From NCBI GenBank assembly GCA_017999985.1, contig JAGNKU010000002.1, forward strand, positions 124,001 to 188,000: DNA of 64,000 nucleotides. The letters run 5' to 3'. The position numbers and the translations under genes were made by a program. This stretch comes from Phycisphaerae bacterium (GTDB lineage Bacteria > Planctomycetota > Phycisphaerae > UBA1845 > Fen-1342). This document shows positions 1-64,000 of this stretch, piece after piece (the first letter of the stretch is position 1; each line of letters begins with the position of its first letter). The notes below the pieces were generated by a model. It saw only the letters and a program-made list of their open reading frames with translations, was not told the origin of the DNA and ran no database searches.

Positions 1-1608
1 GCGAAAACCCGTGCGGTCCGCGTATCCGAGCTGCTCGGCCAGGTCTTTCAACAACGGCTGCGTCGCGATGCCGATCCATGCCTTGCGCACTTCCCGGGGC
101 GAGTCCGGCTCCTCCTCCGGTTTCGGCTTGATCAGCGTCACCTGCTGCTCGCCTTGTCGCGTGAACTCGATCAGCAGGTAGTCCGGCAAAGGCTTGCGCG
201 CCATGATCTCCCCATACAGCTTGACGAGCGCTGCCAGATCCTTGACCGGCTGTCGATCGATCGCCTGCAGCACGTCGCCCGGCACGAGCGGCGGCTCGGC
301 GACCGCGGCCGGTCCGCCGGAGCGCGTGCTGGTGATCAGGACGCCGTCAGAGCTGTCAAGCCGACGATCGCGCGCCAGCTTGCGCGTGATGTCCATCGTG
401 GCCAGCCCCCAGCCGCGGAAGGCGGTTTCATCGCCGCGGTCTTTCTGCAGCCGCTCGGTGATGATGGTCGCGGTCGCGGCTGAGCCTGCGCGCTCGTACT
501 CGACGCGCAGCTCCGCGCCAACCGGCAGATCGGCGATGCGTTTCATGAGCGGCGGCACTTCCTCGAGGAAGCGCACGGTAATCGGCTCACCCTGGATCGC
601 CACGATCACGTCGCCGGCCTCGATGCCCGCGCGACCCGCGGGCCCCTCGCGGTCCACGGAATTGACCAGCACGCCCCGCGTCAGCCCGGTGCGCTGAATC
701 GCCTTGAAGCTCACGCCGATGTCGCTGCGGATGACCTCGCCGTCGCGGATGAGCGCGTCCACGACGGTGCGTACGAGGCGGCTGGGGATGGCGAAGCCCA
801 TCTGGTCGCCGCCCAGCTCGTTGACACCCACGACCTCGCCCTTGAGATTCACGAGCGGACCGCCGCTGTTGCCAGGCTGGATCGCGGCGTCGTGCTGGAT
901 CCAGTTCGTGAACACGCCCGTGCGCTGCCCGTAGTCGAGTTCCATCTCCTCCATTTCGTCGCCGCCGTACTCGCTGCTGAACACGCGGTCCGTGTTCGAG
1001 ACGATCCCGAGCGTAACGGAGCGCGACAGGGCGAACGGGGAGCCCATCGCCATGACGGTGTCGCCGATGGTCAGTTCCGCCGAATCGCCGAACTGGGCCA
1101 CGGGCAGGTTCGGCTCCGGCCCGAGGGACGCAACGTCGAGCTTCAGCACGGCCAGGTCGGTCAGCGGGTCCTCGCCGACGAGGTCCGCGCTGAGCTCGCG
1201 TTGGTCCGTGAGCGTGCACTTGAACTTGCGGCCCTTGTTGGTGACGTGCTGGTTCGTAACGACGTAGCCGTCGGGCGAGATGATCGTGCCGCTGCCGACG
1301 GAGGCGCCTTTCTGCTCCTTGCCGCCCCAGTAGTTGACGGTGACGACGTGGATGTTGACGAGCGCGGGGAAGACACGGTCCCGGGCGCGGGCGACGATCT
1401 GTTGGAGGTGCTCGCGCAGGCGCCCGGGTTCGTCCGTGCGCACCTGCGCCGGCTGGTCGCTGTGCAGGTGCGCGGGCTCCTCCGGACGCGCGGCCGGTTC
1501 AGCCGCACGTGGCGCGCACGCTCCGGCAGCAAGCCACAGCGTCAGGACCGCGCACAACGTCACGGCAGCACGCCCCGCGTGATAATTCCGTTCCCGGCAG
1601 ACTGACAT
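1..1608 (-). CDS. HtrA/DegP-type serine protease with PDZ domains (C-terminus cut by window edge)
   Basis: An envelope quality-control protease of the trypsin-like S1C family. The frame is open from ATG 1608 to the left edge (536 codons seen, no stop). The N-terminus has a hydrophobic export segment (about residues 14-31) ending at Cys31, so it could be a lipoprotein, but the lipobox is weak. The catalytic triad is visible: His121 in TNQHV, Asp151 in DLAVLKLD and Ser248 in QPGNSGGPL. Two PDZ domains follow (about 275-365 and 380-470). A third appears to start near residue 500 (AWIGIATQPL) and is cut by the window. Three PDZ domains would be more than the two of DegP. The next gene upstream on the same strand, an LD-carboxypeptidase, also fits an envelope role. 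The family call is firm; the substrate is unknown. Confidence 0.92.
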   Translation of the reverse strand, partial: MSVCRERNYHAGRAAVTLCAVLTLWLAAGACAPRAAEPAARPEEPAHLHSDQPAQVRTDEPGRLREHLQQIVARARDRVFPALVNIHVVTVNYWGGKEQKGASVGSGTIISPDGYVVTNQHVTNKGRKFKCTLTDQRELSADLVGEDPLTDLAVLKLDVASLGPEPNLPVAQFGDSAELTIGDTVMAMGSPFALSRSVTLGIVSNTDRVFSSEYGGDEMEEMELDYGQRTGVFTNWIQHDAAIQPGNSGGPLVNLKGEVVGVNELGGDQMGFAIPSRLVRTVVDALIRDGEVIRSDIGVSFKAIQRTGLTRGVLVNSVDREGPAGRAGIEAGDVIVAIQGEPITVRFLEEVPPLMKRIADLPVGAELRVEYERAGSAATATIITERLQKDRGDETAFRGWGLATMDITRKLARDRRLDSSDGVLITSTRSGGPAAVAEPPLVPGDVLQAIDRQPVKDLAALVKLYGEIMARKPLPDYLLIEFTRQGEQQVTLIKPKPEEEPDSPREVRKAWIGIATQPLLKDLAEQLGYADRTGFR

Positions 1609-1735
1609 AGGCTGGACCTCGCGCGGCAGACCCCGCGAAGGATGATCGTAGCACCACGCTGCGCCACTCGCCGCGCCGGCGCCAGGCCGCTTGATACCGG
1701 ATGCCGGCACCGGCGGCAAGCCGTGCGGCGCCACG

Positions 1736-2737
1736 TTAGCGCTGCGGCAACGACTCGATCGTCACCGCGCCGCGCTTCACGTCCAACTGCAGAGGCCGGT
1801 TCAGCGGCACCGGCGACATCGGCCAGACATGCCCGAACGACTTCGTAATGATCACTGGCAAGCGGCGTTGCGGGGGCAGGTGATACTTCAATAGCTCCAA
1901 TACCGCCGGCTGCGTGTCTTCGTGCAGATTGTGGAAGTCGCCGATGAGCACGCCCGCCGCCCGGTCGAACCAGCCGGCCAGCTTCATGGCGGCCAGGTGG
2001 CGGTCGATGCGGTACGGCGTCTCCTTCAGATCTTCGAGCATGAGCCACTTGCGGTCCGGTCGCAGCAGCCGTCCCAGCGGCCCCCCCACCACCGCAGCCA
2101 GCACGGCGAGGCAACCGCCGACCAGCCGTATACGCCCGGACTTGACGCGGCCGTTGACCACCGCGCCGTGCAGCGGCGCGAAGTACAGGTGCCTCGGGCG
2201 CTCCGGCGTCTGCCCCGCGAAGATCTCCGGCAGTGTCCGCCAGTATTCCGCCAACGCGTCGCGGGCCGCCTCCACCGGGCGGATGTTCGAGCCGAGCCAG
2301 TTCGGGCACAGCCAGTACAGCCCGCGTCCGCACTTGTAGCTCGCCACCCAGCCAACCAGCGTGGACATCTCGCTGAACCCGAGGGTCCACAACGGCGTGC
2401 GCCGACGGGTTAGGCGGCTGAGGTCCAGGTGCGGCAGGATGCGCGACAGGTACGCCCCACCGCTGGCGGCGACGATGGCCAGCGTCCGGGGGTCGTCGAT
2501 GGCGTTTTGGATATCGCGAATGCGCAGCGCATCGTCGGTGCGCCCACCGCGGCGCTCGTTCTCGATCGCCGCCATGATCTTCATGTTGCACGTCAGCCGC
2601 AGCGGCCGCGGCAGATGCTCGCGTGCGAACGCGACGTATTCCTGGACGGACATCTTGAAGCGCGCCGCATCGGGCGCGAGCGGGTTGGCGTGGGCGAGCA
2701 TGTGGACACGGTTGGGCGACGTCTGGCGATTCGACAT
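1736..2737 (-). CDS. LD-carboxypeptidase, peptidase family S66
   Basis: Members cleave the terminal D-alanine from murein tetrapeptides (LdcA) or hydrolyse related peptides such as microcin C (MccF). The family architecture is complete over 333 residues. The nucleophile Ser122 lies in LGFSEMS (GHSD in E. coli LdcA), Glu235 in LMLEDLKE and His303 in KSFGHV, matching the Ser-Glu-His triad of the family. The segment ASGGAYLSRILPHLD matches the usual GGYG..RLL..LD turn. ATG 2737 is chosen because GAGG sits just upstream (2744-2748); a GTG at 2743 is an alternative. No signal peptide is seen, so a cytoplasmic murein-recycling role is likeliest. The helix-like stretch near residues 205-220 matches the GG.L..L..L.GT region of the family and is not a membrane anchor. 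Confidence 0.88.
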   Translation of the reverse strand: MSNRQTSPNRVHMLAHANPLAPDAARFKMSVQEYVAFAREHLPRPLRLTCNMKIMAAIENERRGGRTDDALRIRDIQNAIDDPRTLAIVAASGGAYLSRILPHLDLSRLTRRRTPLWTLGFSEMSTLVGWVASYKCGRGLYWLCPNWLGSNIRPVEAARDALAEYWRTLPEIFAGQTPERPRHLYFAPLHGAVVNGRVKSGRIRLVGGCLAVLAAVVGGPLGRLLRPDRKWLMLEDLKETPYRIDRHLAAMKLAGWFDRAAGVLIGDFHNLHEDTQPAVLELLKYHLPPQRRLPVIITKSFGHVWPMSPVPLNRPLQLDVKRGAVTIESLPQR

Positions 2738-2880
2738 TGGCACCTCGCAGTTTCACTCGTTCGACCGACCAGAGGTCGATCCCCCAAGCAGGTCGGTCCC
2801 TCGCGACCGGGCGCTTGGCTTCCGGCTCCTAGACCGCTCAGGTGGACGGTTCCGCGCTGGCTGGCACTATAATCGAAACG

Positions 2881-3933
2881 ATGTTGAAGATCGGCCATCT
2901 CGAGTTCGACTTTCCCGTCGTGCAGGCGGCGCTGTCTGGGTACAGCGACGCGCCCATGCGCATGATCGCGCGGCAGATGGGCGCACCCTACGCCCTCCAC
3001 GAAGTCGTCCTCGACAAGTCCGTCGTCCAATCCCTGAAGGCCCGCGAGAAGCTGCTCGGCACGCTCGACCCCGCCGATCATCCGATCGCCGGACAGCTCA
3101 TGGGCGCCGAGCCGGGACTCTTCGCCGCGGCGGCCGCCGTGCTCGCCGAGCGCGGCTACGATGCCGTCGACATCAACTTCGGCTGCCCGGTGAAGAAGGT
3201 GCTCGGGCGCTGCCGCGGCGGATTCCTGCTCTCGACACCGGAGACGGCGATCGAGATTCTGCGGGCTGTTCGCGACGCCGTTCCGCCGCACGTGCCGGTG
3301 ACGCTGAAGATGCGCCGCGGGCTCGACGACTCGCCGGAGAGCGAACGCAACTTCTTCCGGATCTTCGATGCCGCGTTCGAGCTGGGGCTCGCCGCGATCA
3401 CCGTCCACGGCCGCACCGTCCGCCAACGCTACATGGGCGCCAGCGATTGGGGCTTCCTGGCACGCGTCAAACGCCACGCCGGCGACCGCACGATCCTCGG
3501 CAGCGGCGACCTCTACTCCGCCGAGGACATCCGCCGGATGCTGGAGCTGACCGGCGTCGATGGCGTCACGGTTGCCCGCGGCTGCATCGGTTACCCGTGG
3601 ATCTTTCGCGAAGCCCGCGCCGCGCTTGCCGGTGCCCCCCTGCCGGACGCGCCGTCCGTCCCCGAACAGGGTCAGGTTATCCGGGCCCATTTCGATCTGG
3701 CGGTCGCCGCCTATGGCCCGCGCATCGCCGTCAAGCTCATGCGCAAGTTCGGCATCAAGTACTCGGAAGCCCACGCCCATCCACGCGACGTCCGTGCCGC
3801 ATTCGTGCACGCCATGACGCCCGAGCAGTGGCTGGACGTGCTGGCGACATGGTACGATCCCGGCCGCGACTGGCCTCCCGGCCGGCGCAAAACCGGGCCC
3901 GGTGAACTGGTCGCGGCCGGGGCGATGCTGTAG
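2881..3933 (+). CDS. tRNA-dihydrouridine synthase (Dus family)
   Basis: An FMN-dependent enzyme that reduces uridine to 5,6-dihydrouridine in tRNA D-loops. The protein is 350 residues, a TIM barrel with a helical C-terminus. Cys102 in DINFGCPVKKV is the catalytic cysteine of the family. Other Dus hallmarks are SGYSDAPMR near the N-terminus, the K.R segment TLKMRRG, AITVHGRT and the FMN-phosphate site GVTVARGCIGYPW. The GAGSA stretch that usually follows the cysteine motif is replaced by GRCRGG, so this is a divergent subgroup. ATG 2881 is preferred over ATG 2842 because the family begins at the first beta strand. A TATAAT lies at 2868-2873, only 7 nt before the ATG, so the mRNA could be nearly leaderless. 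The gene is divergent from the S66 peptidase. Confidence 0.9.
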   Translation: MLKIGHLEFDFPVVQAALSGYSDAPMRMIARQMGAPYALHEVVLDKSVVQSLKAREKLLGTLDPADHPIAGQLMGAEPGLFAAAAAVLAERGYDAVDINFGCPVKKVLGRCRGGFLLSTPETAIEILRAVRDAVPPHVPVTLKMRRGLDDSPESERNFFRIFDAAFELGLAAITVHGRTVRQRYMGASDWGFLARVKRHAGDRTILGSGDLYSAEDIRRMLELTGVDGVTVARGCIGYPWIFREARAALAGAPLPDAPSVPEQGQVIRAHFDLAVAAYGPRIAVKLMRKFGIKYSEAHAHPRDVRAAFVHAMTPEQWLDVLATWYDPGRDWPPGRRKTGPGELVAAGAML

Positions 3934-4104
3934 CCTTCCGCAACTTTGATTAGCAAACTCCAGGCAGACGATGGCCGATCTGGCGGCTGGCCGGTTCTGT
4001 CTGCCAGCGGTGACGGTTATCGGTATTTGTCGGCCTGGCACGAGCCGGGCTGTGACCGCGACGGAGACGCAGCCGCGTTGTCATCCGAAGGAGTGGCTCG
4101 ACTC

Positions 4105-4986
4105 ATGGGTCTGTGTCGCACTGTTATCCTGACGGCGATTCCGGCGGCGCTCGGCGCACTCAATGGTGGCTGTGCCGCGCCGGCCCCTTTCCGGGTCATG
4201 TCGTTCAACATTCGCTACGGGACGGCGGACGACGGGCCCAACCGCTGGGAGGCGCGGCGTGAACTGGCCTTCCAGGCGATCCGCGATCAGCAGCCCGATG
4301 TACTGGGCCTGCAGGAGGTCCTCGCGCCGCAGGCGGCCGAGCTGCGCGAAGCCCTGCAGGATTACGGCTTCGTCGGCGTTGGGCGCGACGATGGCCGCGA
4401 GAAGGGCGAATTCGTCCCGATCTTCTATCGCAAGAGCAAGTTCACGCTGGTGGACTCCGGCCATTTCTGGTTCAGCGAAACGCCGGAAAGGCCGGGCAGC
4501 GTCGGGTGGGATGCTGCATTGCCACGGATGGCGACCTGGGTGCGGCTGCGGTTCAAGGAGGCGCTGTTCGCCGACCTGACGGTGGTCAATTTGCACCTCG
4601 ATCACGAGGGCGAAAAGGCGCGGGTCGAGTCGGCGAAGATGGTGAGCCGGCTGGTGGAATCGCTGGGCGGCAAGCCGGTCATCGTGTTGGGTGATTTCAA
4701 CTGCGCGCCGGGCTCGGCCCCCTACCAGGCGCTGCTGCGCGACTGCGGCTCGCCTGCGGCCCTCACTGACACGCAGCCCAACGACAAGGCGCCGGGCGTC
4801 GGCGGGACTTATCACGCCTTCACCGGCCAGCCGCGCGGCGGACGCATCGACTGGATTCTCATCAACCGGCGGTGCAAGGCGGTGGATGCGGACGTCGATC
4901 GGCGTAAGCACGACGGGCGGTACCCGTCGGACCATTTCCCGGTGACGGCGACGGTGCAATTGGCCGCGGGCGCGGCGGGCACCTGA
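4105..4986 (+). CDS. Endonuclease/exonuclease/phosphatase family lipoprotein
   Basis: A predicted lipoprotein of 293 residues: a hydrophobic signal ends in LNGGC with Cys23 as lipidation site. The mature part is a metal-dependent phosphodiesterase fold of the EEP superfamily. Active-site motifs in order are MSFNIRYG, GLQEVL (metal-binding Glu), VLGDFN and the closing SDHFPV (Asp-His). Extracytoplasmic EEP proteins may act on nucleic acids, sphingolipids or inositol phosphates, and the sequence does not say which. The start is set by GAAGGAG at 4087-4093 and by the lipobox; an upstream in-frame start at 3946 would bury the signal peptide. The gene stands alone between dus and tRNA-Glu. Confidence 0.87.
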   Translation: MGLCRTVILTAIPAALGALNGGCAAPAPFRVMSFNIRYGTADDGPNRWEARRELAFQAIRDQQPDVLGLQEVLAPQAAELREALQDYGFVGVGRDDGREKGEFVPIFYRKSKFTLVDSGHFWFSETPERPGSVGWDAALPRMATWVRLRFKEALFADLTVVNLHLDHEGEKARVESAKMVSRLVESLGGKPVIVLGDFNCAPGSAPYQALLRDCGSPAALTDTQPNDKAPGVGGTYHAFTGQPRGGRIDWILINRRCKAVDADVDRRKHDGRYPSDHFPVTATVQLAAGAAGT

Positions 4987-5023
4987 GTGCGTCCGGCGGT
5001 TGCCTCCCGGTCCGGGAGTCCGG

Positions 5024-5052
5024 TTGACGCGGGGTGGGTGCGACGCTAAGGT
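5024..5052 (+). promoter_or_regulatory. Predicted sigma-70-type promoter of tRNA-Glu
   Basis: TTGACG (5024-5029) and TAAGGT (5047-5052) are separated by exactly 17 nt. A transcript start near 5059 would leave a short 5' leader before the tRNA at 5086. The spacing and the position directly before a stable-RNA gene make this the best promoter candidate in the window; it is inferred from consensus only. Confidence 0.6.
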
Positions 5053-5085
5053 AATGTGCTCGGCTGTCAGAGCGGCCGAGCGCCG

Positions 5086-5158
5086 GCCCCCATCGTCTAG
5101 TGGCCTAGGATATCAGGTTCTCATCCTGGAGACCGGGGTTCGAGTCCCCGTGGGGGCG
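5086..5158 (+). tRNA. tRNA-Glu, anticodon CTC
   Basis: A 73-nt cloverleaf. The acceptor stem GCCCCCA pairs with TGGGGGC, with G as discriminator. The D-arm GTCTAGTGGCCTAGGA closely resembles E. coli tRNA-Glu. The anticodon loop is TTCTCAT, which puts CTC at positions 34-36, reading GAG codons. The T-arm is GGGGTTCGAGTCCCC. CCA is not encoded and must be added. GAG dominates over GAA in a genome this rich in GC, so a CTC isoacceptor makes sense. Confidence 0.97.
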
Positions 5159-5170
5159 CTTCGAACCAGA

Positions 5171-5199
5171 ACCCCCTGAGCGATCAGGGGGTTTTTCTT
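5171..5199 (+). terminator. Rho-independent terminator behind tRNA-Glu
   Basis: A perfect 9-bp stem ACCCCCTGA / TCAGGGGGT with a GCGA tetraloop (5171-5192) is followed by TTTTCTT. It lies 12 nt after the tRNA and is a classic intrinsic terminator. Confidence 0.9.
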
Positions 5200-5220
5200 G
5201 CGCGCGGTCGTTGCGTTACG

Positions 5221-5859
5221 ATGGTAGGTGGTCGAGTGAACGCAAATCGTGCGATCGAAGCACTGCGCCGGAGCTTCCTGCCGGGAGAACGTCTTCTCTG
5301 GACAGGTCGCCCTTCGCCCGGGTACAGGTGGCGCGGTGCCGACTGGCTAGCCGTCTGCATCGGGCTTGTGCTGATCGCGTTCGCCGTGCATTACTACCTC
5401 GGCGAAGACGGTGGGACGTTCGGGATGGCGATCGTCATCGCTTTTTGGGGCGTCATCCTGCTTGCGGCACCCCTGATTCACCGGTTTGAACGAAACTCGA
5501 TTCTGACGTACGCGCTGACCACCCAACGTGCGATTACCGTCACGCGAAGGCTGGTGGGGACGAGGGTTCGGACGATCCTGCTGCGCTTCCCCTGCCGGGT
5601 TGAGCTCGAATTACACCGCAATGGCACCGGCAGTGTCTACTTCGGCGATCGTGGCACGCGTCTCGGCACTGGAGCTGAGCTTGGCGTGCCCATGCATTTC
5701 CGCCACGTGGCGGATGCGAGGGTCGTCTATGAATTGATCATCCGGCACATGCCGTCGCCGTTGTGTGCTGGTTGCGGCTACAACCTGACCGGCAACGTCA
5801 GCGGGCGGTGTCCGGAGTGCGGCACGGCCATCCTGCCACCGGACACGAAGCCCGGCTGA
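5221..5859 (+). CDS. Membrane protein with PH-like domain and C-terminal zinc ribbon
   Basis: A 212-residue protein of unknown function. The N-terminal motif GERLLWTGRPSPG resembles the start of bacterial PH-like (YdbT/bPH2-type) membrane proteins. Two transmembrane helices follow at about 45-62 and 73-93, then a soluble beta-rich part starting at YALTTQRAI. The C-terminus (about 182-206) is a zinc ribbon with CAGC and CPEC pairs around YNLTGNVSGR. The same ribbon recurs in the next gene and is a Phycisphaerae hallmark in my knowledge. ATG 5221 is used; GTG 5239 with AGGTGG before it is equally possible. The stop codon lies inside the first of three hairpins (5852-5940). Confidence 0.75.
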   Translation: MVGGRVNANRAIEALRRSFLPGERLLWTGRPSPGYRWRGADWLAVCIGLVLIAFAVHYYLGEDGGTFGMAIVIAFWGVILLAAPLIHRFERNSILTYALTTQRAITVTRRLVGTRVRTILLRFPCRVELELHRNGTGSVYFGDRGTRLGTGAELGVPMHFRHVADARVVYELIIRHMPSPLCAGCGYNLTGNVSGRCPECGTAILPPDTKPG

Positions 5860-5940
5860 AGCCGGCTGTGGTACTATGCGTCCACCCTCTTCACCACCGG
5901 CTTGAAGCCGGTGGCAGACTCCGGTCGGCTGAAGCCGACC
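5852..5940. repeat. Three clustered palindromes sharing the core CGGCT(T)GAAGCCG
   Basis: Hairpin 1 is CCGGCT-GA-AGCCGG (5852-5865) and includes the stop codon of the gene before it. Hairpin 2 is a perfect 10-bp palindrome around one G, CCACCGGCTT-G-AAGCCGGTGG (5894-5914). Hairpin 3 is GGTCGGCT-GA-AGCCGACC (5923-5940). The shared core points to a REP-like dispersed element or a tandem terminator/mRNA-stability element rather than chance. There is no T tract. Confidence 0.7.
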
Positions 5941-5965
5941 CGACGACGCCGGGGATTCGCAGAGT

Positions 5966-6865
5966 ATGATGCGAAGCGATATGAGCGAACGCCCCTGGAT
6001 ACTTCCGCCGGCGGTGGTCGCGGGCATGGTCGCGGTGCTCGTGGTGTGTTTCGCCGTCGCCGAATGCACTGGCTTCTACTTGCGCACGCCGGATACGCGC
6101 GCGCTCGACCACTGGCTGTGGCAGGGGCTCTTTCTGTGGCCGTTTGTTGGTTTGGCGGCCGGTGGCATCATGCACGGGATCAGCGGCCGGCCGCCGCGTG
6201 AGGCGCGCTTGTGGCCGGTCATTGTCCCGCCGCTCCTGGCGGCCGTGTGGTTGGCGGCAGCGGAGGGCGGTGAGCAGTACCGACGATACGTGGAGGCTCG
6301 CGCCAGCGGCATCCCACGCTATTCGTTCTGGTGGGATATCGGCATTCCCCTCATTGGCGTCGCCATGCCGCTCGTGGCCTGGGGCATGATGTCGTTGCCG
6401 CTCTGGGCATTCTCACGCGCCTGGCGGCTGCCCATTACGCCGGGCAAGTGTCCGACGTGCGACTACGACCTGACCGGCAACACGTCCGGCGTGTGTCCCG
6501 AATGCGGCACGCGAATCGTGTCTGAACAGAGCATTCCCCATTGGTACTACAAGTCCCGGTTTGGCTGGCTTCCGGAGCTGGCCCAGTTCTCCGATGCGAG
6601 CGCCCGGTACGCAGCGTGCAAGTCCGCGGCGAAGGAGTGCAAGACGTGGAGCAGACTCGCACTGTTCGTCGCAGCGGTGCTGATAGTCTTTGAATCTGAG
6701 ACGTGGCTGCCCGCGGGTAGCGAAAGGTGCTGGACGCGGGTTCAACTCGCCGTGCTCGCCATGTCCGTACCCGTGCTGTGGCTGGAACGGCGTCGCATGC
6801 GCCGCGCCCTGCGACGTCAGCTCGCTGCGCGCGACGCACGTCCACCTGGTGCCGCGAAGCCGTAA
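5966..6865 (+). CDS. Multi-pass membrane protein with internal zinc ribbon
   Basis: A 299-residue protein of unknown function. About four hydrophobic segments in the first 155 residues (near 13-32, 50-70, 80-95 and 130-150) precede a zinc ribbon with CPTC and CPEC pairs around DYDLTGNTSGV (about 165-190). A C-terminal part with two more helices (about 230-275) follows. The ribbon is nearly the same as in the preceding gene, but the membrane parts are unrelated in sequence, so the ribbon is a shared module. ATG 5966 is used; ATG 5981 (MSERPW) is also possible. No catalytic motif is recognised. Confidence 0.75.
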   Translation: MMRSDMSERPWILPPAVVAGMVAVLVVCFAVAECTGFYLRTPDTRALDHWLWQGLFLWPFVGLAAGGIMHGISGRPPREARLWPVIVPPLLAAVWLAAAEGGEQYRRYVEARASGIPRYSFWWDIGIPLIGVAMPLVAWGMMSLPLWAFSRAWRLPITPGKCPTCDYDLTGNTSGVCPECGTRIVSEQSIPHWYYKSRFGWLPELAQFSDASARYAACKSAAKECKTWSRLALFVAAVLIVFESETWLPAGSERCWTRVQLAVLAMSVPVLWLERRRMRRALRRQLAARDARPPGAAKP

Positions 6866-6974
6866 GCGCCGTTGCGGGCTCACCTGGGTTCCTGTCCGCG
6901 CAAACAGCCCGGCGGCCGGGCGGGATTGCCGCGCCGGCCGCCGGATTCGTTCGATGCCACGTGCCATCAACCCC

Positions 6975-7283
6975 TTACGGGCATGGTGTGGCAGTTGTGT
7001 TGTAGATGCACCCGTCGCCCTGCTGGCAGTACGACATGCAGAACCTGTCATACGGGCCGGTGACGGAGATGTGGCTACCCACCTGGTAACCGCACGTGTT
7101 CACGATGTAGAGCCCACCATCCTCCCCTTCCAGCAGCACGCACTCCACGCCCTCGACGAGCGTGCCGCAGACCGTGATCGTCGGCAGCGGTGGTGGCGGG
7201 GCCGGCGGTTTCTTTTTGGGTGCCGCGACCACGAGACCGCTGCACAGCGCAGCGACACAGGCGAAACCGAGCAATGCTCTCAT
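6975..7283 (-). CDS. Small secreted cysteine-containing protein
   Basis: A 102-residue protein with a clear signal peptide (about residues 1-20, cleavage after VVA), a short Lys/Pro-rich linker (PKKKPPAPPPP) and an approximately 65-residue mature domain with six cysteines. The repeated VCGTLVEGVECVLLEGEDGG pattern suggests a small beta-barrel of the DUF5818 or OB type, but I cannot assign a family. The start is firm because AGGAGG stands just before ATG 7283. The cysteines may form disulfides outside the cytoplasm. Confidence 0.72.
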   Translation of the reverse strand: MRALLGFACVAALCSGLVVAAPKKKPPAPPPPLPTITVCGTLVEGVECVLLEGEDGGLYIVNTCGYQVGSHISVTGPYDRFCMSYCQQGDGCIYNTTATPCP

Positions 7284-7453
7284 GATGTGCCTCCTGCCCG
7301 AGCATGCATGGGGCCAGACCTGTGACGAGCGCCGGCCACGGCCCCGGATGGTGGCCGACGAGCGCGCATTCTAACCGGCCCTCTCCGTCGTGCAACGGGC
7401 AACCCCCGCGCCCCCACGGTGCCCTGCGCCACGGCCAACTCGGCGCACGCAAG

Positions 7454-7487
7454 AGGCCGACGACTGGATCAAACCAGTCGCCGGCCT
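7454..7487 (-). terminator. Hairpin downstream of PEP-CTERM gene, probable terminator
   Basis: AGGCCGACGACTGG / CCAGTCGCCGGCCT form a 14-bp stem with one mismatch and a 6-nt loop. It lies about 40 nt after the stop of the minus-strand PEP-CTERM gene. There is no T tract on either strand, so it may act as a 3'-end stabiliser rather than an intrinsic terminator. Confidence 0.5.
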
Positions 7488-7526
7488 GCGTGCCCCCTCT
7501 GCACGCGGCGTCGTGCCGGTAAATGC

Positions 7527-8264
7527 CTACCGGCGGCGAGCCAGCAACAGCACGCCCAGCAGCGTCAGCAGACTGCCGGGCTCCGGGATAATCAGGAAAT
7601 TCCCGGTGCCGCTCGCCAGGTCGTTCGCGCTCACCACGAACCCGTAGTTCGCCTGCATGTTGAACGCGGGAGAGGTGATCGCCTGCAGCGGCGCGGCGTC
7701 GTTACCGGCCGCGCTGCCGCCCGTCACCGCCAGGCCGGCGGTGAACAGGTCCGCAAACGGCGTCCCACTGTTGTAGAGCGTGTGATACACGGCCCCGCCG
7801 GGCACGGGCGCGGCCAGCCACGCACCATCGCCCAAGCTGTCCGTCAGCGTCAGCCCGACACTGGCCGTCGCCTGCGCGGGCGAAAGCGGCGCAAAGCTCA
7901 ACAGCCCTGAGCCGATCGTGAAGCTCGTATCCGCGGCGCCCGCGGTCACGGCGAAGCCCAGAGCCACGACCGGGTCACCGAAATACACGGCGTTGGCCGA
8001 AGTCAACGTTGCGATCGGTTCGCCCAAGTCGTTCTCGATCGTCACGGCCAGCGGCAGATGCCAGAAATAGCGGCCCGTGAGCGGATCGTACGTGAGCTCG
8101 CTGGCCGGCACGTCATAGGCGCCGCTGCCGAGCACACTGCTGGCCGCGATGGTGAAGGCCACGCCCGTGACGTCGGCCACCGCTGGTGCCGACAGCACCA
8201 GCGCGCCGACGAGAGCCACCAGGGCAAAGGGCGCTACCCGCGGCAATTTACTGCTAACCATCAT
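7527..8264 (-). CDS. PEP-CTERM sorting-domain protein
   Basis: A secreted protein of 245 residues. A signal peptide (about 1-31, ending APAVA) leads a beta-rich, Ala/Thr/Gly-rich body without a recognised domain. The C-terminus is a full PEP-CTERM tail: IIPEPGS, a hydrophobic helix LLTLLGVLLL and a basic end ARRR. In characterised systems such tails are recognised and cleaved by an exosortase during export to the surface or matrix. The start is ATG 8264 (second ATG at 8261), placed by AGGAGGAG just upstream. The neighbour at 8381-9130 is a paralogue with the same order of segments and a similar SAND.ASGT..F.IIPEPG junction. Confidence 0.85.
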   Translation of the reverse strand: MMVSSKLPRVAPFALVALVGALVLSAPAVADVTGVAFTIAASSVLGSGAYDVPASELTYDPLTGRYFWHLPLAVTIENDLGEPIATLTSANAVYFGDPVVALGFAVTAGAADTSFTIGSGLLSFAPLSPAQATASVGLTLTDSLGDGAWLAAPVPGGAVYHTLYNSGTPFADLFTAGLAVTGGSAAGNDAAPLQAITSPAFNMQANYGFVVSANDLASGTGNFLIIPEPGSLLTLLGVLLLARRR

Positions 8265-8380
8265 TCCTGCTCCTCCTCCAGCAAACACGCGTAATGCCGC
8301 GCCGGCCCCGGGCCCATACAATGTGCCGTACGACCACGGCGCGGCGAATCGCGATTCCCACTTCTTGTGCGTCGCTTACG

Positions 8381-9130
8381 TCAGCGACGCCGCAGAGCGA
8401 GGACCACCAGCGTCAGCAGCGCGGTCCCCGGCTCTGGAATGATCTCGAAGAAATTCGTCCCGCTGGCCATGTCGTTGGCCGACAGCGTGAACGTGACCAT
8501 GCTGCTCATGTTGTGCACCGTGCCGGCCACCGGTACATAACCGCTGGCCGGGTAGGCGTCCGTCGTCGTCTGCGTTAACCACGGCCCGGCACTGGCCGAC
8601 GGGAGCAGGTCCGCGAACGGCGTGCCGCCCGGCACGAAGCCGTTGTACTGCGCGAGATACGAAGCCGTGCCGCCTGCGCCACCATTGCCGCTGAGCAGGG
8701 CGCCGTCACCCGTCAAATCGGTGACGCTCACGGCGGTGCTGGCTCGGCCGAACGCATTCGACAGGGGCGGAGCGACCACGAGCAACGCAGAAGCGATGGA
8801 AAAAGTCGTATCGCTCGGACCGGCGAGCACAGAGAAGCTGAAGCTGACAGCCGGATCCTCATGAATGACGATCCAAGCAGACTCCAGCACAGCCAGCAAA
8901 TCCTGCGTATGCGGGTTTCGAATCTGGGCTGGCTCAGGGAGATTCCACGTCCACGTCCCGGTATCCGGGTCGAACCAGTTCGGGTTCGGGGGCACAACGA
9001 ACTGGCCCTGTCCCTCACCATTCGAAACCTCGATCCAGAACAAGGGCCCGGTGACGCCAGCTTGCGCGGCGGCGACGGTCATCGCCAGAACTGTCAGTAG
9101 CGCAACGACGCTGCGTTGACGTGCTGCCAT
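8381..9130 (-). CDS. PEP-CTERM sorting-domain protein, paralogue of the downstream gene
   Basis: A secreted protein of 249 residues with a signal peptide (about 1-24, ending AQA) and a beta-rich body with FSFSVLAGPSDTTFSI (compare GFAVTAGAADTSFTI in the neighbour). It ends in IIPEPGT, a hydrophobic helix and RRR. The shared motifs along the whole length show a tandem duplication. GAGGAGG before ATG 9130 sets the start. Both genes read in the same direction with 116 nt between them. An 8-bp inverted repeat (8369-8390) spans the stop codon. The function is unknown; the tail predicts exosortase-dependent surface sorting. Confidence 0.85.
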   Translation of the reverse strand: MAARQRSVVALLTVLAMTVAAAQAGVTGPLFWIEVSNGEGQGQFVVPPNPNWFDPDTGTWTWNLPEPAQIRNPHTQDLLAVLESAWIVIHEDPAVSFSFSVLAGPSDTTFSIASALLVVAPPLSNAFGRASTAVSVTDLTGDGALLSGNGGAGGTASYLAQYNGFVPGGTPFADLLPSASAGPWLTQTTTDAYPASGYVPVAGTVHNMSSMVTFTLSANDMASGTNFFEIIPEPGTALLTLVVLALRRR

Positions 9131-9396
9131 GTTTCTCCTCCTCTTAACGCGCTGGACCAGTAGTCACAGTCACGGCACAACTATGCATTTACGCGATGTG
9201 ACACCGAGCCAAGCGAGCTGGCTCCTCAACTCCTCAATTTCATAATAGCAACACTCGCTCCCGCCGCCTATGGGACTTTCAATAAATCTCGCGTAGGAAT
9301 TGGCACGGTCTGTGTAGGACTGCGCCTACATTCTGCGGCCTTCCAGCCCACCCCCTCGGTCTGCAGGCCCCCATCGCGCCACGCCCCTGCGAGCGT

Positions 9397-11094
9397 TCAA
9401 TCCGCCGTGACAAGCGTCTGAATTACCTGCAGGTCCGCGAGATCCACGTCCCGGTCGCCGTTCGCGTCCCCGGCGCCGCAAGCGTGCGTGGGTGCATACA
9501 CTCGCTCCGGTCCACGCAGGCAGAACGCCAGCAACGGCAAATCCGTGGCGGTCACGGCCCCGTCGCCGTCATAGTCCCCCGGCGGGCGCGGCGCGAAGAC
9601 CTCGAACTCGGTGATGCGCGCGTAGTTGTCGGTGCCGCAATCCGTGACGAACAGCCGCACATGCCGCACCAGCTGCGGTGCGCAGTAAGCGCGCGCAGTG
9701 CTGTGCTCCTGCGTCCCGTTGTAGATCATTGCATCCACGCGCCACGGCCCGTCCGCGGCGAGCGCCGTCTGCACCTGGAATGCCTCGGTGTTGTATTCCG
9801 CGGGTTCGCCCGCCGCGCCGGCGTGGCGTACAATGAAGCCCGTCAACGAACGCACCGCGCCGAGGTCGAGCTGGAGCCAGTGCGGAGGCGTGGTGCCGGC
9901 GCTGGTCCACTTGCTCGCCGGTGAGACGACGCCATCGACGGCGAGCTGCCCGTCACCGGAATCGGTCCAGACGTTGATGGCATGGGGCGCGACATTGACG
10001 CCGGTGGGTGTTTCAACGTTCATCAAAGGCGGCAGCGGGACCGGCGCCAGCGAGGGCAGGTTCAACGCGCAGGTCGCCTGCAGCGCGTCCCACAGATCAT
10101 TGACCGCTCCGCCGGGGCCGATGCCGTGCAGGTACTCGATGGAGTAATTCGCCCAGCCGCCGCTGTCGTACTGGTAGATGAACCAGCACGCGCTGCTGAT
10201 GGGGTGCGCGCGGTCGGTCTGGTTCCAGTCATCGAGGTCCGTGAGTGCGGCGCTGAGGAACTGTGCGCTCTGGGCTTCGTGGAGATCGTCGATCGGCTCC
10301 ACGCGCCGATTCCACTCGGTCAGATGCACGGGCTTGTCCGCGAAGCCGCGGCTCTCGATGACGGCGAGCTGCGAAAGGTAGCTGGCCTGGAACTCGGCCC
10401 GCGAGGTCGCGACGTCGTTCCACGGGGCAGCATAGGCGTGAATGGCGAAACCGTCCACGTCGGCCGGCGTCAGCAACGCGCACATCCGGTCCAGATACAC
10501 GTTGCCGTCGGTATGCCGGACGCCCGGCTCGACCCCCCCAGGCGAGACCGGGCCCAACAGCACGAGCTGCTCGCCGAGCGGGCTGGGCACCGCTTTGAGC
10601 GCCCCACGAATCTGCGTGAACATGTCAACGTACGCGGCGGCGGCGAGTTCGTTGCCGCCCCATTCCCCGTACAGATTCATCTCGTTGCCGATCTGCCAGA
10701 TGTGGCACACGCCGGCGAGCGTCTGGGCGGCGGCCTGCACGTCGGCCAGATACTGGGCGAGGTGCTCGGGATACGGCACGGTTTCGCCCCAGTTGCGTTC
10801 GATGCGGACGATCAGCGAGTGGCCGCGGGCGACCATGGTCAGGAAGCGGTAGTCGCGTTGCCACGCGGCGCTCCACCAGATATCGCTGTTGGTCTGGACG
10901 ATCTCCAGCGACCAGATGCCCTTGCCGCCGGTCATAGACTCGACCACGCTGCCCGCCGGATCGCCGTACCAGTGAATGCCATACAGCCAGGGCGAGTCGG
11001 CGCGGGTCGCAGCGCTGCCGACGCACGTGCAGACGAGCACGGCCAGCCAGAGCGGGCTGCGTCGGCACGCTGCGGATGGCGCGGGGGGCGGCAT
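9397..11094 (-). CDS. Secreted glycoside hydrolase-like protein with F5/8C (CBM32-like) and dockerin domains
   Basis: A 565-residue exported protein. The signal peptide spans about 1-32. The catalytic part (about 35-340) looks like a clan GH-A (beta/alpha)8 barrel: Glu138 in WQIGNEMN is the likely acid/base and Glu260 in VHLTEWN the likely nucleophile. A discoidin/F5-8C-type carbohydrate-binding module follows (about 380-510, with HWLQLDLG and ITEFEVFAP). The C-terminus (about 511-565) has two calcium-binding repeats, DYDGDGAVTATDL and DANGDRDVDLADL, that is, a dockerin type I or EF-hand pair. The start is ATG 11094 with AAGGAG at 11100-11105; the longer frame to 11346 lacks a signal peptide at its start. 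It probably forms an operon with the upstream GH5-like lipoprotein. Confidence 0.82.
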   Translation of the reverse strand: MPPPAPSAACRRSPLWLAVLVCTCVGSAATRADSPWLYGIHWYGDPAGSVVESMTGGKGIWSLEIVQTNSDIWWSAAWQRDYRFLTMVARGHSLIVRIERNWGETVPYPEHLAQYLADVQAAAQTLAGVCHIWQIGNEMNLYGEWGGNELAAAAYVDMFTQIRGALKAVPSPLGEQLVLLGPVSPGGVEPGVRHTDGNVYLDRMCALLTPADVDGFAIHAYAAPWNDVATSRAEFQASYLSQLAVIESRGFADKPVHLTEWNRRVEPIDDLHEAQSAQFLSAALTDLDDWNQTDRAHPISSACWFIYQYDSGGWANYSIEYLHGIGPGGAVNDLWDALQATCALNLPSLAPVPLPPLMNVETPTGVNVAPHAINVWTDSGDGQLAVDGVVSPASKWTSAGTTPPHWLQLDLGAVRSLTGFIVRHAGAAGEPAEYNTEAFQVQTALAADGPWRVDAMIYNGTQEHSTARAYCAPQLVRHVRLFVTDCGTDNYARITEFEVFAPRPPGDYDGDGAVTATDLPLLAFCLRGPERVYAPTHACGAGDANGDRDVDLADLQVIQTLVTAD

Positions 11095-11170
11095 GCGGAC
11101 TCCTTGCCCATCTCCATCGGACGGCGGCGGTGCCGTCGCGGACCCGCATTGTAACCGAACGGCGGCGGCC

Positions 11171-12310
11171 TCAAGGCACCGCGTGCGTGCGGCGCAGGGC
11201 CTCGAGCTCCAGCTCGATGCAGGCCCCGGCGAGCTGCTCTTTGATGTCGGGTGACTCGCGGTACTCCTCCGGCGTCCGGCCCCAGTAGAAACCGAGCCAG
11301 CCGGCTGCGAAGTTCTCGGACTCGCGCAGAAACGTGCGGAAGTCATCGCTGCCGCAGCGCAACGGAAAGGTCTCTTCGATCAGGACGAGCTTGCCGACGG
11401 CGAAGCCCGCGAGCGTCTCGAGCGCGGCGTCGACGCGCCCCCCCTCGGGATAGATGTGTACGGCGAGGAAGTCGAGCTCCGGCGCGACCTCGGTCGGCAC
11501 GAACCCGGACGACAGGCCGGGCCGGTCCAGGCTCCAGTCCACCAGCCCGACTGTCACCAGGCGGCGCGCGTCGTGCTCGCGAATCGCGGTGACCAGACGT
11601 TGAATCCAGGCACGCGCGACCGCCGGCCGGGAGCGGCGGCCCAGATCGAGCGTGATGAACTGCACATAGTGGTACTTGCCCGCGAACGGGGGGCCGAGCC
11701 AGTCGCCGGGTTTACGTCGGCCCCCGGGGACGACGGGCTCGTTCATAAGGTCGTAGCAGAACACGGCGGGGCTGGGCGCGCACCGTGCCGCGATCGCCGA
11801 CCAGAAGCGTGCCTGGGCCTGCCAGCGCGCCTCCTCGGTCAATGCGTCGTACCACGACGGGACGTCGTTCTTCAGATAGCAGCCCAGGCCGGTCAGGTCG
11901 AGGTAGAGTCGCTTCTGTTCGGCGAGCACAAGCAGCATCGCCAGACGATCCAGCGCGTCAGGGTCGGGCTCGTCCGGGCCGCGCATGAAGCGCCCGAATT
12001 GCAGGTGGACCCGAACCGTGTTCGCGCCGAACGCCGCCATCTCTCCGAAGTCCTCCACGACGCGCGCCCACGCACTGTCCCAGTACTCTTCGATGAGGCG
12101 GCCCTCGGCGTCGTGGTCGTAGTTGAACCCGCGCGGGACGAACGCACGTCCGGAGGGCGTGTGCGCGAACCCGCGTCCGTCAGCCGAAACGACGATACGT
12201 TCCATGGGGGGCGGGGCCGCGGCCGGTGGGGTCGTCGCGCAACCGCTCAGCAATCCGCCCACCCCGGCCATTCCGATCCAGATTGTCCAGCGAGCACGCA
12301 GCGCTGACAT
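11171..12310 (-). CDS. GH5-like glycoside hydrolase lipoprotein
   Basis: A 379-residue lipoprotein: hydrophobic signal with LLSGC (Cys24). The mature protein is a cellulase/mannanase-like TIM barrel: PRGFNYDHD at the first strand, ANTVRVHL, DLMNEP with Glu191 as acid/base, VHIYPEG, and LIEETF with Glu312 or Glu313 as probable nucleophile. The substrate cannot be read from the sequence; beta-mannan or beta-glucan are family options. The start at ATG 12310 is chosen so that the signal peptide begins the protein; an in-frame upstream start at 12343 adds 11 residues. The following gene (9397-11094) is on the same strand 76 nt downstream, so the two secreted glycosidases are probably co-expressed. 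Confidence 0.8.
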   Translation of the reverse strand: MSALRARWTIWIGMAGVGGLLSGCATTPPAAAPPPMERIVVSADGRGFAHTPSGRAFVPRGFNYDHDAEGRLIEEYWDSAWARVVEDFGEMAAFGANTVRVHLQFGRFMRGPDEPDPDALDRLAMLLVLAEQKRLYLDLTGLGCYLKNDVPSWYDALTEEARWQAQARFWSAIAARCAPSPAVFCYDLMNEPVVPGGRRKPGDWLGPPFAGKYHYVQFITLDLGRRSRPAVARAWIQRLVTAIREHDARRLVTVGLVDWSLDRPGLSSGFVPTEVAPELDFLAVHIYPEGGRVDAALETLAGFAVGKLVLIEETFPLRCGSDDFRTFLRESENFAAGWLGFYWGRTPEEYRESPDIKEQLAGACIELELEALRRTHAVP

Positions 12311-12438
12311 GGCCGGCGCAGCATACCCGAAGCAGCCGGCCACTGCACCGTCACCACAGGTTGCGAACCGACGGGGCCGCGTTACAGTGCCCCCTACCGT
12401 CCGGCAATGCCGCCGGTCAGCCCACTGGAGGTATCAAG

Positions 12439-15288
12439 ATGCGTAAGCTCACGTTGCTGTTGGTCGCGATCGGGACGGGGTTCATCAGTACCGCACAAAC
12501 CAAGCCCACGTGGACACAACTATCGCTTTCCACGTGCGGCGTGGACAAGTTCCTCGCGGCGCATCCCGACAGCGACGGCCGTGGCGTGATCATCGCGGTG
12601 CTGGACACGGGCGTCGACCCGGGCATCCCCGGCCTGACGAAGCTGCCCAGCGGCGACGTGAAGATGATCGACGTGCAGGACTTCACCGGTGACGGGGACG
12701 TCGAGCTGGAGTGGATCGGCCGCGACGGCGAGACCGGCAAGCTCGTGCGGCGCGACGAGGACGGCACACCGACCGAATACACGCCGCCGCAGTTGCCCGC
12801 GGATCCGCCGAACACGGTGCGACAGTGGTGGTTCGGGACGTTCAGCGAGTCCAAGTTCGTCAATGCGGACCAGCCGGATCTGAATGGGAATGACACCACG
12901 GAGGACGATTTTCCGGTGCTCGTGACGGCGCTGAAGGGTGACCAGGACGACCTGGCGGTGTGCTACGTCGACACGAACCTGGACCGCAGCTTCGCGGACG
13001 AAAAGCCGCTGCAGAACTACAAGCTGAACTACGATACGTTCCTGTTTCACCCCAAGAGCCCCGAGTCGGAAATCGCGCCGCTGACGTTCGCGGTCAATAT
13101 CTTCCTGCGCGAGCGGAAAGTCGTCTTTCATTTCGACAACGGTGCGCACGGCACGCACGTCGCCGGCATCGCCGCCGGCTATCGCATCAACGATCAGGAC
13201 GGCTTCAATGGCGTGGCGCCCGGGGCGCAGCTCATGAGCCTGAAAATCGGGCACGGTGGGCTGGGCGGACCGAGCGTGACCGACAGCATTGCCGACGCGT
13301 TGCGCTACGCCGCGCGGGTCGCGCAGGAGCGCGGCGTGCCGGTCGTGTGCAACCTGTCGTTCGGTGTCGAGTCAGAGATCGAGGGCTATTCCGACATCGA
13401 CAAGGAGGTTGATCAGATCCTCCGCGCGAATCCGTACCTGGTGTTCTGCACGTCCGCGGGCAACTCCGGGCCGGGGCTCTCATCGGTCGGCACGCCCGCC
13501 GCCGCCAGCGAAGCGATTACGGTGGCGGCCCTGATGGCCGCAGATTCCGGCCGGGATGTGGCCGGCTGGACCCTGTCGGACGCGGTGGTGACCACGTTCA
13601 GCTCGCGCGGCGGCGAGCTGGACAAGCCCGACGTTGCGACGCCGGGCTGGTCCACGTCTACCGTGCCGCGCTGGGTGCGCGGCGGGGACTTCTGGTCGGG
13701 GACGAGCATGGCCAGCCCGTATGCAGCGGGCCTCTGCGCCGTGCTCATCAGCCACGCCCAGCAGCAGAGCACCGGCGCGAAAGTGCGGGCGTGCGACGTT
13801 AAGCAGGCGCTGTGCTTGTCCGCGCGGGCGCTGCCCGGCTTCACCGCCCTCGACCAGGGCTACGGCATTCCGGACCTGACGAAGGCCGCCGATCTGCTGG
13901 GGCAGATCCTCCCGCGCGCCAAGGACGACCCGGTAATGAGCTACGACATCTCGACGAACTCGCCGTACGGGCATAAAGGCCGGTCGGCGGCGGCGTACTG
14001 GCGGAGCACGTGGCTCCCGAAGAACGACCGGCAGACGTTCACCATCGCGCCGATCTTCGCGCCGACCCGGGATGCGTCCGTGCGGTCGTCGTTCACGCGG
14101 AAGTTCGAGCTGCGTTCGTTGGCGCCGTGGTGCAAGCTGCCGCAGACGCAGGTCTATCTGCATGCGGAGCAGGAAGCGCGGGCATTTGTGGAGTACGACG
14201 CGGCCCAGCTCACCGAGCCCGGTTTGCACGTGGGCATCGTCGAAGCGATCGCGGACGGCATGGTCGCCTTCCGCCTGCTGAACACGATCATTGTGCCGCT
14301 GCGCTGCTCGGCGGCGGACGATTTCACGCTGACGCTGCGTGGCGAAACAGCGGACGGCTGGGTGCCCGACCGGCATTTCGTGGCCGTGCCGCCGGGGGCG
14401 TCGATGATGAAGCTCATCCTCAAAGCGCCGGAAGACCAGCCGTCCAAGGCGTCGATGACCCAGATCTTCGGCCCGCGCGGCAAGTCCTATCGCACGGGCA
14501 GGCGGCTCGACACGGAGAGCGGCGTACGCGAGGTTGAGTGGGTCATCGACGAGGACCTAAGCCCGGGCGTATGGGAAGTGCCCATCGTCGCGGACCGGCC
14601 GGACAAGCAGTGGCCCTACGAGCTGACCGTGCGTTTCCTCGGCCTGCACGCCAGTCCGGCGAAGATCACCACGGGCTCGGCGACCAAGCCGCAGGGCGAA
14701 CTCATCGTCACCAACCTCTTCGAACAGCCGGTCGCAGCCACCATGGATGGCCAGATCGAGGGTTTCCGCCTGCACAAGGAAGACAAGTTCGAGGGCCTGA
14801 ACGACGAGCTTTCGTATAGCGTCAGCGTGGATGAGCGCTGCAACCGTCTGCGGCTGCGGATCGAGATGACGCCGGAAGACTACGCCACGACGACCGACAT
14901 CGCCGTGCAGGTCAAGGACGGGGACGGCACCGCGGTGTTTCAGACGGCCTTCGAGGACCGCGTGCTGGAGGCGACGTTCGGGACAGACGGCCACAAGTCG
15001 CTGGACGTGGTGATTACCGCAGGCTTCGCGGCGGCGGACGCCACGCGTGAGACGCCGGTCACGGTCGACATCGATCAGCTTCTGTCGTCGCCCGTGGGTG
15101 TGAAGGTCTCGCAGGACGGGGAGTCGAGCCTGAAGTTCGTGCCGGGCGTCCCGCTGAAGCTGGAATACGCCGCCACGGACAAGTTGACGAACATCCCGAA
15201 CGGGCAGCGTCCGGTCGGGTTTCTGCGGTTTCGCGAGCAGGCCAGTAACGACACGGTGCTGCGCGTGCCGCTGGACATCGGCAAGTAG
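12439..15288 (+). CDS. Secreted S8 subtilase, tripeptidyl-peptidase II-like
   Basis: A 949-residue serine protease. The signal peptide covers about 1-19. The catalytic triad is Asp56 (VLDTGVD), His237 (HGTHVAG) and Ser423 (GTSMASPYAAG), with oxyanion Asn342 (SAGNSG). The insert of about 180 residues between Asp and His and the long beta-rich C-terminal half (about 480-949) match tripeptidyl-peptidase II (TPPII), which removes tripeptides from N-termini. Eukaryotic TPPII is cytosolic and longer (about 1250 residues); this one is shorter and exported. The start is ATG 12439 with GGAGGT at 12427-12432; the frame extends upstream without a better start. It converges on the glycosyltransferase at 15293 with only 4 nt between, so readthrough or antisense overlap of 3' ends is likely. 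Confidence 0.87.
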   Translation: MRKLTLLLVAIGTGFISTAQTKPTWTQLSLSTCGVDKFLAAHPDSDGRGVIIAVLDTGVDPGIPGLTKLPSGDVKMIDVQDFTGDGDVELEWIGRDGETGKLVRRDEDGTPTEYTPPQLPADPPNTVRQWWFGTFSESKFVNADQPDLNGNDTTEDDFPVLVTALKGDQDDLAVCYVDTNLDRSFADEKPLQNYKLNYDTFLFHPKSPESEIAPLTFAVNIFLRERKVVFHFDNGAHGTHVAGIAAGYRINDQDGFNGVAPGAQLMSLKIGHGGLGGPSVTDSIADALRYAARVAQERGVPVVCNLSFGVESEIEGYSDIDKEVDQILRANPYLVFCTSAGNSGPGLSSVGTPAAASEAITVAALMAADSGRDVAGWTLSDAVVTTFSSRGGELDKPDVATPGWSTSTVPRWVRGGDFWSGTSMASPYAAGLCAVLISHAQQQSTGAKVRACDVKQALCLSARALPGFTALDQGYGIPDLTKAADLLGQILPRAKDDPVMSYDISTNSPYGHKGRSAAAYWRSTWLPKNDRQTFTIAPIFAPTRDASVRSSFTRKFELRSLAPWCKLPQTQVYLHAEQEARAFVEYDAAQLTEPGLHVGIVEAIADGMVAFRLLNTIIVPLRCSAADDFTLTLRGETADGWVPDRHFVAVPPGASMMKLILKAPEDQPSKASMTQIFGPRGKSYRTGRRLDTESGVREVEWVIDEDLSPGVWEVPIVADRPDKQWPYELTVRFLGLHASPAKITTGSATKPQGELIVTNLFEQPVAATMDGQIEGFRLHKEDKFEGLNDELSYSVSVDERCNRLRLRIEMTPEDYATTTDIAVQVKDGDGTAVFQTAFEDRVLEATFGTDGHKSLDVVITAGFAAADATRETPVTVDIDQLLSSPVGVKVSQDGESSLKFVPGVPLKLEYAATDKLTNIPNGQRPVGFLRFREQASNDTVLRVPLDIGK

Positions 15289-15292
15289 TTGC

Positions 15293-16807
15293 CTACCGGG
15301 CGCCGAGGAGGAAGGTGCCGAACGTGCGAATCAGGACAGCCACGTCGAACTCGAGCGAGCGGTGCTTCAGGTAGTACAGGTCGTAGCACAGCTTGCGGTG
15401 TGAGTCGGCGATGCTGGCACCGTAGCCATAGTGGATCTGGGCCCAGCCGGTAAGGCCCGGGCGGGTCAGATGGCGCAGGCGGTAATGCGGCAGCACCTGC
15501 TCCAGGTTGCTGACGAACTCCGGCCGCTCGGGGCGCGGGCCGACGAGGGCCATGTCGCCGCGCAGGATGTTCCAGAGCTGGGGCAGCTCGTCGAGGCGTG
15601 AGTTGCGGAGGAAGCGGCCGATGCGGGTGACGCGCGTGTCGTTCGGCGCGGCCCAGCGGGCGCCGTCCTTCTCCGCATCCTGGCGCATCGTGCGGAATTT
15701 GTACATGGTGAAGATGCGGCCGTGATGTCCGACGCGGAGCTGCTTGAACAGCACCGGACCCGGGCTGTCCAGGCGCACGAGCAGCGCGATCAGCGGCCAC
15801 AGTGGCAGCGACAGCAGCAGGCCGAGGGTGGCCGCGCCGACGCTCATGACGCGGCTGACGGCCTCATAGTTGCCGCGGTTCTGCACGTCGGCGCGCAGGA
15901 ACCACTCCGCGGTGATGCTCTCCACCGGCACTTCGCCGAGCAGCTTTTCCACGAACGTGGCCTGATCGGTGACGCGGCAACGGTTCTCAAAGCAGCGGGC
16001 CACGGCGCGCCCGACTGCGCCGTTCGACGCCTCTTCCGACGCCACGACGACTTCATCGACCAGGTGCTCGGCCAGAACGGTCGAGATCTGGTCCAGGTTC
16101 CCGAGGCACGGGCACGTCTCCTCGAAGTCGAGGTCGGATTCGCTCCGGAAACGCGGCCGCAGCGCGTCCGTGTGGCCGGCCGCCAGGCGCACCGGGCCGC
16201 TGGCGACGCTCACGTGCCCCACCACCTCGTACGGCTGCCGGTGTGTGCGCGCCAGGATCGCCATCAGCTTGCGGATTGAATCGCCGGCGCCAACGCACAG
16301 CAGGCGCACCCGGCTTTCGGTGATGACGTCATGCGCCAGCAGGCGGAACGGAACCGCGGTCAGCAGGTAAATCACCACCACGGCCAGGCCCACCCAGCGA
16401 CTCGCGGCCGCGTAGAAGAAGAGCGACAGGCAGGCAAATGACAAAACCACGCCGAGCGCGAGCGTCAGTAGTGACCGCACGAGGATGCGGCTGCGCGCCA
16501 GCAGGGTCTTGCGTTCGTACAGCCCGAAGACCAGGCCGGCGACCGTCATCCCCACGCAGAACGTCGCGCTGACCAGCCAGCGGTTGGCGATCCACCCGTA
16601 ACCCGCGGCGGTACGCAGCAGCAACGTGCAGGCCGCGGACGATGCCAGGCCGATAATCACCCAGTCCAGGTAAATCCAAGCCGTCGACGACATCGACACC
16701 AGGAACCGCCGCAGGGGCAACTGCCCGCGCGGCGCGGCGCGGGTGACAACGGGCGGGGCGACCTCAGCGGGCGCCGACTCGGCGGGTATGAGGACGGTCG
16801 AAGGCAT
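15293..16807 (-). CDS. Polyprenyl-phosphate sugar-1-phosphate transferase (EPS-priming enzyme)
   Basis: The likely initiating enzyme of the glycan locus: it moves a hexose-1-phosphate from a nucleotide sugar onto undecaprenyl phosphate. The 504-residue protein has four N-terminal helices (about 42-160), a nucleotide-binding-like middle domain (about 165-300) and a C-terminal catalytic domain (about 315-504). Conserved features of the catalytic domain are one more helix, [54 protein letters not shown] and [10 protein letters not shown]. This order is that of the WcaJ/EpsB class. It stands at the left border of the locus, divergent from the lipoprotein at 16974. The sugar specificity is unknown. 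Confidence 0.92.
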
Positions 16808-16973
16808 AGCTCCTGGGCTCGGTCAGTCGTCGTGTCGCCGTGAATATCGGCGCCACTTGACGGGGCCATGAATGCGGCGGAAGCCCGCCGAATGGACAGC
16901 CGAAAACTTACGCAAGGCACTGGGCGAGTGACCCGATAATCGAACCAGGGGGGCGCGGACGCGGAGTAGGAAC

Positions 16974-17705
16974 ATGCGTCGAGGAATCGCACTGGCGCTG
17001 CTGACGATGCTGGGGCTGTGGGCCGGGTGTCATGAGTCACAGCCGCAGCTGACGGTTGAGCCGCGCCTGGACATGTCCGATCTCGCCGCCGGGCTGAGTT
17101 TTGTCGAGAGCGGCTTCACGCTGCTCGCGGATCAGCAGACCGAGGGCCGCTTCTCCTGCGCGCTGGCAATCGCGAAGTTCGTCGCGTCGGACAATGGACA
17201 GCACGGCGCCCTGGAGTTCGTCACGCTCCAGCCGCACGAGGAATCCTACTGGTTGGAGCAGATGCGCGGCGTACTGGCCGTGCAGGAGCTGGTCTTTCTG
17301 CGGCCGCGCACCACGCGCCCCGAGGGACAGAGTGTGGCGGCGCTGTGCGACGCGGCCCGGCGGCTGAAGGCCCCCCTGCTGCTGGTCTATGCGCCCAATG
17401 GCCTGGGGCCGAACTCCGCACAGGTGCTCGGCGTGATCTACGACACCGCCTCGCGCGTCGCGCTGGCGACGCTGCGGTCAACCTCACGCATCGTGGACGC
17501 CGGCGGCGCCGAGACCTCGCCGCAGAACAAACGCGGGGACCTGCGTGACCGGGACGCGCGCTGCGTCGCGCAGCGCGAGTTCGAGGGCTACGTGCTCGCC
17601 TGCCTGCGCGAGCTGATCCACCGCGACCAGCCGCCGGCCACGACGCAGCCCCACGAGAACTGGGACCGGCCGTTCATCGAGCGCTGGTGGATCCAGTCGC
17701 GCTGA
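16974..17705 (+). CDS. Lipoprotein of unknown function
   Basis: A 243-residue protein with a short signal and LWAGC (Cys19), so it should be lipidated. The mature part alternates helices and strands, with a segment (about 125-175) that resembles a nucleotide-free Rossmann-like half: RLKAPLLLVYAPN then AQVLGVIYDTASRVALATLRS. No catalytic motif is seen. GGAG lies 7 nt before the ATG. It is divergent from the priming transferase and followed by a VanZ-like gene, so a role in surface glycan assembly is possible but only by position. Confidence 0.65.
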   Translation: MRRGIALALLTMLGLWAGCHESQPQLTVEPRLDMSDLAAGLSFVESGFTLLADQQTEGRFSCALAIAKFVASDNGQHGALEFVTLQPHEESYWLEQMRGVLAVQELVFLRPRTTRPEGQSVAALCDAARRLKAPLLLVYAPNGLGPNSAQVLGVIYDTASRVALATLRSTSRIVDAGGAETSPQNKRGDLRDRDARCVAQREFEGYVLACLRELIHRDQPPATTQPHENWDRPFIERWWIQSR

Positions 17706-17946
17706 CCCGCGCCGGCCACTCGCGGCCCGTCAACCGCCCCACAATTCCCGGCGGCGTCCGGTAAAGACTGCCGACACGCCGCCACGCACCTGTCGCGCCG
17801 ATTGGTATGCCACACATCGCTGGCCGAGCGCACACGCGTTTCATACCCTTCATCAAGGAGCGCGGCGACGCATATCCGTCGGCGCCGCGCCGGCTTGGCG
17901 CGCCCGGCGTGCGAGCCCCGGGAGCGCCCCATAGGGACCGACAGCC

Positions 17947-19362
17947 GTGTGCGCAGCCCAAGCGATGCCGCGTCGAGGGGACCGCCACGTTGATCAGCGT
18001 CTGACCGTTGATGGCGTGGCCAAGCCGCCCGTCTTGGGTCGGGCCACGCTGCGCGCGGCGTGTCTCACCTGCCTGGCCATCATCGTGTACGGCACACTCG
18101 GGCCGGTGTCGAACGCGGCCTGCGCCTGGGTGGTCCCGGTTGAGCAGTGGCGCTGGCTGCCACCCGCGCGGGCGGCGGACATCAATGACTTGGTCACGAA
18201 CTTCATCGTCTATGTGCCCGTGGGCGTCGCGCTGCGACTGCTCGTGCGGCGACGCGGGCGGGCGGGGACAGTGGACCTGCTGCTGGGACTGGCGCTGTCT
18301 GTCGCGCTGAGCTACGTGACTGAAGTGCTCCAGCAGGCCATGCCCGCGCGAGTCTCAAGTCGCACGGACATCGTCATCAATGGCATCGCGGCGCTGCTTG
18401 GCTGCCTCTGCGCGGTGCCGCTGCAGAAGCTCATCCGCGAAATCCACGCGCTCTGTTTCGCGCAGCTCCGGGAGCCCTGGCGCGTCTGGCTGGTGCTCAC
18501 CTGGGCCGCGGTCATCGCCACCGCCGCCCTGATGACCGTGCCGTGGCAGTTGCGGCGGCCGGACGCGGAGTGGGGCTTCGACCGCGTGATCGGCCCGGCG
18601 GACGTACGGCGCGGCGCGATGTTCGCACTCACGGGCTTCCTTTGCACGGGCATGTTCCGCCTGCGCGGCTGGTCACCCCGGCCGGCGCTCGGCGCCGCGT
18701 GGGGCCTGCTGCTGCTGCCGGCGTTCGGGCTCGAGCTGCTGCAGATCGTGCTGACTGAACACGTGTGCAGCTTCCTGCATGCGCTGATCTCGCTGGCCGG
18801 GGCAGGCATCGGCGGCGGGCTGGCGCTGCTGCTGGTGCATGTGCGACCTGATGTGCGCACGGACAAACCGGAGTACGAGCGCGGACCCCATCCGCGACCG
18901 CATCGGTGGTTGGCCGCGGTGCTGCTGATCGCGCTCACTTGCGCCGCCGCCCACGGCGCATGGCGCGGGCTGGCACAGGTGCGGCTCCGTGCCAGCCCGG
19001 CGGTGAACTGGCTGCCGTTCCGGCCGCAGTTCGAGGCCCCCTTTTTGCGCTCGGCAACGGCGATGATCGAGGAGGTCGCGCTGTACGCCGTCTTGACGAT
19101 GATCTGCCTCTTTCTGGCCCGGGCCCGTGGACGTGCGACCGCCCTGCTGCTGCTGGTCGGCCTGGTCGGCGTGTTGGAAACCGGGCGCGCGTTTCTCGCC
19201 GGACACGTTGCGGACACGACCAGCATGGTGCTGGCGGCCGCGGGGTGGCTGCTGGCCACGCGCGTCTGGAGTGCGCTCTTCCCGACGTCGGCCGGGTCGC
19301 ACGGTGGGCCTGTCGCGACCTATCGCGCAACGTCTGCCGCCGCGCGCCTCCCCGTGAGTTGA
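17947..19362 (+). CDS. VanZ-like multi-pass membrane protein
   Basis: A protein of up to 471 residues with about ten transmembrane helices. VanZ-type signatures occur more than once: NDLVTNFIVYVPVGVALRLL and SYVTEVLQQ.MPARVSSRTDIVINGIAALLG in the first half, a weaker FGLELLQIV....CSFLHALISLAGAGIGG in the middle, and LETGRAFLAGHVADTTSMVLAAAGWLL at the end. It therefore looks like an internal repeat of VanZ units. VanZ proteins confer low teicoplanin resistance in enterococci, but in other bacteria they occur in envelope loci with unknown roles. GTG 17947 and ATG 17965 are both possible starts. It is probably the first gene of the large plus-strand block. Confidence 0.72.
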   Translation: MCAAQAMPRRGDRHVDQRLTVDGVAKPPVLGRATLRAACLTCLAIIVYGTLGPVSNAACAWVVPVEQWRWLPPARAADINDLVTNFIVYVPVGVALRLLVRRRGRAGTVDLLLGLALSVALSYVTEVLQQAMPARVSSRTDIVINGIAALLGCLCAVPLQKLIREIHALCFAQLREPWRVWLVLTWAAVIATAALMTVPWQLRRPDAEWGFDRVIGPADVRRGAMFALTGFLCTGMFRLRGWSPRPALGAAWGLLLLPAFGLELLQIVLTEHVCSFLHALISLAGAGIGGGLALLLVHVRPDVRTDKPEYERGPHPRPHRWLAAVLLIALTCAAAHGAWRGLAQVRLRASPAVNWLPFRPQFEAPFLRSATAMIEEVALYAVLTMICLFLARARGRATALLLLVGLVGVLETGRAFLAGHVADTTSMVLAAAGWLLATRVWSALFPTSAGSHGGPVATYRATSAAARLPVS

Positions 19363-19517
19363 GACGCGCGCTCGGCCAACGGATCACACCCTGTCGATCA
19401 GTGTCCCGCCCGTCCCGACCGATAGTACCCACGAAGTCTCGCGCGCCGCGCTGCGTGCCGAGCGCACTCGGGCCGCCCGGACGACCTTCGCGCACCGCCT
19501 GCGCCAGACTCGGTGCT

Positions 19518-20723
19518 ATGAATATCGGACTCGACGCCCGCACGATGACCGTGCTCCGGCCACGCGGCACGGGACGCAACCTGCTGGACCTGTTCCGGCG
19601 TGTACCGCTGCTGCGCCCCGACTGGCGATTTATCCTGTATCACCAGCGGCCGCTGTCGGTCGCGGACCGCGCACGTCCGGATGCGCCATGGCAATTGCCC
19701 AATGTCGAGCTCCGGCAGATTGACCTGCCCGGCGACCGGCTGGACGCGTGGTTTCAGCTTCGGCTGCCCTACGCCGCCCGGCGCGACCAGCTCGACCTGC
19801 TGCACCTGCCGGCCAACGCGGCGCCCGCGTGGTGCCCCGTGCCGAGCGTGGTCACGATTCACGACCTGATTCCGCTCACCCTGCCCGGCGAGCTGTCGCC
19901 GCGCGCGACGCGGGCGTTTCGGCGGGGCATCGTGCGCACCGTTCACAACGCGACGCGCATCATCACGGTATCGCGCGCGACGCGCGATGTGCTGCGCCGG
20001 GAATTCGACGTGCCGGAAGCACGCATGACGGTCATCCCTTGGGCACCGGACGCACGTATGCTCGCCGCGGCGACGGCACCACTCACCGCCGCCGAACGCC
20101 GCCGCATCCAGGTGCGCTATAACCTCGGCCCGCGCTGGCTCGTCAACTTCTCCGGCAGCACGCGGCGCAAGAACGCCACAGGTGTGCTGGCCGGCTTCGC
20201 GCAGGTCGCACCGCAGGTCCGCGGCGATCTGCAGGTAGTGCTGCTCGGGTGCGAGCCCGAGGCCTATCGCGCGGAGCTGGTCGCCCGGGCCGAGCAGCTC
20301 GGCATCGGCGCCGGCTGCCGCATTCTGGGCTTCATACCCCACGACGACCTGCCGGCCCTGTTGCGCGCGTCCGCCGGCCTGCTCATGCCCAGCCGCGGCG
20401 AGGGGTTCGGGCTGCCGATCCTGGACGCGTTTGCCTGCGGCGTGCCGGTGCTGACCTCCAACGTCAGCAGCATGCCGGAAGTGGCCGATGATGCGGCGGT
20501 GTATTGCGACCCGGATGATGCAGGCAGCATCGCGGCGGGGATCGCGAAATTGCTGGAACCGTCCGTCGCCACCCGACTCGTGGAAGCGGGCCGGCGGCGA
20601 CTGGCCTTGTTTGACTGGGAGCGCACTGCCGCGGCGGTGTGCGCCGTGTACGAGCAGTGTCTGGCGCGGTCGCCCGTGAGCGAGCCGCTGGCGGCCGCGT
20701 CCTGCGAGGAATGTCTGCGATGA
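19518..20723 (+). CDS. Glycosyltransferase family 4 protein
   Basis: A 401-residue GT-B retaining glycosyltransferase, expected in the cytoplasm or at the inner membrane face. The acceptor-side half has MNIGLDARTM...GTGR at the start and SVVTIHDLIPLTLP. The donor-binding half contains NFSGSTRRKNATGVL (the K of the R-K donor motif) and EGFGLPILDAFACGVPVLTS with the E(X7)E-like motif, as in GT4 enzymes. ATG 19518 is chosen because it begins the first Rossmann strand; the frame is open for 600 nt further upstream as an artefact of GC richness. Its stop overlaps the next start by 4 nt (ATGA at 20720). Confidence 0.88.
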   Translation: MNIGLDARTMTVLRPRGTGRNLLDLFRRVPLLRPDWRFILYHQRPLSVADRARPDAPWQLPNVELRQIDLPGDRLDAWFQLRLPYAARRDQLDLLHLPANAAPAWCPVPSVVTIHDLIPLTLPGELSPRATRAFRRGIVRTVHNATRIITVSRATRDVLRREFDVPEARMTVIPWAPDARMLAAATAPLTAAERRRIQVRYNLGPRWLVNFSGSTRRKNATGVLAGFAQVAPQVRGDLQVVLLGCEPEAYRAELVARAEQLGIGAGCRILGFIPHDDLPALLRASAGLLMPSRGEGFGLPILDAFACGVPVLTSNVSSMPEVADDAAVYCDPDDAGSIAAGIAKLLEPSVATRLVEAGRRRLALFDWERTAAAVCAVYEQCLARSPVSEPLAAASCEECLR

Positions 20724-21913
20724 ACGTACCCATGTGGGGCGACCAGGCCGGCCAGTGGCTGAAGCTGGACTGCCGCAACTACCGTGGCGACCGGCCGTGT
20801 GCGGTCGGCATCCAGGGGGTGTGCCCGTCGGACTGTGCGCGCTACAGCGCGATGGGCCAGCGCATCGTCATCATCAAGCTCGGCGCGCTGGGCGACGTCA
20901 TTCGCACGGCCGCGCTGCTGCCGGGGTTGAAGCAATGCTGGCCCCAAAGCCACGTCACGTGGATCACGCGCCCGGCGGGCGTGCGTACGCTGGCTCACCA
21001 TCCGCTGATCGACCGTTTACTGCCGTTCGACGCCGAAACGCTCTGTCATCTCGAGCACGAGCGTTTCGACCTGTGCCTGAGTCTCGACAAGGAACCGGCG
21101 CCGACCGCGCTGGCGATGCGGCTCGATGCGCGCGAGCGGCGCGGCATTGGGCTGAGCAGCCACGGCACCGCGTACCCGCTTAACGCGGAGTGCGTGCGGT
21201 ACTTCCAGCTCGGCCTGGACGACGAGTTGAAGTTCCGCCGCAATCAGCAGACCTATCAGGAGTTGCTCTACGACGCCGTCGGGCTGGAGTACCACGGCGA
21301 GCGCTACCGCCTATATCCTGACGCGACCCAACAGGCACACGCCGCGGACGTCTGGCGTCGCCTGGGAGTGCATGACGGCGAAGTCGTTGTCGGCCTGAAC
21401 ACGGGGGCCGGGCGGGTCTTCGCGAACAAGAACTGGCCGGCGGGCAAGTTCATCGCCCTCGCGCAGCGCCTCATCGGCCAGAACGGCTGGCGCGTCGCGC
21501 TGCTCGGCGGGCCGGACGAGGCTGCGGTGAACGCAGCCATCGTCGATGCGTGCCCGGGGGTGCTGAACACGGGGTGCACGCACACCGAGCTGGAATTCGC
21601 GGCGCTGGTGCGACGGTGCGATGCGCTCGTGACCGGCGACACAATGGCGATGCACGTGGCGATCGCCGGTGACGTGCCCACCGTGGCGCTCTTCGGCCCC
21701 ACGGCCGCGCAGGAGATCGATCTGTACGGGCGCGGCGAGAAGGTCGTGACCGGCCTAACGTGCGCGCCCTGCTATTTCCGGCGCTGCGATCTTTCCCCCA
21801 ATTGCATGGATGAGATTTCGGTCGAGCGGGTGCTGCGGGCGGTGCAACGCTGGGTCGCGGCCGGCTCCACGCAGGCACGCACCGTCACTGCCATTGTCGA
21901 GGTGCATGCGTGA
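20720..21913 (+). CDS. GT9 family (ADP-heptose:LPS heptosyltransferase-like) with N-terminal Cys motif
   Basis: A 397-residue inverting glycosyltransferase of the heptosyltransferase class. The GT9 fold runs from about residue 47 (IVIIKLGALGDVIRTAALLPGL) to the end; the donor-side half has VVVGLNTGAG...KNWPAGKFIALAQ, LLGGPDE and VTGDTMAMHVAIAGDVPTVALFGPT, all typical. In front is an extra segment with four cysteines (C18, C27, C35, C39) in LDCRNYRGDRPC..GIQGVC..DC, which looks like a metal or Fe-S site and is absent from E. coli WaaC/WaaF. The start overlaps the previous stop (ATGA). It may add a heptose or another sugar to LPS core or to the exported glycan. Confidence 0.87.
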   Translation: MNVPMWGDQAGQWLKLDCRNYRGDRPCAVGIQGVCPSDCARYSAMGQRIVIIKLGALGDVIRTAALLPGLKQCWPQSHVTWITRPAGVRTLAHHPLIDRLLPFDAETLCHLEHERFDLCLSLDKEPAPTALAMRLDARERRGIGLSSHGTAYPLNAECVRYFQLGLDDELKFRRNQQTYQELLYDAVGLEYHGERYRLYPDATQQAHAADVWRRLGVHDGEVVVGLNTGAGRVFANKNWPAGKFIALAQRLIGQNGWRVALLGGPDEAAVNAAIVDACPGVLNTGCTHTELEFAALVRRCDALVTGDTMAMHVAIAGDVPTVALFGPTAAQEIDLYGRGEKVVTGLTCAPCYFRRCDLSPNCMDEISVERVLRAVQRWVAAGSTQARTVTAIVEVHA

Positions 21914-23196
21914 ATCACGGCGCCGCGCGACCGCTGCGTGTCCTCGTGGTCGCGGCGCACGAGCCCTGGCCGCTGGACGGCGGCGGACGTTTGCGCTTGT
22001 ACAACTATCTGCGCGGGCTCTCCTCCGCGGCCGATGTCACCCTGGCGCTGCCGGAGCCGGTGCAGCATGCCGGTCACATGCCGGCGGGGCTGCGCACCGC
22101 GGACATGTCGGCCGGGAGCGCCCGGCGACACCTGCCACAGCACACGCGACCGTGGGTGGCACGCCGGGTGGAGCGGCATTTCGGCGCCAATCCGGCGGTG
22201 CGGCGATGGCTGCAGCGCCACGCGGTCCCACCGGAGTTCGACGTGACGCTGCTGCACGGCGCCGTCACCGGCCAATACGTCGACGCGGTCCGCGTACCCG
22301 TCGTGTGGGACGCCGTTGACGAGCTGGTGCTGTACACGGTGCGAGACGCGGTGCGGGGCGGCGCCAGATGCTGGTGGCGTGCGGGGCGCGCCGCGGCGCT
22401 GTACGCGCTTTTCGAGCGCTATGTCGCGCGGCGCGCCCAGGCGACGATCTTCGCGTCGAGCGTCGATGCCTCCTACGCCCGCCGCTGGGCGGGGGCAACA
22501 CGGATCGAGACCATCAGCAACGGCGTCGATTTCCGCTATTTTGCGGCTCACACTCGGCCTCCGACGCCCGGCACCGTCGCGTTCGTCGGCTCGCTGAGCT
22601 TTCCGCCAAACGTCGAAGGCATCACGCGTTTCGCCCGGCACATCTGGCCGCGCCTGCACGCGACCGCGGGACACCGCTTGTTGATCGTTGGTCGAGCTCC
22701 CACGCCGGCGGTGCGCGCGCTGGCTGAGCTTCCCGGCGTCGAACTGCACGCGGACGTGCCGGACGTGCGGCCGTACGTAGCCGAGGCCGGCGTGGTGATC
22801 GTGCCGACGCGGCTGGGGGGCGGGGTGAAGAACAAGGTTCTGGAGGCGTGCGCGCTGCGGCGGCCGGTGGTCGCGAGCCCCCGCGCGCTGGCGGGCCTTT
22901 CCGCGCGGCGCGGGCGCGACGTGCTCTGCGCTGCTAACGATGGCGCCTGGGTGAGGCACATCACGCACCTGCTGGCAAACCCGGTCGCGGCCGAGCGGGT
23001 GGCACGGCACGGATATGAGTGGGTGCGACGGGAGCACAACTGGTCACACATCACGGATCGTCTGCTGCAGGTGCTCAGCGACGCCGCGGGTGTGACAGCA
23101 CGGTGGCCGGTCCCGCCGCGCGACGTGGTTGAGGACAACGCAGCATGGCGACCTCGCTCGGATGTACGACAGAGCTGTGCGCCGGTCACAGTCTGA
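21910..23196 (+). CDS. Glycosyltransferase, exosortase-system-associated GT4/GT1 type
   Basis: A 428-residue GT-B glycosyltransferase. The opening (LRVLVVAAHEPWPLDGGGRLRLYNYLRGL) and the core (PVVWDAVDELVLYT, RIETISNGVDFRYF, VAFVGSLSFPPNVEGITRFA, PTRLGGGVKNKVLEACALRRPVV) resemble the TIGR03087 family found in PEP-CTERM/exosortase A loci. A homologous architecture appears at 48393-49679 on the other strand. GTG 21910 overlaps the previous stop (GTGA), so it is translationally coupled. Its last 52 nt overlap the following membrane protein gene in another frame. The donor and acceptor sugars are unknown. Confidence 0.85.
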   Translation: MNHGAARPLRVLVVAAHEPWPLDGGGRLRLYNYLRGLSSAADVTLALPEPVQHAGHMPAGLRTADMSAGSARRHLPQHTRPWVARRVERHFGANPAVRRWLQRHAVPPEFDVTLLHGAVTGQYVDAVRVPVVWDAVDELVLYTVRDAVRGGARCWWRAGRAAALYALFERYVARRAQATIFASSVDASYARRWAGATRIETISNGVDFRYFAAHTRPPTPGTVAFVGSLSFPPNVEGITRFARHIWPRLHATAGHRLLIVGRAPTPAVRALAELPGVELHADVPDVRPYVAEAGVVIVPTRLGGGVKNKVLEACALRRPVVASPRALAGLSARRGRDVLCAANDGAWVRHITHLLANPVAAERVARHGYEWVRREHNWSHITDRLLQVLSDAAGVTARWPVPPRDVVEDNAAWRPRSDVRQSCAPVTV

Positions 23197-24683
23197 CCGC
23201 CGGCACACGCGCGCATGGCCGGCTGCTGCCTGCAGCGCTAATCGCGGGTGGGGTGGCGATCGTGTGGCTAGTCAGCGCGGATGTCGTCCTCGCGTCGTGC
23301 GGGTACATTGCGAGCAAGGCGCAGTCCGGGTGGGCAACGACGGTTGGGTATGCGGCGGGACATGCTCTGGGGGCGTTCGCCATCATCGCCGTGGCCTGCA
23401 GCCCGCGCCTCCGCCAATGGGCAGGCGCCCGCCTCGACCGACTCGCGCGCACCCTGGAGCAACCTGGCGGCCTGCTGCTGCTGCTCGGGCTGCTGACCGT
23501 GGTACGCGTGGCCTGGATACTCCTCGTACCGACGCAGCCCACGAGCGACAACGCGGCGTATCACGGCCTGGCCACTCGTCTGGTCGAAACTGGCATGTAC
23601 GACACCGCGAAGCACCGCGCGTATTGGCCGCCGGGGTATCCCGTCTTTCTCACTGGCCTGTACGCCGTCTTCGGCCCGTCGCTGCTGGTTGCCAAGCTGG
23701 GCAACGTCGTCCTGGCGGCGGGGGTGGATCTGCTGACGTGGCACGCCGTCCGGCGGCACGTGTCAGCACCGGCGGCGGGAGCGGCGTTGTTGCTGACCGC
23801 GCTATGGCCGGGCCGCAACCTGCACGTTGACGTGCTCTCGTACGACGAGCTGGTCATGGCGCTGCTGCTGCTGTCGCTCGTGCTGCTGCCGCGCGTGGAT
23901 CGCGTGGACGCGCGACATGCATGGCTCTGGATGGCCGGCGGGCTGGTGCTCGGGCTGGCTTGCCTCGTCCGACCCACACTCGGGCTCGTGCCGGCCGCGA
24001 TCGGCGGATGGCTGCTTGTGCGCGGCTGTTCACTCTGGCGCGCGGTCGTACTCACCGGCGTCTACGGCCTGGCCATGCTGGCCGCGATCACGCCGTGGAC
24101 GATCCGCAACTACGTCGTCCTGGGTCGCTTCGTGCCGCTGACGACCAACGCCGGCGGGAATTTCTACAACTCGTGGGCGCCGGGCGGCACCGGCTGCTTT
24201 CACAAACCCGCGTGGGAGCACCTGTGGGCGGTCACCGGCGGCGACGAGCTGCAGATGTCGCCGACGGGCTTCGCGCTGGGGATGGCGGCGATTCGCACGG
24301 ACCTGCCGGCGGCGATCTGGCGCGTCGCGCAGAAGCAGGTGCATTACGTCGGTTCCGATAACTGGCTGTTGCCGGTGGAGTCGTACACGGCCGCGCTCGG
24401 CGGCAACGCGACGGCCGGCGACGCGCTGAAGCTCGGCGTGCACACGCTCAGCAACGCGTGGTACGTCGTGCTCATGCTGCTGCCCATCTCCGCCGTGCGC
24501 CGCATGACCCGGCTCATCGCCGCCCAGCCGCTCGCGTGGCTGTGCATTGCCGTGTTCGCGACGGGACTGATAACACACACGGTTTTCGAGGCGCAGGCGC
24601 GGTATCACCTCGTGTACCTGCCGTGCTGGAGCATCCTCGCGGCGTGCCTGTGGGCCGGACGCGCGCCCGTGCGGCAGCCCTGA
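23145..24683 (+). CDS. GT39-like (ArnT/PMT superfamily) integral membrane glycosyltransferase
   Basis: A 512-residue membrane protein with about eleven helices. After two helices it shows LRVAW-like VVRVAWILLVP then TSDNAAYHGLATRLVETGMY, the loop with the acidic residue that polyprenyl-phosphate-sugar glycosyltransferases of this superfamily use, followed by AYWPPGYPVFL, a further conserved segment. ITPWTIRNYVVLGRFVPLTTNAGGNFY is also typical. Such enzymes transfer a sugar from a polyprenyl phosphate on the periplasmic side. The gene begins inside the preceding one (52-nt overlap), which suggests tight coupling. It may pair with the GT2 enzyme at 33673 that makes such donors. Confidence 0.82.
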   Translation: MATSLGCTTELCAGHSLTAGTRAHGRLLPAALIAGGVAIVWLVSADVVLASCGYIASKAQSGWATTVGYAAGHALGAFAIIAVACSPRLRQWAGARLDRLARTLEQPGGLLLLLGLLTVVRVAWILLVPTQPTSDNAAYHGLATRLVETGMYDTAKHRAYWPPGYPVFLTGLYAVFGPSLLVAKLGNVVLAAGVDLLTWHAVRRHVSAPAAGAALLLTALWPGRNLHVDVLSYDELVMALLLLSLVLLPRVDRVDARHAWLWMAGGLVLGLACLVRPTLGLVPAAIGGWLLVRGCSLWRAVVLTGVYGLAMLAAITPWTIRNYVVLGRFVPLTTNAGGNFYNSWAPGGTGCFHKPAWEHLWAVTGGDELQMSPTGFALGMAAIRTDLPAAIWRVAQKQVHYVGSDNWLLPVESYTAALGGNATAGDALKLGVHTLSNAWYVVLMLLPISAVRRMTRLIAAQPLAWLCIAVFATGLITHTVFEAQARYHLVYLPCWSILAACLWAGRAPVRQP

Positions 24684-24768
24684 GCGCCCCAGCGCGCCTT
24701 CGTCGCGGGGGCTCGTTCATCTGCCGATAAGACCGCTAGAGAACGCCAACCGAGGCCACGGATTACGG

Positions 24769-26133
24769 ATGTCGCTGACCGCGATTGCCTTCTGGATTTC
24801 GTACGTCGGCGGCGTGCTGGCGGCCCCGTTCAACCCGGTGGCGGGCATGTTGCTCTACATCCTCGTCTACCATCTCAATCCGGAAACGCAATGGTGGGGT
24901 GAATCCGTGCGCGCCCTGGGGCTGCGCACGTCGTTCATCGTGGCGGCGGCGACCGGGCTCGGCCTCCTGCTGCGGCAGCCGCGCCTCGCGCACGGAGCGC
25001 GGCAGTTCCCCGTGCCGTATGTCCTGGCGATTCTGTTCGGCATTTTCGCGCTCGGCAGCCTCGTGTGGGGCGTGGAGTACGGTGAGCGCGGCGCGTACCT
25101 GGCCGAGAAATTCGTCAAGACGCTCATCATCCTGTTCATCCTGATTCGCTGCATCCGTACGCCGTTGCAGTATCAGCTCGTGATCATGGTCTGGCTGCTG
25201 GGCGTGGCGTACGTGGGGTACGAGGCCACGGGTGGGGCCGGGCTGGTTCAGGCGGGGCGCCTGACGGCGGGCCTGGGTGGTCCCGACTTCAACGATTCGA
25301 GCGGTCTGGCGGTGCACATGGTTTCGACACTGCCGCTCGTGGGGGCGTGCTTTTTCATGGCCCGCTCGTGGTGGGGCCGGATCGCCGCGCTGGTGACCGG
25401 CGCGCTCGTCGTGAACACGATCGTCGCCACACGCACGCGCAACGTGCTGGTTGGCCTCGCCGTGATGACAATTTCCGGCGTGTTGTCGCTGCCGCGCGGC
25501 TATCGTGTGAAGGGGTTCGTGGCGGTCATCATCGGCACGGTGCTGGCCATTCAGCTCACCGACCCCGGCTGGTGGGAGCGCATGGCGACGATCCGCACGT
25601 ACCAGCAGGACGCGTCCTCGACTTCACGACTCGTGCTGTGGAAAGCCGCCCTCGCGATGGCGACGGACTACCCCTTTGGCATCGGCCTGGGGAACTTCCA
25701 CCAACTGGTCATGGACTACGTGCCTGACCTGACCGTGGAGCGCAGCGCGCACAACACCATAATCGCCTGCCTTGCCGAGCTCGGCTGGCCCGGGCTGCTG
25801 CTCTTCCTGGTGATCACCGGCGTTTCCATCGTGCGGCTCGGCCGGCTGCGGCGCACCGCGCGCAGCCTGCCGCCGTTTGAAGAAGTCCACTTCTACCGCT
25901 GGCACCTGCGTTTTCACCTCGGCTGGCACGCCGTCGCGCTGCGGACCGCCCTGCTCGGCTACCTTGCCTGCGCCCTGTTCACGACGCGCCTGTTCACCGA
26001 GGACTTCTGGCTGATGCTCGGGTTCGGCATGTGCCTGGCCAACGTCAGTCGCGGCCTGCAGGCAGCGAGCGCGGCATTGCCGGCGTCCGAACTGCCGGAG
26101 GACGCTGCGAGTCCCGTGGCTGCGTATGGATAA
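24769..26133 (+). CDS. O-antigen ligase/polymerase-like protein, exosortase-A-associated type
   Basis: A 454-residue protein with about eleven transmembrane helices. The N-terminal pattern FNPVAGMLLYILVYHLNPE..WW is characteristic of the putative O-glycosylation ligase of exosortase A loci (TIGR03097). The large periplasmic loop with GLGNFHQLVMDYVP...SAHNTII is the Wzy_C (O-antigen ligase) signature, in which the late His is functional in WaaL proteins. It probably polymerises the glycan or ligates it onto a protein or lipid in the periplasm. It is followed 6 nt later by the MBOAT gene. A short unassigned gap (24684-24768) precedes it. Confidence 0.85.
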   Translation: MSLTAIAFWISYVGGVLAAPFNPVAGMLLYILVYHLNPETQWWGESVRALGLRTSFIVAAATGLGLLLRQPRLAHGARQFPVPYVLAILFGIFALGSLVWGVEYGERGAYLAEKFVKTLIILFILIRCIRTPLQYQLVIMVWLLGVAYVGYEATGGAGLVQAGRLTAGLGGPDFNDSSGLAVHMVSTLPLVGACFFMARSWWGRIAALVTGALVVNTIVATRTRNVLVGLAVMTISGVLSLPRGYRVKGFVAVIIGTVLAIQLTDPGWWERMATIRTYQQDASSTSRLVLWKAALAMATDYPFGIGLGNFHQLVMDYVPDLTVERSAHNTIIACLAELGWPGLLLFLVITGVSIVRLGRLRRTARSLPPFEEVHFYRWHLRFHLGWHAVALRTALLGYLACALFTTRLFTEDFWLMLGFGMCLANVSRGLQAASAALPASELPEDAASPVAAYG

Positions 26134-26139
26134 GCGCCG

Positions 26140-27558
26140 ATGGTCTTCAACTCGCTCACGTTCCTGGTGTTCCTGGCCATCGTGCTCGCGGTACACAACC
26201 TGCCGCTAAGCTGGCGCACCCGCAAGGCCAATCTGCTGGTCGCGAGCTACGTCTTCTACGCGGCCTGGAACCCGCCGTTCGTGCTGTTGCTGTGGATCTC
26301 GACCATGGTGGACTGGCTTGCGGCGCGCGCCATGGCGCGGGCGCAGAGCCGTGTCGCCCGCCGCGGTTACCTCGTGCTGAGCCTCTTCACCAATCTGGGC
26401 CTGCTGGGGTTTTTCAAGTATGGCGGCTTTCTGGTCGCGAACTTTGCCGCCCTGCTGCGTGGCCTTGGCATCGCGTATCAGCCCGCGGCGCCGGACTTCA
26501 TCCTTCCGATCGGCATTTCCTTCTACACGTTCCAGACGCTGTCCTACACCTTGGACGTCTACCGTGGCACTTTGCGTCCGGCGCGGAGCTACCTCGACTT
26601 CGCCCTGTACGTGACTTTCTTCCCGCAACTTGTGGCCGGACCGATCGTACGGGCGGCGGATTTCCTGCCGCAGTGCCGCGCGCCGCGCCGCGTGACGGCC
26701 GACCAGTTCGGCTGGGGCTGCGCGCTACTGCTGATCGGACTGGCGCAGAAAGTCATCCTCGCGGACGCGTGCCTCGCGCCCGTCGTCAACAAGGTCTTCA
26801 CCGCGGCGTCACAGGCAGGACGGCTCGACGCGTGGATCGGCGTGCTGGGCTTCTCGGCGCAGATCTACTTTGACTTCGCGGGCTACTCCACCTGCGCCAT
26901 CGGCACGGCACTCCTCTTCGGTTTCACGCTGACGGAGAACTTCCGCCGGCCATACGGCGCGCTGGGGTTCTCGGACTTCTGGCGGCGCTGGCACATCTCG
27001 CTGTCAACCTGGCTGCGCGACTACCTGTACATTTCGCTCGGCGGCAATCGCAATGGGTCGGTGCGCACAGGTGTCAATCTGATGGCGACGATGCTATTGG
27101 GCGGACTCTGGCACGGGGCCTCGTGGATGTTCGTCATTTGGGGTGGCCTGCACGGGCTGTACCTGTTGGGCGAGCGCGGACTGCGACACGTCTGCCGCGG
27201 CCGGGCATTCACGGCCCAGCTTGGGCCGCGCATCCTGGCGATCCTCATGACGTACCTGCTCGTCTGCGTCGCGTGGGTGTTCTTCCGCGCGCCGGACCTG
27301 GCCACGGCGTTCACGCTGCTGAAGTGCATGGTCGGCGGCGGACCGAATGCGTTGTGGCTCGGCGATGTCTCCGCCGCCACCGCCCTGCTGATTGTCGCCG
27401 TCACGCTAGCCTGGCAGGGTGCCATGCGCGACCGCCGGCTGGAAGACCTGCTGGCGCACGTCCCCTGGCCCGTGCGTTCCGCCGCTCTCGCGGCGCTCAT
27501 CCTGGCACTGTGTATCTCGCGTGGAGAAGGGCGTGCCTTCATCTACTTCCAGTTCTGA
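26140..27558 (+). CDS. MBOAT family O-acyltransferase (AlgI-like)
   Basis: A 472-residue membrane protein of the AlgI/DltB class that moves acyl groups across the inner membrane for O-acetylation of polysaccharides. Signatures: VFYAAWNPPFVLLL, GFFKYGGFL, ILPIGISFYTFQTLSYTLDVYRG, FFPQLVAGPIVRA, FWRRWHISLSTWLRDYLYISLGGNR (His285) and GGLWHGASWMF (His325, the invariant MBOAT His). About eleven helices. It overlaps the next gene, whose product looks like an SGNH-type partner; such pairs (AlgI with AlgJ/AlgX, PatA with PatB) are known to complete O-acetylation in the periplasm. Confidence 0.92.
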   Translation: MVFNSLTFLVFLAIVLAVHNLPLSWRTRKANLLVASYVFYAAWNPPFVLLLWISTMVDWLAARAMARAQSRVARRGYLVLSLFTNLGLLGFFKYGGFLVANFAALLRGLGIAYQPAAPDFILPIGISFYTFQTLSYTLDVYRGTLRPARSYLDFALYVTFFPQLVAGPIVRAADFLPQCRAPRRVTADQFGWGCALLLIGLAQKVILADACLAPVVNKVFTAASQAGRLDAWIGVLGFSAQIYFDFAGYSTCAIGTALLFGFTLTENFRRPYGALGFSDFWRRWHISLSTWLRDYLYISLGGNRNGSVRTGVNLMATMLLGGLWHGASWMFVIWGGLHGLYLLGERGLRHVCRGRAFTAQLGPRILAILMTYLLVCVAWVFFRAPDLATAFTLLKCMVGGGPNALWLGDVSAATALLIVAVTLAWQGAMRDRRLEDLLAHVPWPVRSAALAALILALCISRGEGRAFIYFQF

Positions 27559-28609
27559 GCCGCAGACACCGCGCGGGCCCTGGGGCCGCACGTGGCTGCT
27601 CGCCGGCCTGCTGACCGCCGGATTGCTCGGTGGCTGGGAACTCTATTGGCGCACGCAGGGCTTCTTCCCCACGCGCGTCAGCGACGAGCCGCTGTGGCTG
27701 CTGGCGCGCGAGAAGCTCACGGCGGCGGAGCGGCCGATTGCGCTGATCGGTGCCTCGCGGTCCCAGGTGGGCATCGACCTCGACGTTTTCGCGGCCCGGA
27801 CGGGCGTGCGACCGGTGCAACTGGGAATCTGCTACAGCTCGCCGACGCCGGTGCTGCGCGAGCTGGCGGAAGATGCCACGTTCGCCGGACTGGTCATCTG
27901 TGACGTTACGCCGCTGCTGTTCTTCCAGAGCGGCGGGCCGGTTGTGGAACGCTCCAATCGCTATCTGGCGCGCGCGCACACCTACGTCTCACCCGCGGAC
28001 CGGCTGGAATGGCAGCTCCAGCTCGCACTGGAGACAATGCTCGTGACGCGTCTGGACCGCCTGGCGCCCGAGCACTTCGCGGAATGTTGGGCCAAGGGCA
28101 CGTGGCCGGAGCCGGGGCTCGGTAGCTTGCGGGCCGACCGGATGATCACGGCGTACTATCCGCCCGGCTTCGCGGCGGGCCGACCGACGACGGTGGGACC
28201 CTTCAAACGCAATCCGTACCTGGCGGACGCTGCGCGGCGGGACGCATTGCTCGACCAGGTCGCGCAAGACGTGGAACGCATCCGCGGCCGGGGTGGCGAG
28301 GTCGTCTTCGTCGTTTTGCCGTTCACGGACGACTACCGGCAGAAAGAACGCGCGCTGGCCCCCCGCGCGGAATATTGGGATCGCCTGCTCGCCCGCACCG
28401 GGGCTCCCGGCATTCACTTCGAGGACTTCCCCAGCCTGAGCGGGTTCGACTGTCCCGACGGCTGTCACCTGGATTCGCGCGACGCACCCCGCTTCACGCG
28501 TGCCCTCTTGGACGCCCTGCAGCCGGCCCTGGCCGGCACTGCGTGGGAGCTCGAACCCGGCGCGCCGTTGCGCACGGTCATGCGTCCCTCTACCGGCTCG
28601 GACCGGTAG
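27533..28609 (+). CDS. SGNH-hydrolase-like protein, partner of the MBOAT acyltransferase
   Basis: A protein of about 358 residues with one N-terminal membrane anchor (about 20-38) and a periplasmic domain. IALIGASRSQVGIDLD resembles block I of AlgJ/AlgX-type SGNH proteins, with Ser as nucleophile, and DCPDGCHLDSRDAPRF near the C-terminus looks like the catalytic Asp-X-X-His block. It therefore probably transfers or hydrolyses acetyl groups supplied by the MBOAT protein encoded just before it. GTG 27533 is chosen with GGAG at 27523-27526; GTG 27521 is possible. It overlaps the MBOAT gene by about 26 nt. The gap to the next gene (186 nt) may hold an internal promoter. Confidence 0.72.
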   Translation: MPSSTSSSEPQTPRGPWGRTWLLAGLLTAGLLGGWELYWRTQGFFPTRVSDEPLWLLAREKLTAAERPIALIGASRSQVGIDLDVFAARTGVRPVQLGICYSSPTPVLRELAEDATFAGLVICDVTPLLFFQSGGPVVERSNRYLARAHTYVSPADRLEWQLQLALETMLVTRLDRLAPEHFAECWAKGTWPEPGLGSLRADRMITAYYPPGFAAGRPTTVGPFKRNPYLADAARRDALLDQVAQDVERIRGRGGEVVFVVLPFTDDYRQKERALAPRAEYWDRLLARTGAPGIHFEDFPSLSGFDCPDGCHLDSRDAPRFTRALLDALQPALAGTAWELEPGAPLRTVMRPSTGSDR

Positions 28610-28795
28610 ACGCCGGGCGCAAAGCCTGCGCGCGACCGGACCGGCCCCGTCCGCCGGCCACGCGTGCGGATTACCGGCTCCATCCCGTCTGTACGCGCTG
28701 TCGATAAGTCCCTGGGAAGCACGTGGCACGGTGTGCGGGACGGCGCCAGGAGCGTGCGCCGGCTGCCACGTGTGCGCAGTCCCAAGGAGTACGTC

Positions 28796-29878
28796 ATGGC
28801 ATCCTCCGCGGCTACCTGTTCTGCCTCGTCCGCCGCCAAGGCGCGACCATCGAAGGCGGCCCGCAAGACCGTCCGCGTCGCCGTTATCGGGCTCGGCTAT
28901 TGGGGCCCGAATCTGGTGCGCAACTTCCACGAAGTCATCGGGGAAGATCTCCGCGCGGCGTGCGACCGCGACGCGGCCCGGGCCACCGCGATCGGCAACC
29001 GCTACCCGAACCTGCGCACGACCTGCGACGCGGACGTGGTCCTGACGGACCCGGAAATCGACGCTGTCGCGCTCGCGACGCCGGTCAATTCGCATTACCC
29101 GCTGGCCAAGGCGGCGCTGGAGGCCGGCAAGTCAGTCCTGGTGGAGAAGCCGCTGACCGCGGACGTGGGACAGGCCGAAGAGCTGGTCGACTTGGCGCGG
29201 CGCAAGGGCCTCGTGCTGATGGTCGACCACGTGTTCGTCTACAGCCCGCCGGTGCGAAAGATGAAAGCGCTGGTCGAGTCCGGCGAGCTGGGCCGGCTGC
29301 TCTACGTGGACAGCGTGCGCATCAACCTGGGGCTGTTCCAGCGGGATGTGAACGTCGTCTGGGACCTCGCCCCCCATGACCTGTCGATCGCCGACTACCT
29401 GATCGGCCGTACGCCCAAGAGCGTGGCCGCGTTCGGCAGTGTCCACACGAGCGGCGGCCATGAGGACGTGGCGTACCTGAACCTCGACTTCGGCGGCGGC
29501 CTGATCGCGAATTTCCACGTGAACTGGCTGTCGCCGGTGAAGATCCGCTACACGATGCTCGGCGGCAGCCGGAAGGGGCTCGTGTACAACGACCTCGACC
29601 CGGTGGAGAAGATCAAGGTCTACGATAGCGGCATCAGCGTCCGCGAGGACGACCTGGAGGATCGGCGCAACCTGCTCATCGACTATCGCACAGGGGACAT
29701 CTGGTCGCCGCGCCTCGACCAGAGTGAGCCACTGCGGACGATGGCCAGCCATTTCGTCGATTGCGTGCAGAACGGCAAGACGCCGCTGACCGACGGCACC
29801 GCGGGACTGCGGGTGGTCCGCATCCTCGATGCCGCCCAGCGCAGCATCAAGGCCCAGGGGGGACGCATCACGCTATGA
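28796..29878 (+). CDS. Gfo/Idh/MocA family NAD-dependent sugar dehydrogenase, WlbA/WbpB-like
   Basis: A 360-residue oxidoreductase: dinucleotide-binding VAVIGLGYWGPNLVRNF near residue 25, VLVEKPLT with the catalytic Lys, and WDLAPHDLSIADYL with the likely catalytic His. The combination with a WlbB/WbpD-like acetyltransferase directly downstream and a WbpE-like aminotransferase at 35701 points to oxidation of C3 of a UDP-GlcNAc-type uronate, the first step toward a 3-amino sugar. The start is ATG 28796 with AAGGAG at 28784-28789; the frame extends to 28664 without a better start. The stop overlaps the next ATG. The function is from family and context, not from the active site alone. Confidence 0.85.
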   Translation: MASSAATCSASSAAKARPSKAARKTVRVAVIGLGYWGPNLVRNFHEVIGEDLRAACDRDAARATAIGNRYPNLRTTCDADVVLTDPEIDAVALATPVNSHYPLAKAALEAGKSVLVEKPLTADVGQAEELVDLARRKGLVLMVDHVFVYSPPVRKMKALVESGELGRLLYVDSVRINLGLFQRDVNVVWDLAPHDLSIADYLIGRTPKSVAAFGSVHTSGGHEDVAYLNLDFGGGLIANFHVNWLSPVKIRYTMLGGSRKGLVYNDLDPVEKIKVYDSGISVREDDLEDRRNLLIDYRTGDIWSPRLDQSEPLRTMASHFVDCVQNGKTPLTDGTAGLRVVRILDAAQRSIKAQGGRITL

Positions 29879-30363
29879 GCCAGGGAGACTTCGTGCGTGT
29901 CGCGCCGGACGTGGAGCTGGGCCGCAACGTCAAGCTCTTCGGCTTCTTGAACCTGTACGGCTGCCGCATCGGCGACGACACGAAGATCGGGACCTTCGTG
30001 GAGATTCAGAAGAACGCCGTCGTCGGTCGGCGCTGCAAGATCTCGAGCCACACGTTCATCTGCGAAGGCGTGACGATCGAGGACGAGTGCTTCATCGGCC
30101 ACGGCGTGCTCTTCACCAACGACAAGTACCCGCGCGCGACGAGCGCGGCCGGCGCCCTGCAGACGGAGGCCGACTGGCAGGTCGTGCCGACGCGCGTTTG
30201 TCGCGGCGCGTCCATCGGCTCCGGGGCCGTGATTCTCTGTGGCGTCACGATCGGCGCCGGCGCGCTGGTCGGGGCCGGCGCCGTGGTGACGCACGACGTG
30301 CCGCCCGGTGCGGTCGTCGCCGGCGTTCCGGCCCGCGTGCGGGCCCGCGCCATGCTGGTGTGA
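29875..30363 (+). CDS. Hexapeptide-repeat N-acetyltransferase, WlbB/WbpD-like
   Basis: A 162-residue left-handed beta-helix acyltransferase that would use acetyl-CoA. Hexapeptide repeats run from VELGRNVKLF to the end (IGDDTK, IGTFVE, VGRRCK, IGSGAV, IGAGAL, VGAGAV). The insert GVLFTNDKYPR is the signature seen in WlbB/WbpD and related 3-N-acetyltransferases, where the Asn-Asp pair is in the active site. It follows the dehydrogenase with an ATGA overlap. It should acetylate the amino group that a DegT aminotransferase in this locus introduces. Confidence 0.87.
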   Translation: MSQGDFVRVAPDVELGRNVKLFGFLNLYGCRIGDDTKIGTFVEIQKNAVVGRRCKISSHTFICEGVTIEDECFIGHGVLFTNDKYPRATSAAGALQTEADWQVVPTRVCRGASIGSGAVILCGVTIGAGALVGAGAVVTHDVPPGAVVAGVPARVRARAMLV

Positions 30364-30399
30364 AGCCGCGTCCGCGGTGCGGCGCGGCGGAAGGCGGAC

Positions 30400-31461
30400 A
30401 TGCGCGTTCTCTTCATTGGTGGCACGAAACGCGGCTATCTGGCGCTGCAGGCGCTCGCCGACGCCGGTGCGCACATCGTAGGCGTCATCAGCCTGCGACA
30501 GGACGACCACGAGACAGAACGCTATGAGGAACCGCTGCGCGCGCTGGCCGAGCGCCTGCAGGCGCCACTGTCCGAAACCCGCCGGATGAACGAGCGCGAC
30601 TATGCTGCTCTGATCCGCAACGAATGGCGGCCAGATGTGGCCTTCGTGGTCGGCTGCCGCATTCTGCTGCCGGCCGAAGTCTACACCGCCCCGCCCGGCG
30701 GGACGTTCGCGGTGCACGACTCGTGCCTGCCCGAATGCCGCGGCTTCGCCCCGCTGAACTGGTCCGTGCTGACCGGCGCCGACCACACCGGTGTAACGCT
30801 GTTCCAGGTCACGGAGGAAACGGACGCCGGTGACATTCTCGCGCAGGAGCGCATCCCGATCGGTCCGGATGAAACGGCACCGGAGGTCTATGAGCGCGTC
30901 TGTGCCGCGACCGCCGACCTGCTGCGGACGACCTATCCGCAACTGGCGGCCGGCACCCTGCCGCGCCGCGCGCAGGACGCCTCCGCCGCCACATACACCT
31001 GTCGGCGGACGCCCGCGGACGGGCTCATCGACTGGCACGCCGACACGACCCGGATCTACAACCAGGTGCGGGCGCTGACGCGACCGTACCCGGGGGCATT
31101 TTCGTACTGCGATGGCCGCAGGCTGACGATCTGGCAAGCAACGCCCGTGCAGCCGCCACCGCGCTATGTCGGCCGAATCCCCGGGCGCGTGGTCGGCATC
31201 GACAAGCCCGGCGGCACGGTGGACGTGCTGACCGGCGATGGCGTGCTGCGGCTGGGTGAGATTCAGTTCGAGGGCGACAACGCCGTGCCCGCGGCGACCG
31301 CGATTCGCTCGGTCCGCGCCACCCTGGGTGTCGGCGTCGATGACCTGCTCCGGCGAATCGCGAAGCTGGAAGAGCGTGTGGCGCGCCTCGCACGCGAGCG
31401 TACGCCGCGCCGTACGAACGGGGCCGCGCAGCCATCCGGCGCGGCTGGAGGCCAGGCATGA
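30400..31461 (+). CDS. Formyltransferase-family protein (ArnA-N/sugar N-formyltransferase-like), catalytic Asn missing
   Basis: A 353-residue protein: an N10-formyl-THF-dependent formyltransferase domain (about 1-175), a C-terminal Fmt-like domain (about 200-290) and a short basic coiled coil. CRGFAPLNWSVLTGADHTGVTL and TDAGDIL closely match ArnA and related sugar N-formyltransferases. The family's catalytic triad is Asn-His-Asp; here His106 and Asp142 are present but the Asn place is Ala104 in FAVHDSCLP. Codon GCG needs two changes to become Asn, so this is unlikely to be a sequencing slip. Position beside an aminotransferase suggests N-formylation of an amino sugar, but activity is uncertain. 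ATG 30400 follows 36 nt after the acetyltransferase. Confidence 0.8.
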   Translation: MRVLFIGGTKRGYLALQALADAGAHIVGVISLRQDDHETERYEEPLRALAERLQAPLSETRRMNERDYAALIRNEWRPDVAFVVGCRILLPAEVYTAPPGGTFAVHDSCLPECRGFAPLNWSVLTGADHTGVTLFQVTEETDAGDILAQERIPIGPDETAPEVYERVCAATADLLRTTYPQLAAGTLPRRAQDASAATYTCRRTPADGLIDWHADTTRIYNQVRALTRPYPGAFSYCDGRRLTIWQATPVQPPPRYVGRIPGRVVGIDKPGGTVDVLTGDGVLRLGEIQFEGDNAVPAATAIRSVRATLGVGVDDLLRRIAKLEERVARLARERTPRRTNGAAQPSGAAGGQA

Positions 31462-32639
31462 TTCCGCTGACCAAGCCGACCCTGGGGCGCGCGGAAGCCG
31501 CCGCCGTGGCCGCCGTGCTGGAAAGCGGCTGGCTGACGCAGGGCCCGCGCGTGGCCGAATTCGAGCGCAGCGTCGCGGCGTACTGCGGCGCCGCGCATGC
31601 CGTCGCGTGCAGCAACTGCACGACGGCGCTGCACCTGGCGTTGCAGGCCCTGGACATCGGACCGGGGGACGAGGTCATCGTGCCATCGCTGACGTTCATC
31701 GCGACGGCCAACGCAGTGGTCCACTGCGGCGCGCGGCCGGTCTTCGCTGACGTTGATCCACGCACGTACAACCTTGAGCCGGCGGCGGCCGAGGCGGCGA
31801 TCACGCCCCGCACGAAGGCCATCATGCCTGTGCATCAGCTTGGCCTGCCGGCGGACATCGACGCGTTTCGCGCGATCGCGGACCGGCACGGGCTGACCGT
31901 CATCGAGGACGCTGCTTGCGCACTGGGGTCGCGCTATCGTGGCCGGCCCATCGGCGGGCATTCGCCGCTGGTGTGCTTCTCGTTCCATCCCCGCAAGGTC
32001 ATCAGCACTGGCGAGGGCGGCATGGTGCTGACCTCGGACGAGCGGCTGTGCCAGCGGATGCGCCTGCTGCGGCAACACGGCATGAGCGTCCCGGACACGG
32101 CCCGGCACGGCGCGCAGCACCTGGTCATCGAGCGATACGTCTGCGTTGGCCACAACTATCGGCTGTCCGATGTGCAGGCCGCCATCGGCATTGTCCAAAT
32201 GCAGCGGCTGGATACGCTCGTGCGGCGGAGGCGTGAACTCGGGGCGCGCTACACTGCGTCCATCGCGGGCATGCCCCACTTGTCCGCGCCCTACGTACCG
32301 GACTATGCCGAGCCGAATTTTCAGAGCTACGCCGTCCAGCTTGCACCGGAAGCGCCGCTCAGCCGCAACGAACTGCTGCGCCGGTTGCTGGCGCGTGGGA
32401 TCGCCACCAAGCCGGGCATCATGACGATTCACCGCGAGCCGGCGTATCGTGCTACGGACTGGCCCCCGCTACCGCACTCAGAGTTCGCCAGCGACCGCAG
32501 CCTGCTGCTGCCGCTCTACCCGGACATGACGGCCGCGGAGCAGCAGGCGGTGATCGCCGCGCTGCGGGCCGCACTGACCGAAGGAGCGCGGGGGCCGCTG
32601 GGATGCGCAGCCGGGGCGTGTGGAGGGGCCGCCCGATGA
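31458..32639 (+). CDS. DegT/DnrJ/EryC1/StrS aminotransferase
   Basis: A 393-residue PLP enzyme that aminates a keto nucleotide sugar, usually with glutamate as donor. It has the family start (PLTKPTLGRAEAAAV...ESGWLTQGP), CSNCTTALHLALQAL for the phosphate site, VIEDAACALGSRY and Lys180 in FSFHPRKVISTGEGGMV as the internal aldimine Lys. It is of the ArnB/perosamine-synthase type, commonly 4-aminating, while the second DegT gene (35701) is closer to 3-aminating enzymes. It is coupled to the formyltransferase by ATGA and to the epimerase by ATGA, so the three probably serve one sugar. Confidence 0.9.
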   Translation: MIPLTKPTLGRAEAAAVAAVLESGWLTQGPRVAEFERSVAAYCGAAHAVACSNCTTALHLALQALDIGPGDEVIVPSLTFIATANAVVHCGARPVFADVDPRTYNLEPAAAEAAITPRTKAIMPVHQLGLPADIDAFRAIADRHGLTVIEDAACALGSRYRGRPIGGHSPLVCFSFHPRKVISTGEGGMVLTSDERLCQRMRLLRQHGMSVPDTARHGAQHLVIERYVCVGHNYRLSDVQAAIGIVQMQRLDTLVRRRRELGARYTASIAGMPHLSAPYVPDYAEPNFQSYAVQLAPEAPLSRNELLRRLLARGIATKPGIMTIHREPAYRATDWPPLPHSEFASDRSLLLPLYPDMTAAEQQAVIAALRAALTEGARGPLGCAAGACGGAAR

Positions 32640-33676
32640 GCTTCGCCGGCCGGAAAGTGCTCGTCACCGGCGGGGCCGGGTTCATCGGCGCGGAGCTGGT
32701 GCACCAGCTCGCGGCGCGGCACGCGCGCGTCGCGGTCGTGGACAATCTCGTCAACGGCCGGCGTGAGAACCTCGCGGGGCTGCCGGATGAACAAGTGCGT
32801 TTGCACGTGGCCGACATTCGCGCCACGGACACAATTGCGCAGCTGCTGGTCGGCGTGGACACCGTCTTTCACCTCGCGTGCCTGGGTGTGCGACACTCGA
32901 TCCATACGCCGCGGGAGAACCACGAGGTCAACGCGCGCGGGACGCTGGAGCTGCTCATGGCAGCGCGGGCCGCCGGAGTCCGCCGCTTCGTGCATGTCTC
33001 GACGTCCGAGGTCTACGGCACCGCCCAGCACGTGCCGATGACCGAGGACCACCCGACGACGCCGATGACGGTGTATGGTGCATCGAAGCTCGCGGGCGAG
33101 TGCTACGCGCGGGCGTTCCACCGAACCTACGGTTTTCCGTCGGTCATCCTGCGGCCGTTCAACGCGTACGGGCCGCGCTGCCACCACGAAGGCGATAGCG
33201 GCGAGGTGATCCCGAAATTCCTGCTGCGTTGCCTCGCCGGCCGGCCAATGATCGCCTTCGGCGACGGCCGGCAGACGCGCGACTTCGCTTTCGTCGCGGA
33301 CACGGCGCGCGGCATTTTGGCTGCCGCGGACGCGGACCACGCCGTCGGCGAAACGCTCAACCTGGGGGCTGGGCGGGAGATCAGCATCAACGAGCTGGCC
33401 GCGGAAGTGGCTGCGACGGCCGGCCGATCCGACGCTGTTCTTGAACACGATGCGCCGCGGCCGGGCGACGTGCTGCGGCTCTTTGCGGACACGACCAAGG
33501 CCCGGCGTCTGCTCGGTTTCGAGCCGCAGGTGGACCTGCGCACCGGACTCACTCGCCTGCGCGCCTGGTATGAAAGCCTCGGTCGCACGCCGGCCGAACT
33601 GCTGGAAGAAGAGGTTGTCCACAACTGGCGGCCGGCCGAGACCGCAACGTCCGGCTGCGTGTCCGGAAACGAATGA
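32636..33676 (+). CDS. NAD-dependent epimerase/dehydratase (extended SDR)
   Basis: A 346-residue nucleotide-sugar enzyme. VLVTGGAGFIG is the GxxGxxG NAD site, STSEVYG and YGASKLAGE give the Ser/Thr and Tyr-XXX-Lys catalytic set, and RPFNAYGPR is the usual substrate-side motif. It could be a 4-epimerase, a decarboxylase-type or a 4,6-dehydratase; the TE or EE pair of dehydratases is replaced by TS.EVYG, so epimerase is likelier. ATG 32636 overlaps the aminotransferase stop. The C-terminus is extended by about 25 residues after the last family motif. Confidence 0.86.
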   Translation: MSFAGRKVLVTGGAGFIGAELVHQLAARHARVAVVDNLVNGRRENLAGLPDEQVRLHVADIRATDTIAQLLVGVDTVFHLACLGVRHSIHTPRENHEVNARGTLELLMAARAAGVRRFVHVSTSEVYGTAQHVPMTEDHPTTPMTVYGASKLAGECYARAFHRTYGFPSVILRPFNAYGPRCHHEGDSGEVIPKFLLRCLAGRPMIAFGDGRQTRDFAFVADTARGILAAADADHAVGETLNLGAGREISINELAAEVAATAGRSDAVLEHDAPRPGDVLRLFADTTKARRLLGFEPQVDLRTGLTRLRAWYESLGRTPAELLEEEVVHNWRPAETATSGCVSGNE

Positions 33677-34695
33677 GACCGATGAGGGTTTCCGTGGTCA
33701 TCCCGGCGTACAACGAAGCGGACACGCTGCCGCTCCTGCGCGGCCGCATGACCGCAGTGATGGACGCACTGCACGCGTATGACTTCGAGCTGGTGCTCGT
33801 GGACGATCACTCCGCCGACGCGACGCCGGAGCGCATCGCCGAATGGGCGGCGCTCGACGGCCGAGTGCGTGGCGTGCGCTTCGCGCGGAATTGCGGCTCG
33901 CACGCAGCGGCGGCCGCGGGGCTGGCGCGCTGCACGGGCGACTGTGCGGTGCTGATGGCCGCGGACCTGCAGGATCCGCCGGAGCTGCTCGCCGAGCTGC
34001 TGGCGCCGTGGCGCGACGGCTACGACGTGGTGTGGGCGGCGCGCGCCGGGCGGCGCGGCATCGGCTGGCGCGAGCGGCTGTGCTCGCGGGCGTACTGGGC
34101 GCTCATGCGTTTCATCGCCGCCAGCGACGCACCGGCCGAGGGTGCCGACGTTGTGCTGCTGGACCGCAAGGTCATCGACGCACTCAACGCCATCGGCGAG
34201 AAGCACACGTCACTGCTCGCGCTGGTCACGTGGCTGGGCTTCCGGCAGAAACACATCTCGTACGTCAAGGAGGCCCGGGCCGCGGGCGCGAGCGGGTGGA
34301 CGTTCACCAAGCGCCTGAAGCTCGCCATCGATTCCGTCGTGTCCTTCTCGGCCCTGCCGATTCGACTCACGTGGCTGTGCGGGCTGCTGTTCCTCGCGGC
34401 CGATGCGCTCTGGATCACGGCCGTCCTCGGGGGCTGGCTGACAGGCCTCTGGTACGTGTCGGCCGCCATCGCGGCGATCATCAGCCTGCTGCTGCTGGGC
34501 TTTGGCGTACTGCTGACATTTCTCGGGGCAGCCGGCGAGTACCTGTGGCGCGCCTATGACGAGGTTCGGGGGCGGCCGCGCTACGTGATCGAGCGGGTGC
34601 TTGAACCGGCCGACTCGCGTTTTGTGGCCGAGCGGGCCGCGCGACCTGCCCCGACCCGCGTGCCTGTCCCAGACGAGGTGGAAACCCCGGCATGA
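33673..34695 (+). CDS. GT2 polyprenyl-phosphate glycosyltransferase (DPM1/GtrB/ArnC-like)
   Basis: A 340-residue enzyme: GT-A domain (about 1-230) with SVVIPAYNEADTL, VLVDDHSAD and MAADLQDPPELL (DXD-like Asp residues), then two C-terminal membrane helices (about 232-255 and 265-292). This is the architecture of enzymes that charge polyprenyl phosphate with a single sugar, which is then flipped and used by periplasmic GT39/GT87-type transferases. Such transferases are present at 23145 and 39670, and a flippase-like protein is the next gene. ATGA couples both sides. Confidence 0.9.
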   Translation: MRPMRVSVVIPAYNEADTLPLLRGRMTAVMDALHAYDFELVLVDDHSADATPERIAEWAALDGRVRGVRFARNCGSHAAAAAGLARCTGDCAVLMAADLQDPPELLAELLAPWRDGYDVVWAARAGRRGIGWRERLCSRAYWALMRFIAASDAPAEGADVVLLDRKVIDALNAIGEKHTSLLALVTWLGFRQKHISYVKEARAAGASGWTFTKRLKLAIDSVVSFSALPIRLTWLCGLLFLAADALWITAVLGGWLTGLWYVSAAIAAIISLLLLGFGVLLTFLGAAGEYLWRAYDEVRGRPRYVIERVLEPADSRFVAERAARPAPTRVPVPDEVETPA

Positions 34696-35819
34696 AACGC
34701 GCGATCCTCAGCATCCTGCTCGCCTGCGTGCTGCTCGGCTTGGCCGTGCAGCAATTCGGTTGGGGGCCGGCGTGGGCTGCGCTGACGCACGTATCGTGGC
34801 CCTGGCTGCTCAGCGCCCTGCTGCTGCAGGCGCTGATCATGCTCGTCAAGGCCTGGCGCTGGGCGGAAGCGCTGCGGGCCGCGGCCGGCCGGGCGATGCG
34901 TGGCATCGCTACCGCCACGTTCGTGGGATTTGCTGGCAATCTCGTCTTGCCGGCCCGCCTCGGCGAGCTGGCGCGCACTCATCTCGCTGCCTCGACCAAC
35001 CATCTGTCGCGCTCGGTAGTCCTGAGCACGATCGCGGTCACCCAGTTCTTGGACCTGTTGCTACTTGGATTGCTCTTTTTCCTCATGAGTTTCCTGTTCG
35101 CCACCGAGGCGCTCATCCACCCGGGCGTGCTCACGTCGTTCGCGCTCGGCGGCCTGATCGCGCTGGCGGGGTTGGTGGCTGTGCAACACCGCTGGGCCGC
35201 GCTGGCCGCGTTGCTGGCGCGCGTCACACGCGTGCTTCCCGGTCCGCTGCGGCGCGCCAGCACGTACTACGCCGGTCAGTTCGCACTCGGACTGCACCTG
35301 CTCGCCCAGCGCCGGGCCGGCATGCTCGTTGCCCTCGCCACGGTCACGGCCTGGACGCTGGAGATTGCCAGCTACGCGCTCGCGCTGACCGCGTTCGGCG
35401 TGACGGTGACGCCCCTGATGCCGGCGCTGCTGGTGGTCGTACTCAGTCTGGCGTTCATCTTGCCGCTCACGCCCGCAAACATCGGGCCGCACCAGTTCCT
35501 GTGCGTGCTGGTCCTGGGGCTGTTCGACGTCAACGCCGGGCCGGCCCTGGCGTTCAGCCTGGGTTTGCAGGCGGCCTGCGCGCTGCTCGTGCTGGCCCTG
35601 GGCGGCTATGGCCTGCTGCGCTGCGGGCTTGCGCCCCGCACCCTGTATCGCGCTGTCCGCGCCGTGCAGTCGCCTTCTTCAACAACGGAGGTTGCCGAAG
35701 ATGATCTCAGTGCCCTTTCTCGACCTGAAGGCCCAATATCGCCAACTGGCGGCCGAGATTCTGCCCGCGCTCCAGCACGTGTGCGAGAACTGCACGTTTG
35801 TGCTCGGACCGACGGTTAA
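34692..35819 (+). CDS. Flippase-like membrane protein (LPG-synthase transmembrane/UPF0104 family)
   Basis: A 375-residue protein with about eight helices. The family motifs ALIMLVKAWRWAEALR, FVGFAGNLVLPARLGELARTHL and PLTPANIGPHQF match the YbhN/UPF0104 transmembrane domain first known from MprF, which moves lysyl-phosphatidylglycerol. Next to a GT2 polyprenyl-P transferase it may flip the charged carrier. The last 39 codons (to 35819) run over the start of the next gene in another frame, an overlap of 119 nt, and this tail is hydrophilic and not like the family, so it may be an extension caused by loss of an earlier stop. Confidence 0.8.
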   Translation: MKRAILSILLACVLLGLAVQQFGWGPAWAALTHVSWPWLLSALLLQALIMLVKAWRWAEALRAAAGRAMRGIATATFVGFAGNLVLPARLGELARTHLAASTNHLSRSVVLSTIAVTQFLDLLLLGLLFFLMSFLFATEALIHPGVLTSFALGGLIALAGLVAVQHRWAALAALLARVTRVLPGPLRRASTYYAGQFALGLHLLAQRRAGMLVALATVTAWTLEIASYALALTAFGVTVTPLMPALLVVVLSLAFILPLTPANIGPHQFLCVLVLGLFDVNAGPALAFSLGLQAACALLVLALGGYGLLRCGLAPRTLYRAVRAVQSPSSTTEVAEDDLSALSRPEGPISPTGGRDSARAPARVRELHVCARTDG

Positions 35820-36849
35820 GGCCTTCGAGGAGCAGTTTGCGGCGTACTGCGAGGCCAGGCATTGCGTGGCCGTGAACAGCGGCACGAGTGCGCTGCACAT
35901 CGCGCTGCGCTGCCTGCACATCGGTCCGGGCGACGAGGTCATCACCGTCCCCATGACGTTCGTGGCCACGACCTGGGCGATCAGCTACGTCGGCGCCACG
36001 CCGGTGTTCGTCGATATCGACCCCGCCACTCGCACGCTCGACGTCACGCGGCTCGAGGCGGCGATCACGAACCGCACGCGCGCGATCCTGCCCGTGCACC
36101 TGTACGGCCAGCCGGCGGACCTGACCGGCATCTTCCGCCTCGCCGAAAAGTACCACCTGCCCGTCGTCGAGGACGCCGCCCAGGCGCACGGCGCCCGGCA
36201 TCTCGGCCGGCGTGTCGGCGCCCTCGGCCGCATCGGCTGCTTCAGCTTCTACCCGGGCAAGAACCTCGGCGCATACGGCGAAGGCGGCGCCGTTGTGACG
36301 AACGATGCCGCTCTGGCCGACGAAGCCCGCGCGCTGCGCGACCACGGCCAGCGGCAGAAGCATCAGCACGAGATGGTCGGCTACAACTACCGCATGAGTG
36401 GGTTCCAGGGCGCGGTTCTGGGCATCAAGCTCACGCACCTCGACGCATGGAACGCGGCCCGCCGCGCACACGCGCAACGCTACCTGACGCGGCTCGCCGG
36501 CACGCCCAACCTGGGCCTGCCGATCATGGACGAGGAGCGCGAGAGCGTGTTCCACCTCTTCGTGGTCGAAGTCGCCGAGCGCGACCGCGTCGCCGCTGAG
36601 CTGAAGAGCAAGGGCATCGACACGGCGCTGCACTACCCGGTGCCGGTGCATTTCCAGCCGGCGTACGCGCACCTGCGGCTCGGTGGGGGCAGCTTCCCTG
36701 TCAGTGAACGCGTGGCGCAGCGCTGCCTGAGCCTGCCCATGTACCCCGAGCTCACGGACGAGCAGATTGACTACACGTGCGAACAGTTGCGGGCCGCAGT
36801 CACCGGCCGCGCCAGCGCCACCGCCAGCCGCGTGCCCGCCGCACGCTAA
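35701..36849 (+). CDS. DegT/DnrJ/EryC1/StrS aminotransferase, WbpE/WlbC-like
   Basis: A 382-residue PLP enzyme. MISVPFLDLKAQYRQ is the typical start of WbpE/WlbC/QdtB 3-aminotransferases; NSGTSALHIALRCLHIG..DEVITVPMTFVAT, VVEDAAQAHGAR and Lys187 in FSFYPGKNLGAYGEGG complete the set. With the WlbA-like dehydrogenase (28796) and WlbB-like acetyltransferase (29875) it would build a 3-acetamido sugar. The start is well fixed: GGAGGT at 35687-35692 stands 8 nt before ATG 35701, and this signal lies inside the flippase gene. Confidence 0.92.
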   Translation: MISVPFLDLKAQYRQLAAEILPALQHVCENCTFVLGPTVKAFEEQFAAYCEARHCVAVNSGTSALHIALRCLHIGPGDEVITVPMTFVATTWAISYVGATPVFVDIDPATRTLDVTRLEAAITNRTRAILPVHLYGQPADLTGIFRLAEKYHLPVVEDAAQAHGARHLGRRVGALGRIGCFSFYPGKNLGAYGEGGAVVTNDAALADEARALRDHGQRQKHQHEMVGYNYRMSGFQGAVLGIKLTHLDAWNAARRAHAQRYLTRLAGTPNLGLPIMDEERESVFHLFVVEVAERDRVAAELKSKGIDTALHYPVPVHFQPAYAHLRLGGGSFPVSERVAQRCLSLPMYPELTDEQIDYTCEQLRAAVTGRASATASRVPAAR

Positions 36850-36861
36850 GGAGGGCCGGCC

Positions 36862-37617
36862 ACGAAACCGGAATCGCTCATCGGCCTGACGGTCGACGTC
36901 GAGTGGGCCCACCCCGCGGTCCTCGCGGACCTCGTGGGCCTGCTGAACGAGCGCGGCCTGCGCGCAACCTTCTTCTGCACGCACGCGGACGTCGCCGTCG
37001 CCGGGCATGAGCGCGCGCTGCATCCCAATTTTCGCCGCAACGGCGCTGCGCTGCAGGCCCTGCATCAGCGCCTCGGCGGCGACCAGGCGACGCTGTCGGA
37101 CGCGGCCGCCTACAAGCACGTCCTGGAGGCAACGCGGGCGTACTGCCCGGAAGCGCGCGGCGTGCGCGCCCACAGCCTGCACTACGACACCGAGCTGGTC
37201 GCGCTCTACCGTGCAGGCGGCCTCGAATACGACAGCAGTTACGCGCTGCCGCTGGTCGCCGGGTTGCAGCCTTTCTGGAAAGAGCACGGGCTGCTGGAAA
37301 TCCCTATTTACTATATGGACCACCTGGACCTGATCACGCCGCGGACCGGTTTCGATGTGGCCCGCTTGGAGCTGGAGCGGCCGGGGCTGAAGGTCTTCGA
37401 CTTTCACCCGAACATTGTGTTCACGAACGCGCCCAGCGACGAATTCTATCAGGCCACGAAGTCGGCCTATCACGACCCGGAACGCCTGCGCGCCGGACGG
37501 CACACTGGCGCCGGTGCGCGCACGCTGTTCCTTGACCTGCTGGACTGGATCGCGACGCGACGCTGCCCGACGGTCACGCTGGGGGAGGTCAACGCGGACT
37601 GGAGGAGCCGGTCATGA
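36862..37617 (+). CDS. Polysaccharide deacetylase-like protein with non-canonical start codon
   Basis: A metal-dependent N- or O-deacetylase-like protein of about 251 residues. LIGLTVDVEW carries the first metal/catalytic Asp of the NodB fold, GLRATFFCT the next strand, AGHERALHPNF the paired His residues, GVRAHSLHYDTELVALYRAGGLEYDSS the Arg motif, and FDFHP the last motif. No ATG, GTG or TTG exists in frame between the stop of the preceding gene (36847-36849) and GTG 36934, and starting at 36934 would delete the Asp-bearing strand. AAGGAGGG (36848-36855) stands ideally before ACG 36862, so ACG is the likeliest start; ATC 36880 is less well placed. The stop overlaps the next ATG. Confidence 0.8.
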   Translation, partial: TKPESLIGLTVDVEWAHPAVLADLVGLLNERGLRATFFCTHADVAVAGHERALHPNFRRNGAALQALHQRLGGDQATLSDAAAYKHVLEATRAYCPEARGVRAHSLHYDTELVALYRAGGLEYDSSYALPLVAGLQPFWKEHGLLEIPIYYMDHLDLITPRTGFDVARLELERPGLKVFDFHPNIVFTNAPSDEFYQATKSAYHDPERLRAGRHTGAGARTLFLDLLDWIATRRCPTVTLGEVNADWRSRS

Positions 37618-38681
37618 CATCCGCCACCGCCCCCCTGCCGCCCGCCCAGGCTGCCGGCCCTGGCGCGATCATGGTCGCACCGTACACGTCCGCCGACGAG
37701 ACGGCGTGGGCAGATTTCCTGGCCGGGTCCGGCAACGCCACGCTATTTCATGACCTGCGCTTCCTGGCATATCACTCCCCCGGCCGCTTCGACACGCATC
37801 ATCTGCTGTTTCGCCGGGGACCGAGCCTCGTTGCGCTCCTGCCCGCCGCGATCATCACTGAACCCGACGGCCGGCGTTTGCTCAAATCCCCCTACGGGGG
37901 CTCCGTCGGTGGGTGTGCGCTGCGGCCGCGCGAGCACATCGAGACGATCCAGGCCATCGTGCAGGCCCTGCAGGAGTACGCCGTCGCGTGCGGCCTGGCG
38001 GGGGTCGAGCTGCGCATTGGCCCCGGCATCTACGCGCAGCCGCCCAACGAGAACATGAGTTTCGCCCTCGCCGCCGCCGGCTTTGTCCTTGCCCGCCGCT
38101 GGCTCAGTCAGGTGATCACGCTGCCTGGCGATGCGGCCGCGGTCGTGGACGGCATTCCCACGCCGGTGCGGCGGCGCTACGTGCGCTATGCCCAGCGTCA
38201 GGGCGTCGCGTTCGCGCAGGTTGGCCCGGAGCGCCTGCCCGACTTTGACGCCCTGCTGACGGCGAACCGCGCGAAACACGGCGCCGTACCGACGCACGCG
38301 CTGGCCGACCTGCAGCGCATCTTCGAGCTGACACCCGAGCGCGTGGGCTTGTTTCTGTGTGAATACCAGCGCCGGCCGATCGGCGGCGCGTACCTGCTCG
38401 AGCTGAATCCGCGCGTGGTCTACTGGTCGTACCTGTGCCACGACGAGCGTTTCGAGCACACCCGCGTCACGACGTTCACAACGGCGCGCGTCATGGAGCA
38501 CTACGCGGCCCGCGGCTTCAAGTACCTGGATTTCGGCCCGTCCACCTTCGATGACTGGAGCCTCAACCGCGGCCTCGCGAAGTTCAAGGAGGAGCTGGGC
38601 GGTGTCGGGTTCTGCCGCGACACGTGGCGCTGGGAGGTTACTTTTCCGGCGCCGCGACCGGATGGGAGGACGAACGCATGA
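37614..38681 (+). CDS. FemAB/GNAT-like protein of the PEP-CTERM locus type
   Basis: A 355-residue protein with the double GNAT fold of FemAB-like transferases: NATLFHDLRFLAYHSPGRF, LLKSPYGGSVGG in the first half and YLDFGPSTFDDWSLNRGLAKFKEELGG at the end. Relatives in exosortase loci (TIGR03019) are thought to modify peptides or amino sugars with an aminoacyl group, but the reaction is not known. A second, more typical copy is at 49690-50799. ATGA overlaps tie it to the deacetylase and the methyltransferase. Confidence 0.78.
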   Translation: MTSATAPLPPAQAAGPGAIMVAPYTSADETAWADFLAGSGNATLFHDLRFLAYHSPGRFDTHHLLFRRGPSLVALLPAAIITEPDGRRLLKSPYGGSVGGCALRPREHIETIQAIVQALQEYAVACGLAGVELRIGPGIYAQPPNENMSFALAAAGFVLARRWLSQVITLPGDAAAVVDGIPTPVRRRYVRYAQRQGVAFAQVGPERLPDFDALLTANRAKHGAVPTHALADLQRIFELTPERVGLFLCEYQRRPIGGAYLLELNPRVVYWSYLCHDERFEHTRVTTFTTARVMEHYAARGFKYLDFGPSTFDDWSLNRGLAKFKEELGGVGFCRDTWRWEVTFPAPRPDGRTNA

Positions 38682-39670
38682 CGCCGACGCTACGCGTATC
38701 CGCCGCCCCGCCAGCCTGGGCCACGCGCCTCCTCACTTGTCCGCATTGCCACGCGTCGTTGTCGCCGGCAGCCGGTGTTTTCACCTGCGCGCGGTGCGGC
38801 GAAGTCGGCCATTGGCGCGACGGCATCGCCTGCTTCGGTGCCTCGTTCGACGATCCATCGGTGGCCTGGTACGAGTCCGTCGGCGGAACGAACTTCCACG
38901 AACGAATCCAGATCCCATTCACCATGAGCTCGCTGGAGACACCGGTCTACCACGCGTTCCTGCGCGTCGTGCGGCCGTCGGACCCTGCGACGGTCATTGT
39001 AGACCTCGGCGCGGGCGACGGACGCAACACCGAGCCGTGGCTGGCCTGGGGTTACCAGCGCGTGATCGCCGTGGATGCGATTGCCGCATCGCTAGCCCGA
39101 CTGCGCGACCGGCTGGGCGCGACGCATCCTGAATGGCGCAACCGTCTCCTCCTGGTTCAATCCGATCTGCGGCGCGTCCCGCTGGCCAGCGGCAGCGTCG
39201 GGCTGGCGCTGGCGATCGAGGCGCTGTACTACCTGAACGAGGACTACGCCCGCGGCCTCAGCGAATGTCGCCGAATTCTACATTCGTCTGGGCTGCTGCT
39301 GACTTCCGAGCGCTCGTGGGAAGGCGCGTTGCTGACGCACCTGCTTTACGGCGGCGTCCCGGCCCTGTGTCGCCTGCGCGACAACCGGGATGTCTGGGAC
39401 GGCGAGCCCGGCGCGGGCGTGCGCAGCCGCTGCTTCACGGAGGAGGAACTGCTCACCGCCTTGCGCGACGCCGGTTTCACGCCGCTGGAGTGCAAAGGCA
39501 TGCCGGCCCTGGCGGTCGTGCTGGGCTACCTGCGCGGGCAGAACCGGCTCTCCGCCGATGACGAGGCGTACCTGCCGCAGGTGCGCGCGTGCCTGCAGAC
39601 CCTGGCCGAACGCGGCACACTGCGCCGCACGCATGTCGTCGTGGCCCGGCCGCAGTCGGAGAATGGCTGA
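38678..39670 (+). CDS. Class I SAM-dependent methyltransferase with N-terminal zinc ribbon
   Basis: A 330-residue protein. Residues 21-40 form a zinc ribbon (CPHC...CARC), as in C-methyltransferases and some sugar O-methyltransferases. VIVDLGAGDGRNTEPWLAWG (about 108-127) is SAM motif I with VIAVDAI as the following acidic strand. The C-terminal half has LALAIEALYYLNEDYARGLSECRRIL, typical of Methyltransf_11. It may methylate a sugar of the glycan or a lipid carrier. ATGA couples it to the FemAB-like gene, and its TGA overlaps the next ATG by one base. Confidence 0.82.
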   Translation: MTPTLRVSAAPPAWATRLLTCPHCHASLSPAAGVFTCARCGEVGHWRDGIACFGASFDDPSVAWYESVGGTNFHERIQIPFTMSSLETPVYHAFLRVVRPSDPATVIVDLGAGDGRNTEPWLAWGYQRVIAVDAIAASLARLRDRLGATHPEWRNRLLLVQSDLRRVPLASGSVGLALAIEALYYLNEDYARGLSECRRILHSSGLLLTSERSWEGALLTHLLYGGVPALCRLRDNRDVWDGEPGAGVRSRCFTEEELLTALRDAGFTPLECKGMPALAVVLGYLRGQNRLSADDEAYLPQVRACLQTLAERGTLRRTHVVVARPQSENG

Positions 39671-41043
39671 TGGAAACGGTCGGCGAATCCGCCGTGCGCC
39701 GTGCCTTCACGGCCACCGCCGTGGGCAGGCTGCTGCTGGTCCTGGTCCTGCTTGGTTGCTGGGTGCGCTTCGGCGTCGTGAACCCGAGCCGCAACTACCA
39801 ACTCGACTTCCGCGCGTTCTACGCAACCGGCAAGGCGCTGCACGCCGCCATCAACCCTTACGACCTCGAGGCGAAAAAGGAGCACATCAACCCGCACTTG
39901 CCCGGCCGGCAAAGCCTGATGGGTTACGCCTATCCGCCGCCGACGCTGCCGCTGATGTATGCCATCGCGCTGTTGCCGCTGCCGGCCGCGCAGATCGTGT
40001 GGGCGTGGTTCCAGTTCGGCCTCCTCCTGACGGCGACGCTGCTGCTGTTTCGCGGACTGGGCGTACAATTCGGCTCACCCGTGTCCTTGCTCATTGCCGT
40101 GCCGTTCTGGCTGAGCAGCCCGGTCTTCAATCTGTTCCGCTGGGGCCAGTTCGACGGCATCCGCGCCGCGCTCGTCGGGCTGGCGGTCTTCCTCCTCCTG
40201 CGCCGGCGGATGGCCGCGGGCGGCATGGCCATCGCACTGGCCGCCCTGGCCAAGGTCTACCCTGTGGCCTATCTGTGGGTGTTCGTGTTACGCCGTGAGT
40301 GGAAAGCACTCTTCGCCGGCACCGCGGTAATTGTCGTGCTCATGGCGCTCGGCTTGGCCGCCCTTACGCCAGAAGCCCGCGCCCGCTACCTCTTCAACAA
40401 CCAGGACGAATTCAGCGAGGTGGATTGGGTCATCTCGCCGGAGAACATGAGCGTCATCGGGTTCGTCCACCGCGCCTTGGTCGACAACCCGCACGGGGTG
40501 GAGAAATCGCAGGCATGGCTGAACCTGGGGCCGGACTTCGCGCGCTGGGTGATCATCGTCATCGACTTCGTCCTGATCGCGGGCGCGTCGATCTGGGTCG
40601 TCGGGCACCGCCGTCGGCTCGGGGCCGCCGACGGCGTGGCCATGCTGGTGCCGGTCGTGCTCCTCTGCGAGTTGAATGCCTGGCCGCATCACTGCATGGC
40701 GATGCTGATCCCAATCGCGATGATCGTCGCGCTTGCCGCGCGCCAGGAACGGCTCGCCGGCCTGGACGCCGTGTGGGTCGGCGCGATCGTGTTCCTGTAT
40801 ACGTTCTGCCCGGTGCACGAGTTCGGCATCACGCTCCCCAAGCGCATCGAGCACATCGTCGGCCCGACGACCACTTATGCGATGGTCCTCACGTGGCTTT
40901 TCATGCTCGTGCGCTACCCGGTCCTCATGCGGCGTGCCGTGCCGGTGCCGGCTGAGCCCGGCCGCACGACCGCGAGCGGTGCCGTACCGCGCCTGCCGGG
41001 CTGGTCGCCGCCGGTCGATGGCGTCCTGGGCCAGCCGACGTGA
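39670..41043 (+). CDS. GT87-like (DUF2029) polyprenol-P-sugar-dependent mannosyltransferase-like membrane protein
   Basis: A 457-residue protein with about ten helices. DFRAFYATGKALHAAINPYDLEA and GYAYPPPTLPLMYAIALLP are the hallmarks of the GT87/DUF2029 family; the first holds the conserved Asp. Characterised members (mycobacterial PimE and arabinan enzymes) use polyprenyl-phosphate sugars on the outer side of the inner membrane. FRWGQFDGIRAALVGLAVFLL and ALAALAKVYPV are also typical. It may use the donor made by the GT2 enzyme at 33673. Confidence 0.82.
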   Translation: METVGESAVRRAFTATAVGRLLLVLVLLGCWVRFGVVNPSRNYQLDFRAFYATGKALHAAINPYDLEAKKEHINPHLPGRQSLMGYAYPPPTLPLMYAIALLPLPAAQIVWAWFQFGLLLTATLLLFRGLGVQFGSPVSLLIAVPFWLSSPVFNLFRWGQFDGIRAALVGLAVFLLLRRRMAAGGMAIALAALAKVYPVAYLWVFVLRREWKALFAGTAVIVVLMALGLAALTPEARARYLFNNQDEFSEVDWVISPENMSVIGFVHRALVDNPHGVEKSQAWLNLGPDFARWVIIVIDFVLIAGASIWVVGHRRRLGAADGVAMLVPVVLLCELNAWPHHCMAMLIPIAMIVALAARQERLAGLDAVWVGAIVFLYTFCPVHEFGITLPKRIEHIVGPTTTYAMVLTWLFMLVRYPVLMRRAVPVPAEPGRTTASGAVPRLPGWSPPVDGVLGQPT

Positions 41044-41070
41044 ACCCCGGCGGCCGGCCGCACATTTTGC

Positions 41071-43464
41071 ATGGCGGATGCAGACGTGAACGTAGCGCTG
41101 GTCATTGAGAGCCTCGACGGCGGCGGGTCCGAGCGCGTCGTCCAGCGTCTGGCGCTCGGCTTGGCGCAGCGCGGCCAGCGTGTCCACGTGTATTGCCTCC
41201 GCGGAGCCGACGTCCCCCTGGAGCCGCTGGCCGCCGCCGGCATCACCGTCCGCGAGGCACACAGTGTAGGTCGCGACCCCCGGCTCGCGGCTCGTCTGGC
41301 GTGGTGGCTACGGCGCGACCGGGTCCAACTGGTGCACGCCCATAGCTGTGCCGCGCTGGCGTGGGCCTTCCCCGCAGCCCGCATGCTGGGCCTGCCGCTC
41401 GTCCACGTCTGGCACGGCTGGCCGCTGGCACAACCCACACGCTACCACCGTCTGGCCGAGGTGCTGGACCGCTTCGTCAACGGCGTCGGCGTAAATTCGC
41501 AGGCCCTCCGTGCGCGCCTGCCCATCCGCCGCATCGCCGACACCGCGACGTACCTTCCCAACGGCATCGACCTCCCCTGCCTCGCGCCGGCCGACGCGCG
41601 CCGCCGGCTCGAAGCCGTGTGCCAGCGTCCGCTCGGTCGCCCCCTGGTGCTCAGCGTGGGAAACGTGCGCGTTGAGAAGGACATCTGCGGGCTGCTGGCC
41701 GCGTTCGCCGTGCTGCGTCGCGACTGGCCGACGGCCCAGCTCGTCTGCGTCGGTGCGGTCCACGATTACCGCTACTGGCGGCTGGTGCAACGCCAGATGG
41801 ACACGCTCGGCCTCGGCGACGCCGTCTGTTTTGCCGGTGCGTGCCGCGAGGCGTGGCAAGTCATGGCGGGCGCCGACGTGTTCTGTCTCGGCAGCGCGAC
41901 CGAGGCGATGCCCAATGTGGCGCTCGAAGCCATGAGTCAGCGCGTGCCGATCGTGGCCACGGCGGTCGGCGATATCGGCCGCCTGCCACCTGACCGCGCT
42001 GACGGTCCGTGGCTGCTGCGGCACAACGAAAGCGGACTGCTTGTGCCGCCGGGCCAGCCTGCGGCGCTGGCCGCGGCACTCGACAGCGTGCTGCGCGACC
42101 GGGCGGCGGCGCAGCGCCGCGCCGAACTTGCACACGCGGACTACCATCGCCGCTTCACCACCGGGCAGATGGTCGGCAACTACGAATCCTTCTATGCAGC
42201 CGCGCGACGACTGCGGCAGCGCACCAGAGGGCCGGCGCGCACGCGGCGCGTGTTGATGCTCGGCCCGGGGCCGGCGCAGGTGGGCGGCATGGTGACATCC
42301 ATCAACCTGCTCATGGATGGTCCGCTGAGCGCGCGATACGACCTGCACCGCTTCGCGACCACGTGCGACACCGGTGCGACCAACACGATGCCCCGTGGCT
42401 GCCGGCTCGCATGGTCCGCTTGGCGGCACTGGAACGCTCTGGCCCGACTGATCACGGTCCTTGTCCGCCGGCGCATCGACCTCGTGCACATCCATACGTG
42501 CAGTCACGTGACGTTCTACCGCAATCTGCTGGACATCGCGGCGGCAAAGCTGCTCGGATGTCGCGTCGTCCTGCACATTCGCGGCGGGCAATTCGAGCGG
42601 TTCTGCCGCATGGCGGGACCGACCGGCGGCTGGCTCATTCGGCGCGGCCTGCAAGCGGCGGACGCCATCCTGGTTCTCTCCGCGCACTGGCGCGAGATGC
42701 TCGCACCCTACACGGGCACGACACGGGTGTACGTTGTCCCCAGTGCTGTGCGGATCGCCGCGCTGCCGGCGCGTCGCGCCGCGCAGAATGGCCCCTGTCG
42801 ATTTCTTTATCTGGCCGCCCTGACGCACGCTAAGGGCCTCGGTGACCTCATCACCGCGGCGGCGCACCTGCGGCGCGCCGGCGTGCAGTTCAAGCTCGTC
42901 GTCGCCGGCCCCGCGACCGGTGACGCGCTCTCCGTGTGGCGGGAACGCGTCGCCTCCGCCGGGCTCGCCGACGTGACCCTGTTCACCGGCACGGTTCAGG
43001 GCCCACAGAAAACCCAATTGTTGGCCACGGCGGATTGCTTCGTGCATCCCAGTCACAGCGAAGGTTTGCCAAACGCCATCCTCGAAGCTGCGGCGGCCGG
43101 CTTGCCCGTCATCGCGACCGCGGTCGGCAGCGTGCCCGAAGTGCTGGAAGGCGACCACGAGCGGCGCGGATTGCTCGTGCCGCCGCAGTCGCCCGATCGC
43201 CTGGCCGCGGCCATGCAAACGCTGGCCGGTGACGCCAACTTGCGTGCCCGTCTCGCTGCGGCGCTGCACGCGCACGTCGCGGGGCACTACGGCCTGCCGG
43301 AGGTCTCGTCGCGCGTTGCGCGGGTCTATGAGGGTTTGCTGTCCCATCGCCGGCGCCGTGCGCAGTCTGCAACGCCCATCGCCAGTAGCGCGCGGCAGAC
43401 GTGCGCGACGGCCGGCGTGCAACCGGCCGGACAGCAGTTCCTCCGGGAGGTGTGCGCGCCATGA
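41071..43464 (+). CDS. Bifunctional glycosyltransferase: two fused GT4 domains
   Basis: A 797-residue protein formed by two full GT-B enzymes. Domain 1 (about 8-375) starts VALVIESLDGGGSERVVQRLA and has LSVGNVRVEKDICGLL and ATEAMPNVALEAMSQRVPIVAT. Domain 2 (about 393-775) starts VLMLGPGPAQVGGMVTSI and has LYLAALTHAKGLGDLI and SEGLPNAILEAAAAGLPVIAT. Each has its own Lys/Glu donor-site motifs, so both can be active. A linker rich in Arg joins them near 376-392. One polypeptide could add two sugars in succession. No frameshift or internal start signal with a Shine-Dalgarno is seen at the joint, so it is a true fusion. The stop overlaps the next ATG. Confidence 0.9.
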   Translation: MADADVNVALVIESLDGGGSERVVQRLALGLAQRGQRVHVYCLRGADVPLEPLAAAGITVREAHSVGRDPRLAARLAWWLRRDRVQLVHAHSCAALAWAFPAARMLGLPLVHVWHGWPLAQPTRYHRLAEVLDRFVNGVGVNSQALRARLPIRRIADTATYLPNGIDLPCLAPADARRRLEAVCQRPLGRPLVLSVGNVRVEKDICGLLAAFAVLRRDWPTAQLVCVGAVHDYRYWRLVQRQMDTLGLGDAVCFAGACREAWQVMAGADVFCLGSATEAMPNVALEAMSQRVPIVATAVGDIGRLPPDRADGPWLLRHNESGLLVPPGQPAALAAALDSVLRDRAAAQRRAELAHADYHRRFTTGQMVGNYESFYAAARRLRQRTRGPARTRRVLMLGPGPAQVGGMVTSINLLMDGPLSARYDLHRFATTCDTGATNTMPRGCRLAWSAWRHWNALARLITVLVRRRIDLVHIHTCSHVTFYRNLLDIAAAKLLGCRVVLHIRGGQFERFCRMAGPTGGWLIRRGLQAADAILVLSAHWREMLAPYTGTTRVYVVPSAVRIAALPARRAAQNGPCRFLYLAALTHAKGLGDLITAAAHLRRAGVQFKLVVAGPATGDALSVWRERVASAGLADVTLFTGTVQGPQKTQLLATADCFVHPSHSEGLPNAILEAAAAGLPVIATAVGSVPEVLEGDHERRGLLVPPQSPDRLAAAMQTLAGDANLRARLAAALHAHVAGHYGLPEVSSRVARVYEGLLSHRRRRAQSATPIASSARQTCATAGVQPAGQQFLREVCAP

Positions 43465-44870
43465 CGCTGCCCACCTGGCTGGTGCAACGCGTGATCTTTC
43501 CGCTGCACGAGCGGTTGCGCGGCCGGCCCACGCTGCGCGAGTTCGCCACGTTGCGGCACCTGGCCGCGCAGCCACCCGCCGTCGTGCAGCAGGACGCGCG
43601 CGAACGCCTGCGCGCGCTGCTCCTGTTCGCCGGGGCCCATCTCCCGCATTTCACCGGGCTCTTCCTGCGTGGCGGCGTGAACGCCTACGCCGACGACGTG
43701 GAGGCGGAGCTGCGCAAGCTGCCCGTGCTGACCAAGGCGGACGTGCGGGCCCGCGCTGCACTCATGACCTGGCGCGACGTGCCGGGGGGCGCGCTGCCCC
43801 ACGCGAGCGGCGGCACGACCGGCGACACGCTGCAGTTCGTGATTGATCGTACGCGCCAGGCGCAGGATCTCGGCGCGCGGTTGTTCATGCAGAGCCTGTT
43901 CGGCGTCCTGCCCGGCGAGCCGCGCCTCCACCTCTGGGGCTCACCGATCGAGGCGCGCGGCGCCGCCGTCAAGCGTTGGCGCGACCGCCTGCTGAACGAG
44001 CGTCTGCTGAGCGCGTTCGAGCTGTCCCCTGCGCAGCTGGACGCGCACCTGAAAAGCATGTGTGACTTTCGGCCACGGGTGGTCTACGGCTATCCGACTG
44101 CGCTGGCCCTGCTGGCGCGGCACGCCGCGCGCCGCATGCGGGGCGAGCACTTCCCGTGGCTGCGGCTGATTGTCGTGACCGGCGAGGAGGTCAGCGCGGC
44201 GCAGGTGGCGCAGATTCAGCAGACCTTCGGCTGCCCGGTCGCCGCCGAATACGGCAGCCGCGAGGTCGGCTTGATCGCCCACGAATGCCCGCAGGGTCGG
44301 CTGCACGTCGTCTGGCCTCACGTGCACGTGGACATCGCGGTGGGAAACGAAGTCGTCGCACCCGGCACCGCCGGCGACGTCATCTGCACGACACTGAACA
44401 CCCGGGCGCAACCCTTCCTGCGCTACCGCGTCGGCGACGTTGGGCGGCGCCTGCCGGAACCCTGTCCGTGCGGGCTCCCCTTTCCGGTGATGCGGCTGGA
44501 GGGCGGGAAGATCACGGGATTCATCGCACTGCCCGCCGGTCGTCTTTGTCACGGCGCGGTCACCTCTCACGTCTTGCGACAAGAGGCCGGCATCCGCGCC
44601 TTCAAGACATATCAACGCTCGCTGACGACGTTTGAAGTGCTGTTGGAAGTCGATGATCGCTTCGACAGCGCCGCGGTGGAACGTGTGCGCGCGCGCTACC
44701 GGGCCCTCTTCGGCCCGCGCGTCGAAGTGGATTGCCGCATCGTGGATCGAATCCCACCCGACCCGTCCGGCAAACGCCGGTACGTCGTATCGGACGTGGC
44801 CCCGACCTACACGGACTTCGAACTCGTGGCTCCGCCGGAGCACGCCGCCGCGGGCGACGGCGCGTGTTGA
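43461..44870 (+). CDS. CapK/PaaK-like adenylate-forming enzyme
   Basis: A 469-residue protein of the phenylacetate-CoA-ligase-like superfamily. ASGGTTGDTLQFVID is the phosphate-binding loop, AAEYGSREVGLIAHECP the adenylate motif, and LNTRAQPFLRYRVGDVGRR the hinge side with the Asp that binds the ribose. Proteins of this group occur in capsule and exosortase loci (CapK) with unknown acyl substrates; they could activate an acid for attachment to a sugar or lipid. GGGAGGTG precedes ATG 43461, which overlaps the previous stop. It is the last clear biosynthesis gene of the plus-strand block. Confidence 0.85.
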   Translation: MTLPTWLVQRVIFPLHERLRGRPTLREFATLRHLAAQPPAVVQQDARERLRALLLFAGAHLPHFTGLFLRGGVNAYADDVEAELRKLPVLTKADVRARAALMTWRDVPGGALPHASGGTTGDTLQFVIDRTRQAQDLGARLFMQSLFGVLPGEPRLHLWGSPIEARGAAVKRWRDRLLNERLLSAFELSPAQLDAHLKSMCDFRPRVVYGYPTALALLARHAARRMRGEHFPWLRLIVVTGEEVSAAQVAQIQQTFGCPVAAEYGSREVGLIAHECPQGRLHVVWPHVHVDIAVGNEVVAPGTAGDVICTTLNTRAQPFLRYRVGDVGRRLPEPCPCGLPFPVMRLEGGKITGFIALPAGRLCHGAVTSHVLRQEAGIRAFKTYQRSLTTFEVLLEVDDRFDSAAVERVRARYRALFGPRVEVDCRIVDRIPPDPSGKRRYVVSDVAPTYTDFELVAPPEHAAAGDGAC

Positions 44871-44933
44871 CCAGCCGGGCCGCAATTCGGATTTGGACTA
44901 ATCCTCCGGCAGCGATCAGGCGATTCAACTGGT

Positions 44934-45431
44934 ATGGGTTGCGTGGTCTCGACGCCGACACCTGCCGGGGGGACCCGCCGTCCCGCCGAAGCGCATGCGT
45001 CCCATAAACTCTTGCCCGAGGATTCCTGCCGGTCGCCGTCCCACACCGAGCGAGGCCCTACCATCCCGGTCGGGCCTGTGCTGCGCTGCGGGCGCTGCTA
45101 TGACGTCATCAGGAACGTGGGCCACGAGCGCAGCACACGCTGCGGGCACTGCCACGCCACCCTGCGTGTGCCCACCCATTTGCTCCTTACCTGCGAGCAC
45201 TGCCGGCGCAGCCATCGCATCCTGGCGCGCGACCTGGTCACGGCGCGGCAATGCCCCGCGTGTGACCAAGCGCTGACCCCCGCCGACGTGCTGCTTACGC
45301 CGCGCCGGCGCCACCACCACGTCGCCAAACGACACCACGCCGCGCCGGACAATTTTTCCGACGCGGCGTGGGCAGTGTTGATCGTGGGCCTGACCATCGT
45401 GACCGTCATGGCCCTGCTCGTTCTGCTCTGA
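44934..45431 (+). CDS. Tail-anchored zinc-ribbon protein of unknown function
   Basis: A protein of up to 165 residues. Four CXXC pairs (C52/C55, C70/C73, C87/C90, C107/C110) make two consecutive zinc ribbons; a His-rich basic stretch (RRRHHHVAKRHHA, about 124-136) follows, and the last 20 residues are one transmembrane helix with nothing after it, so the protein is C-terminally anchored with its ribbons in the cytoplasm. The first 40 residues look unconserved, and a start further in, such as GTG before LRCGRC, is possible. It converges on the PEP-CTERM gene with 6 nt between. Confidence 0.65.
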   Translation: MGCVVSTPTPAGGTRRPAEAHASHKLLPEDSCRSPSHTERGPTIPVGPVLRCGRCYDVIRNVGHERSTRCGHCHATLRVPTHLLLTCEHCRRSHRILARDLVTARQCPACDQALTPADVLLTPRRRHHHVAKRHHAAPDNFSDAAWAVLIVGLTIVTVMALLVLL

Positions 45432-45437
45432 ACGCGC

Positions 45438-46088
45438 TTAGCGGCGCGGCCGGCGCAGGAGCCAGAGCCCTGCGGCGCAAGCCAGCGTGCACATCGCCGG
45501 CTCGGGAACGACGACCGGCGCCACCTCAAACCACTGCTCGGGCGCCGGAGGTATGCTGCCCTCCCAGTTGAACGTCACCGTCCCGCTGAGAATGAAGCCG
45601 CCGGCGAGCGGCAGGTCGGTCCCGATGAGCATGTAATCGGTTTCCGGTGCCGACGCCAGGTCGCCGACGTTGTACATCAGGAACCCGGGGAGCGTGATCT
45701 TCAGGTTGCTGACCACGACCGAGCGGCCAGTCCCGTCCGCACAGGCGGTCACGAGCAGGCCGTTGGTGGCCGGATCGATCGTGACCGGCGTCTGAATCGT
45801 GTAAAGATCGTCGATGCTCAAGCCTGCGATGCCACCGGCGTTGTACACGACCTTGAAGCCGTGCGCAATGCCGTCGTTCCACAGGGTGAACGGCAACTGT
45901 GTCACGCCCGGGGGATTCGCGCGGGTCAGCCGGAGCAGTTCCGTATCGCCGCGAGCCACGAATTCCAGCCCGCCGAGCAGGTACGCCTGCACCTCCGCAA
46001 AGGTGTTGAAGTGCTGGGTCGTGATCAGGTCAGCCATCGACGGCGCCGCCAGCGCCGCGCACAAAGCCAGTGCCAATACGTGTCGCAT
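45438..46088 (-). CDS. PEP-CTERM sorting-domain protein
   Basis: A 216-residue secreted protein: signal peptide (about 1-19), a body with few cysteines and a C-terminal VVVPEPAM, hydrophobic helix and RRPRR. The tail is a PEP-CTERM signal, so exosortase-dependent sorting is predicted. The sequence is not closely related to the two PEP-CTERM proteins at 7527-9130. AGGAGGG stands before ATG 46088. It lies 16 nt behind the collagen-like lipoprotein gene, so the two are probably one transcription unit inside the glycan locus. Confidence 0.82.
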   Translation of the reverse strand: MRHVLALALCAALAAPSMADLITTQHFNTFAEVQAYLLGGLEFVARGDTELLRLTRANPPGVTQLPFTLWNDGIAHGFKVVYNAGGIAGLSIDDLYTIQTPVTIDPATNGLLVTACADGTGRSVVVSNLKITLPGFLMYNVGDLASAPETDYMLIGTDLPLAGGFILSGTVTFNWEGSIPPAPEQWFEVAPVVVPEPAMCTLACAAGLWLLRRPRR

Positions 46089-46104
46089 GAGACCCTCCTG
46101 GAGG

Positions 46105-46920
46105 TCACTCGGTTTCCGGCTGCTCGTACGGGTCGACCGACGTGTCGTACACCGCGAAGCAGAACTCCGTGTTCAGCGGGTTGAGCCAGACATCGCGGAA
46201 CTCAACCAGCACGCCGTACCCGACTTCCGGGTCGTAGTACGTGACGATTTCCTGCTGGACGATCGCGCCGGGCGTGATCAGCACGACGAGGTCGTTCGGG
46301 TCGAAATTCTCGGGGAACTGGTAGCCGACCAGCGCGATCGCGTAGACGCCGTTCGTTTCCGCGACCTTCCGCGCGTTGTAGCCGTAGCCGTTGATCGGCA
46401 CGCCGTCATGGCCGACGCAGCCGAGGGCGACCGCGTACAGATCCTTGCCATCCTCACCGTCTGCGCCAGCCGGGCCGGTGGCGCCGGTGGGACCCGTAGC
46501 GCCGGTGGCGCCCGTCGCGCCGGTTGCGCCCGTTGCACCGGTAGCTCCGGTTGCGCCGGTTGCGCCCGTCGCACCGGTAGCTCCAGTTGGGCCGGTTGCG
46601 CCAGTCGCACCCGTGGCGCCGGTAGCGCCCGTGGCACCCGTCGCACCCGTGGCTCCGATGCGTCCGGACTGGATGTCGTCCTGGATCTGCTCGTAGAGGC
46701 CGGCACGCATCTCCTGAGGATCGACGGCCACGTTTTGGCCCTGGGCTTCGTCGATCAGCTCGCCGATGATCACCGCGATGGGGATGGTGAGCAGGTCACG
46801 ACCCCAGTCCTGCAGTCCCAGGGCGCCAGCGCCGGCCGACAGCGCTCCTGGACATCCGCCCATCGTGAGCGCCACCAAGAGCGCTCCGCATACGCTCGCT
46901 ACACCAATTACCCTGGACAT
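46105..46920 (-). CDS. Collagen-like repeat lipoprotein
   Basis: A 271-residue exported protein. The signal region ends at MGGC (Cys23, a weak lipobox). Residues 89-154 are 22 uninterrupted Gly-X-Y triplets, nearly all GAT with two GPT and one each of GPA and GAD, so a collagen-like triple helix is likely. The C-terminal domain (about 165-271) is a compact beta-rich fold of unknown type that might trimerise or bind. GGGAGAG precedes ATG 46920; a longer frame from 46992 lacks a signal peptide at its front. It could form surface stalks or fibres. The gene lies just before a PEP-CTERM gene. Confidence 0.82.
46459..46656. repeat. 9-bp tandem repeat encoding Gly-Ala-Thr triplets
   Basis: Twenty-two 9-bp units (198 nt) with third-base variation encode the collagen-like region. 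Unit length is a multiple of three, so copy-number changes keep the frame and would only change stalk length. Confidence 0.9.
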
Positions 46921-47172
46921 AACTCTCTCCCTTGCACAACTCGCGCCTCTCCCTGAAGGCAATCTCTCTCCAGGAAATCCTATGGCCCGCACCTTTGGGC
47001 CCGCTCACGGAGTCGGGCGCGGACGCGGTGAGGATGGCGTTTGCCGCCGGCCGCGGGGGTATTATTGGTCACTCGGACGGTCGACCGGGGCTAATCGCAT
47101 CATTTCGCGCTGCTGTCCCATAACTCCAGATGTGCCCGCCACGAGGGGCACGCCCTGTCGCTACATCGGGCG

Positions 47173-48396
47173 CTAGCGCGCACTGAGGACTGGAGTTTTG
47201 GGGTCCGATGTGTGGAGTGCGGTTGGCCCCAGGCAGACCGCCCCGGTGGTTGGGAGTTCCGTCACCAAATGCGAGATGAACGCGACGCGCTCCTGCCAGC
47301 CCTCGGCCCGCACCAGATCCTGCCGTGCCTGGGGGTGACCATCCTGGGCCATGGCCAACGCACGCTCGCACGCCGCCAGAAACTCGGGCAGCGTCTCGGC
47401 GAGTTGGACAAAGGGCGCATAGCGGCGCACGGCGTCGAGCGGCGCAGAGACTACCGGCAGTCCAGCGGCCAGGTATTCGCGCAACTTGATCGGGTTCACC
47501 GCCCGCGTCAGCCGGTTCATGCGGAACGGTATCAGCCCGACGTCAAACCCTCGACAATACGCCGGCAGCAACCCGTACGGGCGCCCGCCGAGCAGGTGAA
47601 TGTTGGGAATATCGGCCAGCGGCGCCACGTTGCAGCGCACGTCCCCCAGGAGCACAAACGACCACTCGGGCCGGGCGCGGGCCGCGTCCGCCAGCAGGGG
47701 CATGTCCATGTAGTCGCCCACCACGCCCATGAACGCCAGCACGGGCCGCGGGACGCGGCGCAGATCCTCCGGCACCGCCGCGACCGGCAGCGTCAGCGCC
47801 CCGGCGAAATGCTCGAAATCCACGCCGTGCGGCACATGGTGTACGCGCGGGTGCCGCGGACGGTGGCGCTCGAACAGCTTGGCCGACGTCGTGATGACCA
47901 CGTCGCTGGCGGCGATCGTCCGGCGTTCGAGGTGTTCGACCAGTTCCGTGTCGTAGCCGGAGAAGGCGGCGAAGTCGTCCACGCAGTAGTACACCACCCG
48001 CTCGACCGGCACGCGGCCGATCAGTTCGGGGATATCCGGCGCGAACAGCCAGAGTTGGGTCGGTCGCTGCGGCAGACGGCGCAGGGTCCCCAGCACCTGG
48101 CGCGAGAGCAATTGGCTGTTCACGAAGCGGGCGACTCGTGAGGCCGGCAAGGGCACTAGCAGCGGTGAGAGCACGTCCATGCTGGCGGCCACGCGCCGGG
48201 GGCCGCTCCAGATTTGCCGAAGGCGGCGCACCACCAGGTGTGAGTCGCCGCGCGTGAGCTGCGGGCGGCGCGACGCGTGGTAGTTCACCCACACGACGTG
48301 GTTGTGCTGTGACAGCCGCCACATGACGTGGTGCTTGCTGGTCGGGTGGTCGAACCAGTTGCTCGCGATGCAGATGATATTGCGATCACGAATCAC
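47173..48396 (-). CDS. Glycosyltransferase (GT-B, GT4-like)
   Basis: A 407-residue protein. IICIASNWFDHPTSKHHVMWRLS and VVYYCVDDFAAFSGYDTELVEHLERR resemble glycosyltransferases that assemble exopolysaccharide in exosortase loci. The C-terminal donor half has PVLAFMGVVGDYMDMPLLADAA, HLLGGRPYGLLPAYCRGFDVGLIPFRMN and NPIKLREYLAAGLPVVSAP, where Glu of the KLREYLA motif is the donor contact. GTG 48396 overlaps the stop of the preceding gene (GTGA), which fixes the start better than the open frame to 48465. It is the last gene of the minus-strand operon. Confidence 0.84.
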   Translation of the reverse strand: MIRDRNIICIASNWFDHPTSKHHVMWRLSQHNHVVWVNYHASRRPQLTRGDSHLVVRRLRQIWSGPRRVAASMDVLSPLLVPLPASRVARFVNSQLLSRQVLGTLRRLPQRPTQLWLFAPDIPELIGRVPVERVVYYCVDDFAAFSGYDTELVEHLERRTIAASDVVITTSAKLFERHRPRHPRVHHVPHGVDFEHFAGALTLPVAAVPEDLRRVPRPVLAFMGVVGDYMDMPLLADAARARPEWSFVLLGDVRCNVAPLADIPNIHLLGGRPYGLLPAYCRGFDVGLIPFRMNRLTRAVNPIKLREYLAAGLPVVSAPLDAVRRYAPFVQLAETLPEFLAACERALAMAQDGHPQARQDLVRAEGWQERVAFISHLVTELPTTGAVCLGPTALHTSDPKTPVLSAR

Positions 48397-49679
48397 AGGC
48401 CCGACACCCCGTCTCCCATCCCAACGGCCAGGCTGACCGAACACGCGCGCGACAGGGCCGCGCAAGGCAGCGTGCGGGCCGGCTCTTCCACCTCACCGCA
48501 CAGACAACGCTCGATGCGCTGCATCTGGTCTGCCACGTCGTAATGCTCTTCCGCGAGCGCCCGGCCGCGCGCCGCAAGCGCCCGGGCCTGGGCTTCATCG
48601 CGCAGCAGCCGCACGACGGCGTCGGCGAATTCCGCGGCCGATCCGGCCACCAGGAACGGCGGCGGATCGTCGTGGTCGATGCCGGCGGCGGCCTGCGGCG
48701 TGACGACTGCCGGGCGTGCCGCCGCCAGTGCCTCAATCAACTTGGTCTGCACACCGATCTGCTCGCGCACCGGGCAAACAAAGACTCGCATGCTGCGCAG
48801 GTGGGGTCGCACGTCCTCGACAAAACCGGTGACCCGTACGCCCGGCTGCCGCGCCCAGCGGCGCACACGCCGCACCGGGCGGCTGCCCACGATCAGCCAG
48901 CGCGCCCGTGGGACCGCGCGTTTCACCAGCGGCCAGACCGCCTGCCCGAACCACTGCACGGCGCGGACGTTCGGCGGGTACGACATGGAGCCCAGGAAGC
49001 CCACGATCGGCTCGTGGGGCACCATGAGACCCTCGCGGCCCGCCGCCGTGACGGCGTATCGCGACAGGTCGACACCGGTGCGCACCACCGTGGTTCGGGC
49101 GCGGCACTCGGCCGGCAGCTTCGCGCGCTCGCACTCGTTCACCAGCAAGCTGACGTCATGGGTGCGGACCCAGGCGGCTTCCGCCCGCGGCAGGCGCTGC
49201 GCCTCCAGCCGGTAGAGCCAGCTCAGCGGCGGCGTGCCGTGCTCGGCATAGCTCGCCCACTTGCAACTCTCGACGTCGTTCATGTCCAGCACGCGGCGCG
49301 TGGCCTGCACCCGCTCCGCGTAGAGCGACATGACCGGCGAGAAAGTCAGAACGGCATCGAATCCCACGCTCGCGCCCCAGCGCTGCACGATGTCGGCAAG
49401 GCGCTGATCGAAGAAGTAGCCCTCCGTCAGGCTCCGCCCGGCCAGCAGGCTCCAGCCCCCGCGCAGCAGTGACTTGAATCCGGAGCGCACCACCACCGCG
49501 ACGGCGCGACAGCGGCGGCGGGCCTGCGCCAAATGACGGGGCCAGGGCGCCGTGCGGTCCACGCACGCCAGCCACACATCGTGCCGCTGCGCCAGGTACT
49601 CCAGCTCGCCCCAGGCGCGAATGGAGTCGCCGCGCACCGGCGGATACGGAAAACGATGCGTAAGCATGAGGATCTTCAC
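48393..49679 (-). CDS. Glycosyltransferase, exosortase-A-associated (TIGR03087-like)
   Basis: A 428-residue GT-B enzyme. ILMLTHRFPYPPVRGDSIRAW at the start, VWLACVD, RVLDMNDVESCKW, VGFLGSMSYPPNVRAVQWF and QTKLIEALAAARPAVVTP are hallmarks of the sugar transferase found in PEP-CTERM/exosortase A clusters. It is a distant paralogue of 21910-23196 (compare GSLSFPPNVEGI with GSMSYPPNVRAV). GTG 49679 is the likely start, since ILML is the first strand; ORF extension to 49721 overlaps the upstream gene. The start codon lies 10 nt after the FemAB-like gene. Confidence 0.87.
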   Translation of the reverse strand: MKILMLTHRFPYPPVRGDSIRAWGELEYLAQRHDVWLACVDRTAPWPRHLAQARRRCRAVAVVVRSGFKSLLRGGWSLLAGRSLTEGYFFDQRLADIVQRWGASVGFDAVLTFSPVMSLYAERVQATRRVLDMNDVESCKWASYAEHGTPPLSWLYRLEAQRLPRAEAAWVRTHDVSLLVNECERAKLPAECRARTTVVRTGVDLSRYAVTAAGREGLMVPHEPIVGFLGSMSYPPNVRAVQWFGQAVWPLVKRAVPRARWLIVGSRPVRRVRRWARQPGVRVTGFVEDVRPHLRSMRVFVCPVREQIGVQTKLIEALAAARPAVVTPQAAAGIDHDDPPPFLVAGSAAEFADAVVRLLRDEAQARALAARGRALAEEHYDVADQMQRIERCLCGEVEEPARTLPCAALSRACSVSLAVGMGDGVSGL

Positions 49680-49689
49680 GGTACGCTCG

Positions 49690-50799
49690 TCATCCTGGAA
49701 TCGACCTGGACAGCCACGCACCCAGCGCGCGCGTCACCACCAGCGGCAACTGCTGCCACGCGCGGCGCGCCAGCGCAAAACGCGGGTTGGAGGGCCGCAA
49801 GTCCGGTGCCTGCCGCCCCGGGGGCACGTAGCGCTGATAGCCCAGCGGCCGCGGCTCAAAACCCTGGTTCTTCTTGAAGCCCACCGCGCCGCTGTTGCCG
49901 GCCCGGCTCCGCCCGTAGTCAAAGGTCCGCAGGCCCGCCGCAACCGCCCGCTCCATGACGGACCAGTACAGCAGGTTCGCGGCGCCGTCGCAGCGCACGC
50001 GATCGTCGGCCCCGAGCACATAAGGCATGATCGTTTCGCCGAAAACCAGGCTGAGCGTACCGGCCAGCGGCCGCGCGCCGCCGTGAGCGACCGACACCCA
50101 GGCCCGTTCACCAAACCGGGCCACCAGCTCCTCAAAGAAGCGGTATGGATAGTTGATCGAACCGATACGCCGCATGCTGCGGCTGTAGAGTTCCCACATC
50201 GTGCGCAATTGGTCATTGTCGTGACGGACAACCACGCCATCCCGGTCCCGCGCGTGCCGCGCCGCGGCGCGGGCGCGCTTGGGCAGGAACGCAGCCACGT
50301 CTTCCGGTCGCTCCGGCAGCGTCCGCGTAAACCCGAGATAGCCCTCGAGCGGCGTGAACTCCGGGACGACGGCCTCCGCCGAACGCAGCTCCAGCACACG
50401 CGCTTGGCGCTCGTCGGCCACGCGCACCGCCTCCGCGGCCAGTTCCTGCGCCGCCGCCGGATCATCGGCCAGGAGGCCGCCGTACGTACCGTACGGCACG
50501 CTGACGTGCAGCCGCCCCGCGAGGAAGCTGTCAACCTCCATCAGCGGCAGGATGCCGACCGTCTCGGTGCCGCGCGTGGCGCGCAGGTGCAGCGGCCGGT
50601 GGCCGAACACCGCGGCGACGCTGGCACACCACTCGGGAGTATGAAAGACGCTGGCCCCATGCGCCGATCGCACATAACTCGCCCAGGCGCTCAGGCCCGC
50701 AGCGTCGTCAAGCGGGCGCACCAGCACGTAGCTGGTCCGCGACGTCGGGCGCGGCGCAGCGGCGTTAGTGGTAATAGTAGGAAGAGTAGTAATGCTCAT
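49690..50799 (-). CDS. FemAB-like protein, PEP-CTERM system type
   Basis: A 369-residue double-GNAT protein that matches the TIGR03019 (PEP-CTERM FemAB) pattern: SVFHTPEWCASVAAVFGHRP, GRLHVSVPYGTYGGLLAD, YRFFEELVARFG and FDYGRSRAGNSGAVGFKKNQGFEPRPL. FemAB relatives transfer aminoacyl groups from tRNA in peptidoglycan bridge formation; the substrate in exosortase systems is not known. Its first 11 codons lie inside the tyrosine tail of the kinase gene (35-nt overlap), so it is translated in coupling with the kinase. Confidence 0.88.
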   Translation of the reverse strand: MSITTLPTITTNAAAPRPTSRTSYVLVRPLDDAAGLSAWASYVRSAHGASVFHTPEWCASVAAVFGHRPLHLRATRGTETVGILPLMEVDSFLAGRLHVSVPYGTYGGLLADDPAAAQELAAEAVRVADERQARVLELRSAEAVVPEFTPLEGYLGFTRTLPERPEDVAAFLPKRARAAARHARDRDGVVVRHDNDQLRTMWELYSRSMRRIGSINYPYRFFEELVARFGERAWVSVAHGGARPLAGTLSLVFGETIMPYVLGADDRVRCDGAANLLYWSVMERAVAAGLRTFDYGRSRAGNSGAVGFKKNQGFEPRPLGYQRYVPPGRQAPDLRPSNPRFALARRAWQQLPLVVTRALGAWLSRSIPG

Positions 50800-52078
50800 A
50801 ATAGCCTGCGCCGCGCTCGCGATAGCGTGACAGTATCGAGCCTAGAATCTTGATGTTGTTGGCCTGGAGCGTCCGCACCGCCTGCTGCACTGTCGGCTCC
50901 GGCGTGCGGCGCATCTGTATCACCACGATCACGCCGTCCGACTGCGGCGCCAGCAGGCACACGTCCGAGACCGTCGTGATCGGCGGCGTGTCCAGAAACG
51001 TGTAGTCGAACCCGTTACGGAACTCCTCGAGTGCGGCGGCGACGGCATTTCCGCCGAGCAGCTCAGCGTAGCCGTTCTCTCCAGTCCGGCCCGCGGTCAA
51101 CACCTTGAGATTGGGGAACGGCGTCGGCTGCAGGGCTTGTGCCAAGCCGATTTCGCCGCGCAGGACCTCGGCCAGCCCCGGCTGCTCCGGGATGCCGAGC
51201 ATGCGTGCAATCGACGCGCGCCGGAAGTCAGCATCCGCCAGCAGAATGCGGTGCTCGCCGCCCTCGGCCATCACCAGGCTCAGGTTCAGCGCCGTGACGC
51301 TCTTGCCTTCCTCGGGGATGGCGCTCGTGATGCCGATTACCTGGGCCGCCCGGCTGGTGTTGATGGTCAGCAGGCGCGCCCGCACCGAGCGGTACTGTTC
51401 GCAGACGGCCGAGTACCGGTCATGAAAGGCAACGACGACCGGGTCGACGCGCTGGGGATTCCAGGCACCGGGAGGCTGTCTGGGCGCGCGCTTCGGCGGC
51501 GCGGTGCTCCCCGAGCGCCGCGCACCAGACTTGTCCCGGCGCGGCGCCGGCGCGGGGACCGGTTTCGGTTGCGGCGGCGACGGCACGGGCGATGGGTGCG
51601 AAACCGGCGGCGACGTCAGCGGCGCGGCCGGTGGTTCCGGCGCTGGCGGCACGAGCGATTCAGGTTCGGTTGGCGCCTCGGCCGGCTCAAGCGGCGGCGG
51701 TTGAGTCTCAACGGGCGTGAATTCCGGTTCGGGCGACACACATTCGGTCACCGGCAGGTCGGCCACCGGCGTGGGCAGAGTCTCCAGCCCGGATTCGAGC
51801 GCCTCGTCCTCGACAAACGCGGAGGCGCGCGACTCTGCCTGCCCGCTGGGCAAGCCCTCGGGGGCGGGCGCGGCCGGCGCTTCCGCCGCGAGCACCGGTT
51901 CGGACTCCGCCGGCGCACCGTCGGCCAGGATCTCGGCGACAAATGCCTCGGAGACCGGCGCCGGCGACTCCGGCGGCGTGACGACTGACTCCGGGGAGGT
52001 CAGCTCGCCGGCCGGAAGTGGTTCCGACGGCATCCCTTCCTCCTGGATCTTGCGCATTACGTCCGCCATCGATCCCAC
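50765..52078 (-). CDS. BY-type tyrosine kinase / CpsD-like chain-length regulator
   Basis: A 437-residue cytoplasmic kinase that should interact with the Wzz-like protein encoded just upstream. Residues 20-210 are Pro/Ala/Glu-rich and probably disordered. The kinase domain has Walker A SAIPEEGKS (Lys259), Walker A' ILLADADF (Asp282/Asp284), Walker B YTFLDTPP (Asp363) and the C-terminal tyrosine cluster YYEHYYSSYYYH. In CpsD/Wzc enzymes, autophosphorylation of such a cluster controls export and chain length. GTG 52078 with GAGGT upstream or ATG 52069 is the start. The tyrosine tail is double-coding with the next gene. The long N-terminal extension is unusual for this class. Confidence 0.92.
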   Translation of the reverse strand: MGSMADVMRKIQEEGMPSEPLPAGELTSPESVVTPPESPAPVSEAFVAEILADGAPAESEPVLAAEAPAAPAPEGLPSGQAESRASAFVEDEALESGLETLPTPVADLPVTECVSPEPEFTPVETQPPPLEPAEAPTEPESLVPPAPEPPAAPLTSPPVSHPSPVPSPPQPKPVPAPAPRRDKSGARRSGSTAPPKRAPRQPPGAWNPQRVDPVVVAFHDRYSAVCEQYRSVRARLLTINTSRAAQVIGITSAIPEEGKSVTALNLSLVMAEGGEHRILLADADFRRASIARMLGIPEQPGLAEVLRGEIGLAQALQPTPFPNLKVLTAGRTGENGYAELLGGNAVAAALEEFRNGFDYTFLDTPPITTVSDVCLLAPQSDGVIVVIQMRRTPEPTVQQAVRTLQANNIKILGSILSRYRERGAGYYEHYYSSYYYH

Positions 52079-52087
52079 GGCACTACC

Positions 52088-53857
52088 TCATCCCGTCGAG
52101 TGCTGGTCGGAGCGGTACAGGGCCGCAACGCCCAGCGCGTTCAGCACATGATCCACACGCTGCATCGTCCGCTGGTGCAGGTCGGGACGGGCCAGGCTGG
52201 CGTATGCCAGGCCGGCCGTCGTGACCAGCGCCAACACGAGCGCGGCCAGCGTCGGGGCCCAGACGAGCCGCCCAATCAGCGTTCGGCGGCGCTCGCGCGG
52301 CGTGGGAATCACGCCAACACATTCGAGCACCGGGATTCCCAGCGTCCTGGTGACCTGTCCCATGGAGCGGAACGAGCGGTCGAAGAGTTCGGCCAGCGCC
52401 ACGGCCAGCGCCGCCGCCGCTAGACCCAGCCCCGAGCAGACCAGGAAGATCGACGCGACGCGCGGCTTGGTGGGCAGGGTCACGTTCTTCGGTTCTTCGA
52501 TCAGGCTGAACTGCGTGCCGCGCTCGCCGCTCTCTGCCGTCATGATGCGGTCCAGGCTCGCCAAGTGCGACTGCCACAGGCCAAGCTCGACCGCCCGGTC
52601 ACTGCGGCGTTCCCGCAACTGGCGGAGCTCGTCGCCGTTCTCCACGAGCTGCCCGTAGAGCGTGGTGAAGCGCGCGACGCGCGCGTCAACTTCCTCCCAC
52701 TGCCGTTTGGTCGCGTCGAGCTGGCGGCGCAGCGAATCCAGCTCCAGGCTGATGCGCAGTTGCTGGGCCTGCCACTCGCGCGGCACCGCGGTGACAGCCG
52801 GCGGCGTCTGCGCGACTGTTACGCTGTCCGGCGTCGGGGTCGCATCCACGAGCGTCCGGCGCAGGTCCTCCAGCGCCTCGAGTTGACCGAGCAGCCGCTT
52901 TACATCGGGATGCTCCATCGTCATCCGCCGCCCGGTGACCAGCTCCACCACCTGTGCCTTGACGCTCTCGATCCCCTTGCGCAGCACGGCGTCCGCCGGG
53001 TCGACGCCCGCGGGCACGACCAGCGCGGGGGCGGAGGACGTGGGGTCCGGCGGCAGCACGTAGTATTCCGGCGCCTCGACCAGGAACTGCTCGCGCGCGG
53101 CGATCTGCGCCTCCAGGTCCGCCTTGCGCTGCTGCACGTTGTTGCGTTCGGCGCGCAGGGCCTCCAGACGGCTGCCGACGGCCACGAGGTTCGTTGGGTC
53201 CAGGCCGGGGAACTCCTCGAAGTCGCGCTGCAGCGCCTGCTCCGTCTCGACAATCTCGCGCTGGATGCGCTCGACTTCCGACTTGAAGAAATCACGCGTG
53301 CTGGTCAGGATTTGGCGGATGCGCTCGCGCGTGTCCGTGATGTAATTGTCACGGATCGCGACGACAAACTGGCGCGCCATGCCGGGGTCATTCGCCACGC
53401 AGACGAGCTGGATCGTGTCCAGGCTGGCCGAACTCTGCAGGAGACCCACCGACGGCCGCAATCCGTGTTTGCCCAGCACGCCGTCGAGCGCGCGCCGCTC
53501 CGTCTCGGACAGCGCCCCCGTGCCCGCGTCGGTCTCGGGTGGCAGCAGTCCGGCGGTCACGGCCGCCTTGAGCAACGCCCGCGACCCGATCATGTCCATC
53601 GTCAGGGTCGTTTTCATGTGGCTGAAGCTGTAGGGCGAATTGCTCTGGATGAGGTTCTGGAGGACCGCATCGTCGCGCCGCTCGAACAGCGTGGTCGCGG
53701 TGTACTCGCGCGGCAGGAACTGGCTGTACCAGAAGGCGGCCGAGCCGACGACCGACAGCCCGATCAGGGCCAGCCGCCAGCGGTGCCGGATGATGCGCAG
53801 ACACCCGCTGAGAGTGTTGCGCAGGTCCTCGAACGCCTGGCCTTGCTGATTCGTCAT
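52088..53857 (-). CDS. Wzz/GNVR-type polysaccharide chain-length determinant
   Basis: A 589-residue inner-membrane protein: one helix near the N-terminus (about 26-45), a long periplasmic part with coiled coils (about 175-260 and 400-470) and two helices near the C-terminus (about 500-520 and 545-565). REYTATTLFERRDD and IEEPKNVTLPTKPR are the usual family edges, the latter a P-rich motif before the second helix. Such proteins set glycan chain length and activate the BY-kinase, which is encoded 9 nt downstream. ATG 53857 is used; the frame to 54031 overlaps the export-protein gene. Confidence 0.9.
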   Translation of the reverse strand: MTNQQGQAFEDLRNTLSGCLRIIRHRWRLALIGLSVVGSAAFWYSQFLPREYTATTLFERRDDAVLQNLIQSNSPYSFSHMKTTLTMDMIGSRALLKAAVTAGLLPPETDAGTGALSETERRALDGVLGKHGLRPSVGLLQSSASLDTIQLVCVANDPGMARQFVVAIRDNYITDTRERIRQILTSTRDFFKSEVERIQREIVETEQALQRDFEEFPGLDPTNLVAVGSRLEALRAERNNVQQRKADLEAQIAAREQFLVEAPEYYVLPPDPTSSAPALVVPAGVDPADAVLRKGIESVKAQVVELVTGRRMTMEHPDVKRLLGQLEALEDLRRTLVDATPTPDSVTVAQTPPAVTAVPREWQAQQLRISLELDSLRRQLDATKRQWEEVDARVARFTTLYGQLVENGDELRQLRERRSDRAVELGLWQSHLASLDRIMTAESGERGTQFSLIEEPKNVTLPTKPRVASIFLVCSGLGLAAAALAVALAELFDRSFRSMGQVTRTLGIPVLECVGVIPTPRERRRTLIGRLVWAPTLAALVLALVTTAGLAYASLARPDLHQRTMQRVDHVLNALGVAALYRSDQHSTG

Positions 53858-53868
53858 GCGCGCCGTCG

Positions 53869-54690
53869 TCAATAACGTGGCCACTGCGTGCGGCGTCGGT
53901 CGCCATCGTCGCCCGACCCGAACTCGTCCTCGTACGCGTGCGTCGCCGTCATCGGACCGGCCGGCAGCGTGTACGCACTCATCAACGGCCCCACGGGGTA
54001 CAGCACTTCGCGAATCCGGTGCCCGACCCACGCCATCGGCGTCGGCGGCACTTCGATCACGTCGCCTTCCTGAAGCAGGATGTCGTTCGTCAGGTCGCCG
54101 CGCTTCGTGATGTCATCGAGGTTCACCGTGATCGTGCGGGCCTCGCCGTCCTTGGCCGACGGGCGGGTCAGCTTGATCTGCGAACGCCAGGCCAGGAACG
54201 TCGGCTGCGCTTCGGCCAGCGCCTTCAGCAGCGTGTCGCGCCCCGTGTACAGGCGCGGCCCGGGACTGCCCACTTCGCCGAAGATGTAGAAGTACTTGCT
54301 GCGGTAGCCGACCACCTCGACCATCACATCCGGCTCGACGTAGTAGCGGCTCAGCAGCGACTTCAGTTTCGCCGCGATCTCCCCGGTCGTCAGGCCGGCC
54401 ACATCCACCTCGCCCAGCAGTCGCAGCACGATCTTGCCGTCCGGCCGAAGCGTCTGCGAAGCACCATCCAGCTCGGGGACGTCCGCGGAGTGGATCGCGA
54501 CCGTGTCCGGCGGGCGCACCACGTACGAGCCCGAGGACACTTCGACTTCGTGCGATCGCAGGAAATTGCTGCGCTGTCCGTGCGTCGAGGCGCAACCGGT
54601 CGTCCAAAGCGCAGCGCTCAGAGTCAGCCAACTCGCGTACCGCAGGCGTCGCGCGGCAGTCCGCGGGATTCGGCGGCAAGACGCAACCAT
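53869..54690 (-). CDS. Polysaccharide export outer-membrane lipoprotein (Wza/PES family)
   Basis: A 273-residue lipoprotein: signal with WTTGC (Cys33), a Poly_export domain (YVVRPPDTVAIHSADVPELDG...LRPDGKIVLRLLGEVDVAGLTTGEIAAKL) and an SLBB-like domain (FYIFGEVGSPGPRLYTGRDTLLKALAEA). LLQEGDVIEVPPTPM follows. Wza-type proteins form the outer-membrane channel for capsule or EPS. It is the first gene of the minus-strand export operon. The C-terminal tail (about 235-273) is charged and unlike Wza's membrane helix, so the pore may be formed differently. ATG 54690 is set by AGGGA and the lipobox. Confidence 0.9.
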   Translation of the reverse strand: MVASCRRIPRTAARRLRYASWLTLSAALWTTGCASTHGQRSNFLRSHEVEVSSGSYVVRPPDTVAIHSADVPELDGASQTLRPDGKIVLRLLGEVDVAGLTTGEIAAKLKSLLSRYYVEPDVMVEVVGYRSKYFYIFGEVGSPGPRLYTGRDTLLKALAEAQPTFLAWRSQIKLTRPSAKDGEARTITVNLDDITKRGDLTNDILLQEGDVIEVPPTPMAWVGHRIREVLYPVGPLMSAYTLPAGPMTATHAYEDEFGSGDDGDRRRTQWPRY

Positions 54691-54934
54691 CGAATGGTCC
54701 CTTAGCTTCCTGTAGCCACGTTGGCTCACACCAGTTTCCGGCCGTCCGTGGCCACGCTCCGCGCCTCCTGCCAACGCAGTTATCGACCGATTCCCGCTTC
54801 GCATAAAACATGGTCCGCGAAGAAGTAACGACACGGTTATCGGAAGTCGAGCGCCACACCGCGGCGGAGTTCGTCTTCGCTTTCAGCGCCTCCCGAACCT
54901 AGCCGATAACAGAGGTGTTGCCGGGGGATGCGCA
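54691..54934. promoter_or_regulatory. Divergent intergenic region between export operon and ExeA-like ATPase
   Basis: 244 nt with no gene; it must carry the promoters for both transcription units. Three copies of GTTATCG occur: GTTATCGA (54779-54786), GTTATCGG (54836-54843) and its inverted form CCGATAAC (54903-54910). The last two are an inverted pair 59 nt apart and could be operator half-sites. No clear sigma-54 or sigma-70 box is found. Confidence 0.45.
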
Positions 54935-56089
54935 GTGGCGGCGATGGAAACGTATCGGTTCTTTGGCTTGAACGCGGCCCCCTTCGACGGCCAGCCCGAC
55001 CCGCGCTTCTTCCATGCCACCACCTCCCATGCCGAGTCGCTCGCCACGCTCCAGTACGCGCTGCATACCGGCAAGACCTGCACCGTCGTGGTCGGTGAAT
55101 CCGGGTCCGGTAAAACGCTGCTCGGTCGCCTTCTCACCCAGACCGCCCCGCGGCGGACGGCGCTGCTCTGGCTGCATGGCATCGGGCAGCCCAAGGGCGA
55201 GACGCGCGTCACGGTGTGCCCGCCCGGCAACCCCACGCAGAACAACGCCTTTCAAGCCAAGAACGTCACCGAGACCACGCTGGCTGACTGGACACGGACC
55301 AATCTGCGCACACACCACGGCACGGTCGTCATCGCGGACAACGCCGACAGCCTGCGCCCCCACAACTGGGAAGACCTGCTCGCTCTCGCGACGCGCGAGG
55401 TCCGCACGCCCAAGCCGGTCAACCTCATCCTGCTCGGCCTCCCCACCCTGCTCGACGTGCTCGCGGCGCCCACCTTGCTCCGGCTGCACCGCCGGGTGTT
55501 TCGAACCTGCCACCTGGCACGGCTCGCGGAGGCGGAGGTGGACACCTACATTCGCCACCGCCTGAATGTGGCCGGCGGGACGACGATAGATATCTTCACG
55601 CCGGACGCAGTGAACCTGATCCACCGGTTCTCCGCGGGCAACCCGGCTCTCGTGAATCAGCTATGCGACAATGCGATGGTGGACGCATTCAGCGAAGACC
55701 GTCGCCTGATCGACGCGCGGCACATCGTTGCCAGCGTGCACGCGATCACCGGCGGTACGTCCCGCAAGCGTCGCAGCCTCCCGACCCCGCGGCTCGTCCG
55801 CCCGGTGCCGATCAAGGTGCGCGCGGTAGCCCTGCCGTCGCGGCCGCCGGCGAAACTGCAACCCATCACGCGCGCCGTATCCACCGCACTCGCGACCGAG
55901 CGCATGGACCGCGTGGCGCAGCTCTGCAAGATGGCGCCCATCGTCACCTATGCCCCGCTGGATGACCGTCTGCGCAGTCTGGAAGCGCGTCTGGCCGAGG
56001 CACTCACGCGCGTTCGCGAGGCACGTCAGCGGCCCGCCGCGCTATCGGCCGCACCGCTTGACGTGGCCGTCGAAGACCCCGCGGGCTAG
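54935..56089 (+). CDS. ExeA/GspA-like AAA ATPase, PEP-CTERM locus type
   Basis: A 384-residue ATPase of the AAA_22 class. METYRFFGLNAAPFDGQPDPRFF is the typical ExeA start; Walker A is VVGESGSGKT (Lys60), Walker B VVIADNAD, with NLILLGLP as sensor side. The family member in exosortase loci is TIGR03015. It lacks the C-terminal peptidoglycan-binding domain and transmembrane helix of ExeA/GspA; instead there is a basic Pro-rich stretch and a short coiled coil (about 335-365). GTG 54935 and ATG 54944 (METY) are both possible starts. It is divergent from the export operon and co-directional with the ABC permease. Confidence 0.86.
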   Translation: MAAMETYRFFGLNAAPFDGQPDPRFFHATTSHAESLATLQYALHTGKTCTVVVGESGSGKTLLGRLLTQTAPRRTALLWLHGIGQPKGETRVTVCPPGNPTQNNAFQAKNVTETTLADWTRTNLRTHHGTVVIADNADSLRPHNWEDLLALATREVRTPKPVNLILLGLPTLLDVLAAPTLLRLHRRVFRTCHLARLAEAEVDTYIRHRLNVAGGTTIDIFTPDAVNLIHRFSAGNPALVNQLCDNAMVDAFSEDRRLIDARHIVASVHAITGGTSRKRRSLPTPRLVRPVPIKVRAVALPSRPPAKLQPITRAVSTALATERMDRVAQLCKMAPIVTYAPLDDRLRSLEARLAEALTRVREARQRPAALSAAPLDVAVEDPAG

Positions 56090-56100
56090 CGAGGGCGCAC

Positions 56101-56952
56101 GTGGCTGACTTTCCCGCGTCAGACTACCCCCGTCCGGCATGCACGGTCATCCAAGCCACGCAGGCGAGCCCGCTCATCGAGCTGCGCGAGCTGTGGCGCT
56201 TTCGCGAACTGCTCGGGTTTCTGGCGTGGCGCGACATCCGCGTACGCTACCGCCAGACGCTGCTGGGCGCGGCCTGGGCACTCCTCGAGCCCCTCATCAA
56301 CGTCGTCCTGTTCACACTGCTGTTCAACCGGCTGGCCGGCCTGGACTCCGGTGCCATCCCCTATCCGCTCTACTGCTATGCCGCGCTGGTGCTGTGGAGC
56401 TTCTTCGGGCGCGCGTTACGCACGACAACCATCAGCCTCGTCGCCAATGCCGGGCTGATCACGAAGGCGTACTTTCCGCGGCTCGTGCTTCCGCTCGCCG
56501 GACAACTGGCCACGCTGATCGATTTCGGCTGCGCGTTGCTCGTGTACTTTGTGTTAATGGCTCACTACGGTGTCGCTCCCGGACTGGCCTTCCTGACCGT
56601 GCCGCTCTGGGTCTTGCTTGCCGCGGTAAATGCTCTGGGAGTGGGCCTCATCTTGGCCGCGATCAATGTCCGCTATCGCGACATCTCCCAGGCCGTACCG
56701 TTCATGACGCAGATCTGGATGTTCGCGACGCCCGTGGCGTACCCGCTGAGCGCGATCCCGGCGCCGTGGCAGTCCCTATACGAGCTGAACCCCATGGTCG
56801 GCGTGGTCGAGGGCATGCGTTGGGCGCTTCTACCCGGCTACAGTTTCGACCCGGTGCTGCTCGCACCCAGCGTGCTCGTGGGCGCTGGCTTGCTGGTCGC
56901 CGGCCTCGCGTGGTTCCGTTGGGCCCAGCGGCGCTTCGCGGACATCGTCTGA
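56101..56952 (+). CDS. ABC-2 type polysaccharide export permease (Wzm-like), no ATPase neighbour
   Basis: A 283-residue inner-membrane permease with six helices. FLAWRDIRVRYRQTLLGAAWALLEPL is the typical TagG/Wzm start; AAINVRYRDISQAVPFMTQIWMFATPVAYP and LNPMVGVVEGMRWALL are characteristic of this family. It exports polyprenyl-linked glycans together with an ABC ATPase (Wzt/TagH). No ATPase follows: the next 370 nt hold no gene and the following genes are on the other strand. GTG 56101 starts 11 nt after the ATPase-like gene. Confidence 0.9.
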   Translation: MADFPASDYPRPACTVIQATQASPLIELRELWRFRELLGFLAWRDIRVRYRQTLLGAAWALLEPLINVVLFTLLFNRLAGLDSGAIPYPLYCYAALVLWSFFGRALRTTTISLVANAGLITKAYFPRLVLPLAGQLATLIDFGCALLVYFVLMAHYGVAPGLAFLTVPLWVLLAAVNALGVGLILAAINVRYRDISQAVPFMTQIWMFATPVAYPLSAIPAPWQSLYELNPMVGVVEGMRWALLPGYSFDPVLLAPSVLVGAGLLVAGLAWFRWAQRRFADIV

Positions 56953-57120
56953 CCTGTCAACCAGGCATGCTCCCCAGACAGACAGGTTGCCCAGCCGAGA
57001 AATCCCGCCTGGGCAACCCTCCAGCTTCACGCCGGATCGGACGCTTCATGGTCCAGTCTACGAACGCCGTCGGCGGCCAGTACTCACGTCCCCCCGTCGC
57101 GAAGTCCAGCCGCGGCGGGC
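56953..57120. other. Intergenic region with a long inverted repeat
   Basis: The 370-nt gap 56953-57322 holds no gene. Its first part contains a perfect 10-bp stem GGTTGCCCAG / CTGGGCAACC (56985-57018, 14-nt loop), 32 nt after the permease stop. It lacks a T tract, so it may be a 3'-end hairpin. The remainder to 57322 holds the minus-strand terminator at 57121-57164 and AT-richer sequence with nothing else recognisable. Confidence 0.5.
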
Positions 57121-57164
57121 ACAAAAAAAACAGCGTCCAGATCCCTATTCCCGTCTGGACGCTG
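57121..57164 (-). terminator. Rho-independent terminator for the aspS transcription unit
   Basis: Read on the minus strand, a perfect 11-bp stem CAGCGTCCAGA / TCTGGACGCTG with a 12-nt loop is followed directly by TTTTTTTTGT. It lies about 160 nt after the small membrane protein gene that follows aspS and is the strongest terminator in the window. Confidence 0.9.
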
Positions 57165-57322
57165 CCCCTGGCCCCGGGCCAAAAGGCTCGGTCTACCAAG
57201 ATACGAACGACAACGCTTTCAGAATCTAACCTGAAATTATAGAATGTTTCAATTCAGTCATCCGCAACCGCTCCCGGTCGCGTGCCGCCCCCCGCCCCGC
57301 TTCATAATCCAGCGTCTGCCAC

Positions 57323-57601
57323 TTACGGCTTCAGCGATGCCGGCTTGACGGCCGGCTCTTTCTTGGCGGCCGCCTGGAGGTCACGAATTTCGCGGAGCAG
57401 CGTGACGGCTTCGGCGAGCTTCTGATTGGACGCTTTCAGCTCCGAGATCATCTCGATCCGTTGCTGTCCGCTATCGGGCACCTGGCCATAGGCCCGGGGT
57501 GGGTCCGCGAGGCTCTGCCAGAGCAGCCCGGCAGCCATCACGGTCAGGCCGCCGCCGACGTACGCCGACCACAAGCGGCCCCTTCTGGTGAATGTAGACA
57601 T
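57323..57601 (-). CDS. Small single-pass membrane protein
   Basis: A 92-residue protein of unknown function: a short basic N-terminus (MSTFTRRGRLW), one transmembrane helix (about 12-30), then a periplasmic part with a predicted short coiled coil (ISELKASNQKLAEAVTLLREIRDL broken by no Pro) and a Lys/Pro-rich end. AAGGAG stands before ATG 57601, which favours this over the longer frame from 57709 that overlaps aspS. It follows aspS by 20 nt and should be co-transcribed. Confidence 0.65.
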   Translation of the reverse strand: MSTFTRRGRLWSAYVGGGLTVMAAGLLWQSLADPPRAYGQVPDSGQQRIEMISELKASNQKLAEAVTLLREIRDLQAAAKKEPAVKPASLKP

Positions 57602-57621
57602 GTGTGCTCCTTGCGCGGTGC

Positions 57622-59418
57622 TCATGGTTTCGGTGGGGTTGCGGCGCGCAGCCCGAGCTCGTCGAGCTGATCCTGCGCGACGGGACTCGGGGCCCCGGTC
57701 AGCAGACACGTGGCCCGCGCGGTCTTCGGAAAAGCGATCACTTCGCGCAGGCTTTGCAGCCCACCCAGCAGCATGACGATCCGGTCCAGACCCAGCGCCA
57801 GCCCCCCGTGGGGCGGCGGACCGTATGCGAGCGCGTTCAGCAGAAAGCCGAACCGCGCCTGTTGCTCCTCCGGCGACATCTGCAGCATCCTGAAGACGCG
57901 CTGCTGCACGTCCGCGCGGTGGATACGCACGCTGCCGCCGCCGATCTCCACGCCGTTCAACACCACGTCGTATGCCTTTGCGCGAGCCTTGCCCGGCTCC
58001 ACGTCAAACGTCGCGACATCCTCGTCGCGCGGCGACGTGAACGGGTGATGCACAGCGTACCAACGCCCGTCCTCGGGGTGGAATTCAAACATCGGGAAAT
58101 CGACCACCCACAGGAAGTTCCACAGCCCGGACGGAATCAGGTTCTTGCGTCTGGCCACGGTCTCTCGCAGCCACGCGAGGTGGCGGCACACATCGGCCTC
58201 CGGACCGGCGGCGAAGAACAGGACGTCGCCCGGTGCCGCCCCCGTCGCCGCGACCAGTTCGCCGATCGTCTCCGGGGTGAAGAACTTGGCGATGCCGGTC
58301 TGGAGGACCAGCTTGCCGCCCTCGTCGGCCACCTTCACCAGCGGCAGGCCGCCGGCGCCGATCCCCTTCATGTCTTCCGCCAGCGTGTCGGTCTCTTTGC
58401 GTGTCATGGCTCCGCCGCCGGGAACCCGGATGCAGCGGACCACGCCCTGCTTGGCCAGTGCCTCGGTGAACACGCCGAACGTGGTCTTCTGGGCGATGGC
58501 GGACACGTCCTTGATCCGCAGGTCGTAGCGCGTGTCGGGACGGTCGATGCCGTATTCGCGCATGGCCTGGTCATACGTCATGCGCGGCATGGGCAGCGGA
58601 ATCTCCACGCCGAGCGTGGTGCGCATGATGCGCGCCAGGCAGCCTTCGACGACGTGCATGACGTCCGCGGGCTGCACGAACGACATCTCCATGTCGAGCT
58701 GCGTGAACTCCGGCTGGCGGTCCGCCCGCAGGTCCTCGTCGCGGAAACAGCGTACGATCTGCACGTAGCGGTCGAAACCGCTCATCATCAGCAGTTGCTT
58801 GAAGAGCTGCGGCGACTGCGGCAGCGCGTAGAACCAGCCCGGGTTGATCCGCGAGGGCACGAGGTAGTCGCGCGCCCCTTCCGGCGTGCTCTTCGTCAGG
58901 AACGGCGTCTCGATCTCGACGAAACCCTGCTCGTCGAAGTAGTCGCGAATGGTCTTGGCAATGCGATGCCGCAGCAGCAGTGCCTGCTGCATCGGCCGGC
59001 GGCGCAGGTCGAGGAAGCGGTACTGCAAGCGCGTCTCCTCGTTGGTGTCGATCTCGTCCGCCAGCTCGAAGACCGGCGTCTCCGACGCGCTGAGGATGTC
59101 GACTTCGCGCACCTCGATCTCGATGGCGCCCGTCTGCATCTTCGGGTTGACCAGCCCCTCCGGGCGCGGCACGACGAGCCCGCGGACAGCGATGCAGAAC
59201 TCCGTCCGCAGCTTGCCGGCGGTCGCGTGGCTCTGCGGGTCGGTTTCCGGGTTGAACTTGAGCTGCACCAGCCCCGTGCGGTCGCGCAGGTCCACGAATA
59301 CCATGCCGCCGTGGTCGCGGCGGACATGCACCCAGCCGCAGAGCAGGATCGACTGACCGACGCGGTCGAGCCCCACGTCGCCACAGTAGCAGGTGCGTTG
59401 GTTGTACGGCAAAGCCAC
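57622..59418 (-). CDS. aspS: Aspartyl-tRNA synthetase (AspRS), class II
   Basis: A 598-residue enzyme, the usual length for the bacterial type. N-terminal OB-fold anticodon domain (GWVHVRRDHGGMVFVDLRDRTG), class II motif 2 (FRDEDLRADRQPEFTQLDME), a GAD insert (about 290-420) and motif 3 (GLALGLDRIVMLL). It charges tRNA-Asp; bacterial enzymes with this domain may be discriminating or may also charge tRNA-Asn, which the sequence alone does not settle. GTG 59418 is the likely start, with AGGAGAT before it; the frame to 59646 has no family similarity. Confidence 0.97.
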   Translation of the reverse strand: MALPYNQRTCYCGDVGLDRVGQSILLCGWVHVRRDHGGMVFVDLRDRTGLVQLKFNPETDPQSHATAGKLRTEFCIAVRGLVVPRPEGLVNPKMQTGAIEIEVREVDILSASETPVFELADEIDTNEETRLQYRFLDLRRRPMQQALLLRHRIAKTIRDYFDEQGFVEIETPFLTKSTPEGARDYLVPSRINPGWFYALPQSPQLFKQLLMMSGFDRYVQIVRCFRDEDLRADRQPEFTQLDMEMSFVQPADVMHVVEGCLARIMRTTLGVEIPLPMPRMTYDQAMREYGIDRPDTRYDLRIKDVSAIAQKTTFGVFTEALAKQGVVRCIRVPGGGAMTRKETDTLAEDMKGIGAGGLPLVKVADEGGKLVLQTGIAKFFTPETIGELVAATGAAPGDVLFFAAGPEADVCRHLAWLRETVARRKNLIPSGLWNFLWVVDFPMFEFHPEDGRWYAVHHPFTSPRDEDVATFDVEPGKARAKAYDVVLNGVEIGGGSVRIHRADVQQRVFRMLQMSPEEQQARFGFLLNALAYGPPPHGGLALGLDRIVMLLGGLQSLREVIAFPKTARATCLLTGAPSPVAQDQLDELGLRAATPPKP

Positions 59419-59756
59419 GGCTATCTCCTCATAGGTCGCGCAGCAACCGCGAGATGCTATCCGTGACGCGCGGCGCGCGTCAAAGGTCGCCGGATTTACG
59501 GACCGGGCGCCCTTTGCGCCCGCCGGCCCCCTCTGCCGCGTATGAAATCTTTCGCGGCGCCCTGTTGCAGTCGGCCCCGGGCCGCTACAATCCTGACGGT
59601 TGGTTTGCTGACTCAGGTCGTACGCGATGCTGCACTTGTCCCGCACCTCCTAGATCACCCGCCTACCTTCTCGGCCGGAACTGCGGCCGCTTTCACATGC
59701 GATCCTGAAAGCGAAACAGTGGGTCGCCAAAAGCGTTATCGGAAGAGAGCAACGCA
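59419..59756 (+). promoter_or_regulatory. Intergenic region with promoter candidate and long leader of the RRM gene
   Basis: 338 nt without a gene between divergent aspS and the RRM gene. TTGCAG (59565-59570) and TACAAT (59586-59591), 15 nt apart, form a plausible sigma-70 promoter for the RRM gene. That would give a leader of about 160 nt, which contains a CTTTCA...TGAAAG hairpin near 59690-59711 and GTTATCGG at 59735. Long structured leaders are common for cold-shock-type RNA-binding proteins; this is inference. Confidence 0.45.
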
Positions 59757-60050
59757 ATGGGTAAGAAACTGTATGTGGGGAACCTGGGCTACAATGTCAC
59801 GAGTGCTGATCTCGAGCAGCTTTTCGCGGCCCACGGTTCGGTGCAGAGCGCACAAGTCATCGAAGACCGCGACACCCGTCGCAGCAAGGGCTTCGGTTTC
59901 ATCGAGATGAGCACGGACGAGGAAGCCCGCAATGCCATCGCCGCACTCAACGGCCGGGACCATGACGGTCGGGCGCTGACGGTCAACGAGGCCAAGCCGC
60001 GTGAGAACCGCGTCGGGGGCGGCGGCCGCGGCGGCTACGGCCGGCGCTAG
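59757..60050 (+). CDS. RRM-domain RNA-binding protein, glycine-rich tail
   Basis: A 97-residue protein with one RNA-recognition motif. RNP2 is LYVGNLGY (about 5-12) and RNP1 is SKGFGFIEM (about 43-51), with the aromatic residues that stack on RNA. The C-terminus is Gly/Arg-rich (GGGGRGGYGRR). Similar proteins in cyanobacteria and Planctomycetes are cold- or stress-responsive RNA chaperones. GGAAGAG lies before ATG 59757. Confidence 0.93.
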   Translation: MGKKLYVGNLGYNVTSADLEQLFAAHGSVQSAQVIEDRDTRRSKGFGFIEMSTDEEARNAIAALNGRDHDGRALTVNEAKPRENRVGGGGRGGYGRR

Positions 60051-60134
60051 CCAGCTTCGCGCATACCGCATGGTCCGCCGTGCGGTCGCGGCTGAGCAGC
60101 GGACCACACCCACGTGAGGTCCGCCGGACTTTGC

Positions 60135-60170
60135 AGCGGGAGCCTCCACGACCCGTGGACGGCTCCCGCT
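60135..60170 (+). terminator. Strong hairpin behind the RRM gene
   Basis: AGCGGGAGCC-TCCACG-ACC-CGTGGA-C-GGCTCCCGCT forms a 16-bp stem with a single bulged C and a 3-nt loop, followed by ATCTTCGTCT. It lies about 85 nt after the RRM stop and 60 nt before the next gene. The tail has few T residues, so it may be only a weak intrinsic terminator. Confidence 0.65.
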
Positions 60171-60229
60171 ATCTTCGTCTGGTCGCCGGGGCGGCAGCGA
60201 AACCGCACACGGCGACATCGGAGAATTGG

Positions 60230-60436
60230 ATGCCTGCGAAGTACCCGAACAAGTGGAACGTGCCGAAGCTCTGGCGCTTACGCGGCAAGGCACCGGATGG
60301 TGTCACCGTCACACTTGGGCGCTACGCAACTGCCGAAGAGGCCGAAGCAGATTGTCAGAAGCACGCGGCCGAGGGAGAGTACCGCGACTTGGCCATCCAA
60401 GCCATCGAACCTCCGCCCCAGCCGCTGACGGCCTGA
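60230..60436 (+). CDS. Small protein of unknown function
   Basis: A 68-residue hydrophilic protein starting MPAKYPNKWNVPKLWRL. No membrane segment or known motif is seen; the middle (VTLGRYATAEEAEADCQKHAAEG) would form a strand and an amphipathic helix and is reminiscent of SPOR-like or DUF-type small folds, but I cannot assign it. GGAG stands 7 nt before ATG 60230, which supports translation. It lies between the RRM gene and a sigma factor gene. Confidence 0.55.
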   Translation: MPAKYPNKWNVPKLWRLRGKAPDGVTVTLGRYATAEEAEADCQKHAAEGEYRDLAIQAIEPPPQPLTA

Positions 60437-60593
60437 CTCGTGATGATCTGAGCAGCACGCTGCTCCGTCCCCTCCTTCCTGATTCGCCCGTCCGACGGCA
60501 AAACTCGCGACATTTATCGCTGCGCGTGTGGACAGAATCCACCCTCCGGCCACTATTGCGGTAGATGGCCATCTTCCAGACGGAGGTGCCGGC

Positions 60594-61169
60594 GTGGCGG
60601 CTTCAGACGGAACCCTGGTTCTCGGTGTGCGAAACGGCGATCGCTCGGCCTTTGCCGAGCTGTATGACCGCCGGGCACGCCTGGTTCGGGCGATCTGCTA
60701 CGACGAAGTGCGGCACCTTCCCACGGCGGCCGACCTGACGCAGGAAGTGTTCCTGCGGGCATACAGGAATCTCAGCCGCCTCCACGATCCGAATCGGTTT
60801 GCCGCGTGGCTCGTCGGCATCGCGCGCCAGGTGTGCCGCGAGTGGCGGCGGAAACGCCGCCGGGAGCAGCGCGGCCTGGCGGGGTACGTCACCCGGGTGG
60901 CGCCCGGCCAGCAGGTCGTCGCGCCGCCGGAGCAGCGTCTCGTCGAGCTGCGCGACCAGATCGCGGGGTTGATGCGGCACGAGCAGAAGTCCGCGGCGGC
61001 GCTGAGCAACAAGGAGCGCCTGGCTCTGCACGTGTACTACCTGCAGGACCGCAACGTGGAGGACGCCCGGGCGATCCTGGGCCTCTCGAGATCGGGTTTC
61101 TATCGCGTGTTGTCGTCCGCGGTCAGGCGACTGCGGCAGTTGTTGGGGATGCAGGAGGTGCGGCCATGA
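60594..61169 (+). CDS. ECF-type RNA polymerase sigma factor
   Basis: A 191-residue sigma-70 family factor. Region 2 is AELYDRRARLVRAICYD...AADLTQEVFLRAYRNL.RLHDPNRFAAWLVGIARQVC; region 4 is LSNKERLALHVYYLQDRNVEDARAILGLSRSGFYRVLSSAVRRLRQLL, with the helix-turn-helix. Region 4 is separated by a longer basic linker than usual. GTG 60594 is chosen since GGAGGT (60582-60587) stands 6 nt before it; the frame is open to GTG 60528. Its stop overlaps the start of the putative anti-sigma gene (ATGA), so they form a pair. Target promoters are unknown. Confidence 0.88.
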   Translation: MAASDGTLVLGVRNGDRSAFAELYDRRARLVRAICYDEVRHLPTAADLTQEVFLRAYRNLSRLHDPNRFAAWLVGIARQVCREWRRKRRREQRGLAGYVTRVAPGQQVVAPPEQRLVELRDQIAGLMRHEQKSAAALSNKERLALHVYYLQDRNVEDARAILGLSRSGFYRVLSSAVRRLRQLLGMQEVRP

Positions 61170-62551
61170 CGTGTCCGCGCACCGCAGAATGGGACCTGTT
61201 GGCCATGGAGACGTTGGCCGATGAGCCAGCACAGGCATTACTCGCCCATGCCCGCCTTTGTCCAACCTGCCGCGAGCTCTACGCCGCCGCCCGGCGCGAT
61301 CATACGGACCGGGTGCGAATGTATGAAGCGTTCGACCGCGACCACGACGAGCAACGCGAGCAACTGATGGCGGCCCTGCCCGCGGAAGCACCCTACCGGT
61401 CCCCGGTGGACCCGCTGGTGCGCGGCTGGTACCGCCTCGGAGATTACGCCATGAGTTTGGGGAAGACGACCGGACGACAGACGGCGGCGCTGGTGGTGCC
61501 GGCTGCGGCAGTGATACTGATCGCGTTGTTCCTGATTTCGCCGGGGCAGAAGAGCGCCTTCGCAGCCGCCATCGAGCACCTGAAACGCGTGCACACGATC
61601 GTGTGTCGTGTGAGCATGCCCGAAGGCATCGAGATGCATGGAATGAAGATCCAGGGCGAAGGCCGGCTGCAGATTTCTGACCAGTTCGGCAGTTGCTCCG
61701 AGATGTCCGTGAACGGCCTGCTCGTTACGCGGCACTACGCGCCGGTGCACGGACCCATGATCGCCGTGCAGCCGATCACGAAGACCTGGATTGAGGTGGA
61801 CACCAGTCAGATGGCCATGCTCGACGTCCATGAGCAGAGCCCCGATGCGTTCCTCCTCGCGCTTCGGAAGCTAACCGCCGACGCCGGGCAGGAGATCGGC
61901 CGCGAAACGATCGACGGACGAGCGGCGATCGGCTATCGCGTGCCCGGCGAGAAGCTCGGCTTCCAGTCATCGCGCGGCGCGGCGGCGGACGCGGCGTACG
62001 CGGAACTATGGATCGACGTGGAGACGCGCCTGCCGCTGAGGTTCCTGCTCCACACGCGGCCCGGCCCGGGCGGCCAGCCGTTCCAGATGGCGTACGACCA
62101 GTTCCAGTGGGACGTGCCGCTGGAAGCGAGTGCATTTGAGCCGAATCTGCCGGCGGACTACACGAAGATTGATGCCAAGCTCGCCCTGCCGACCGAAACG
62201 GCGCTCATCAACGCGCTGCGTCGGATCGGCGACCTGACGAACGGGCGCTATCCGACCGCGCTGGATGGCGTCTCTGTGCTCACGCAGCTGCATGGGATGA
62301 TCCCGCCCGAGAACTTCACCAAGTTCGACGAGCTGGGCACCGCGGGCGTGACGCAACTGGGCCTGGAAATCGGCAGCGGCGCCATGTTCTACATGAAGCT
62401 CGTCCGCGACGGTTGCGAGCCCGAGTACTTTGGCGACGAAGTCACTGCCGCCGATGCCGACCAAGTGCTTGTGCGGTGGAAGCAGGACGACGGGCGGATG
62501 CGCGTGATCTACGGCGATTTGCACGCGGAGACGCTCCCGGCTGAGCAGTGA
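61166..62551 (+). CDS. Putative zinc-finger anti-sigma factor with large extracytoplasmic domain
   Basis: A 461-residue single-pass membrane protein. The N-terminal cytoplasmic part has HARLCPTC (His28, Cys32, Cys35), the zinc anti-sigma pattern H-X3-C-X2-C. One helix (about 107-125) follows. The extracytoplasmic domain (about 130-461) begins AIEHLKRVHTIVCRVSM and continues with beta strands ending in LP.DYTKID, resembling LolA/DUF2092-like sensors. Cleavage or ligand binding outside could release the sigma factor. AGGAGGT stands before ATG 61166. The domain combination is frequent in Planctomycetes in my knowledge. The ligand is unknown. Confidence 0.8.
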   Translation: MTCPRTAEWDLLAMETLADEPAQALLAHARLCPTCRELYAAARRDHTDRVRMYEAFDRDHDEQREQLMAALPAEAPYRSPVDPLVRGWYRLGDYAMSLGKTTGRQTAALVVPAAAVILIALFLISPGQKSAFAAAIEHLKRVHTIVCRVSMPEGIEMHGMKIQGEGRLQISDQFGSCSEMSVNGLLVTRHYAPVHGPMIAVQPITKTWIEVDTSQMAMLDVHEQSPDAFLLALRKLTADAGQEIGRETIDGRAAIGYRVPGEKLGFQSSRGAAADAAYAELWIDVETRLPLRFLLHTRPGPGGQPFQMAYDQFQWDVPLEASAFEPNLPADYTKIDAKLALPTETALINALRRIGDLTNGRYPTALDGVSVLTQLHGMIPPENFTKFDELGTAGVTQLGLEIGSGAMFYMKLVRDGCEPEYFGDEVTAADADQVLVRWKQDDGRMRVIYGDLHAETLPAEQ

Positions 62552-62570
62552 CCACGCCGAGCGACACAGT

Positions 62571-63842
62571 TCACGCGAGCAGTCGGCCAACGGGCTGGCT
62601 GCTCGCTGCGTGTTCGCCCCCCATTGCCGCGATCAGCTCTTCGATCAGCTCACACACGCGGGCGCTTGCAGTGCCCTGCTCCAGCGGCCGCACGATCTCG
62701 TCGAGTTGCCGCGTCATCAGTGCGCGCCAGGTCGTATCGGTGAGCAATTGACGCGCCACCCCCGCGATTTCATCGACGTCCCGCACAAAGGGCATGAACT
62801 CCGGCACGATCCGTGCGCCCGCGAGGATGTTCATGAGCGACAAGTGCGGCGTCGTCACCAGCCAGCGCCGGAGCAGGCGATACGGCCAATACACCAGCCG
62901 GCCGGCGTCGTACATCACCACCATCGGCCTGCGGTAGTACGCCACGTGCAGCGTCGCCGTGCCGGACGCCACGAGCACCAGGTCGGCGGCGGTCAGCAGG
63001 CTGGCGTTGTCCGCAACGAGAATGTCAACCTTGCCCTCGCCGTCGGCCGCCCGCAGACCTTCGATGCGCTCGCGCTGTTCCGCGGACACGCACGAGATGA
63101 CCGCGTGCACATCCTGTCCGGCAGCGCGGAGTCGCCGCACGACGGCCAATTGCAGCGGCAGCATCGTGTCAATCACGTGACCGCGCGATCCTGGCAGCAG
63201 CGCGACGAGCGGTCGCCCGGCCGCCTGCGTGCGCAAGCCGGCGACAGTCGCGGCGTCTGGGTGCTCCTGCCGCAACGTCTCAAATAGCGGATGACCAACA
63301 AACTCCGCGCGGAATCCCTCGTTCCCTTGATCCCTTGATCCCTTGATGCCTGCGAAGTACCCCTCTTCAAACGGCAAGATGCACGCCAGCCGATCGATGT
63401 CGCGAACGATCTGCCGGTTGCGATACGCGCGCGACGCCCAGGTCTGCGGCGCGATGTAGTACAGCACCGGAATGCCGAGCGCACGCGCGCGCCGGGCGAA
63501 CTTCAGGTGCAGCTCGGGGGAATCGAGGAGTACAACCACATCCGGGCGTTGCGCCCGCCAGGAGCGCTCGACGACGCGCAGGGCGGCGTACGCCCGCCCG
63601 AGCACGCCCAGCACGCCGCTGAGCATAGCTGCGTGCGATGCGAAGTCATAGACCGTCTCAACCCCCAGCGCCCGCAGCCGCGGCCCGGTCAGCCCATAGA
63701 ACACAGCCCGCGGCAATTGCTCGCGCGCCGCCCGCACCAGGGCTGCCGCGTGCACGTCGGCCGAGGCCTCGCAGACGGAGATGAAGATGCGCCCGCCCGC
63801 ACTCCCTCGCAAGTCCGTCGCGGCCGTGGCGTCACCGGTCAT
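62571..63842 (-). CDS. lpxB: Lipid-A-disaccharide synthase
   Basis: A 423-residue GT19 enzyme that joins UDP-2,3-diacylglucosamine and lipid X in lipid A synthesis at the inner membrane. SVCEASADVHAAALV replaces the usual GE.SGD motif but keeps Glu, Ser and Asp; LLDSPELHLKFARRARALGIPVLYYIAPQTWAS, LPFEEGYF, VALLPGSRGHVI and ASGTATLHVAYY are all LpxB motifs. It shows that the cell makes lipid A. An 8-bp repeat lies inside the gene at residues about 166-173 (IKGSRDQG). ATG 63842 overlaps the stop of the gene upstream by 4 nt. Confidence 0.93.
   Translation of the reverse strand: MTGDATAATDLRGSAGGRIFISVCEASADVHAAALVRAAREQLPRAVFYGLTGPRLRALGVETVYDFASHAAMLSGVLGVLGRAYAALRVVERSWRAQRPDVVVLLDSPELHLKFARRARALGIPVLYYIAPQTWASRAYRNRQIVRDIDRLACILPFEEGYFAGIKGSRDQGNEGFRAEFVGHPLFETLRQEHPDAATVAGLRTQAAGRPLVALLPGSRGHVIDTMLPLQLAVVRRLRAAGQDVHAVISCVSAEQRERIEGLRAADGEGKVDILVADNASLLTAADLVLVASGTATLHVAYYRRPMVVMYDAGRLVYWPYRLLRRWLVTTPHLSLMNILAGARIVPEFMPFVRDVDEIAGVARQLLTDTTWRALMTRQLDEIVRPLEQGTASARVCELIEELIAAMGGEHAASSQPVGRLLA
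63316..63347 (-). repeat. 8-bp tandem repeat within lpxB
   Basis: Read on the coding strand the unit is ATCAAGGG, three perfect copies (63324-63347) followed by a degenerate AACGAGGG (63316-63323). The copies are read in three different frames (IKG, SRD, QGN). Because 8 is not a multiple of 3, gain or loss of one unit would shift the frame. Confidence 0.92.
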
Positions 63843-64000
63843 CGAACGTGTTGTCCCACGTGCGCATGCAGCCTTCGCACCACGTCGGCGGCCGCAGCCC
63901 GATCGAGGCGTTGCGCCGCCGCCAGATCCTCGTAGCAGAACACCGTCCCGTACGGCGTCAGCGCATCCAACCCGTGCAGTCCGGGTGGCAGCGCGTGGCC
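63839..64000 (-). CDS. C-terminal fragment of an unidentified gene
   Basis: A frame open from the right edge to TGA at 63839-63841 encodes the last 53 residues: a Gly/Pro-rich beginning with YGTVFCYEDLAAAQ, then an Arg/Ala-rich helix ending in HVGQHVR. It reads into lpxB with an ATGA overlap, so the two are co-translated. The piece is too short and too variable to name; a lipid A or envelope gene would fit the position, but this is only inference. Confidence 0.6.
   Translation of the reverse strand, partial: GHALPPGLHGLDALTPYGTVFCYEDLAAAQRLDRAAAADVVRRLHAHVGQHVR

Follow-up and report, generated by a model that had tools for sequence, protein, structure and literature searches.

Overlapping gene pairs mostly share little sequence, with more than 80% of them having less than 30 bp in common according to the part of a review considered here (PMC12548453). 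The same part describes the coat-lysis overlaps of the phages fr and MS2, of −38 and −50 nt, for which coupling has been shown experimentally. Long same-strand overlaps in phase 1 have been treated with a neutral compositional model, and an excerpt of that work lists NAT|GNN among the codon combinations that yield a phase-1 ATG (Sabath et al. 2008, PMC2542354). Split BY-kinases such as CpsD, CapB and VpsO, as presented in a portion of PMC4574921, place a cytoplasmic kinase with P-loop motifs and a tyrosine cluster beside a Wzz-like protein. The locus described here is like each of these, with a start codon that reads NAT|GNN and lies, as in the phages, 35-50 nt before the upstream stop, and with a kinase that has the same motifs, tyrosine cluster and neighbor. 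We consider it likely that the kinase and femAB genes at this locus form a real, long-lived and family-specific phase-1 overlap, retained as the start of femAB.

The window analyzed, a 64,000-nt stretch of DNA from a Phycisphaerae bacterium, carries on its minus strand a segment of an XrtA-type polysaccharide operon with genes for an export protein, a Wzz-like protein, a BY-kinase, a FemAB protein and glycosyltransferases:

53869..54834, minus strand: polysaccharide export protein (PF02563 above cut-off; TIGR03027 at 80.1 bits, below the cut-off of 180; ORF-finder start)
52088..54031, minus strand: Wzz-like chain-length determinant (TIGR03007 at 86.5 bits, below the cut-off of 278.85; ORF-finder start)
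50765..52078, minus strand: cytoplasmic BY-kinase of the CpsD/CapB type, with a Pro-rich N-terminal half and a Tyr-rich C-terminus (the GTG start is that of the ORF finder)
50765..50799, minus strand: 35-nt same-strand overlap in phase +1, holding the kinase end EHYYSSYYYH* and the femAB start MSITTLPTITT
50797..50799, minus strand: start codon ATG of femAB, its AT taken from the end of the kinase Tyr codon TAT (50798-50800) and its G from the start of GAG
49690..50799, minus strand: FemAB family XrtA/PEP-CTERM-associated protein, GNAT-like (TIGR03019, Pfam PF13480)
48393..49721, minus strand: XrtA-system glycosyltransferase of the TIGR03087 family, next after femAB (322.3 bits against a cut-off of 316.65)
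47173-48465: TuaH-like glycosyltransferase

The kinase scores 115.2 bits against TIGR01007, above the cut-off of 108.05. Its best profile by E-value is TIGR03018, the XrtA-associated tyrosine autokinase, where its 130.3 bits fall short of the cut-off of 230.65; we therefore call it XrtA-type and not a TIGR03018 member. Its sequence matches in the PDB include VpsO, CapB, BceF, Etk and Wzc. The P-loop ATPase motifs TS..P.EGK, D.D.RR and D.PP, which we take to be Walker A, A′ and B of the BY-kinases, are invariant in 10 of 10 aligned sequences, as are E36, R39 and R42 of the aligned kinase fragment, which make up ExxRxxR, the BY-kinase oligomerisation motif. The C-terminal tyrosine cluster is present, with eight tyrosines within the last 20 residues, and the protein ends at 50765 with ...GYYEHYYSSYYYH. 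The Wzz-like protein is its probable membrane partner. FemAB reaches 284.1 bits against TIGR03019, above the curated cut-off of 260.35. An exosortase-family gene on another contig of the same genome (TIGR02602, above cut-off) makes an XrtA-like system plausible.

Three further reading frames of the window were noted. On the minus strand, 46105-46992 encodes a protein with a long GATGATGATG repeat of the collagen-like Gly-X-Y kind, and 45438-46088 a short, secreted-looking protein whose end, VPEP...RRPRR, resembles a PEP-CTERM tail by eye and whose sole profile match, choice-of-anchor W, is below cut-off. On the plus strand, 41071-43464 is a 797-aa ORF with a tandem pair of GT4-type glycosyltransferase stretches.

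The last 35 nt of the kinase gene (50765-52078) are the first 35 nt of the FemAB-family gene (49690-50799) on the minus strand, in phase +1. Read downward from 50799, the FemAB frame is ATG AGC ATT ACT ACT CTT CCT ACT ATT ACC ACT AA(C), giving MSITTLPTITT(N), and the kinase frame is ...TAT GAG CAT TAC TAC TCT TCC TAC TAT TAC CAC TAA, giving (Y)EHYYSSYYYH*. Two coding frames on one strand, shifted by one, constitute a long phase-1 overlap, and the double coding reported in a preliminary description of this DNA, as EHYYSSYYYH and MSITTLPTITT over 35 nt, is confirmed together with its coordinates. That the phase-1 frame of a Tyr tail contains no stops is in itself a mechanical consequence and counts as no evidence; it is from the conservation of the ATG that we infer translation of the overlap in the FemAB frame.

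An AT-rich island and a weakly structured start region, both also proposed earlier, are found here as well. GC content, 67.5% across 464 kb of the genome, is as low as 33% at 50768-50803 and dips again, to 44%, at 50828-50863. The tyrosines themselves account for this AT-richness, the other Tyr codons of the family tails being mostly TAC. A stretch of 41 nt surrounding the ATG has a predicted folding energy of −3.9 kcal/mol; the median of 960 interior windows is −12.1 kcal/mol, and about 99% of them fold more strongly. With every genome measured against the interior windows of the source genome, the fold at the ATG is weak in 11 of 12 overlap genomes (at least the 87th percentile), G016 standing at 52%. 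Coupling through the unfolding of RNA would call for an inhibitory structure over the femAB start, and none is predicted in the 41 nt folded. A Shine-Dalgarno drive was rejected as a conserved feature: energies of −6 kcal/mol or lower occur at 1 of 12 overlap sites, and in the source genome at 35% of 17 unambiguous ATG starts and 11% of the 960 interior windows.

Within the taxonomic family of the source genome, FemAB is found at E 1e-30 or better in 14 of 27 genomes. A kinase match lies directly upstream of femAB in all 14, and the femAB ATG stands 26-38 nt before the kinase stop in 12, the exceptions being G019 and G001. The overlap persists among relatives, a point that the preliminary description had proposed to check. 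The kinase is found at E 1e-40 in 13 of the 27 genomes, all of them among the 14 with FemAB; in the fourteenth, G003, it is split over contigs. The distance from the ATG to the LQ of the kinase is equal in 12 of 13 genomes compared (11 of the 12 overlap genomes and G001), with G010 lying two codons further. Of 214 co-directional pairs in the source genome, 4 have an in-frame ATG at −38 to −26 and 14 have one at −60 to −10, as counted over 464 kb with a simple codon-usage gene caller and with the kinase-femAB pair itself included; the recurrence in the family exceeds chance. In a midpoint-rooted FemAB tree (42 of 43 rows, G005 not being in the tree), a branch with 100/100 support separates the proteins of the family from the rest, and ATG carriers occur in each of the two deepest lineages of the family, so a single origin before that split is the simplest reading.

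G001 is without a Tyr tail, its kinase ending in TGA just before the site, with the homologous ATG at +1 and another in-frame ATG at −20. The nested position of G001 in the family tree indicates that loss of a tail need not remove the start. At this locus (L040, 2854-2910), the sequence past the premature TGA has an in-frame TGA about where the −35 relatives stop, by a count made by eye, and no Tyr codons; it is perhaps a decayed tail. G019 has no ATG at the site and its frame is unclear: the kinase frame of this locus (L015) runs 127 nt beyond the start of the FemAB domain, in another phase and with no clear femAB start, and stop loss, a frameshift or an assembly error would each account for this. 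The junction is conserved; as an overlap it is of an ordinary kind, and its codon signature is unusually easy to read.

This signature lies in the ATG, which always consists of the last two bases of TAT (11) or CAT (1) and the G of the next codon. The residue after the ATG-bearing codon is D, E, A, V or G, its codon always beginning with G, and is D or E in 9 of 12. No enrichment of TAT was seen across the family tails as a whole. The other Tyr codons of these tails are 49 TAC and 16 TAT, against 11 TAT and 1 CAT at the ATG site (Fisher 2e-6), and the Tyr-GNN pairs of 42 related tails without a femAB overlap (38 from the sister family f8 and 4 from f2 and f6) have 85 TAC and 18 TAT, against 11:0 at the site (Fisher 5e-8), with both tests ignoring shared ancestry. 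By parsimony the wobble column of the ATG has 0 changes, whereas 22 other wobble columns have a mean of 3.77, 2 of them also having 0, for 11 sequences (without G010, G005 and G019) and with unresolved forks resolved arbitrarily. In the frame shifted by one base, TAT followed by GNN contains an ATG, and a single synonymous substitution, TAC→TAT, can thus make such a start. Selection appears to act on single bases at the start site, namely the wobble T and the following G.

Alternative start codons differ in number among the overlap genomes. In G013, G018 and G007 the stretch from −150 to the conserved domain offers no further ATG, GTG or TTG, and 8 of the 12 have some such codon between the kinase stop and the domain. 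Use of the ATG would place 35-54 residues before the first aligned residue of TIGR03019, compared with 17-18 in the FemABs of f2; the GTGs of the window at +37 and +43 would leave 13 or 11 residues before this boundary, near the f2 value. Predicted folding at these GTGs is −19.0 and −18.5 kcal/mol, and their Shine-Dalgarno energy is at background. A FemAB start further downstream, which the preliminary description had named as contrary evidence, is disfavored in the source genome, with both GTGs as less probable starts. We infer that FemAB initiates at the overlap ATG.

An AlphaFold2 model of FemAB has pLDDT mostly below 50 for residues 1-21, the first strand at 26-29 and a fold that begins near residue 22-26. 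With residues 1-21 predicted to be disordered, the FemAB leader specified by the overlap would be floppy however it is used. The part of the leader from the kinase stop to the domain is only weakly coding-like, with GC by codon position of 0.77/0.74/0.81 (domain 0.74/0.49/0.84) and pN 0.087 against pS 0.127 in one close pair, G016/G026. Within the overlap this pair, the only close one, differs by three synonymous and one nonsynonymous changes in the kinase frame and by zero and four in the FemAB frame, and variation by kinase position 1/2/3 over 11 sequences is 0.29/0.37/0.44. On this little data, four differences in one close pair, the kinase frame would be the more conserved. Selection on the FemAB leader peptide was considered and set aside, there being no sign of it: the kinase wobble position varies most and the G016/G026 changes, only four, follow the kinase frame. 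Wobble variation is lower in the overlap than upstream (0.44 against 0.58), as two-fold Tyr codons would give.

Junctions were surveyed in 85 of the 88 FemAB genomes, G098, G104 and G080 being left out for a contig edge or a partial match. The kinase is directly upstream of femAB in 43 of the 85; the other 42 comprise 41 from f8 and one from f5, three of them with less than 900 nt of upstream DNA. A class-wide kinase search matched 133 of 397 genomes, and 38 of its 43 f8 genomes were read, together with 2 from outside the order. Tyr tails occur without a femAB overlap in 42 of 42 sister-family kinases read from f2, f6 and f8. In f8, at least five of the last 25 kinase residues are tyrosines at all 38 loci read (L147-L184), and the downstream DNA examined contains no FemAB match; a relative of the TuaH-like glycosyltransferase of the window follows the kinase in 38 of 38, with a −4 nt start in several. 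In f4 and f7, FemAB lies downstream of kinases with few or no tail tyrosines. One f8 locus (L180, G068) has a phase-1 ATG 41 nt before the kinase stop from which a frame of 434 codons runs into the glycosyltransferase downstream; this may be another, possibly independent overlap, though not with femAB.

These distributions bear on the earlier proposal of an evolutionary lock between kinase tail and femAB start, which would make the two a functional unit. The persistence of the overlap at 12 of 14 family junctions and the co-occurrence of kinase and FemAB in the family are in keeping with it, but its strict form is refuted. An intact Tyr tail stands beside a separate femAB, the contrary case that the preliminary description had itself named, in f2 (3 of 3) and f6 (1 of 1), with no usable femAB start sooner than 17 nt after the kinase stop, and the f8 tails have no femAB overlap either. 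G001 keeps the ATG without the tail, some f7 genomes (e.g. G040, G052, G106 and G108) have a candidate in-frame femAB ATG upstream of the kinase stop and no Tyr tail, and the number of tyrosines, which the lock would hold constant, ranges from 3 to 9 in the last 25 kinase residues of the 12 overlap genomes. We regard a locked unit as highly improbable. We also hold it highly improbable that a kinase requirement for Tyr-Asp at this point, with a codon bias toward TAT, is the sole reason for the retention of the ATG. The D or E in 9 of 12 would suit such a need, but the residue may also be A, V or G, the Tyr becomes His (CAT) while the ATG stays, and codon bias in fact favors TAC. In f6, G031 carries a similar motif, YYYDRYYNYY, which is encoded with TAC GAT and lacks the ATG; the match is by motif, as it lies three codons farther from LQ.

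It is also conceivable that the overlap is an artefact of annotation, the true FemAB start being a GTG further downstream and the in-frame ATG a by-product of the stop-free Tyr shadow. Shadow frames of Tyr tails are indeed stop-free, in f8 (e.g. G078 and G082) ORFs downstream of the kinase likewise extend back into its tail, several members have downstream GTGs, and the leader is weakly constrained. We nevertheless find this unlikely, given the invariant ATG with its wobble and GNN signature, the three genomes that offer no other start, and the strong structure (near −19 kcal/mol) and background Shine-Dalgarno energy at the GTGs of the window. A more serious contender, though one to which we give less than even weight, is a real overlap that is uncoupled or inhibitory, in which femAB has its own initiation at an unstructured site and is hindered by ribosomes elongating along the kinase tail. 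There is no predicted structure for kinase translation to open, and stop loss typically leads to long overlaps without coupling, according to part of a published study (PMC10666635). On the other hand, independent initiation finds no conserved Shine-Dalgarno sequence here, although only about a third of the unambiguous ATG starts of the genome have one, and phage fr provides a documented case of coupling at −38 nt (PMC12548453).

On the preferred reading, a retained femAB start inside the kinase gene, this start codon would have come to lie within the Tyr-rich C-terminal tail of the kinase in or before the ancestor of the family; one synonymous TAC→TAT change ahead of a GNN codon could have created the ATG. 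With a shadow frame free of stops and little RNA structure, the tail would have been ready as an initiation region. Selection would since have kept the ATG through the wobble T and the following G, and the FemAB leader encoded by the overlap would be a disordered by-product that follows the needs of the kinase. Ribosomes that translate the kinase tail, or terminate there, may assist initiation at the ATG. Such coupling of femAB initiation to kinase translation is plausible, and our analysis leaves the chances for and against it about equal; FemAB output would then be tied to kinase translation. Only tentatively do we suggest that the phosphorylatable Tyr tail doubles as the femAB initiation region, that ribosomes finishing the kinase set FemAB output, and that the wobble base of one regulatory Tyr codon is fixed for initiation and not for protein.

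The locus offers a clean natural example of a start codon settling in a functional, repeat-like tail, with its TAT|GNN junction, stop-free shadow frame and weak structure, and a candidate case for coupling at a long overlap in Planctomycetota. It is also a warning to gene callers, as Tyr tails invite spurious N-terminal extensions. What is known of BY-kinase and FemAB function is unchanged. A literature search found no paper in which FemAB, PEP-CTERM and exosortase occur all together, and titles and abstract openings contained no description of the kinase-femAB overlap, which may still have been published; 'FemAB' is absent from the main text of PMC1569441.

Compared with the described systems, the locus is distinctive in several respects. 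FemAB resembles its TIGR03019 family in scoring above the curated cut-off and in its XrtA-type neighbors, and differs in the longer leader that use of the ATG would give it over the f2 proteins. The neutral compositional model for long phase-1 overlaps, to the extent of the excerpt considered (PMC2542354), contrasts with a Tyr-rich tail in a high-GC genome and an ATG conserved across genera. An inhibitory structure is part of the MS2 system, as the review excerpt presents it (PMC12548453), whereas the femAB site is predicted to be weakly structured. The split BY-kinases, in the portion of the source considered (PMC4574921), share the motifs, the neighbor and the tyrosine cluster; in the present kinase, the tail also holds the start of the next gene.
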